In this document: in pieces, positions 1-64,000 of the stretch
Layout: the number at the start of each line of letters is the position of its first letter
Numbering within the stretch: the stretch's first letter is position 1
NCBI RefSeq assembly: GCF_964204645.1
Contig: NW_027437462.1
Location: 27,001 to 91,000 of the forward strand
Length of the DNA: 64,000 nucleotides
Source of the DNA: Tubulanus polymorphus
Taxonomy: Eukaryota > Nemertea > Palaeonemertea > Tubulaniformes > Tubulanidae
Direction: 5' to 3'
Program-made: the position numbers and the translations under genes
The notes under the pieces: generated by a model
Databases searched by the model: none
Told to the model about the DNA's origin: nothing
What the model saw: the letters and a program-made list of their open reading frames with translations, nothing else

Positions 1-1
1 A

Positions 2-214
2 CATTCCGGTGGTCTGATTAAACAAACATTTATTGCTTATAAAGCCAGTAATGTTAAGTTGCCCAAGTTCGAAACATTTCTACAAGTTGGAGGAAAAACC
101 GCCGCTAACGTTAATATCGATGACATCGTTAAATTCCGACCGTCAAATTCAGCATCAGGAAAACTGATATATCGTTATTATAGCGGGTTCGAACCCGTAT
201 ATATCAATAAATAA
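2..214 (+). CDS. C-terminal end of an unrecognised plus-strand gene (partial)
   Basis: An open frame enters from the left edge and ends at a TAA at 212-214, giving about 70 residues that start HSGGLIKQTFIAYKASN and end with GFEPVYINK. The composition looks protein-like (no low complexity), but I recognise no family. The last codons overlap a sequence resembling a tRNA box B (GGTTCGAACCC near 188-198), so a spurious frame is possible. The start and any upstream exons lie outside the window. Confidence 0.35.
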   Translation, partial: HSGGLIKQTFIAYKASNVKLPKFETFLQVGGKTAANVNIDDIVKFRPSNSASGKLIYRYYSGFEPVYINK

Positions 215-1123
215 TTACAGGTATAAATCACTTTAAACTTCACTGGATTTGAACCCATTGGCTAAACAATAAACAATATCAATTTCAATATCATATTATT
301 TCGAATCCGAAACACTAACACTAGGTTCGAAAAATTGCGTAACACGTTTTTGGGGATATTTCGATACTTCAATTATTTGCTAAAATCTTTATTACGGTAA
401 TTGAAACAATGCTCACTTGGAATTAGGAACTAAAGCATTTATTATTAGAAAATAGTCTAAGATCCTGAGGGTCCTTATGAGCACCCCCTCCCCTTGTCAC
501 AATAATGTAACAAACGTTTTGACCCCCGAACCACGCGTTTTTCGAATAGCTTCATGTAGCATACGCACCAGCTACACTTCAATTCAAGCGCATCGATGGG
601 TTCTGCTGTGCATCGGGATTTCTCCAACTTTATAGCGCGCCGGGAATTCATGGTTCATTCTGTATCTATACGACTTAATAAATCCTAAATTTGAACCGAA
701 TTACGCAAAATAAAATCTGCTGTTACAATTAAATATTGTGTCTCAGTAATATATTCATTATTCGTCAACGGTGTTGCTCACACCTGCTCGGAGCCCTCCC
801 ATTCACACCTGATTTCAGGGTGCCGCACCTGCCAGGAGTCCCCTTGTAAGGCCTCCACCTCACCTGCCAGAAGCCCATGTGAACCCTCCGTCTCGATGAA
901 TGGTCTATTTACTATATGTAAGTGGTTGTGCCTGCACACACGACACACACACACATGTAGTCGTGCAATATGCATGAATTTATAACGAGTCATATTGGAG
1001 CGATTATAGGTTATATATTAGTTATACTGATCCCTGGAATACATATTGGTACGTATAAACACCGCTAGATGTCACTATGTATGTTAATCGCGCTCAGATT
1101 TAAATACTCTTTGTTTATTTCAG
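215..1123. other. Intergenic stretch, possibly holding the missing first exon of the next gene
   Basis: AT-rich sequence with a short CA repeat near 940-955 and a second box-B-like stretch (GGATTTGAACCC, about 244-255). No convincing coding exon could be joined in phase to the exon at 1124, so the start of the downstream membrane protein is unresolved. Confidence 0.4.
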
Positions 1124-1914
1124 GATCAATACTGTATTTTTGGACGCCATATAAACGCGATTTGGTAGATACCCTCACTTGCCGGTGCCCGTGTTTTGAT
1201 ACTATATTTAAAGGTAATGTTTTCTCATGAATCATTCGTTGGGGTCCTGGTGCTGCCACCTATAACTACTGATCTGTAAACTATCTATTTTCAGGTTCGT
1301 ACGAGAATTTTCCCTCGAAATATAAACATATATACTTCAACGCCACCTGGAATACATGGAAGATTTGGTCGATAACATTTCTCGCAGGGGTCGTTCTTTA
1401 CGAAGCGGTTAAACGATTAATTCATCTGTTCACCACTAGGAGGCTACGCTGGCAGTTTTTAATGTTATTCATAGTCGCGTTTTATTCGCACTATTTTTCG
1501 TGGTGGGTTTATTTTAATTATCTGAATGATGATTTCTATAAACAATGGTTCCATCAGTTATTTTTCACGGTCTCTGAATTCGTTTCAAGTTTCATCGTTT
1601 TTCAATTATGCGATTGTAATATTGAAATCACGTGGTATAAATTATTGATTATAATTACGATCAGTTTAACACATATCGTAATCAGCTGCGTTGATCAATT
1701 TATTCAACATATATTCTATTCTAAAGGTTGGCGTCATCAGATAATCCGTGACTTGGGTTTAATGATTCCCGATTTGTTACACTTATTCATTCCTTTATTT
1801 CATGTATTAAAATGTTTAAATCAATCAGGGATTAAACGACGTCAGTTAATTAAAGATTTAATAACAGCTTTAATTTTCATTGTTGTAATTGTACCATTGA
1901 TCAGTTTTCTGTAA
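1124..1914 (+). CDS. Uncharacterised multipass membrane protein (5' end missing)
   Basis: Two exons join in phase: 1124-1213 (preceded by TTTCAG, followed by GTAATG) and 1295-1914 (preceded by TTTTCAG), ending at TAA 1912-1914. The protein has a Cys-rich juxtamembrane stretch (CRCPCFDTIFKG) and then four to six hydrophobic segments, including WKIWSITFLAGVVLYEAV, LIIITISLTHIVISCV and a final LIFIVVIVPLISFL. I do not recognise the family; it looks like a small integral membrane protein. The first coding exon was not found. A possible AATAAA overlaps 1916-1921. It converges with LRRC71, whose stop codon is only about 290 bases away. Confidence 0.6.
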
Positions 1915-2204
1915 AAATAAATTCAGGTATTTTTGTATAATCTATTATTTCCTGTATCATTTTTCAGCCCCTGTCCCTATAATTCAACTCTAACCGTGGT
2001 ATTTTTATTGTGGTCCAACATTCAACAAAAACAAACGATTTCTGAAAATATCACAGTAATTTTTTCTATTTCTAAATCAATTACAAAAGTTTTATTAACA
2101 ATAATATAATTGGACGGATTAACAATAGATGGCACTAGTGTAGTAAGTAGTAAGGCACACGAGGTCTATATAAATGAGATTGATAATAGATGGCGCTTTA
2201 AGGA

Positions 2205-9214
<7,010 letters not shown>

Positions 9215-10495
9215 TATAAACTCCTGCACAGACAGGTCTCTCCTCTGACTTCCTTCCAATAACTATAATAGAAGTTTTAACTCAACAACACGCGCTCTCT
9301 CTATTTGAAAGTTATATTTACACGATCAATAAAACTAAGAAATCACGAAATATTGACATTTTGAATATAATAAACTTTTATTTCGTATAGTTCTATATCA
9401 TTACATACAAGTGTTTTAATAGTAAATCGACTCGACTCAATAATATCCCGAGAATATCAATATGTTTAGAGAATCTCGATATATAACAAGAATCTCAATA
9501 TATCTCGAGATTCAGTATATATCAAGAATCTTAATATATCGAGAGACTCTCAGTATATATAGAAATAATAAAGAGAATCTCGATGCATTTTGAGAATGTC
9601 GTCAATATATCGCATGAATCTCAGTTTATATTGAGAATCTCGATATACGTTTCACTGCACTAAAAGTTTCAAACACTAAATAGAGGGTTAATATTCAACA
9701 CTTAAGGAGTTAATTGAGAGATAATTCGTTTTTAACATCAAATTCTTTGATCAAAAGTTTGAAGTGTTCTGATTGGTTAATTATGAACACAAAACAACCC
9801 GAAATTATCTCGCAATAAATACCTCAAATAGATATATATTATATATACATATATTTACAGCGCCATCTAGGGGCATATTCAGGAACTTCATTCACACCCG
9901 ATTAAAACTGGTCCCGCAGTGGTCCCCGAAACAGTAATCTATTATCTCCACGGATACCGGTAGTTACTGATCTAATTGTTAGACAATAATCGAAACCGTA
10001 AAAACAAAGAATTGTAAATTCGAAAATCAAATCTAAAACTAAAACCTAAACACCGACCCCTCCCCCCTCCCTTGATGCGTACGTAATATATGAATGACCC
10101 CCTAAACATGTTTCGTCATTTAAAACATTTATATAAACAAATATGAATTTAAAAATTCAGTGATCATCGTTAGAAACAACAGACAAACTATAGAATCTCC
10201 ATAGCAACGAGCAACAATATTACTCTGTATCTATAGACTATATATATATATACAGTACAACATAGTAACAATTCAGGAGTTGAGGACACCAGTCCAACAA
10301 TTTCAGGACACCAGTCTAATAAAGACGACTCCTAGTCATGTGGCGCCGTCTTTGATATATTACTCGAACCATAATTAAACTGTACAAACATTAAAATCGT
10401 CAATGATTGCTGGTATTATATTCCTGTTGTAACGCTACAACGGTTGTCAGGGTTTTCTAATCCGGGATTAGTAACTATGATAGTCGTCGTGGTCG
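9215..10495. other. AT-rich interval between LRRC71 and CTDSPL2, probable CTDSPL2 3' UTR
   Basis: No coding exon seen. About 9430-9660 holds degenerate repeats of GAGAATCTCGATATAT. One CTCF-like site (GCGCCATCT, about 9860-9868) is present. A minus-strand AATAAA-type signal lies near 9373-9378 and could serve CTDSPL2. A box-B-like stretch (GAGTTCGAATCCC, about 9103-9115) lies just outside, in the first LRRC71 intron. Confidence 0.5.
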
Positions 10496-13400
10496 TTAAT
10501 CCGGCGGTAGTAGCTCATGTAGATGGAATCGATTTTTGATATGAGGACGAACGTCTTCTTTCTGAAAAAATTCATCTCATTTTATAAGAAGATATTTGAT
10601 AATCACAAAATCTCGTTAATCTCGCATTAATTCTTACCATGGAAACTAAACTTTCTAAAAACGGTAACATTTTCATTAATTCACTATCGTTATTATCGGT
10701 GAACCAACTTTCAATCGGTATTCCATTCCATAACTACAAATAAACAACAAACAATCATTAATCATGAATCAGTTCAAAAACAAACGACAATCGCAGCTTA
10801 CGATCGTTTTGTTGTTACCTGGTAACCGAATGCTTGCGGCGAATTATCAACAATGATCGTTTTTTCGAGATCTCGACCGAGAATTTTCAGATCCTTGATA
10901 TAATTACCGTTAACACAAACGCAATGTTCACGAAACAGACGATGCCTAAAAAATATCAAATCATTATTATTATCGATATAGCGTTATTGGATATATCGTG
11001 AGGCATCTAGAAATATCTTACTTGATCCATTTTTTATCCGGATCTAAAAGATTCATCAATTTATCGGCGTAAACTTTCTTCGAAGCAGTAAATAGAATCA
11101 CTTCGAATAATTGAGAAACTCGGTTGAGAAATTCTTTAAAAAATGGTCGCGTTCGAACAAACACCTATAAATAATCAATAGTCAATCAATAATCAATCAA
11201 TAATTGAACGCTATGGTTTATTGATTACTGGTGTGTAAATAAATACCTGATACGTGACATCTTGAAATACAACAGGAAAAACAAAAGCAGCTTCATCCAT
11301 TTTATTCAGACTACAGTGAACTAATGTCTCATCCTATAATAAAACATGATTATATAACAAACAGTCGCTCCACGTGATCCACGTAGCTCCACGTGGATAA
11401 AACAACACAATACATACCAAATCTAGAACTAGTGAGAATTCTGGAGTACTGCGAGTTTTCAGAGGTAAAGCTGGAGCTCGTGCCCTCATTTCATCTGTTA
11501 ATGGTGGAAGATGCTTTATAAAATAATACCTGAAATTTAAAAGGACACAAATGAGGAGGTTGTTCAAGTAGGCAGTAGGTTCAAGTAGGTTGTAGGTTCA
11601 AGTAGGTTGTAGGTTCAAGTAGGTTGTAGGTTCAAGTAGGCAGTAGGTTTAAGTAGGCTGTAGGTATGAGTCAGGCTGTAGGTATGAGTCAGGCTGTAGG
11701 TTCAAGTAGGCTGTAGGTACGGCAGTAGGTACGGCTGTATGACATGCTGAAATACTTACGGATCAAACGTTTCAAACTCCGCATTTTCAACCGTTTCTTG
11801 CTGCGAATCGTCATCGTTGTCATAGTTACCAGTTGTATTGTTGTAAACGTCCTCAGTTTCTGGGCACGGTAACAACAATGGAACGGGTTGATCAATAGGT
11901 GGCGCCTCGTTCTCTTTACACGATGATTCACTACTCGAACCGGAATCATTCAACGATTCATCATCGTCATCGCTGAACTCTTTCGCTAATTCATCTTCAT
12001 CTTCCTCGTCTCCTAGTAACACAACAATCGCAGTCAGTTCAATTCAATTTTCAAATGAGTTTCACCCCCTGGTGTTGAAAAAACTCACCATCTTTATCGA
12101 AGTATTGAAACACCGGTGAAAACAGCTGACCTAGAATAGTTCCCTTAGTGCGTACAGGTGTCGCCGGTGGTTTCGTCGTGGTCGTTCGTTGTTTACCTAT
12201 GAGAGATGAAACTGCCGCTATCAATCTCCATTCGCTAATAGGTGGCGCTGATACCGCTACTGCTGTAAACATACACACATTCATTCACACTCATACACCA
12301 TGCATTCACCACTAGGGGGAGCTGCTGTCAGGGGATTCACTTACCTGTACTACGAGATCTGGCTTTTTGTTTTTTAGGCTGCGGTGACGATGTTATGAGA
12401 TCAGCGCCCTCTATCTGTCGTTTGTTCACCTATCAATAATATATAGATATATAATTACCACGGAAATGATTGATAATAGTTGACGTAATAGATTGTTGGA
12501 GGGGGGCGCGTTACGGACCTGTTTAACCCCAGTCGATGACCACGGAATTAAATTCTTGATTGTTGTAAATAAACCAGCAGCAGCAGCAGCGGCGGTTGTC
12601 GACGACGACGACTCCTGCAAAACAATCACACATTTTTATTACAACACCACAGAATGTGAGCGTATGACTGATCAGTCTGACTCAAGGGAGTCTGACCTGA
12701 AGGATCAGTCAGACTCAAGGGAGTCTGACCTGAAGGGTCAGTCAGACTCAAGGGAGTCTGACCTGAAGGATCAGTCAGACTCAAGGGAGTCTGACCTGAA
12801 GGATCAGTCAGACTCAAGGGAGTCTGACCTGAAGGGTCAGTCTGACTCAAGGGAGTCTGACCTGAACGATCAGTCAGACTCAAGGGAGTCTGACCTGAAG
12901 GGTCAGTCTGACTCAAGGGAGTCCGACCTGAAGGATCAGTCAGACTCAAGGGAGTCTGACCTGAAGGATCAATCAGACTCAAGGGAGTCCGACCTGAAGG
13001 ATCAGTCAGACTCAAGAGAGTCTGACCTGAACGATCAGTCAGACTCAAGGGAGTCTGACCTGAAGGGTCAGTCTGACTCAAGGGAGTCTGACCTGAACGA
13101 TCAGTCAGACTCAAGGGAGTCTGACCTGAACGATCAGTCAGACTCAAGGGAGTCCGACCTGAACGATCAGTCAGACTCAAGGGAGTCTGACCTGAACGAT
13201 CAGTCAGACTCAAGAGAGTCTGACCTGAACGATCAGTCAGACTCAAGGGAGTCTGACCTGAAGGATCAATCAGACTCAAGGGAGTCCGACCTGAAGGATC
13301 AGTCAGACTCAAGAGAGTCTGACCTGAACGATCAGTCAGACTCAAGGGAGTCCGACCTGAACGATCAGTCAGACTCAAGGGAGTCTGACCTGAAGGGTCA

Positions 13401-14269
13401 ATCAGACTCAAGGGAGTCTGACCTGAACGATCAGTCAGACTCAAGGGAGTCTGACCTGAACGATCAGTCAGACTCAAGAGAGTCTGACCTGAACGATCAG
13501 TCAGACTCAAGGGAGTCCGACCTGAACGATCAGTCAGACTCAAGGGAGTCTGACCTGAACGATCAGTCAGACTCAAGGGAGTCCGACCTGAAGGGTCAGT
13601 CAGACTCAAGAGAGTCCGACCTGAACGATCAGTCAGACTCAAGGGAGTCCGACCTGAAGGATCAGTCTGACTCAAGGGAGTCCGACCTGAAGGATCAGTC
13701 AGACTCAAGAGAGTCCGACCTGAACGATCAGTCAGACTCAAGGGAGTCCGACCTGAAGGATCAGTCTGACTCAAGGGAGTCCGACCTGAACGATCAGTCA
13801 GACTCAAGGGAGTCCGACCTGAAGGATCAGTCAGACTCAAGAGAGTCTGACCTGAACGATCAGTCAGACTCAAGGGAGTCTGACCTGAAGGGTCAGACAG
13901 ACTCAAGGGAGTCTGACCTGAACGATCAGTCAGACTCAAGGGAGTCCGACCTGAACGATCAGTCAGACTCAAGGGAGTCCGACCTGAACGATCAGTCTGA
14001 CTCAAGGGAGTCTGACCTGAACGATCAGTCAGACTCAAGGGAGTCTGACCTGAAGGGTCAGTCAGACTCAAGGGAGTCTGACCTGAAGGGTCAGTCAGAC
14101 TCAAGGGACTACAAAAGGAATCTGAAATCGATATAAATTTAATCCTAACCTGTTTTTTATTCTCTAACAATAAAACAGCGTTCTGTTTTTTAACTTTCAC
14201 TAAATTCGTCCTTTTAGTCGTTCTCAACGGTTTATCAGTGCTGTTACCATGACGACTGCGTAACTTCAT
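10496..14269 (-). CDS. CTDSPL2: CTD small phosphatase-like protein 2
   Basis: The family dephosphorylates phosphoserine/threonine through an Asp-based FCP1/SCP catalytic fold. Minus-strand exons: 14150-14328 (ATG at 14267-14269, [13 protein letters not shown]), 12519-12614, 12345-12429, 12089-12262 or 12089-12196, 11760-12012, 11418-11529, 11247-11333, 11022-11164, 10819-10945, 10638-10733 and 10496-10561 (stop). The N-terminal half is low complexity with an acidic run ([17 protein letters not shown]). The C-terminal domain reads [26 protein letters not shown] (the DxDxT catalytic motif, split between two exons), [51 protein letters not shown] and ends in [15 protein letters not shown], all hallmark sequences of this subfamily. 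The exon near 12200 has two possible in-phase acceptors, which would add or remove [16 protein letters not shown]-type sequence. Confidence 0.95.
11565..11745. repeat. 17-bp tandem repeat in a CTDSPL2 intron
   Basis: About ten copies of GTTCAAGTAGGTTGTAG and variants occupy the intron between the 11418-11529 and 11760-12012 exons. Confidence 0.9.
12660..14108. repeat. 33-bp hairpin-forming minisatellite, about 44 copies
   Basis: The array fills the first CTDSPL2 coding intron (12615-14149). Each unit contains GTCAGACTC AAGG GAGTCTGAC, a 9-bp inverted repeat with a 4-base loop, followed by a 10-11 base spacer (CTGAACGATC or CTGAAGGATC). Many copies have GAGTCCGAC in the right arm, which leaves a single A-C mismatch. 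Because 33 is a multiple of three and the unit has no stop in several frames, it produces long false frames on both strands (547 and 572 codons). Confidence 0.97.
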
Positions 14270-14328
14270 TGTTGGTGTTGGTCGATCGCAGTACAGTACC
14301 ACGTCCTGTCGCCTGGTATTGTATTGTT

Positions 14329-15401
14329 CTGAAATAAATCTCAAACCTGTTTATAACTTGTCATTGAACCTACAGTTTGATCTTATCAATACTTATCAAG
14401 TTCATCTTATCAGTGTCTAAACAAACAATAGAAGTTCAATTGAATATTGGCAGATTACCTAAATCTGAAGAAAGGTTAGGATGAAGAATGGTGGGGAGGG
14501 AGGGGAGGGGGGAGGGGGGTACTGATCTGGTTCTTACTTACATCAATAAAATTAAAGTAAAAACATTTCACCTGTAACAGACTATAATCTAGTGTAAGTT
14601 CCATTGATTGCGATTGGTTGTAATGATCTGTGCTTACTGCTGGGCTGATGTAACGACAGTCCTCATTGGCTTACTAACCCTAACCCTAGGTCCAGGCCTC
14701 TGATAGGTCACTGATTGTTAGTGTGTGTCACACACTGACAGTTGTAAACAGATGATTTAGGGACCCATTCATAAATTTGTGTAAATCCAGTTTGGTTTCA
14801 ATTCATAAACATTACTTAAATAAATATAATCCAAATAAATTTATGAATTAAAATGTTTAAAACTTTTACTAATTGATTACTTTACCCTAATCCTGACTGT
14901 CCTTTAGTACAAACATTAGATAACCTGTATCATCACACACAGAGTTTATATAGAAGTCTTACCTTGTGAAACACATAAATATATCCAATAACTATTTGAC
15001 AATAATCATTAGTGTAAATAGTGATTGAGATGTTGAGTAGAGCTGATTAGTCACTAACTGAACAGCAGCAGCTGGATACCAGTGTGAGTAGAGGGTGGAT
15101 AGACTGAACCACCCAAACCATCCACCAAACTGTCAATAATTAGTGAGTGACACTAATTAACAGTTAGATGAGCATCATCTATATCTGAGTATTCACCCCC
15201 CCCCCCCCCAAAGAGCCGTATAGCCTGTTATAGGAATTATTATCAAACTTGATAGATCAATCAGAAATTGACTACCTATAATCTATTGAATCTCGTGGTT
15301 GGTTTCATTTTCTCATCCACCAATTTTAGGTTAGATTCATTCCATTACATAGCTCGACTCTGTGTATAGAGCAGCCCTAGGGCTGGAGAGCTTTAGGTTA
15401 G

Positions 15402-15432
<31 letters not shown>

Positions 15433-16262
15433 CCAGCAGCAGCACCAGCAGGGTTTGAAGAGGCAGAAAATCGATGAAACTATGGCTCGAATTCCAAGTC
15501 GTTTTTTCTACAGTTTAAACCGATTTATCGCTATCAAAACATTCGCGATCTTTTACTGCAGATACTAAACAGTAAACATTACTTACTGAAACTGTTAATT
15601 CGCGAGCATTTGAACGTAAAATCCCGGGTAATTTAAAACAGCAGCAGCAGCGTCGCTTCCTCCCTCTTCACGCCATTACTACGGCTATTATTCATCGCGC
15701 ATGCGCTAATCCTCATAGCCGATCAATTAAATTAGTTAATTTTTAGACGAATTAAACAAAAAACAATCAAAGAACAAAAATATTGGGTGAAAAACGATTT
15801 ATTTATGATCTAAAAGTGGACGGAAATAAGGCGCGATCGTCGGAGAATATAAATCAATCTATAAATATAACTTACAGAAAATACCGAGTAGTTTCGATCG
15901 ATAACTGCAGATGGCAGCACCTACTGGCAAGTGCGTTTTAACTCTCATCATTGTAAACATAATAAAATAATCTTGTTCTTTTATACAATTGCACAAAATA
16001 ATTATAATTTCAACAATTTTTACAAAATATATTATAAAACGTCATCCTAACAACAACAGTAACAACAAATAACCCTAAAAAAGTTGAGTTGAGCTACAAT
16101 AATAAAACTGTATCAATTACAACAACTTTCAGGCAAAGATAGTGTGATATAAATAACCCTGCATTGACAATATAGGGAGTATTATGTGGGAAGGGATATA
16201 AGGGAGCGAGGGGAGTGAGGAGGGGGGAAAGAGGGAGTTAGGGGGGGCGGGCTGAGCATTGA
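14329..16262. other. CTDSPL2 5' region and intergenic interval
   Basis: Contains another copy of the telomere-like dispersed block (about 14640-14710), a C homopolymer at about 15197-15209, and a CAG/CAC run at 15402-15451 that mimics a polyQ frame. No coding exon is apparent. The CTDSPL2 transcription start probably lies around 15600-15720, and 15720-16262 is the space before the 3' end of the next minus-strand gene. Confidence 0.5.
15697..15706. promoter_or_regulatory. NRF1-like palindrome at the presumed CTDSPL2 promoter
   Basis: GCGCATGCGC is a perfect match to the NRF1 consensus core. It lies about 1.4 kb upstream of the CTDSPL2 start codon in a GC-rich patch with CTTCCTCCCTC. Assignment as the promoter is inference from position and motif. 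Confidence 0.5.
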
Positions 16263-19200
16263 TCACTGATCAGAACTCGATTGTTCTCTCTTCTTGCGGC
16301 TGCGTCGAGCTCTCAGTTTTTCCTGAAGTCCCTGATCCATTCTTAACTTATTCATTTCTTGAGCTCGTTGGAAATCTTCCATTTGTTGTTCGTGTTGAGC
16401 TTGAAGAGCTGATATATCACCTGTTAATATCAATTATCATATTTCAGATCAAAATATCAAAATATCGAATGTAGTCACACAAGTTTTTGAATAAAGATTT
16501 TTACCGAATAAATCTTCTTGCGTCGGAGCAGGAGCTAATTCAGAAAGAGGCAGCGGAGATGGAGTCTGATCAATAGCGGCGCCACCTGCAGGAATATCTG
16601 CTGCAACAGGTGCAGAATCAGAAACATCTTCATCAACGGTTTCATCAGTTTTAGAAATATCTGGAGCTGCATCATCACCCTAAAATATACATAACAGATA
16701 GACAGTGTTAGTGACAGCTACTGTCACAGATAGACAGTGTTAGTGACAGCTACTGTCACAAATAGACAGTGTTAGTGACAGCTACTGTCACAAATATACA
16801 GTGTTAGTGACAGCTACTGTCACAGATAGACCGTGTAAGTGACAGCTACTGTCACAGATAGACCGTGTTAGTGACAGCTACTGTCACAGATAGACCGTGT
16901 TAGTGACAGCTACTGTCACAGATAGACCGTGTTAGTGACAGCTACTGTCACAGATAGACCGTGTTAGTGACAGCTACTGTCACAGATAGACCGTGTTAGC
17001 GACAGCTTTCACAGATAGACAGCTAAAAGTCACATACTGTCACCAATAGTGACAGTAACTAAACTTACCGATTGTAAATCACCAGCATGAGAAACGTCAT
17101 CAGCAGTAAACAATAACATAACGTCATGTGACTGATCTTCAGATGATTTCAATACAGTAAATTCATCTGTAAATAAATAAAACAACTACAATTATAATCA
17201 GTGAGGCTGGACGGATAAATAGAGAGATAATCAGTGAGGCTGGACGGATAAATAGAGATAATCAGTGAGGCTGGATGGATAAATAGAGAGATAATCAGTG
17301 AGACTGGATGGATAAATAGAGAGATAATCAGTGAGGCTGGATGGATAAATAGAGAGATAATCACTGAGGCTGGACAGATAAATAGAGAGATAATCAGTGA
17401 GGCTGGATGGATAAATAGAGAGATAATCAGTGAGGCTGGACGGATAAATAGAGAGATAATCACTGAGACTGGACAGATAAATAGAGAGATAATCAGTGAG
17501 GCTGGATGGATAAATAGAGAGATAATCAGTGAGGCTTGGATGGATAAATAGAGAGATAATCAGTGAGGCTGGATGGATAAATAGAGAGATAATCACTGAG
17601 GCTGGACAGATAAATAGAGAGATAATCAGTGAGGCTGGATGGATAAATAGAGAGATAATCAGTGAGGCTGGATGGATAAATAGAGAGATAATCAGTGAGG
17701 CTTGGATGGATAAATAGAGAGATAATCAGTGAGGCTGGATGGATAAATAGAGAGATAATCAGTGAGGCTTGGATGGATAAATAGAGAGATAATCAGTGCT
17801 GCTGGATGGATAGATAGAGAGATAATCAGTGAGGCTGGATGGATAAATAGAGAGATAATCAGTGAGGCTGGACGGATAAATAGAGAGATAATCAGTGAGA
17901 CTGGATGGATAAATAGAGAGATAATCAGTGAGGCTGGACAGATAAATAGAGAGATAATCAGTGCTGCTGGATGGATAAATAGAGAGATAATCACTGAGGC
18001 TGGACAGATAAATAGAGAGATAATCACTGAGGCTGGACAGATAAATAGAGAGATAATCAGTGAGGCTGGATGGATAAATAGAGAGATAATCAGTGAGGCT
18101 GGATGGATAAATAGAGAGATAATCAGTGAGGCTTGGATGGATAAATAGAGAGATAATCAGTGCTGCTGGATGGATAAATAGAGAGATAATCAGTGCTGCT
18201 GGATGGATAAATAGAGAGATAATCAGTGAGGCTGGATGGATAAATAGAGAGATAATCAGTGAGGCTGGATGGATAAATAGAGAGATAATCACTGTGACTG
18301 GATGGATAAATAGAGAGATAATCAGTGAGGCTGGATGGATAAATAGAGAGATAATCAGTGAGGCTGGATGGATAAATAGAGAGATAATCAGTGAGGCTTG
18401 GATGGATAAATAGAGAGATAATCAGTGAGGCTTGGATGGATAAATAGAGAGATAATCAGTGAGGCTTGGATGGATAAATAGAGAGATAATCAGTGAGGCT
18501 GGATGGATAAATAGAGAGATAATCAGTGAGGCTGGATGGATAAATAGAGAGATAATCAGTGAGGCTTGGATGGATAAATAGAGAGATAATCAGTGAGGCT
18601 TGGATGGATAAATAGAGAGATAATCAGTGAGGCTTGGATGGATAGATAGAGAGATAATCAGTGAGGCTGGATGGATAAATAGAGAGATAATCAGTGCTGC
18701 TGGATGGATAAATAGAGAGATAATCAGTGAGGCTGGATGGATAAATAGAGAGATAATCAGTGAGGCTTGGATGGATAGATAGAGAGATAATCAGTGAGGC
18801 TGGATGGATAAATAGAGAGATAATCAGTGCTGCTGGATGGATAAATAGAGAGATAATCAGTGAGGCTGGATGGATAAATAGAGAGATAATCAGTGCTGCT
18901 GGATGGATAAATAGAGAGATAATCAGTGAGGCTGGATGGATAAATAGAGAGATAATCAGTGAGGCTGGATGGATAAATAGAGAGATAATCAGTGAGGCTT
19001 GGATGGATAAATAGAGAGATAATCAGTGCTGCTGGATGGATAAATAGAGAGATAATCAGTGAGGCTGGACGGATAAATAGAGAGATAATCAGTGAGGCTT
19101 GGATGGATAAATAGAGAGATAATCAGTGCTGCTGGATGGATAAATAGAGAGATAATCAGTGAGGCTGGACGGATAAATAGAGAGATAATCAGTGAGGCTT

Positions 19201-22200
19201 GGATGGATAAATAGAGAGATAATCAGTGCTGCTGGATGGATAAATAGAGAGATAATCAGTGAGGCTGGATGGATAAATAGAGAGATAATCAGTGAGGCTG
19301 GATGGATAAATAGAGAGATAATCAGTGCTGCTGGATGGATAAATAGAGAGATAATCAGTGAGGCTTGGATGGATAGATAGAGAGATAATCAGTGAGGCTG
19401 GATGGATAAATAGAGAGATAATCAGTGCTGCTGGATGGATAAATAGAGAGATAATCAGTGAGGCTGGATGGATAAATAGAGAGATAATCAGTGAGGCTTG
19501 GATGGATAAATAGAGAGATAATCAGTGAGGCTGGATGGATAAATAGAGAGATAATCAGTGAGGCTTGGATGGATTAATAGAGAGATAATTCAGATATTTT
19601 TTTACCGTCTCCAAGATTTAAATCTACTGCTCCTTCTCCTTGAACTTCTTCGATTTTTGCTTTAATCAAACTCAATCTTTCATTTCTCAATTCTTTCTCT
19701 TTTGTTTTACAATTCAAAGTCGCGCTTTCGATGTCTTTATCGATCGTAGTTTGAATCACCTGAAACCAAACGACAACAATGTAAACCGTTTGATCGCTAT
19801 AGCGATTGAGATTGAGCTCGACGTAAACTTACGTAATCGAACCATTGAACTAAAGCAGCACATCGTTTATATGTAACGATATAACATTGCCAGGCGTGTT
19901 TATGACGATCGATATTCTGTAAATCGATATAAATATTCTCCGTCGCTCGTTCTAAAGTTTTTATCTCATCCGGTTTACAATACGGGAACGGAATATTATT
20001 CAAATATCTCTGAGCCGCTGTTATATTCTGAGACGCAGCCATCAAATTATTACGAGTTTCCGTGGCAACTTGGTATCTCAATTGTTGATTTCTACAAATT
20101 GAAATGAACATACTATATGAGATCGTAACGAGGGGTGATCGTAACCACGACGACAGCTGGTTGTATTGTTACGTACGTTTGAGGAGTTTGAAGTACATCT
20201 GCCCAGCGTTTAGTGGCAAACGCCAATTGATTGACAGCGTGAGCCAATAAGACACGCCCATTCGTCCATTTATATTTCGCTATAGCGATTCTTTGCTTTT
20301 TGTCTAACAATAAATCTAATTCAGATTCGAGTTTATTTTCTAATTGACTTCCGTAATTTCCATCAAATATTCCAGCTGTAAAATAAAGGGTGAAACTGAG
20401 GAGACTGATTTTGAGAGGATGTGATCTGAAATTAGGAATTGCTTTACCTAAAAGTTCATCTTGTTCCTGATAGATTTTATACAAATTTTCAGCTTCTGAT
20501 TTCAAACTTTCGACTTCTTTCACAAGTTTCTCATGTTGTTCTCGAACTCCGTGTAATTCTTTTTCCGCAATTTCTTGTTTATTCAACGCTTCCAAATATT
20601 CCTCCTATAAATTACAGTAACCCGTGACAACAGTAACCGATGACAACAGTAACGAGGGCGATGGAGAGAATATTTACCTGTTCTTTAGACATTTGAGTAT
20701 CAAATGATTCTTGTGTGTGGAAATAAGCTCGGACTGAAGGGTTCTGTAACTTCTCTACATCAGATCTTTCCTTCTCCCTAAAACACATACATTTACTTAT
20801 ACTGAATCAGACACTGGCACGCGAGCGAACTGAATCAGACACTGGCACGCGAGCGAACTGAATCAGACACTGGCACGCGAGCGAACTGAATCAGACACTG
20901 GCACGCGAGCGAACTGAATCAGACACTGGCACGCGAGCGAACTGAATCAGACACTGGCACGCGAGCGAACTGAATCAGACACTGGCACGCGAGCGAACTG
21001 AATCAGACACTGGCACGCGAGCGAACTGAATCATACACTGACACGCGAGCGAACTGAATCAGACACTGGCACGCGAGCGAACTGAATCAGACACTGGCAT
21101 GCGAGTGATTTACTTACGTTTGTGTTAAACATTGTTGATGATGCTGTTCTAACTGTTTTAATGTCTGTTCCACATCTTTTGCCGTATCTTGTTTCAGTTT
21201 CAAATTTCTAACGATATTTTGTGATTCGTACATCAATAATTTCTTCTCTAATTCGATATATCGTTTTAAAGTATCGATATTTAAATCCACAGGTTTATAC
21301 TGCAACAGATAAGATATCAGTGATAATTCTAAGATACAATTTGAAAGGATTCTGAGTGGAATCATTCAGTAGTGGAATCAGTGGGAGTGGAATCATTCAG
21401 GAGTGGAATCAGTGGGAGTGGAATCATTCAGTAGTGGAATCAGTGGGAGTGGAATCATTCAGTAGTGGAATCAGTGGGAGTGGAATTATACCTGTATATC
21501 TGTCTTTTCTTCTTGTTTCTGTAAAATTTTAAGCAAACGCAAAAATCGGTTAAAATTCAGTTAAATTGCGTCGAGCAAAAAGCAACATAAAAATACAATT
21601 GGTGTTAGAACAGAGGAATCTGTGGCAAGTGAGGATGAGGAGTCTGTGGCAAGTGAGGACAACACTTTCTTATTTACTACATTCTATAATCACCGATGAT
21701 CGATCTTGCTGCCATGGCGATGATTGTTGATTAACTGTTAGAGTATTGAACAAGTTTTCATTGTTGATGGTCGTCATGGAATCATGAATATCTTTATAAT
21801 CTGAAGCGGTAGATGAAGGTCGAGGGGTGGAAGGTATATATGAAGGTTGGGGGGTGGCAGGTAGTTGGTCAATGGATTCTTCTTCAGTGTCTCGATGCTG
21901 ATTGGTTGAATTGTCTTGTAACAATTGACAATCACCGGTTGTTTGTAATCTCCTATAGATGGCGATATCTTCATCAACAGTTGCCGTGGTGATCATGGCG
22001 TGGCTGACTATTGGTTTATGTTGCCGTAGTAACGCATTCCTCACAAACATTCGACATAGATTCAGATTTTCATCCCTGTTTCCATCGCTTTGATTCGTAT
22101 CTCTACCACCAGTTGGAGTATGATATAGTGAACTGTGAGCGGATGTTATACTAATTCGAGGAATATCGCAGTGCTGCCCTCTATTAGCGACCCCGGTATC

Positions 22201-22802
22201 AACTAATCTATTAAGCGGGGACTGTAAAATTTTGGAAATAAAGATAAAAAGATTTAAATGCGTTAGAGACAGAATTTGAATGTTACAATATTTACCCGCA
22301 CAGCTTCTGGATCTGCACCCCCAGTATCTGATTCATCATTGGCCACTAGAGGGGGCTGCTGAAATATCATACAAATATATTCACATACAAGAATTCAAGG
22401 GGTGTTGGGGGAAGTTTGGAGGGGGAGTTGGGGGTGTTTAGAGGGGGGAGGGTTAGGGTTAGGGTTATACGGAGTGCTTACCTTCTCAGGTGTAGTCGGT
22501 ATATTATGTTGTTGTGATGTTGAATTATTCTGTTGTTGAGGAGGAACGTTCGCTATCGGACGATCAAACTGCTGCTGCTGCTGAGGAGGAGGAGGCACCT
22601 GTTGTTGATGATGAGGAGGAGGCACCTGCTGTTGATGAGGAGGCACCTGCTGTTGTTGCTGATGATAAAATTGCTGCTGCTGCTGCTGCTGGTGATGCTG
22701 ATGTTGATAATGCTGTTGTTGTGGATATTGTTTATGTCCCACGTGTCCTTGAGCTCTAACAGATACTGGTGATCCTGCTGAAGTGCTTACACCACAACCC
22801 AT
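16263..22802 (-). CDS. Uncharacterised coiled-coil protein with MGC N-terminus and polyQ
   Basis: Thirteen minus-strand exons: 22482-22802 (ATG 22800-22802), 22296-22358, about 21694-22221, 21492-21518, 21118-21299, 20678-20777, 20448-20604, 20177-20375, 19833-20091, 19606-19759, 17069-17166, 16505-16679 and 16263-16420. The protein begins MGCGVSTSAG, a plausible N-myristoylation and palmitoylation site, followed by a Gln/His/Pro-rich region. The middle is a long helical coiled coil (YIELEKKLLMYESQ, EIAEKELHGVREQHEKLVKE) and a globular-looking block (KYKWTNGRVLLAHAVNQL, AAQRYLNNIPFPYCKPDE, RCAALVQWFDYV). It ends with an acidic linker and a basic tail (LRARRSRKKR). I do not recognise the family. 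The third exon can instead be read through its donor to a stop at 21670, which would give a short isoform. Membrane tethering is inference. Confidence 0.75.
16690..17012. repeat. 32-bp palindromic minisatellite, ten copies
   Basis: Each unit holds GTGACAG CTA CTGTCAC, a perfect 7-bp inverted repeat with a 3-base loop, followed by AGATAGACCGTGTTA-like spacer. It lies in the intron between the 16505-16679 and 17069-17166 exons of the coiled-coil gene. Confidence 0.95.
17195..19590. repeat. 33/34-bp minisatellite, about 72 copies
   Basis: Units are built on GGATAAATAGAGAGATAATC followed by AGTGAGGCTGGAT or AGTGCTGCTGGAT. A one-base-longer GGCTTGGAT variant occurs in scattered units and in several pairs, hinting at higher-order structure. 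The array fills one intron of the coiled-coil gene (17167-19605). Confidence 0.97.
20805..21112. repeat. 28-bp minisatellite, about 11 copies
   Basis: Nearly identical copies of ACTGAATCAGACACTGGCAC followed by GCGAGCGA lie in the intron between exons 20678-20777 and 21118-21299. The near identity suggests recent expansion. Confidence 0.95.
21362..21488. repeat. 31-bp tandem repeat, four copies
   Basis: Copies of TCATTCAGTAGTGGAATCAG followed by TGGGAGTGGAA occupy the intron between the 27-bp exon at 21492-21518 and the 21118-21299 exon. Confidence 0.9.
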
Positions 22803-23666
22803 GATGCTGACCCTGGCCTCTGTCCCCTGCAGTTGCTGGCTGGTGCTGTATGTAAAAGTGTTGTTGTAAACCTCTCTCTCTCTCTCTCTCTAAGATAGCA
22901 GAATTGAGATGAGACCGTGTAGGCGTAGGCCACTTTTAAATCCAGTTCAACCTCGGAATAAACTTAAGGCCACAATTAGAGTTTCTGGTGAATGGATAAC
23001 AATCAAATTTAATACCTCGTTTTGAAGTTTAAGCCTCAAAAACTGATATCACAAGTCGCCATGTTATCAAAATATTTATATAAATGACGTAGTCATGGCA
23101 ACCACGTCAATATCTAGGACGTATTTTGATAAATTTTATTGAAATTTTGTTTCCATCGATCGATTTCATTATAAGGTATCCCTTTTTCAAAAGGTAGAAA
23201 AAACATTTATTATGAATTAGTATGTGAAAATTTACCAATAAAGTTAATTTACGATTTATCTCTGGTGCTTAGGATTTAACCACTCACCGGGTTTTGTTTC
23301 CTTGCATCTAACCCTACAGGTGCTGCCATCTATCGACAATAACCCTAACCCTAATATCAGTGCTGCCATCTATCGGCAATAACCCTAACCCTAATTCTCC
23401 GTAACCCTAACTTGAATCGACGCATGCGCAGATCGGAGGGCGTAGATCCGCCATATTGGATTTCCGTGGATTAGAATTTCGCAAAAAATAAACAGTATCG
23501 GTGTTAATCGAAGCCATCATACATCGAATCAGCATCGAAATATAACCGAAAATATTTCACGAGTTCAAAATTTATTAAAATTTCTACCGTTTCCGTCCTC
23601 GATCTCAGTTTATCACCGGAAATCTAAACACTTCCGGGTTAGCTGTCAAATAAACAAAACGTCAAA
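22803..23666. promoter_or_regulatory. Bidirectional promoter region between the coiled-coil gene and Rab11
   Basis: The two genes start head to head 865 bases apart. The interval has a CT dinucleotide run (about 22873-22892), two telomere-like CCCTAA blocks (about 23340-23410), an NRF1-like CGCATGCGCA at 23421-23430 and a YY1-like CCGCCATATTGGA about 20 bases later. The last two lie near the presumed Rab11 transcription start. Bidirectional use is inference. Confidence 0.5.
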
Positions 23667-26278
<2,612 letters not shown>

Positions 26279-26611
26279 ATTAAACACCTATAGGTGGCGC
26301 CGCCAGTTCCGGTTCGTAAATTGTATAAAAATACTTCATGAATCACTCAATAGATGGAGTTACAATCACGTGTAGTTGTTAGTTGTATCGTGTAAATGTA
26401 GATGGCGTTAGTTATCAGAGTTTGCACTTTTAGTGGTACCTTTTTACACCGACTTTTCCTCCCTCTATCAATAAATATAAATAGCATGTTTTATTATTTT
26501 CTATTCCTACCTGTTTTCTGTTGCTATGGTGTTTGTCGTGTGTTCGCTCGTCGCTCACCGGTTGCTATGTGGCTCACTAGTTGCTATGGTTATATCGTTA
26601 TTCTGTTACAG

Positions 26612-26748
26612 AGATCTATCGTATCGTATCTCAGAAGCCGTTGCCGTCAGCAGACGATGAGAACATCAGTTCAAACGTACAAACAATTCGCGTCGAACCG
26701 ACTGAAAATATGAACGAACGTAAAAAAATATTCTGTTGTAATATGTAA
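26612..26748 (+). CDS. RAB11: Alternative Rab11 last exon, second copy
   Basis: After a TCTGTTACAG acceptor the frame reads EIYRIVSQKPLPSADDEN, then SNVQTIRVEPTENMNERKK, and ends FCCNM then TAA. The first nine residues repeat those of the exon at 26142, and the phase is the same (one base carried in). It shares IRVEPTEN with the first copy, showing that the two arose by tandem exon duplication. The CC prenylation motif is kept. Confidence 0.8.
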
Positions 26749-27417
26749 CCAATGACGACGACGGCGACAACAATTTGGATTCTTTCACCGTGGCAACAAT
26801 GATGACAACTGATGATAAAACGTGTGCATGAACTATAACAATACGTGGAAGCGGTTTGTTGTTGTTGCTATGGTTACGGCGGACTGTACAGTAGTGTTTC
26901 TGTACTTAAAATACATATCAAACATTGACGTTTAGCGCGGCGTGGCTGATTAGGGGTTAACGTCCGGGGTCGACTGACTTGTATTTTACAGGAGAATGTG
27001 ACATTCCAATTACACACCCCTCTCTCAACTGATATAGTGTCGTCATCTGTAGTTTTCATTTATTGACATAAAGATGGCGCCACGTGTAACTGGCGCACCG
27101 TGTTATCTTTAAAATAAATATAAATTATATGAAAATTGATTATTATTATTAATTATAGAGAAGAATTGTAAGATATAAAACACTAAAAAAACATTCATTC
27201 ATTTTTTGCTTCTGTCAATAAAAATATTGTAAATTTATTACCAAATATTTCGACTTTCATCCAGTATATATCGGTTCTTATTGTTGCTGCAAGATGGCAG
27301 CACTATCTACTATCGGGTTATTTCTGCAACGAATGAATACACTACTAGCTCCATCTTGTGGTAACGTTTATAATTAGATATTGGAAGAGTTATTGTTGTA
27401 TTTTTGTTTCGTTGCAG

Positions 27418-27551
27418 AAATTTACCGTATTGTAAGTCAGAAACAAATCCGGGATAGTTCGGATAACGAATCTCCTAGTTCGAACAGTCAACCCGTAATA
27501 CCGCTCACAGATGGCGCCGGTGATCGCAAAAAACAATGCTGTTCTACCTGA
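27418..27551 (+). CDS. RAB11: Alternative Rab11 last exon, third copy
   Basis: After TTTCGTTGCAG the frame reads EIYRIVSQKQIRDSSDNES, then SQPVIPLTDGAGDRKK, and ends QCCST then TGA, again with the double Cys. It lacks the IRVEPTEN segment of the other two copies and resembles the vertebrate tail pattern more in layout than in sequence. It lies about 195 bases beyond an AATAAA at 27217-27222, so selection of this exon would require skipping that polyadenylation site. Confidence 0.8.
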
Positions 27552-28582
27552 TGGATATCGTCGTCGTGGCAACAACTTTAAACATTCAACAAAATAATTA
27601 ACTACCGCGCGTTACCATGATTACAATTATTGGATCAATTCTACAATAATGTGTATTAATCTAGAATCATTATACGGTTGCCATAGAAATGGCTTATTTA
27701 CTGTGTAACAATGCTTGCCGAATTATTGCACAAACACTTTTAACCCTGTAATTATGAAAACTTATCCAGAATTAATTATTTCGCTAATTCTCATTTTCGC
27801 TAGAATTAATGATAATCTTTGTATAATTTTCCTGCACATTTTTCATCATGGAATTTTTGTCTTGTTTATTTTTAATTGGTTTATTATTGATTCATGTTAC
27901 TATTGGGGATGTATATAAGTATGTATTAGTGGCGAGTAAGAATTGGATGAAGAGTTTTATAAAGAATGGATAATGATGAATCTAAGATGGCTGCTATACG
28001 ACCCTCAACTGTTAATATGTACTTCTTACAGTGTGGCTTATTGAATTGATTAGTACGGACGGTGGCGCCCCCTATTGACCTCCGGGCTCCCCGCGTCCCG
28101 CTCCTCTCTATAATTTAGTGTAAGTCTGTGTATATTGTGAATGTATGTATGCTGAAATATAAACTATATCAAATATAAACGGTTTTGTTCATTGTATTTA
28201 AATCTGCTGTTGCTGGTGGCGACATCGCTAAGGAGGGACAACTACAGGGGCCGTGTGAGGATGAATGCCACGTAAAAGCCTAGTATGAAATAATGTTTGT
28301 TTGGCTTCTGATTATTTGATCAATATTTTGTATCACTTCACTAATGCCGTGACAAAATTGTGAAAAGAAAGCGCAGATTAGGGCCTTGAAAATTTGTTTC
28401 CAAAAACTGACACTTAGCACTTGCTGCAAACCATGATAGAATACAAGGAACTTACTTTATAAATAGTAAGTTACAACTACTACTACAACGTTTCAGAGTG
28501 ATGTTTTCACTTTAGCGTGCGAAGTGACTCGTGTTCCTAACGCAGTATGCAGCACGGCTTGAAGAATATCATCAGGCCGCGT

Positions 28583-28705
28583 AGTCAGTAACCTGTCTGT
28601 GGTTTAGTTTAACGATCGGATATTTTCACATACCACATTGGTATAAGCCCATCCGATAATAAAAAGCTTACCACTAACGATTAGGTAACTAACTAGTACG
28701 GGCGG
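28583..28705 (+). repeat. Dispersed repeat, one of two copies in the window
   Basis: This stretch (AGTCAGTAACCTG, GTGGTTTAGTTT, TTGGTATAAGCCCATCCGAT, AAAAAGCTTACCA, AACGATTAGGTAACTAACTA) recurs in reverse orientation at about 44660-44800. GTGGTTTAGTTTAACG resembles a polymerase III box A, so a SINE is possible. Confidence 0.7.
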
Positions 28706-29084
28706 CCTAGTGTCCGACGAGTGACCGAGGCGGAGAGAAAGTGGTGGAAGCTGACTAACAGGTTATTGACACTGGAGGTCCCTGCTGTATCTGTGAGGGC
28801 ACAAAATCTCATGAATTCTTATCTTTTTAACCAATATCAGAATTCGTACATTGAGAATCATTGCGGCTTTTAAGTCTTTATCAATTGAGAGACTTAGTTT
28901 CACTGTAAATAAAGAATTAGCGATTGAATTGAGCGCGCTCCACCGTGCGCAATTTCCATATCGACCGTCAAGTTTTGCCCCTATGTATAACGATAGCGGG
29001 GAAAACGTGAACTAATATGATACTCGCTTGCCAGAGTCTTTAAACGTTAGTAATGGACGAACTAATTACCGATTTGCGGGCCGG

Positions 29085-29310
29085 ATTCCTAAGAAAATTC
29101 TCAAAATCTTTAGCTGCCCTGAAACAATTGAACCAAAAAATTTTTCTATAAAAGAATTAACCTTAAAAGAGTAAATTTGAATCGGGATATTTCTAATATC
29201 GTCTGGCAGAGAGCGACAGGTGTTTGTATGTTCTCCGCTTATTTGCACGCAACTAAAATAATATCGAAGGAAGATATGGAGATTTTGATTATTCACATGA
29301 TAAATGATCA
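29085..29310 (-). mobile_element. Possible remnant of a non-LTR retrotransposon C-terminus
   Basis: The minus-strand frame contains CRSLPDDIRNIPIQIYSFKV followed by NSFIEKFF. A W/C-xSLP-xx-IR ... xF-K-x-L/F ending is typical of the extreme C-terminus of reverse-transcriptase polyproteins of LINE elements. Nothing else of the element is recognisable, so this is a weak call. Confidence 0.35.
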
Positions 29311-30475
29311 TTCAAAAATGTAAATGAATAATTTATTCTGTATATAAATACTAATTAATTGATGTGAAGTGAATTTTAGCTAAAAAAATTGAATATCGTT
29401 ACCTAAAAAATAAGGAAATATCATTCAAAAATTATAACATATTCATGGTATCATATTTAATCAGAATTAGGCGACACAGTTGTCCGTATTGTACGTAATA
29501 ATGAGATGTATATTCCAGCGGTAAATATGCGCCGCTATTTTAGTTCGCAGAAATTCCGCTATCGTTATTCATAGGGGCAGCACTGTACGGTTGAGATTTA
29601 GCTTAACCTCACTATCATACTATGGCATGCGAGCAATATGGATATTTTCTTAGCCGGATTTCGTTCATAATTTAACTCGATTTAATTGTGTATAAATAGT
29701 ACTATCACATTTTAAGCTTTATCTAAGAGGATCTCATTTTTAAAACGATTTATAAGCCATTTTTGATGGAACTCGTTTGTTAGCGGAATGTATTAGCATC
29801 CGGTAAAGCGGCCGACTCACTTGCCACAGGGAGAATTTGAGGCAAATTAAATTTTATTCTCCAAAGTTGTGCATTCAACCAACGCTACCATTAACGTTGC
29901 AGCACATGAACCATTAAACTTCCTATTTAGGTCGGCCCTTCTTGGTCAGGGTTAAAATCAAATTCTCCCTTATGAAACCAACTACAAATTTGGGCCAAAA
30001 ACTGGAAAAACTTCAGTTGAACCTCGTTAATACGACAAATCTGTGTAAAGACGAAACCAGAAAAAAAAATTCAGTAACAACCACCACAAAATTAGTGAAT
30101 AATTTATAGATAGATTTATTCATTTCAGTGAAAAATGTATCATGCATCAGAGTTAAATATCAAACTAAAGTCTTGCATAAAGCGAACATGTGATCAACTC
30201 CGCAATGAACTGACTGAACTAACCCAGGAATCGAAACCTGAAATCAGATTTACAATATCAGACATCAGATTTACAATATCAGACATCAGATTTATGACGC
30301 ATCAGTTTCACACATGTTTCTGGTGCGTTATGTTATTACAGTACAGTAGAGTCTGTTCCTAACTCAACAACTCTGAACCGTCGTGGAGAAATAAACTTGA
30401 AATTAAATTTCTTTCCAAAATATGGAGTGAGTGATGTTTTAGGAGTGTTTTAAATCTAGAGAAATCGAGACTTAC

Positions 30476-30561
30476 CTTAAACGGAAAGAATTCATCGTCC
30501 ATGTTTCCTAAACCTAAGGAGCCATGTTTATTTCTACCCCACACGTACAGATCATTGTTAT
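30476..30561 (-). pseudogene. Orphan exon resembling an RCC1 repeat
   Basis: A minus-strand block bounded by TTGTAG and GTAAGT reads NNDLYVWGRNKHGSLGLGN then MDDEFFPFK. The xLYVWGxNxxGxLGLG pattern is the signature of an RCC1 beta-propeller blade. No further blade could be found upstream or downstream, so this is either a stranded exon of a lost gene or part of a gene with very distant exons. Confidence 0.45.
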
Positions 30562-31087
30562 CTACAATATAATAACACTGTAAACAATGTAACATCATTC
30601 TAGACACTAAGCTAGGGATTGATAGAGAGAGGGAGCAGGGTTTATGTATAGAGGGGACCAGGGAGTTTCACAGAGTAAGTAGGCTTAAGAATAGAGATAG
30701 TGTGTCTCAGAAATCCCTATCCCTATGAACTAGCATGTCTCCAGCCTCGATTGCCTACGTACCTATTGATAACTATTAAAATGAGACATTAATTGCTAGC
30801 ATTTCTTCCATTAGTCACGGCTCTACTTGGTCCATCCTGGTTCATCTTGGTTTATCTGGGTTCGTCCTGGTTCATCTTGCACCATCTGCTCCACTGCATC
30901 AATGTCTGTATAATGTTCAAATCAATTATGGTAAAGGGGGAATCTGTGACCACCATAACATCCATCAATAGTTCCACCATATTGATGACAAACATCCTAA
31001 AAATATACATTAACTTTATAAATGTGAGTTAGAGTTAGAGTTAAGTCTAGTTACCGGTGTATCAGAGAAATGGCAATCTAAGGTACC

Positions 31088-31880
31088 CCCCAAAATGAGG
31101 GTTAGGGGTCAAATATTTACTGTCTCCAATTTCGATGAAATTTAGTATAGACATGTATTCTGGGGTACTGATCACAAATCTGAAAGAATTTTTAGGATCC
31201 GAGGCCCCAAAAATGAGAAATTCGAATTCTTAGGGGCATCCCCTAAATTTTCAAAAGGCCCTGGACCCAAGAGTTTTCGAGATATCCGAAATCTGATAGC
31301 AGATCTGGAATCAGCACCCCTGAAAATAGTAAGGACTAAAATTTTAAGCAAATCGAAGAGATTCGATTTTTTGGCCAAAAACGGCAAAAATCTAAGGTGT
31401 TAGTCCAGGAGTTTTTTTTGGGCAAAAAATTTTTTTTCCCCGATTCCTTCGAAACTTGGTAGGAAGATGTATTCCGAGGTGTTGATTCCGGATCCGCAAT
31501 CAGATTTTGAATCGGAATTCATCTTCATGGGCAAATAAGGGTTTTAATGCCCAAAACATGCACCCCAAAAATGGGGTACAAAGTCAAAATTTTTTTTTTG
31601 CCCAATCTTAATAAAATTTACTAGAGACATGTTTTTTGGGGTGCTGATCACGAAAATGAAGTTAGTTTTTGGATCCGAGGCCCAAAAAATGAGAAATTCG
31701 AATTTTTTGGAGGGACCCCCTAAATTTCCAAAAAGCCTTGGACCCCAGATCTTTCGAGATATTCAAAATCTGATTGCAGATTTGTAATCAGCACCCCTGA
31801 AAATAGAAAGGACTAAAATTTTAAGCAAATCGAAGAGATTCGAATTTTTGGCCAAAAATTGCAAAAATTTAAGAAAGAAA
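31088..31880. repeat. Diverged direct repeat with 476-base offset
   Basis: Two copies (about 31088-31400 and 31560-31878) share GGATCCGAGGCC at 31195 and 31671, ATCAGCACCCCTGAAAATAG and TTTTAAGCAAATCGAAGAGA. A shorter third block at about 31440-31540 repeats the GGTGTTGATTCCGGATCC theme. ATCAGCACCCC is the reverse complement of GGGGTGCTGAT in the same units, so inverted structure is nested inside the direct repeat. Confidence 0.8.
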
Positions 31881-32999
31881 GTTTTTGGATTGAAGTGCCA
31901 AACAAGAGAAATCCAGGATCTTATGTTTTTAGCCCCTTCAAATTGACCTGTAGATGTTTTTTTACAGCTGATATCAAATATTAGATCAATTTCAGATAGA
32001 AATTGATCAATTAACTAAAACCCATCAATTTTAGTAACTATCACGTGGTTTCAGACATCTACAAACATCTCTTTTCTCAAGAAGAAATTCAGTTATAACC
32101 ACGCACACAATTACTCAATGTATTAATGCTCGTATCTGTATCAAATACAATCAATGAAGCTAATAATTCCTAGTCACATTTTGTAAATTAAATTAATATT
32201 CAATTGTTGATGATCTTATTGATTTGTGTTTAAAGTCATAATTCAGTCAGAAGAATTCGAGTCTAGCTCAGTCTCAGTTAGTGCACTATCGCAGTAAATT
32301 TACCAGAATTAACTTTGTTTATAATTACAGGGGTTTTCAAAGATGTCACCAGTTGGAATTAAACTGTCTTGTTGTATTTGAAGTTATAAATGTGGGTATG
32401 TACAAGAAATAAGATTTTTTATTGTTTTCACTTTGGCCTTTAACTATTTTTTTCAATTTATCAGACAAATTAATTATTTGAGTCAATCAATTAATAAGTT
32501 GTCCGCACTCTTCTGACCCGCCACAAAACACTCAATGCTGTACAGTTTCTTGTGCCGTGGTCACGACTAGTATTTGTGATTGAATTGAATTGGTCACTTC
32601 AATACGTAATTTTGGATTTGGATTAATTAGGCGAAAATATTCACTGCAATCGATCTATTTACTCAATTTCTCATTATAATCGTTCATATTTCTTCTTTAA
32701 AACATCTAAATCGCTCCGAAATCAGCATTTATAACGAATAAATTCGGTAAAAACGGCAGAAATAAAACCGCGGAAGTCCACATAATCTACGAGTCGCGCG
32801 TCTAGAAACCTCGCATACCTAGGCTAGGCAGACCGTATTGTGCTGCTCTCAATGACTGCGGAGATTGGGTGAACTAATTACCAAACGACATACAAATTAG
32901 CTTGATCTGAGTCTATTATTCTTTTAGTTTATTTTAAATCCCATTACACATGAAATAAAAACAATATAGAGATGTTCAACAAATTTCACTCCGATACTA

Positions 33000-33100
33000 C
33001 ACTGTACGGTACGGTGCTGCCACTAATTTTGAGTTGGCGGCGACCTCGCGTACCTGTGTCACCTAACTGCTGTTTCACCGTACGGTGCTGCCACTAACTA
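33000..33100. promoter_or_regulatory. Paired palindromic promoter-like motif upstream of LYRM7
   Basis: GTACGGTACGGTGCTGCCAC (33004-33023) and CACCGTACGGTGCTGCCAC (33076-33094) sit about 70 bases apart, 110-250 bases upstream of the LYRM7 coding start. The same motif is found near the start of the gene at 59989. Function is unknown; the placement suggests a promoter element. Confidence 0.5.
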
Positions 33101-33255
33101 CATCGACGGTTAACATAAACACTATCAGCTTTTCGAGACTAACTGCAGGCCGCGAGGAATAATACATGCCATTTAGAGCATTTCCTGAAAGATAACGATA
33201 GATGGCGCGGCTGTCTATATCGGATGATCTGTGCGTACGCCGTAGTTGTTACCTG

Positions 33256-34242
33256 ATGAATCCGTTTAAAACTGAGGTAAGTTGCATACAGTGTGGTAAT
33301 CCAGTGTAAGGGGGCAATCCAGTGTTAGGTGGTCAAGTGTCAGGAGGCGCCTCCTCATCTGTGCAGACACTACTACAGACAGTGTCATTCGCTGACTGAC
33401 AGACAGTAGTGAGTGGAGTCCATGCACCTCTCTCTCGACTCGAGTCTATAGATTGGAACTGGAAGATGATGTCGTCGGTCAATCAGTTTTTGACTCAGGC
33501 TGTTGTTGATTCAAACTGATATTTTTTCTCCTGTGTTTTCAGGTTTTATCGATATTTAAACGGTTGCACAGAACGCGATTGTTGACATTCAGAGGAGACG
33601 AACAAGCTTTAATCGGTAAATAGTAGAACCTGCTGCCACGCCTTCATGCTGGCAAAGGAAAGTTTTTTACATAAATTGTGAAATTTTAATTTTTTTGAAG
33701 CCGGAAGAAAAAAAATCAACGACGAATTTAAAAAGTTTAAAGAAACGAAAGAATTGGAAACAATTAAATACGTAAGTATTACCCTTTATTATGTGGCGCC
33801 CCCTACTGGATCTCCTGACCGTCGTATATCGTTATGTAGCTAGCGCCCCCTGGTGTGTCCCGGGTGACTAACTGTAACATAGATTTCACCACTTCCTGTA
33901 TTATAGTTATTGAAATCAGCGGAAGAAGCCGAGGAATATTTGAGGACGTCTGTGATTCAAGCTACTCAATCTAATCCCGGTGTATTCTGTAAGTATTCTC
34001 AATCTAATCCTGGTTTATTCCTAACCTAATCCTGGTCTATTAATCTAATCGAGGTTTTAAATTGATTTTCTTGTATTTTTAATTGTTGTATATTTTTAGC
34101 CGCTGAAATAACTGAAAATACAAAGTTATTAGACAACACACCTTATAAATACTCCCCCGAGGAGACAATGCGCAGGACTGAAAAACAGATACAACGACGA
34201 CGTACCAATAATAGAGACTGCGGTTGCCAGGAGAAACAGTAA
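33256..34242 (+). CDS. LYRM7: LYR motif-containing protein 7 (complex III assembly factor)
   Basis: LYRM7 (yeast Mzm1) chaperones the Rieske Fe-S protein in the mitochondrial matrix before insertion into complex III. Exons: 33256-33276, 33543-33615, 33701-33771, 33907-33988 and 34100-34242. The product reads [19 protein letters not shown], then [28 protein letters not shown] and a Lys/Arg-rich tail ending [22 protein letters not shown] and LLRTSVIQ are the recognisable family blocks, and length (about 130 residues) is close to the family norm. An in-frame ATG at 33202 would add 18 residues but lies inside an AGATGGCGC motif, so I prefer 33256. The stop codon (34240-34242) is two bases before the SBDS ATG. 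Confidence 0.9.
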
Positions 34243-34244
34243 CT

Positions 34245-35079
34245 ATGTCTATATTTACACCGACCAATCAGAAACGGCTGACGAATGTTTCGGTCGTTCG
34301 AATGAAGAAAGCGGGAAAAAGGTTTGAAATCGCTTGTTACCCGAATAAAGTGAAACCATGGAGAAATAAAATAGAGACGGATATCGACGAAGTCTTACAA
34401 ACACATAACGTATTCATCAATGTATCTAAAGGTCAAATAGCGAAGAGCGATGAATTAAAGAAAGCTTTCGGAACAGATAAACACAGCGATATCTGTATGG
34501 AGATATTGAGTAAAGGTGAGATGCAAGTTACTGAGAAAGAACGTCACGCGCAATTAGAAGAGTCGTTTAGAGATATCGCAACAATCGTAGCCGATAAATG
34601 TGTGAACCCGGATACGAAACGTCCGTACACGGTAACGATGATCGAGAAATCAATGAGAGACGTTCATTACTCGGTAAAACCGACGAAATCCACCAAACAA
34701 CAAGCTTTAGACGTGATCCGTAAACTGAGAGAAACCGATACTATAAATGTAGCACGAGCTCAGATGAGGGTTAAAGTTACTGCTCCCCGAAGGGAGGCTG
34801 GAAAAATACGTCCTAAACTGAGAAAACTTGCATCAAAAGTAGAAGAGGAACAGTTCGAAGATGAATTAGAAATGGTAATTACTCGTAACTACTACTACTG
34901 CCACCTGTTGTCGATTTTAGGTAATTAATACTGCCCTCTATTGTTAATTTCAGGTAATACTCGTCGACCCTGGTTGCTATAGAGAAATCGATAGTTTACT
35001 ACAATCAGAAACGAAAGGTAAAGGTTCATTAGAAATATTGAGTTTAAAAGACGTCGAAGAAGGTGATGAGAAACTATAA
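34245..35079 (+). CDS. SBDS: SBDS ribosome maturation protein
   Basis: SBDS works with the GTPase EFL1 to release eIF6 from pre-60S subunits in the cytoplasm. Exons: 34245-34874 and 34954-35079. The N-terminal FYSH domain reads [20 protein letters not shown] and [12 protein letters not shown], then [20 protein letters not shown]; the middle helical domain has [20 protein letters not shown] and [19 protein letters not shown]; the C-terminal ferredoxin-like domain ends [33 protein letters not shown]. This is near full identity in motif order to human SBDS (250 residues). The ATG starts two bases after the LYRM7 stop, with no room for its own 5' UTR on a shared transcript. A polyadenylation signal is at 35165-35170. 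Confidence 0.97.
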
Positions 35080-35636
35080 ACGAACACCAGATGGCGCTGT
35101 TTGAATGATTGTTTTTGTAGTCAGGTCTTTAAAACCTAGTTTTGCTAATCCTGCGTTCAAATTAAATAAAGCTTTTTCTACAGTTGATATTTTTAAGTCT
35201 TTGTTTCATTTATTTCTGTGGAAGGAATTTGAGGAATTTTAATCATTGAGGAAATTTAACAACATGAATTAAAGACGAATCCCTCGACCTCCTTAAATAA
35301 TCGCTCTATTTTGTCAAATTGTCAATGTATTGAATTTAGTCCGTTGGCGCAGTCCGATCCGGAACGAACATACTGCGGTAGCCGTATCACTATTAGATCC
35401 TAGCGCTAGTTTATGTAGTGCATATACAAAGATGAATTACATTTTAAAAACACTTATGATTCACTAATGAGATGTGATTTACCTCGTAAAATACAAACCT
35501 CAATAAATTTGTAGAATTTTAAGATTCTTTATGGAGCTGAAATATTTTGAATCGACGATGAGAGAATTGAAAGTAGTTCTAGGCGCTGGATGATGACATT
35601 GACAGTTCTGTCAAAATATTTTACTAGATTGAAATA
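35080..35636. other. Intergenic interval between SBDS and CC2D1
   Basis: Contains the SBDS polyadenylation signal and a CTCF-like AGATGGCGC just after the SBDS stop (about 35090-35098). No gene seen. Confidence 0.5.
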
Positions 35637-38600
35637 ATGTTTAGCAGAAAACGTGAAGCTAAACCGGATCGGACCAGTAGTAGTAATGAGTTGATGTCTC
35701 AATTCGGTTTGTTGGATCCAATCGGTGAGTTTTAAATGTCATCGTCAATCTAAGCGCAGTTGGGCGTACATTGCACTAATTAGCGACAATAACCGTTGTT
35801 GTGTAAATGTATGATGGTGTTTTTAGGAGGTCCTGGTGATGCAGGGGTGAATGATGCAGATTTAGAGGCTGAACTCGCTCTACTGATGGGTGAATCACCA
35901 GTAGCGCCACCTAGCAGTAAACGGGCGCCTAAACGTCTCAACGCGGATCAAACTGGTGTCGATATATCTCAAATAAATCGATTGGCTCTCGATAGTTTGA
36001 ACAACATCGAAGATGATGATAATGATATATCAGATACTGAAGATAATCCTGATTTATTAGCTGAATTAGCAGGTACTATGATATTAAACATCAAGTCACT
36101 GTCTAATTAATGCTGTCTAATCACTGTCCAATATCGCTGTCATCAATTAATTACAGAATTATCAGCAGAGTCACCTGTAGTTAGCGCTGCAGTAAGTCCT
36201 GATCATCAGCATATTTACACACAACCACCTACACCACCAGGTGGTGCTACTATACAACCACCTGCACCACCAGGTGGCACTTCTACGGCTGATCCGAAAT
36301 CATTGGTGAAAGAACGTATGGATAATTATACGGAGGCTTTGAGGAACGCGCAATCAGCAAATGAGTCGTCTAAAGTATGTAGTAGTCCACATCCAGATCC
36401 CCTTGTATCCCTCTCTGACTCCCTCCCACTATCAGATCCCCTCGTATCCTCTCTGACTCCCTCCCACTATCAGATCCCCTCGTATCCCTCTCTGACTCCC
36501 TCCCACTATCAGATCCCCTCATATCCTCTCTGACTCCCTCCCACTATCAGATCCCCTCATATCCCTCTCTGACTCCCTCCCACTATCAGATCCCCTCATA
36601 TCCCTCTCTGACTCCCTCCCACTATCAGATCCCCTCATATCCCTCTCTGACTCCCTCCCACTATCAGATCCCCTCATATCCTCTCTGACTCCCTCCCACT
36701 ATCAGATCCCCTCATATCCTCTCTGACTCCCTCCCACTATCAGATCCCCTCATATCCCTCTCTGACTCCCTCCCACTATCAGATCCCCTCATATCCTCTC
36801 TGACTCCCTCCCACTATCAGATCCCCTCATATCCCTCTCTGACTCCCTCCCACTATCAGATCCCCTCATATCCCTCTCTGACTCCCTCCCACTATCAGAT
36901 CCCCTCATATCCCTCTCTGACTCCCTCCCACTATCAGATCCCCTCATATCCTCTCTGACTCCCTCCCACTATCAGATCCCCTCATATCCCTCTCTGACTC
37001 CCTCCCACTATCAGATCCCCTCATATCCTCTCTGACTCCCTCCCACTATCAGATCCCCTCATATCCCTCTCTGACTCCCTCCCACTATCAGATCCCCTCA
37101 TATCCTCTCTGACTCCCTCCCACTATCAGATCCCCTCATATCCCTCTCTGACTCCCTCCCACTATCAGATCCCCTCATATCCCTCTCTGACTCCCTCCCA
37201 CTATCAGATCCCCTCATATCCCTCTCTGACTCCCTCCCACTATCAGATCCCCTCAAATCCTCTCTGACTCCCTCCCACTATCAGATCCCCTCATATCCCT
37301 CTCTGACTCCCTCCCACTATCAGATCCCCTCATATCCCTCTCTGACTCCCTCCCACTATCAGATCCCCTCATATCCCTCTCTGACTCCCTCCCACTATCA
37401 GATCCCCTCAAATCCTCTCTGACTCCCTCCCACTATCAGATCCCCTCATATCCCTCTCTGACTCCCTCCCACTATCAGATCCCCTCATATCCCTCTCTGA
37501 CTCCCTCCCACTATCAGATCCCCTCATATCCCTCTCTGACTCCCTCCCACTATCAGATCCCCTCATATCCTCTCTGACTCCCTCCCACTATCAGATCCCC
37601 TCATATCCCTCTCTGACTCCCTCCCACTATCAGATCCCCTCATATCCTCTCTGACTCCCTCCCACTATCAGATCCCCTCATATCCCTCTCTGACTCCCTC
37701 CCACTATCAGATCCCCTCATATCCCTCTCTGACTCCCTCCCACTATCAGATCCCCTCATATCCTCTCTGACTCCCTCCCACTATCAGATCCCCTCATATC
37801 CCTCTCTGACTCCCTCCCACTATCAGATCCCCTCATATCCCTCTCTGACTCCCTCCCACTATCAGATCCCCTCAAATCCTCTCTGACTCCCTCCCACTAT
37901 CAGATCCCCTCATATCCCTCTCTGACTCCCTCCCACTATCAGATCCCCTCATATCCCTCTCTGACTCCCTCCCACTATCAGATCCCCTCATATCCCTCTC
38001 TGACTCCCTCCCACTATCAGATCCCCTCATATCCCTCTCTGACTCCCTCCCACTATCAGATCCCCTCAAATCCTCTCTGACTCCCTCCCACTATCAGATC
38101 CCTAACTCCTGAACCCTCCTATTCATAATAACGATAGTAAGTATTCCCACATGTTCCACTTATTTAACCATGGTTTATTTGTGTATTTGTTTAAAAGGTT
38201 AGAAGATTAAACCGTGGATTAAAAACATTGAACGATTTATCAAAAAAACTGAAGTCAGGAAAACAGATCAATGTCGACGATATTCCACCCCAGGTGGCGC
38301 TAGGTGTTCCATCAGCTACAGCTAGACCAGAGGAACCAGTCCAACAACAACCTGAACCAGTAAGACATGTGCCTGAACCAGTCCAACACAAGTCGGCACC
38401 AGTCCAACCGGAGTGCGATCAGTGTTAGTGTTGTGTATTTGTTTTTTCACCGTCGTTTTCATTGTGTCTGTCGTTCACATTGTTTTATGTTTCTATAGCG
38501 ACGAGTCAACAAGATTTGAACGTACTTCATCGTCGTAGAAACGAATATAAACAGGCGGCATTGTTGGCTAAACGTAATAATAATTTAGAGACGGCGAGAG

Positions 38601-40726
38601 AAATGTTTAAAATATCGAAACAATTCGACGCAGTAATAAATGCAGCAGAATCCGGTCAACCGGTCGACTTATCGGGAATGCCTCCGTCTCCATCGAGTAC
38701 AGCGCCATCTACTGTACAACAGAATACAGAGCCATCTACAGGTCAGTATTCGTACTATCGATCGTTCGTGTTTCAATTGATCGGAATCAAAATGTATTGA
38801 ATTGTTTAATGACTAGATGGCGCTAGTGAACCGGTAGCGGATGCCGAGGTGAAGAAGTTATTTAACGCACCTGACAAACCGAACTCAATATTAGAAGCGT
38901 TAGAACAGAGACTTGAGAAATATCGGTCTGGAGTCGAATCAGCGAAATCTGAGAATAATTCTGGGAAAGCTCGAAGAATGGGTCGAATTGTAAAACAATA
39001 TGAGGACGCGATTAAATCGTATAAATCTGGTCGATCGGTCGACTTTCAGGAATTACCTACTCCTCCGGGATTCCATCCAATTCCATTAGATTCTACACCT
39101 TCTCAACCTGTCGCCCCTCCTCCTAAAGTCGTATCACCCGAACGAGTTACTACCCCTCCTCGTAAAGTGGTATCGCCTGGAAATCAGCTGCCATCGAAAC
39201 AGTTGCAACAATTAGCTTTTATTAAAGAAAGACAAAAACAATTCAAGGTAAATCAATGATTATTGATTAGAATTAACGATAATTTGGTGAATGTATTACA
39301 GCGAATTGTTTCATGTCTTCGTTAATAGGTGGCGGCGCTGAAAGCTAAACAAGCTGGTAATCTAGAGGGCGCTAGAGAATATCTAAGATCGGCGAAAGGT
39401 TTTGATTCGATGATCGAAGCGATTTCAAATGGATTGAAAATCAATATGTCGAATATACCTCGTCCACCGGGTGAGTATTAATTAAACAAAGAGTTAAACT
39501 AATCCAGGGTTTACAAGAGTATGTGATATATTTGATGTGTTTCAGGTTTAGATGAAGAAAGCATCGAAGGTTTTGAGTTTGTAGAAGTCAGCGACGTCAG
39601 TGAAGAATTCATTCCTGATTCTAATCGCGATGAAACTTATAAACGCCTCGAACAAGAGTTAATTATACAAATGAAACAATGTGGCAATAACTATGAACAC
39701 TACACGCAAATCGGTGATGTCATCAACGCGAGAAAATTCGAAAAAATGGCTCAAAATTCTCGTAAAGATTTGGACGTATTAAAGAATGCGTATCGTCATG
39801 GCGACCCGGTACCGAGATTTCATTATGAGAATCGTAAGTTTACGATGGTTCAATGTTGCACGGATTTGAGCGAAAATGATTTACAGATTCATATCATACG
39901 CGGTTTACAGTTGAGTAACGAATTCGATTCTTACGTGAAATTTGAATTTCCGTATCCGTCTAATGAGCCGCAGAAATTTGAGAGCGCCACCTATAGGAGT
40001 TCCAATTCACCGGAATACGACGAGAATTTCAAAATCGAGATAAACCGAAAGTCGAAAGCGTTTTTAAGAGTCGTTAAATTGAAGAGTTTGAAATTAGAAG
40101 TTTTTTACAAACGTGGATTTTTCAAAAGTGATAAATTCTTGGGTTCGATTTCTGTGAAATTGCAGCCATTAGAAGATAAATGTGAGATTCACGAATGTTT
40201 AGATTTATTAGACGGACGACGACCTTGCGGAGGGAAATTAGAGGTCAAAATAAGAGTTCGAGATCCGTTTATAAATAAACAAATTGAGAATATCGAACAT
40301 AAATGGTTAATTCTCGATTCTATAATGCGTAGTCCACCAACAGGGGGAGCTACCGGTGGTAGCAGTGCTCAAAGTATCGAAGTTTTGAAATATGAGAAGA
40401 AATTATTGGATGAGAAAATCGAGAAAAACCGCGAGAAACTTTCACCGAGTCAAATTGAGAATTTATCACGAGCGAGTTCAAAATTAGAAAATCAAGCAAC
40501 GGAAATTCAGAGTCAAATTCGTAAACAAGGTACGGATGGTTACCGTAGTTACGCCAAGAATATCCAGTCGTTAATTAGCATTTATGCTAACGAAGCGCAG
40601 CTACAATTAAAATCACAGAATCGCGAAAAAGCGCAAGTGAATTTAACGAAGAAGAAAATAGTTGAACGGGAAATACTGACTATAAACAGCAGATTAAACC
40701 CGAAATCACAAACTTGTAACATTTAA
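35637..40726 (+). CDS. CC2D1: Coiled-coil and C2 domain-containing protein 1 (Lgd/CC2D1)
   Basis: CC2D1 proteins bind ESCRT-III CHMP4 and regulate endosomal sorting and Notch signalling (Drosophila lethal giant discs). Exons: 35637-35724, 35827-36072, 36157-36374, 38198-38423, 38499-38741, 38817-39247, 39329-39470 and 39546-40726. It starts MFSRKREAKPDRTSSSNELM. Four DM14 repeats are visible, each with a Y-x-A helix and a hydrophobic pair ending in PP: VKERMDNYTEALRNAQSAN to DDIPPQ; HRRRNEYKQAALLAKRNN to LSGMPP; LEQRLEKYRSGVESAKSEN to ELPTPPG; IKERQKQFKVAALKAKQAG to NIPRPPG. The large last exon carries a C2 domain (SYVKFEFPYPS, SSNSPEYDENFKIEINR, FYKRGFFKSDKFLGS, LLDGRRPCGGKLEVKIRVR) and C-terminal helices. 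The sixth exon begins inside an AGATGGCGC motif. A polyadenylation signal lies at 40807-40812. Vertebrates have A and B paralogues; I cannot tell which is closer. Confidence 0.95.
36385..38105. repeat. 38/39-bp minisatellite, about 44 copies
   Basis: Pyrimidine-rich units (CCCTCTCTGACTCCCTCCCA then CTATCAGATCCCCTCATAT) fill the third CC2D1 intron. Units alternate between CCTCTC and CCCTCTC forms, giving 38 and 39 bp. The plus-strand pyrimidine bias is strong. Confidence 0.97.
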
Positions 40727-40997
40727 AAACAGATTATTATAAACAAAACCCTGCTGAGCTTAAACTGTAGATGTTGCTATTGGCCTTGTTTCATTTGAAT
40801 TACAGAAATAAAATCATTTATTATTCAATTTATTTGTTTATCTTTTATTGTCAAGAAAAGGAAACTGAGTTTTTGGATGAATATTATCTTCATTCAGTTT
40901 CGAACCGACAGCGATAAGTGATACAATTTCTTCATAGATGTCACTAGTAGTATTTCAAGATTGTCCGGGTCGTAACCCGTATGACATGACCGGAATA

Positions 40998-41215
40998 AAG
41001 GCCTTGCCCTAGGGTTAGGGTTACCTGACATGTCCGACTCGTTCACAGCCGTCAAACCCTGGTTTGGTAACCCTAACCCTAGGTCGACGGATTTTAACCC
41101 TAGGGTTAGGGTTACCTGACATGTCCGACTCGTTCACAGCCGTCAAACCCCGGTTTGGTAACCCTAACCCTAGGTCGACGGATTTTTAACCCTAGGGTTA
41201 GGGTTATCAAAGTCG
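40998..41215. repeat. Two 91-bp units with 18-bp telomere-like inverted repeats
   Basis: Unit one has CCTAGGGTTAGGGTTACC (41008-41025) and its exact reverse complement GGTAACCCTAACCCTAGG (41066-41083). Unit two repeats both arms (41099-41116, 41157-41174) with one change in the loop. A third left arm begins at about 41189. The block ends about 60 bases before the ceramide synthase ATG, so it lies in its promoter or 5' UTR. Confidence 0.9.
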
Positions 41216-41270
41216 TTGCCGGTCGGTCCGAGCAGTTGCCCGCCGTCTCTAATGCATTTGTTGATTTAAA

Positions 41271-43400
41271 ATGGCGTCGTTTTCGCATTCCAGCTTTGAT
41301 TATGTTCCCTCTTATAAAAACTGTATTTTAGATATGGTTGAAGCTTTGAAAAAGCGATGGATCGAAACTTCACAAACAGATCAAGGAAATTACTTGTCAA
41401 AATTTATCGAAGATGTCAGAAATAATTGTGTAATTACGCGAGAAGATTATATTTTAATGGTTGTTTTAGCGCTGTTATGGACGATATTACGCTACGCTTT
41501 TCAATTCGCTGTATTTAAAGTAAGAATCCAAACTCCTCTTCCTCCAAACTCCCCCCTTCCCCCTCCCCCTTTCTCCCTAATTTGAATACCAGATGATGTA
41601 TAAACTACGCTCATGGACCCCGATAATTCTACCAATCCTCTCACTGCACCCCTCTCCACTCCTGCTCTCTGATCCTCACCGTCACTCTCCTGCTCTCTGA
41701 TCCTCACCGTCACTCTCCTGCTCTCTGATCCTCACCGTCACTCTCCTGCTCTCTGATCCTCACCGTCACTCTCTGATCCTCACTCCTGCTCTCACACCCC
41801 CCGGCCATGGATGATTCACTATATATTTACTGTCTATTTTCAGCCATTTGCAAAATTGATGGGAATGAAAAAAATCAACCAATATAAATTTGCAGAAAGT
41901 GCTTGGAAAGAGATGTTTTACTTTTCAACTTGGTTCTTAACTATCTATATTCTATTTATTGATGGACGTTATGATTATTTCACGCGACATCTTTCAATCT
42001 GGAAGGGTTAGTAATAATATACATCAGTTACCAGACACATAGGGTACGCTGACCTCAGCTGCCAGTGTCTGCTCTAGTATGGGCCCTACTAATAATTAGT
42101 CGTATTTATGCACAGATTGGAGCCCTCAGTCGCCAGTGCCTGCTCTAGTTTACTAGTTGTATATATGTATTTACAGATTGGAGCCCTCAGTTGCCAGTGC
42201 CTGCTCTAGTATACTGGTTGTATATGATACAGTTGAGTTTCTACATACACTCTGTTTATGGTACTCTGTTTATGGATCAGTGGAGAAGTGATTCGATCGT
42301 CATGTTGTTTCATCATTTCCTCACTTTGTGTCTTATCGCATTTTCCCACGCAAATAGGTATGTAATGGGCGTGGTCTTGGCCGTCAGTGGGCATGGTCTC
42401 GGCTGTCAGTGGGCGGTGTCTTGGCCGTCAGTGGGCATGGTCACGGCTGTCAGTGGGCGGTGTCTTGGCCGTCAGTGGGCATGGTCTCGGCTGTCAGTGG
42501 GTGTGGTTTCAGCTGTCAGTGGGTGTGGTTTCAGCTATCTGTGGGCGTGGTTTCAGCTATCATTCTCTAACTATGACTATATATTTATAGGTTCTTTAAG
42601 ATCGGAGTGCTTGTATTTTTCGTACATGATGGAACTGATATCCTACTAGAATTCGCTAAGTGTAATGTTTATATGAAAGATCGAGGCGGATTCTGGAAGG
42701 AATTTCATGACAAAATTTCAGCTGTCGTATTCGTTGCGTTCACTATATCCTGGTAGGTACTAACTGTGGAAGGTGAGGGGAGGGTACTGTACTGTGGCAG
42801 GTGAGGGGAGGGTACTGTACTGTGGCAGGTGAGGTGGGAGGTTACCGTACTGTGGCAGGTGAGGGGAGGAGGTTGCTAACTGTGGCAGGTGACTAACTGT
42901 TACAGATGGTTGTGTATTTGCAGGTTTGTGTTGAGATTATACTGGTTTCCGTTGAAAGTTGTTTATTCTGGAACTGTCGGTTCAGTTGATAATCACACAA
43001 TTCCATTCTATTTCTTCCTCAATATTCAACTGTACATTCTACAAGCACTTAATATTTACTGGTTCTGTGTAAGTATCACACTCTCCCCTCGTACTCCCCT
43101 CATGCTCCCCTCGTACTCCCCTCGTACTCCCCTCATTCTAACAGAGAGCGTCTCACTATTATTTTCAGTATATCGTTTTGTTCCTGATTAAAGTCGTAAC
43201 CGGCGAACTACAAGAAATGGAGGACATTCGCGAAGAGGAAGTGCTTGAAAAAATCAATAATAAACATACCGTGCGGTAACTATTACTACTAGCTCCATCT
43301 ATGGATAACGTATGAACTACTGTTACTATCTATTGATCGTGTTTATTTCAGGGACAATGGCGCCCGGCAACGTAAAACACGTACCAAGAAAGAGAATTAA
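41271..43400 (+). CDS. CERS1: Ceramide synthase, CERS1-like
   Basis: Ceramide synthases N-acylate sphingoid bases with acyl-CoA in the ER membrane. Exons: 41271-41519, 41844-42006, 42177-42357, 42591-42752, 42924-43068, 43169-43275 and 43352-43400. The N-terminus has no homeobox-like domain, as in CERS1. The TLC domain shows YIHSVYGTLF, the catalytic His pair in MLFHHFLTLCLIAFSHANR, FFVHDGTDILLEFAKCNVY, FVLRLYWFPLKV and IPFYFFLNIQLYILQALNIY, then VTGELQEMEDIREEE and a basic tail ending TRTKKEN. The motif order and the RLYWFPLKVxY block match CERS1; chain-length specificity is not predictable here. The third exon has a decayed partial copy just upstream (42116-42176). Confidence 0.92.
41640..41800. 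repeat. 28-bp tandem repeat in the first CERS intron
   Basis: About five copies of CTCCTGCTCTCTGATCCTCA followed by CCGTCACT. Confidence 0.85.
42116..42176 (+). pseudogene. Decayed partial duplicate of CERS exon 3 with its splice acceptor
   Basis: A 61-base unit ending in the real acceptor repeats the start of exon 3 (ATTGGAGCCCTCAG..CGCCAGTGCCTGCTCTAG), including its own preceding CACAG acceptor. In the reading phase of the real exon the copy has TAG (42154-42156) where the true exon has TGG, so its use would terminate the protein. A third, weaker copy (GCTGCCAGTGTCTGCTCTAG) lies at about 42058-42077. Confidence 0.85.
42360..42565. repeat. 22/23-bp repeat in a CERS intron
   Basis: Copies of CAGTGGGCATGGTCTCGGCT and relatives (GGGCGGTGTCTTGGCCGT, GGGTGTGGTTTCAGCTGT) directly follow exon 3. 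Confidence 0.85.
42765..42905. repeat. Short tandem repeat in a CERS intron
   Basis: Four imperfect copies of GTACTGTGGCAGGTGAGGGG. Confidence 0.8.
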
Positions 43401-44554
43401 AGCAATCTTAGATTAACCCTGTATTAAAGGGATTTATGGACTGTTTGAATTTACTCAGGATCAATGGATACTGATTATAAAGGATCGTTCTCGATTACTG
43501 TTTAGAGCGCCACCTATTGATGAAGTATCTAACTCCGTCCCAGAGTAGTATATAGTATAAATCATATCTTCGACTGAAACCTCAGTTGCCAGGGTACAAT
43601 TGAACCAGTTCTACCTACAGTCCACACCCCTCACTTGCCACAGGGGTTTTTACATTTTTGTACTTAGAAAGCATTAATCTACAAATAGAGATAAATGATG
43701 TTTAATTATTTATTCGTATAATTTAATTAATTTATTGATTTATTCATATGATTTAATTCTGTGATTATTATTTTCCTTCCAATTAAATATTTCTGTCTGA
43801 TATTTATAATTTAATCTGTCTGATTTAATCCTGTCTCATTAATCTGCTGAGATTATCATATAATCTTTTGGATTAATAGTATTAATGGAAGGAGATCTCA
43901 TTGAATCTGTCTTTAGAATTAAGAATGGATTTTTTTTTAACTTCACAAATTGCCTCGATTTTTTCACTTAAGATGTCGTTTACACATATTTTATGTAGTG
44001 AATTTTTGAATAGATGTAATTAAATAATTATATTTAAAAAAAAACTTGCGCATTTTCGTTGTTTAATTAGGATTTTAGATGATTTCGGAGGGCTTAGATA
44101 CAACAGAAAGAACAGCCATTTCGTGGCTATTGAGCTGAATGCGAAACCTCCCTCTGGAAAAATGTTGGCTGTTGCGATCAACCTCCCACTGTATAATTCG
44201 CAGATCCAAACAACGGCCACCTCCCGCGCAAGTAGGCTGTTCAAGATATCTCCCTCCAGTAGCTGGCTGTTCTAGCGAACCTCCCCCGGGCACCTGCTAC
44301 CTAGCAACTGATATATACAAGATGGCGGCTAGTTGAACGGGTTCAGTTTGAGCGGATATTATTTCAAAGATTTATTTGTTGTTTCTAATGTGAACGAATG
44401 TATAAATATAACTGCAGAGAAATCGATTCGAAAAGTCGGTAAAAATTGATAACATAAACGTGCAGTTTATAACCTTAGAAGCGAATTACTGATTGAAACT
44501 GCGATTAAGTGAGACTGATCTAATTTATCTGTATTGTAAAATAAAGGTGGTAAG
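43401..44554. other. CERS 3' UTR and upstream region of the WD-repeat gene
   Basis: AT-rich 3' UTR-like sequence to about 44050, then a mixed block with three imperfect GAACCTCCC-type repeats (44150-44290) and a YY1-like AAGATGGCGGC at about 44319-44329, about 225 bases before the WD-gene ATG, which is a candidate promoter element. One CTCF-like GCGCCACCT lies at about 43507-43515. Confidence 0.5.
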
Positions 44555-55020
<10,466 letters not shown>

Positions 55021-55061
55021 ACTATAAACAATTATACCGTTAGAGATTGTGATACTGTGAC

Positions 55062-55067
55062 ATTAGT

Positions 55068-55099
<32 letters not shown>

Positions 55100-55965
55100 T
55101 GCAGAAGTAACTGTGATCAGTGTTTGCAGCAGCTGCAGTAGGACGTACTGTGATCTGTGTTTGCAGCAGCAGCAGTAGGACGTACTGTGATCTGTGTTTG
55201 CAGCAGCAGCAGCAGGTGATACTGTGATCTGTGTTTGCAGCAGCAGCAGGTGATGCTGTGATCTGTGTTTGCAGCAGCAGCAGGAGATGCTGTGATCTGT
55301 GTTTGCAGCAGCAGCAGGTGATGCTGTGATCTGTGTTTGCAGCTGCTGCAGGTGATGCTGTGATCTGTGTTTGCAGCAGCTGCAGTAGGACGTACTGTGA
55401 TCAGTGTTTGCAGCTGCTGCAGTAGGACGTACTGTGATCTGTGTTTGCAGCAGCAGCAGCAGGTGATACTGTGATCTGTGTTTGCAGCAGCAGCAGGTGA
55501 TGCTGTGATCTGTGTTTGCAGCAGCAGCAGGAGATGCTGTGATCTGTGTTTGCAGCAGCAGCAGGTGATGCTGTGATCTGTGTTTGCAGCAGCAGCAGGA
55601 GATGCTGTGATCTGTGTTTGCAGCAGCAGCAGGTGATGCTGTGATCTGTGTTTGCAGCAGCAGCAGGAGATGCTGTGATCTGTGTTTGCAGCAGCAGCAG
55701 GTGATGCTGTGATCAGTGTTTGCAGCAGCTGCAGTAGGACGTACTGTGATCTGTGTTTGCAGCAGCTGCAGTAGGACGTACTGTGATCAGTGTTTGCAGC
55801 TGCTGCAGTAGGACGTACTGTGATCAGTGTTTGCAGCAGCTGCAGTAGGACGTACTGTAATCAGTGTTTGCAGCAGCTGCAGTAGGACGTACTGTGATCT
55901 GTGTTTGCAGCAGCTGCAGTAGGACGTACTGTGACCTGTGTTTGCAGCTGCATGTGATCTGTGTT
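55062..55965. repeat. CAG-rich minisatellite in the WD-gene 3' UTR
   Basis: About 26 units of 33-38 bp, each with two to four CAG (or CAGCTG) triplets followed by GTGATGCTGTGATCTGTGTT or TAGGACGTACTGTGATC. It begins with a (CAG)9 run. It lies between the WD-gene stop codon (55020) and its polyadenylation signal (56081), so it should be present in the mature mRNA. Confidence 0.93.
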
Positions 55966-56219
55966 TGGATTATAATGCTGTAAATTTCTTGTTGTTTTTA
56001 TGTGATAATGATTTAGATTTTTTGAAATGTATTTATCTAAAATCTAAAGTGATCTATTTATTAACTGTCTTTATATTGTGAATAAATATTGACTCAATGA
56101 AATAATAATAATAATTTAATTTCTATCAGATTTCTATGTTGGTTTGTTTGAGTGCATTTGAATGGACAAATGACGTCGATACTGACAAATTTAATTGAGA
56201 AGAAACAAACTCCGACGAC

Positions 56220-56440
56220 GATACGTTTTACATTAAAAAAAACGTACAAATCCACAAAACCCTGACCCTAGCTAGGATTCGAACCAGGGAACTCAAACCT
56301 TGTCAGCACAGCACGCTGACCACTAGACCGGCACCGGATCGTAGTGACCGAGTTATATTTGCTTAGCGCGGGGACCATTGATCAGTCATGTGTGGAGACT
56401 CCTTATTCATACTCTCTATCATTCTAACAGTTTTGAATTT
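56220..56440 (-). mobile_element. tRNA-derived SINE-like element, copy 1
   Basis: On the minus strand a box A-like TAGTGGTCAGCG and a box B GGTTCGAATCC are separated by about 35 bases, as in a tRNA. Flanking sequence (GCGGGGACCATT, TGTGGAGACTC) recurs at 58565-58610. It lacks a stable tRNA acceptor stem, so it is not a functional tRNA gene. Confidence 0.75.
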
Positions 56441-56596
56441 TTTATAAAAGTTTTGAAGTCTAAGGCATACGATGAGCAGTAAATCAAGTAAAAATCTCAT
56501 TATTCTGGATTTAAGCATTAATTAATATTGTCGCCCACACCTGACTGGTCACAACACTGACCCGACATATTTAAAAATTCGGACAATCGCTACTGT

Positions 56597-56680
56597 TCAG
56601 TGGCCTAGTGGTTAGTGTGACCGGCTGCCATGGTGCAGGTTGCAAGTTCAAATCCTGCTAGGGTTAGGATTTTAGGATAA
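56597..56680 (+). mobile_element. tRNA-derived SINE-like element, copy 2, opposite strand
   Basis: GGCCTAGTGGTTAGTGTGAC (box A) and AAGTTCAAATCC (box B) with TGCTAGGGTTAGGA directly after box B. Confidence 0.65.
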
Positions 56681-57047
56681 ATTCATTTTGATCCCTATAT
56701 CATAACTTCCAAAGGTTAAACGAGACTGTTAGGCAGAAAACCCGTTATCGCTGTTTTGCAGCTATATTTAATTTCATGAAACAAACAGTTCAATACTGAG
56801 AAAATTGTTTTAATTGTTGATATCGAAAAGCTTTTGAAACGGTTTGAAATTATTACTTGGGCGTCCACGTCTGTGAGTTGAGTTTTAAATCAAATTCACA
56901 AATATGGAACTGAGATCGGAAAGACTGAGCGATTCGTTGCTGTATCTCTATCAAGCTAACTCCACAAGATTCCCATCATCGCACGGATTTAAGTAAAAAA
57001 AAACGTCTTCTAAAATAAAAGAAATAACGTTTTTCTGAATTGTTTGT

Positions 57048-57800
57048 TTACGATGTATAAAGTATGAAATTGACACATGAATTTGAAAGTGACGTAACCC
57101 CAGATATTTGATTTACTACGTCTGTTCGAAATGTGCGACCTCCGAATTTACCGAGAAATCCTGGAAATTCTAGAACGGTAAATACAATACTCATTGAAAT
57201 CACCATTTTAGTAGCTTTCGTTTGATTTTGAGATGTTGATATTTTAGACGCCGACAGAATTTCACGTTGCTTATTTTTGACGTTTAGGACAATAATTAGA
57301 GCTATATTTGCAGCGAGAACTAAAATATTTGAAATAACAATTCGGATGATCGGGTCTATATATCTGTTCATTAGATTATAAATAGTTTCATAGATACCGG
57401 GAGTGTAAAATTCATAATGAATAAATCGAAATCCTTTATATCTAGTAGACAATCTAACTCTCATCGTTATAGGGTAATAATGACAACGATAATTATACCC
57501 GTAATGGTGACCAGTGGTTTCAGGCTGCGTTTTACTTTTAGCGGAAACATTATAGTAACCAATCTTTCGCATTGAATTATGACGGTTAAATAATTCCGGA
57601 ACACAAGAAATCCTTTTGTAAAAAAACTCGCCCATATGTTTAGGTGAACGGGAGAAATTCGGTTATTAGGAAATCTCTTGATCGAGTCACCGAATCGCGC
57701 GTAGTGGATTTAATAACGAACTGGATCCTGAATAAACTTCCACAGCAAAAACAGAACGTCTATGAATGCGAGCAGTTTCAGTAAATCGAAGCAGCGGTTT
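57048..57800 (-). pseudogene. Broken rhodopsin-family GPCR (TM2 to TM7)
   Basis: On the minus strand a TM2-like LLKLLAFIDVLFLLWKF (about 57800-57740) is followed by a TAA at 57710-57712, then in the same frame TM3 with FLVFRNYLTVIIQCERLVTI and MFPLK (the ER form of the DRY motif) and TM4 (PLVTITGIIIVVIITL). Near 57480 the frame shifts by one and TM5 (IVISNILVLAANIALIIVL), a basic loop, TM6 (MVISMSIVFTVLEFPGF) and TM7 (SNSCVNFILYTS, an NPxxY-like position) follow to a stop at 57048. The pattern resembles invertebrate peptide receptors. One stop and one frameshift make it a pseudogene unless the assembly is wrong. TM1 was not found. Confidence 0.8.
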
Positions 57801-58439
57801 TAGTTTTCAGTTTGTTAAATAAAACGATAACCATCATGTTGAATATTACACCGGACTGTGACAAGGCTCGGTGTAATATACCATACAAACTCCCAGAGAG
57901 GATTGTTAAATTCGACTGCAGTTTCGTTCATTATTTTAGAACGATCTGCTAGGGCTAGTGTGAAAACATTATCTATACTGAATTAGCATTAGTTCTGATT
58001 TGATTTGTACATTTAATAGATTTACATCAATTTGTGCGTCGGAAAATAAATTGAATGAATGAATAAATTTGACGCCAAATTCAATAAAATACCATCTATT
58101 CAGTCTACAGTAGATTCACAACTAAAGTTTAAAAGCTGAAACCCGAATTCAGAAATTAGAGTTTAATTCGGTGCAGTAAAAGATGGTCCAATATCATTCT
58201 TTTTGGTCACCGGAGATACAGAATTTTGCAAAAGCGAAGGAGAAACATTGTTTACTTCACGAGATATTCTAAAATGGAAATAGAAATAAAAAAGTGCATT
58301 TTCCGATGAAAATCTTGGAAGGACTGCTAGAAACCCGGTTAACACGGCTACTATACGAATTTTATAAAATGAAAAAAAAACGACAATTAACGATAGGAGT
58401 TCTAGAATATATAAAAACAAGGGAAGAAATAGATGATAA

Positions 58440-58640
58440 CTTCAAGAGCCCCGTAACCCTAACCCTAGGATTCGAACCATGCACCTCAAGCTTGCCAGCA
58501 CAGCACGCTGACCACTAGTCCACCGGATCGTTGTTACTGAGTTAGTTAGTAAGTTTGTCTGTTTAGGGCGGGGACCATTAGTGAGGTGATCGGTGACGTG
58601 TGGAGACTCTATTCACAAACAATTCCTACCATCATTATAT
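58440..58640 (-). mobile_element. tRNA-derived SINE-like element, copy 3
   Basis: Same minus-strand box A (CTAGTGGTCAGCGTGCTGTG) and box B (GGTTCGAATCCTAGG) as copy 1, same orientation, with telomere-like GGGTTAGGGTTAC immediately after box B. GACGTCGATACTG occurs beside both copies (56172, 58727). Confidence 0.75.
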
Positions 58641-58921
58641 CAGTTTCTAATCAGACCCTCGATTGCAGCCAGTAATAAACTGAAGCCTTTCTCATCTACA
58701 ACACCTTATAAATATTTGTAGGAATGACGTCGATACTGTACAAATTCCTGAATTATAAATCACTGTACAAAATCTCATTGATATCAAACTAAGTTTATTA
58801 TTTTTCTGTGTCAATAAGAAATTCTAGAATTCTAATTTATCAAGGTATTTCTTCTATCCCCGAGACTTGTCCGCCGGAACCTATCACATCATTGTGAAAA
58901 TGGTAGTAGAGCCTGTACCAA

Positions 58922-59125
58922 TGTGAACCCACACACGGGGCTTCCGGCTACACAGCCCCACACGGGGCTTCCGGCTACACAGCCCCACACTGGGCTTCCG
59001 GCTACACAGCCCCACACTGGGCTTCCGGCTACACAGCCCCACACGGGGCTTCCGGCTACACAGCCCCACACGGGGCTTCCGGCTACACAGCCCCACACGG
59101 GGCTTCCGGCTACACAGCCCACACA
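58922..59125. repeat. 27-bp minisatellite, seven to eight copies
   Basis: Near-identical copies of GGGGCTTCCGGCTACACAGC followed by CCCACAC. Open in three minus-strand and one plus-strand frames purely because 27 is a multiple of three. Confidence 0.95.
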
Positions 59126-59399
59126 GGGCTTCCGATGAATGCCCCACAGGCCTTCCCAATACTGACTCGGGGCTCCTCGGGTACACGGCCACGAGGCCCG
59201 GGTGCTTGACTGCCGCCGGCACACCAGTGGCCCCCAGCGGGTACGGTCCCCAGTGTTTTATATCAAAATCTTTTCAAAAGCTCACAAAAATCTGAAATTC
59301 TTTTTACACCGTTCCCTGTTCTAAAACCACTGTTAGATACTGAATATCAAATTTTTAAAGTATTTTTTAAATATCCGGTAATAACCCGCCGGTCCAAGA

Positions 59400-59712
59400 T
59401 ACTGCCCCGATACACCGTAAGGTGCTGCCGCTATGCTCGTTGTTAGCGGATTTTTCATACACTACTATCAATTAGTTCTGGCAGTCAAGGAACTGTCCAG
59501 TGTCTTTCCGCGTAACCGTACTGTGCTGCCATCTTTTCTGATGACTAAATAATTTAGGAGACCCCTCTTTTTTATTTCAATGTATTTGAATACATTTCTT
59601 TTATTCTGTAAAATAGATGAATTTAACTCAGATCTAAACTGTCACAAATCAATTCAACTTTGCTTTATTGATCGTAATATCAATTAAGATGGCAGCACCG
59701 TACGGTGGTAAG
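59400..59712. promoter_or_regulatory. Promoter-like region with three copies of a palindromic motif
   Basis: ACACCGTAAGGTGCTGCCGC (about 59412-59431), ACCGTACTGTGCTGCCATC (about 59515-59533) and, inverted, GATGGCAGCACCGTACGGTG (59689-59708). The third is directly followed by GTAAGT, so it may sit at the end of a non-coding first exon of the gene starting at 59989. Confidence 0.5.
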
Positions 59713-59988
59713 TAAGTCTCGGTAAGTGAAGGACGAATAGTTTGTTTATAGAAACAGCGATTGACAACTAAAACTTATATAAATAAATCTTTGATAAACG
59801 CATCGAAATAAGATATACTGTAGGTTAATTTAGATTGATTAATCATAATTATTCTTGCATTCAAGATTAGGCAGCAAACATTGTTGTTATCCATTTAATT
59901 TTATTTATGAAATATTTAATTTAATTTAATTTAATTTCAGACAAAAAAATTCCTCCTCAGCTCACAGTCAGCAGTGATTCATGTGAAG

Positions 59989-60693
59989 ATGCCGTTATTT
60001 GTGTCTGATTTTGGTCCGTCAGCTCCGCGTGTCAAACCAGAAGCCGATATTTACTACAAGCGAAATCAAGGAAGTTTGAAAAAATGGTTCGATCAAAACG
60101 CGAATAAACAATACAACAGTCCTCGTCCGGTACCGAAATGTCCGTCACCCGCGGCGAAACAACAATACGAGAAACATCGCGGACAAATGAACACTTGGCT
60201 CGACCAATCAAAGAATAGAGATTATAATTCACCGAGACCTCAACCAAGATGTCCGACGCCGGCCGCGAAAGATCAATATAATAAACATCAGGGTTGTATG
60301 AGTGATTTACTGACCGGTTATCCCTCACAGGCAAATACAATAATAATACATCCTCGAGCCGTTAAACCCGAGGCTCAGAGTAACGCTAACGCTCATAAAG
60401 GGAATCAGACTAAATCATTATTTACGAGTTATGGTCGATTACCGCTCTCCGCGAGACCCGTCCCAAAAATAAAACCAGAAGCAGATGGTAACTATAGAAA
60501 GAACCGTGGTTACACGACTACATTGTTTAATGAGTATGGACGGTTACCGCTATCAGCGCGTCCAGCTCCGAAAGTCAAACCTGAAGCATCGAATAACGCC
60601 GAACTCGACCGCGGGGGACGAATGAGTAAAATGCTTACAATGGCGCCACCTAGTGGTAGAAATAATCCCATGTCTATGTCGTGTGCGTTTTAA
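59989..60693 (+). CDS. Uncharacterised KPEA-repeat protein
   Basis: A single coding exon of 234 codons from ATG 59989 to TAA, preceded by TTTAATTTCAG at about 59931-59941, so the 5' UTR is probably spliced. Roughly six degenerate repeats are visible, each with a PxPKhKPEA or PxPxCPxPAA segment followed by Tyr/Asn, a KxRG or KNRG turn and a short helix (KKWFDQN, NTWLDQS, SLFTSYGRLPLSARP, TLFNEYGRLPLSARP). It is basic and Pro-rich, with no signal peptide or membrane segment. I do not recognise a named family; the regular repeats could bind a filament or microtubule, which is inference. A polyadenylation signal lies at 60865-60870. Confidence 0.75.
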   Translation: MPLFVSDFGPSAPRVKPEADIYYKRNQGSLKKWFDQNANKQYNSPRPVPKCPSPAAKQQYEKHRGQMNTWLDQSKNRDYNSPRPQPRCPTPAAKDQYNKHQGCMSDLLTGYPSQANTIIIHPRAVKPEAQSNANAHKGNQTKSLFTSYGRLPLSARPVPKIKPEADGNYRKNRGYTTTLFNEYGRLPLSARPAPKVKPEASNNAELDRGGRMSKMLTMAPPSGRNNPMSMSCAF

Positions 60694-60884
60694 AGTGTAT
60701 CCTCATGAACTCTCGAACTCCTCGTGAACTCTCAAACTCCTTGTGAACTCTCAAACTCCTTGTGAACTCTCAAACTCATTGTGCACTTTCTCTAATATAT
60801 CTGCATAGTTTATATAATTTTACACTTGCTGTGATATTCAGAATATATAATGTTTTTTTTTAGAAATAAAATATTTTATCAGTA

Positions 60885-61240
60885 AACTGTTCACTGTTCT
60901 ATCTGTCTCTGTATCATCTCTAATCCCCACAGTCGTCAGCTCTCTAATCCCCACAGTCGTCAGCTCTCTAATCCCCACAGTCGTCAGCTCTCTAATCCCC
61001 ACAGTCGTCAGCTCTCTAATCCCCACAGTCGTCAGCTCTCTAATCCCCACAGTCGTCAGCTCTCTAATCCCCACAGTCGTCAGCTCTCTAATCCCCACAG
61101 TCGTCAGCTCTCTAATCCCCACAGTCGTCAGCTCTCTAATCCCCACAGTCGTCAGCTCTCTAATCCCCACAGTCGTCAGCTCTCTAATCCCCACAGTCGT
61201 CAGCTCTCTAATCCCCACAGTCGTCAGCTCTCTGTGTCTA
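60885..61240. repeat. 24-bp minisatellite, fourteen copies
   Basis: Perfect or near-perfect copies of TCTAATCCCCACAGTCGTCA followed by GCTC. The almost complete identity suggests very recent amplification. Confidence 0.96.
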
Positions 61241-61594
61241 TTAATCATTCACTGCTAGAATAATTCAGAAAATACTTCAACAGATTTTTATTTGATTATG
61301 AAAATTTTTACACATCAAATTCTAAATAATTACAACCGATCTAGTTAAATATTATTGAAAAACCGCTAATCGCACTGCATCGTGGGTAGTTAAACGGGTA
61401 CGCGTTGCCACGGTAACAACTAGTCGCGTAAAATACAGCGCGTCTAATTCTGAAAGAGAAGAAAATGATAAAATAAAAAACTCTATTAAGATCAACAGAT
61501 TTCGTTGCATCTTAAAATGAGTAAAAATAATGAAAGACAAAGTGTCAGATTCGACACGTGGAGACACCTGGTGGTGGCGATATTCCTTACCTTT

Positions 61595-62905
61595 CTATTT
61601 CTTCAGTAATTGATGTCGAACGAGTAAAAATGGGGCATTAAATCCAGTTCCGAAAAACAGTATGAAATACGCTGTTAACTTGAATTTATTACCAATTCCA
61701 AACGGTAGATTCTAAAAATAGATAGAACAAGTATTTAATAATCAGACACTTTCATATTGACAGCCATTCTGTCACCCCTCACCTCTACAGACAGTCAGCA
61801 CACCCTCAATTAAACCCCTCACCTCTACAGACAGTCAGCACACCCTCAATTAAACCTCTCACCTCTACAGACAGTCAGCACACCCTCAATTAAACCTCTC
61901 ACCTCTACAGACAGTCAGCACACCCTCAATTAAACCCCTCACCTCTACAGACAGTCAGCACACCCTCAATTAAACCCCTCACCTCTACAGACAGTCAGCA
62001 CACCCTCAATTAAACCCCTCACCTCTATAGACAGTCAGCACACCCTCAATTAAACCCCTCACCTCTACAGACAGTCAGCACACCCTCAATTAAACCCCTC
62101 ACCTCTACAGACAGTCAGCGCACCCTCAATTAACCCCCTCACCTCTACAGACAGTCAGCACACCCTCAATTAACCCCCTCACCTCTACAGACAGTCAGCA
62201 CACCCTCAATTAACCCCCTCATCTCTACAGACAGTCAGCACACCCTCAATTAACCCCCTCATCTCTACAGACAGTCAGCACACCCTCAATTAACCCCCTC
62301 CCAGTCAGAATCTCCCAATTGATCTAGATTTACCACCCTAATTGAGTTTTAAACACCCCACCGCTTGACTCCAAATGTCAAACATCGCCTCACTCTCCGG
62401 GGCCACACTCTCCTGGGCCTCACTCTCCGGGGCCACACTCTCCTGCTGGGCATCACTCTCCGGGGCCTCACTAGATCAGAAACTAATTCAGGAAGTTGAA
62501 CAGAGCTCCGGGGCCGAATTGCTGTTAGACAGGTTGCTGTTGCCACGGCAAATTTACTTAAAATTCTTCAAAAACATGGTATTATTCAAAGAAGAAAAAG
62601 GGTTTCTTGAAAGTCGCAGCATTCACTTGAGTTCCACAGTATAAAACACAGGAGCTTTCAACTGTTGACCTTCGTTCCTAAAGCGTGGCAGGTGCGCGTT
62701 TCACTTGTCAGCAGGTGCGCGTTTCATATATTGAAGTTTTTAAGCGAGAAAAACATGGTTTAAACAGATATTGATGATTTATTATTGATATGAGTAAACT
62801 AACCGAGCCCGGAATTCCATGCTGCTGCCAATGTTGACTTCTAGCAGCCGCAGAAACCGAGAAATTCCTCTTCAAAATATTCTGTAAAACTGCACGACCC
62901 GACAT
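61595..62905 (-). CDS. COX7C: Cytochrome c oxidase subunit 7C
   Basis: A small single-pass subunit of respiratory complex IV in the mitochondrial inner membrane. Exons: 62804-62905 (ATG 62903-62905) and 61595-61711. The 72-residue product starts MSGRAVLQNILKRNFSVSAA, a basic amphipathic presequence, then HWQQHGIPGSNLPFGIGNKF and a membrane helix (LTAYFILFFGTGFNAPFLLV) ending RHQLLKK. The NLPF, PFxxVRHQLLK pattern is diagnostic. GTAAGG right after the stop and an acceptor near 61450 suggest an intron in the 3' UTR. It is divergent from NDUFA13. Confidence 0.93.
61775..62300. repeat. 40-bp minisatellite, thirteen copies
   Basis: Copies of CCTCTACAGACAGTCAGCAC followed by ACCCTCAATTAAACCCCTCA fill the single COX7C coding intron. 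The AAACC to AACCC variant is clustered at one end, showing polarised turnover. Confidence 0.96.
62385..62475. repeat. 30-bp tandem repeat, three copies
   Basis: Copies of CTCACTCTCCGGGGCCACAC followed by TCTCCTGGGC in the COX7C intron. Confidence 0.85.
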
Positions 62906-63468
62906 CTTTACTGACTTTGTTAATTAGTCTCTGATTGGCCAAATCGCCGTAACCTCTCAGAAATTGGCCAACCAGCGTTAAGATGACAAAGTGGGTTCGA
63001 TCGGAACTTGTTCCGGTCGACGTTCCGCAAAATGATCCGCGGCCGTCAAAAACTTTTTCATGAAACACCGAAAAATCTAATATTTAATACTTTATTACAA
63101 AAAATATGTTTTCGGCGAATTTTAAATTATTCTACTCATGACAATTAATATCATGAGTTTAAAATTAAAAAAATTGCCGAATAAATGGAAATATTCACAA
63201 CGGTTCAGCAACTGGTTCGGGTGTTAGTTAGACGTCAAAGTCAAGCATCAATGAAGAGAAGGTGAAATAAATTGAATTTAGAAGCTTCAAATGATTAATT
63301 AGAGTGTAATCCGACTGATAGAAGGTAATTTATGAAACGATTTCGATTATAAATATTGTCACGTCGAATTTAGTTGAAAAATATTGTCATAATTTTAAAG
63401 ATCAAGCAAAAATTTCTCTGGTTTATAAAAACTAATCAATTCATTTTATTGGTTTTCAGTTTTGAAAG
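62906..63468. promoter_or_regulatory. Bidirectional promoter region of COX7C and NDUFA13
   Basis: The two start codons are 563 bases apart on opposite strands. The segment 62930-63060 has CCAAT-type elements on both strands (GATTGGCCAA, AATTGGCCAACC) and GC-rich sequence. On the plus strand an ATG at 63185 opens a 25-codon frame that ends at a GTGAAA donor (63263) and would run into a stop if spliced to the NDUFA13 exon, so it is a possible upstream ORF in a non-coding first exon. Confidence 0.55.
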
Positions 63469-63912
63469 ATGACCACATATCGGCAGGATATGCCTCCTAA
63501 AGGAGGGTATAAACCAATAGATTGGGCGATGAGAATGCCGCGTAAAGGTCCCAGCGGTTATATGATGTTTGCAGGATTTGCCGCGTTTACGTCGGTCGCC
63601 GCTGTCGGGTTACACTACAATTATAAATATCTCGATAGGAACCGTTTAGAAGTAACGGAGAGTCGTATCGCCGTGGAGCCGTTACTGAGAGCAGAACGAG
63701 ATCGACTATATCTGAAACGACTGAGAGAGAATCGAGAGGCTGAAGAGAAATTAATGGCCGACGATCCCAACTGGAAAGTGGGTACATTAAACGGAGAGCC
63801 GATATTTCACAACGTCCGAGGAAGGTGGTACGATCCCCCTCTTTATGAATATTATTCAATGGTTAAATATAAAGATTACTATAGACACACAGTTGAACAT
63901 ACACGTCATTAA
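63469..63912 (+). CDS. NDUFA13: NADH dehydrogenase 1 alpha subcomplex subunit 13 (GRIM-19)
   Basis: An accessory subunit of respiratory complex I, with a single N-terminal membrane helix. One coding exon of 147 codons, preceded by GGTTTTCAG nine bases upstream of the ATG. It reads MTTYRQDMPPKGGYKPIDWA (family QDMPPxGGYxPI), RKGPSGYMMFAGFAAFTSVA (helix), ESRIAVEPLLRAERDRLYLK and LRENREAEEKLM, then DDPNWKVG and a Tyr-rich tail. Length and motif order match human NDUFA13 (144 residues). The family has no cleaved presequence. Confidence 0.95.
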   Translation: MTTYRQDMPPKGGYKPIDWAMRMPRKGPSGYMMFAGFAAFTSVAAVGLHYNYKYLDRNRLEVTESRIAVEPLLRAERDRLYLKRLRENREAEEKLMADDPNWKVGTLNGEPIFHNVRGRWYDPPLYEYYSMVKYKDYYRHTVEHTRH

Positions 63913-64000
63913 ATACCGTGACGATTATACCTTCATTAATAAGGTTAACGAATTATGTTAATTACTGTGTTAATTGGTTTCCTTTAGTTTGTAATTAGAT
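63913..64000. other. NDUFA13 3' flank
   Basis: Short AT-rich tail with a GATTA/TTAATTA-rich pattern; no polyadenylation signal seen before the window ends. Confidence 0.4.

Follow-up and report, generated by a model that had tools for sequence, protein, structure and literature searches.

The genes for the complex III assembly factor LYRM7 and the ribosome maturation protein SBDS form one tandem locus in the palaeonemertean ribbon worm Tubulanus polymorphus, and their transcripts necessarily overlap. The two are complete, unrelated, spliced genes on the same strand, separated by 2 nt, and one continuous exon (34100-34874) holds the end of LYRM7 together with most of SBDS. The locus can be classed as a candidate for a dicistronic or exon-sharing pair. 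So far, it adds another case of abutting genes to a known class; at the same time, two housekeeping genes from different pathways are forced into a shared exon, which makes the locus a natural test of how a second frame is expressed 2 nt past a stop codon. All positions refer to the window, i.e., the whole stretch of DNA that was analysed (64,000 nucleotides).

Gene models and the junction

LYRM7 was rebuilt with five coding exons, all with GT..AG borders, and SBDS with two coding exons that encode 251 residues. The coding exons and the gap between the two genes are as follows:

33202..33276, + strand: first coding exon of LYRM7 (GT..AG, NCBI isoform X2; 33256-33276 when read from the conserved start)
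33543..33615, + strand: coding exon 2 of LYRM7 (GT..AG model)
33701..33771, + strand: coding exon 3 of LYRM7 (GT..AG model)
33907..33988, + strand: coding exon 4 of LYRM7 (GT..AG model)
34100..34242, + strand: last coding exon of LYRM7, with TAA at 34240-34242; it must also bear the 5' leader of SBDS
34243..34244, + strand: the complete LYRM7-SBDS intergenic gap, CT (read from the sequence)
34245..34874, + strand: coding exon 1 of SBDS, contiguous with the last LYRM7 exon, with ATG at 34245
34954..35079, + strand: coding exon 2 of SBDS, with the stop codon TAA at 35077-35079

From the conserved start at 33256, LYRM7 has 129 residues, and the NCBI isoform X2, which starts at ATG 33202, 18 codons earlier, has 147. 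Over its full length, each predicted protein shows 100% identity to a T. polymorphus entry at NCBI, namely "complex III assembly factor LYRM7-like isoform X2" and "ribosome maturation protein SBDS-like". Each gene is found at a single place in the 267.8-Mb assembly (LYRM7 with four exon matches there, SBDS with its first 210 residues as the query). Against Pfam, SBDS matches SBDS_N (113.7 bits), SBDS_domain_II (99.5 bits), and SBDS_C (81.5 bits), all well over cut-off, and LYRM7 matches Complex1_LYR with 25.3 bits, barely above the cut-off of 24.8. Since Pfam and the intact spliced models agree, albeit with this narrow pass for Complex1_LYR, we concur with the original prediction that both genes are real and no open-reading-frame artefact. 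Given that the NCBI entries are listed from a contig as long as this scaffold (91,000 bases), they do not constitute independent proof of expression.

At the junction, LYRM7 ends and SBDS begins as ...GAGAAACAG TAA (34240-34242), CT, ATG (34245) TCT, the letters at 34237-34250 being CAG TAA CT ATG TCT. The same letters were re-read, and the stop codon does lie two bases 5' of the SBDS start, as had been claimed before. The SBDS frame differs from that of LYRM7 and is closed by a TAG at 34212; thus, this exon allows neither a longer SBDS start nor a fusion protein, and ribosomes that read through the LYRM7 stop would append just 12 residues.

The start of SBDS is at most one residue off in all 14 other SBDS proteins aligned, in an alignment that took 15 of the 120 listed proteins, with three longer ones (286, 288, and 300 aa) among those left out. 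The tail of LYRM7 (...DCGCQEKQ) could be aligned in four of 12 other LYRM7 proteins, including those of two wasps and one bee. The closest is that of the bee Andrena (...EDCCTEK...), which extends further than the one of T. polymorphus; of the remaining tails, one is different and seven, named vertebrates included, are shorter or nearly so. Because this tail aligns with those of Hymenoptera, the final LYRM7 codons before SBDS look like true coding sequence, with a short stretch as the basis.

Tight spacing alone is not beyond chance, as open frames are commonly tightly spaced: for seven of the 15 open frames of at least 90 codons in the window (SBDS included), another frame of at least 30 codons ends no more than 40 nt upstream. 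The finding is therefore carried not by the spacing, but by the fact that both frames are recognised genes that end and start at the positions expected for their families. A screen for tight pairs in the window and in 200 kb of contig C1 ran into introns and repeated gene families, and did not yield an estimate that could be used.

The sole intron of SBDS follows ...LEM, which we take to correspond to the human intron after codon 208. It contains a 33-base tandem duplication (34896-34958), in which another TTTTAG that resembles an acceptor precedes the one in use; read by eye, an exon from 34921 would truncate SBDS early.

Transcription and translation of the pair

Since a poly(A) site and a promoter cannot fit into 2 nt, the transcripts of LYRM7 and SBDS must overlap. 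An LYRM7 mRNA that contains the stop codon must end within SBDS or still further downstream, and the 5' leader of an SBDS mRNA must lie within LYRM7, unless cleavage or splicing takes place exactly at the junction. That the two transcripts have sequence in common under nearly any mechanism is a firm conclusion. Candidate signals for their ends are the following:

34144..34151, + strand: TATAAATA (sequence match) in the last LYRM7 exon, candidate TATA or internal SBDS promoter element
34344..34370, + strand: two AATAAA hexamers (34344 and 34365) that lie within the coding sequence of SBDS and have no U-rich element behind them; LYRM7 may end early here
35165..35170, + strand: AATAAA, accompanied by an ATTAAA at 35161 and with a U-rich stretch behind it; probably the poly(A) signal used by SBDS and by any LYRM7-SBDS transcript

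With moderate confidence, we favour a mixed model, in which SBDS is made from a dicistronic LYRM7-SBDS mRNA by leaky scanning and also from a second, shorter mRNA that starts within LYRM7. The dicistronic mRNA would arise when a transcript initiated at the LYRM7 promoter continues as far as the poly(A) signal at 35165. LYRM7 would be translated from its 5' end, and part of the ribosomes would skip the poor LYRM7 AUGs and initiate at SBDS. The shorter mRNA, with its 5' end within LYRM7, would add further, perhaps most, SBDS protein, in relative shares of the two mRNAs that we infer. What speaks for the mixed model is that neither a poly(A) site nor a promoter is possible in the gap. The mechanisms listed in the original prediction (a dicistronic transcript with termination and reinitiation, an internal promoter, or trans-splicing) are a reasonable set; missing from it are leaky scanning, which is favoured by the start contexts, and polyadenylation of LYRM7 inside SBDS.

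The base at position -3 is T at the LYRM7 AUG 33202, C at the LYRM7 AUG 33256, and A at the SBDS AUG 34245, as it is in all five other gene starts picked from the open frames of the window; the start context of LYRM7 is weaker than that of SBDS. From 33256 up to SBDS, there are no out-of-frame AUGs, versus 1.2 expected from a shuffle of synonymous codons (P 0.14) or 2.2 with pooled codon use (P 0.03), and counted from 33202, there is one, versus 2.7 expected (P 0.13). SBDS itself is similarly short of AUGs (8 versus 10.3, P 0.12), and the shortfall in LYRM7 is a weak signal, borderline at best. A weak start for the first frame, a better one for the second, and a scarcity of AUGs together characterise leaky-scanning pairs in the fly and in green algae. 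Against leaky scanning stands the last LYRM7 AUG, at 34168, which is in the LYRM7 frame, has A at -3, lies 77 nt 5' of the SBDS start, and would capture scanning ribosomes before they arrive at SBDS. With a long leader, the upstream AUGs at 33166 and 33224 would also stand in the way. The ATG at 33224 opens an upstream frame of 10 codons, and the last base of its TGA opens the conserved LYRM7 ATG at 33256 (TGATG).

It is conceivable, though we consider it doubtful, that these are separate overlapping genes, with LYRM7 polyadenylated in SBDS exon 1, an SBDS mRNA that starts inside LYRM7, and no useful mRNA with both frames. Two AATAAA hexamers, 102 and 123 nt past the LYRM7 stop, would suit such early ends, but neither has a U/GU-rich downstream element. 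The T fraction in the following 40 nt is 0.17 for the hexamer at 34344 and 0.25 for the one at 34365, and 0.23 for an ATTAAA at 34454, all within SBDS, versus 0.57 after the AATAAA at 35165. Given the little T after the SBDS-internal signals and the much higher fraction after 35165, a run-through dicistronic mRNA appears to be the likelier LYRM7 product. A weak variant, AATAGA at 34210 (0.23 T downstream), could in principle serve as a signal for cleavage of LYRM7 near the junction. As for an own start of SBDS, the TATAAATA match at 34144 would put transcription initiation near 34174, past the obstructing AUG at 34168; this match has a P of 0.044 by base shuffle of the exon, but of 0.29 once protein and codon use are kept. 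Likewise, the CpG count of SBDS exceeds that of synonym shuffles (48 versus 39.7), but the CpG peak in SBDS exon 1 (1.66) is equalled in 8.7% of 389 repeat-free windows. An internal promoter for SBDS inside LYRM7 is possible on these sequence features, yet neither the TATA match nor the level of CpG is convincing, which counts also against the shorter SBDS mRNA of the mixed model. NCBI names the two proteins separately, as expected for separate genes, though its models might also split a dicistron.

An origin of SBDS from the dicistronic mRNA only, by leaky scanning and/or by termination-reinitiation at TAA CT AUG, without an mRNA of its own, is in our view unlikely. Besides the start contexts and the scarcity of AUGs, it is backed by reporters that supported leaky scanning in the fly sloth1/sloth2 pair and in algal pairs (PMC9681215, PMC11892635), and by the 45 of 159 FlyBase dicistronic loci that are of the exclusive type (PMC4528330). 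The spacing of 2 nt between stop and start also suits coupled reinitiation and fits what is expected of the TURBS type; five human transcripts are described as reinitiating in this way without a TURBS motif (PMC5972666). However, the AUG at 34168, with its A at -3, blocks the path of scanning ribosomes, a UGGGA motif is absent from 34100-34244, and the RNA fold of 34100-34300 is ordinary (z -0.58). Ribosome biogenesis requires a constant supply of SBDS, which is a further point against this origin. Moreover, a review regards reinitiation downstream of long cellular frames as presumably very rare, and in one studied case, the second product was lower by a factor of about 82 (PMC5972666). We give little credence to the strict form, in which SBDS is solely the second cistron of the LYRM7 mRNA (by leaky scanning or reinitiation), its level tracks how much LYRM7 is translated, and other spiralians have kept the pair. 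An operon as in tunicates, with a spliced leader trans-spliced to an acceptor in the last LYRM7 exon, is poorly supported and the least likely among the serious options. In its favour are the operons of Ciona, whose cistrons are a median of 1 bp apart (PMC7986045), and the CAG directly 5' of the LYRM7 stop. The tract before this CAG had been called purine-rich, and it does contain only 33% pyrimidine, versus 61-89% at the five real acceptors of LYRM7 and SBDS; the 11 AGs of the last LYRM7 exon have 28-67%, and the best of them, at 34162, falls within the range of real acceptors but is a GAG. In the one paper found to combine Nemertea, spliced leader, and trans-splicing, the first two terms occur in the references only. 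Trans-splicing as the main reading was dropped on acceptor quality. Finally, a local assembly fault at the junction is unlikely, and an error that deleted intergenic sequence is extremely improbable. The scaffold is small (91,000 bases, versus 32 Mb for contig C1), but the two frames are unbroken, as is every splice site; at the junction, the coding ends of both genes are complete, and the tail of LYRM7 can be aligned with hymenopteran ones. A random deletion would seldom halt exactly at such ends.

Comparison with known gene pairs

Dicistronic genes are an established class in Drosophila, where they make up 2.5% of gene models and FlyBase holds 159 pairs, with gaps from -34 to 319 nt at the loci that are only polycistronic (PMC4528330). 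The T. polymorphus gap of 2 nt falls within this range and, as in the fly pairs, two full proteins are encoded on one strand; a spanning mRNA is documented for the latter, and for LYRM7-SBDS we infer one. Among the 159 loci, 45 are exclusively dicistronic; the other 114 also produce monocistronic mRNAs, from both genes at 45 loci and from one gene at 69. For monocistronic mRNAs of the downstream gene, a downstream promoter is usually the source (PMC4528330). The original prediction implied that the layout is a surprise: it is present as described, but it is less unusual than suggested in view of the 159 FlyBase pairs.

By analogy, the fly pair sloth1/sloth2 seems closest in mechanism. There, too, the first cistron encodes a complex III assembly factor and has a weak start, the second has a better one, and the gap is short, with 5 nt compared with 2 nt here; an inverse relation was seen with reporters (PMC9681215). 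The difference is that sloth1 and sloth2 are both short complex III factors, related to each other and reporter-tested, whereas SBDS is unrelated to LYRM7 and leaky scanning at the T. polymorphus pair is a prediction. In the leaky-scanning pairs of green algae, beside which the fly genes stoned and Snapin are cited, the first start is likewise weak and few AUGs precede the second frame; those pairs have spanning mRNAs and in vivo tests, in contrast to a single locus with a weak AUG shortfall and a well-placed AUG in the way (PMC11892635). In theme, the human pair RPP14/HsHTD2 appears closest, as a gene for RNA processing (an RNase P subunit) is joined with one for a mitochondrial enzyme. In that case, the mitochondrial gene is downstream, whereas in LYRM7-SBDS the downstream gene encodes the ribosome factor and the shared mRNA is a predicted one (PMC4705651). 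The operons of Ciona also have next to no intercistronic sequence, but tunicates resolve the missing gap by trans-splicing, and LYRM7-SBDS lacks a good acceptor for it (PMC7986045). Similarly, termination-reinitiation of the calicivirus type places stop and start a few nucleotides apart, but with the UGGGA that 34100-34244 does not contain (PMC5972666).

Within the open-licence papers of PMC, we found no earlier report of the LYRM7-SBDS pair, of a nemertean dicistron, or of an operon in Tubulanus. SBDS was absent from the 18 papers found on dicistronic genes, operons, and trans-splicing, Nemertea was absent from the 20 papers listed (of 380) on dicistronic genes and the like, and of the three papers with both LYRM7 and SBDS none is, by title, on gene order. 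No contig shared by LYRM7 and SBDS matches in another animal was seen by eye among the best 120 of 574 and the best 120 of 2367 matches, from which nothing follows, given that the LYRM7 matches are mostly from mammals and the assemblies may differ. LYRM7-SBDS looks like a new gene pair in an arrangement known from flies and algae. That this layout couples complex III assembly to ribosome maturation, as proposed earlier, is speculation.

Genomic neighbourhood

Downstream of SBDS (35637-63909), a C2-domain gene (CC2D1A-like), a TLC-domain gene (ceramide synthase-like), a WD40 gene, and GRIM-19/NDUFA13 were identified with Pfam, the names CC2D1A-like and ceramide synthase-like being our own. Human CC2D1A, CERS1, and NDUFA13 are presumably all on 19p13, and on this assumption, the downstream neighbours may be an old linkage group. 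A 1.7-kb array with a 39-base unit (36394-38102) was read as lying within an intron of the C2-domain gene, and many such tandem arrays are found across the window.
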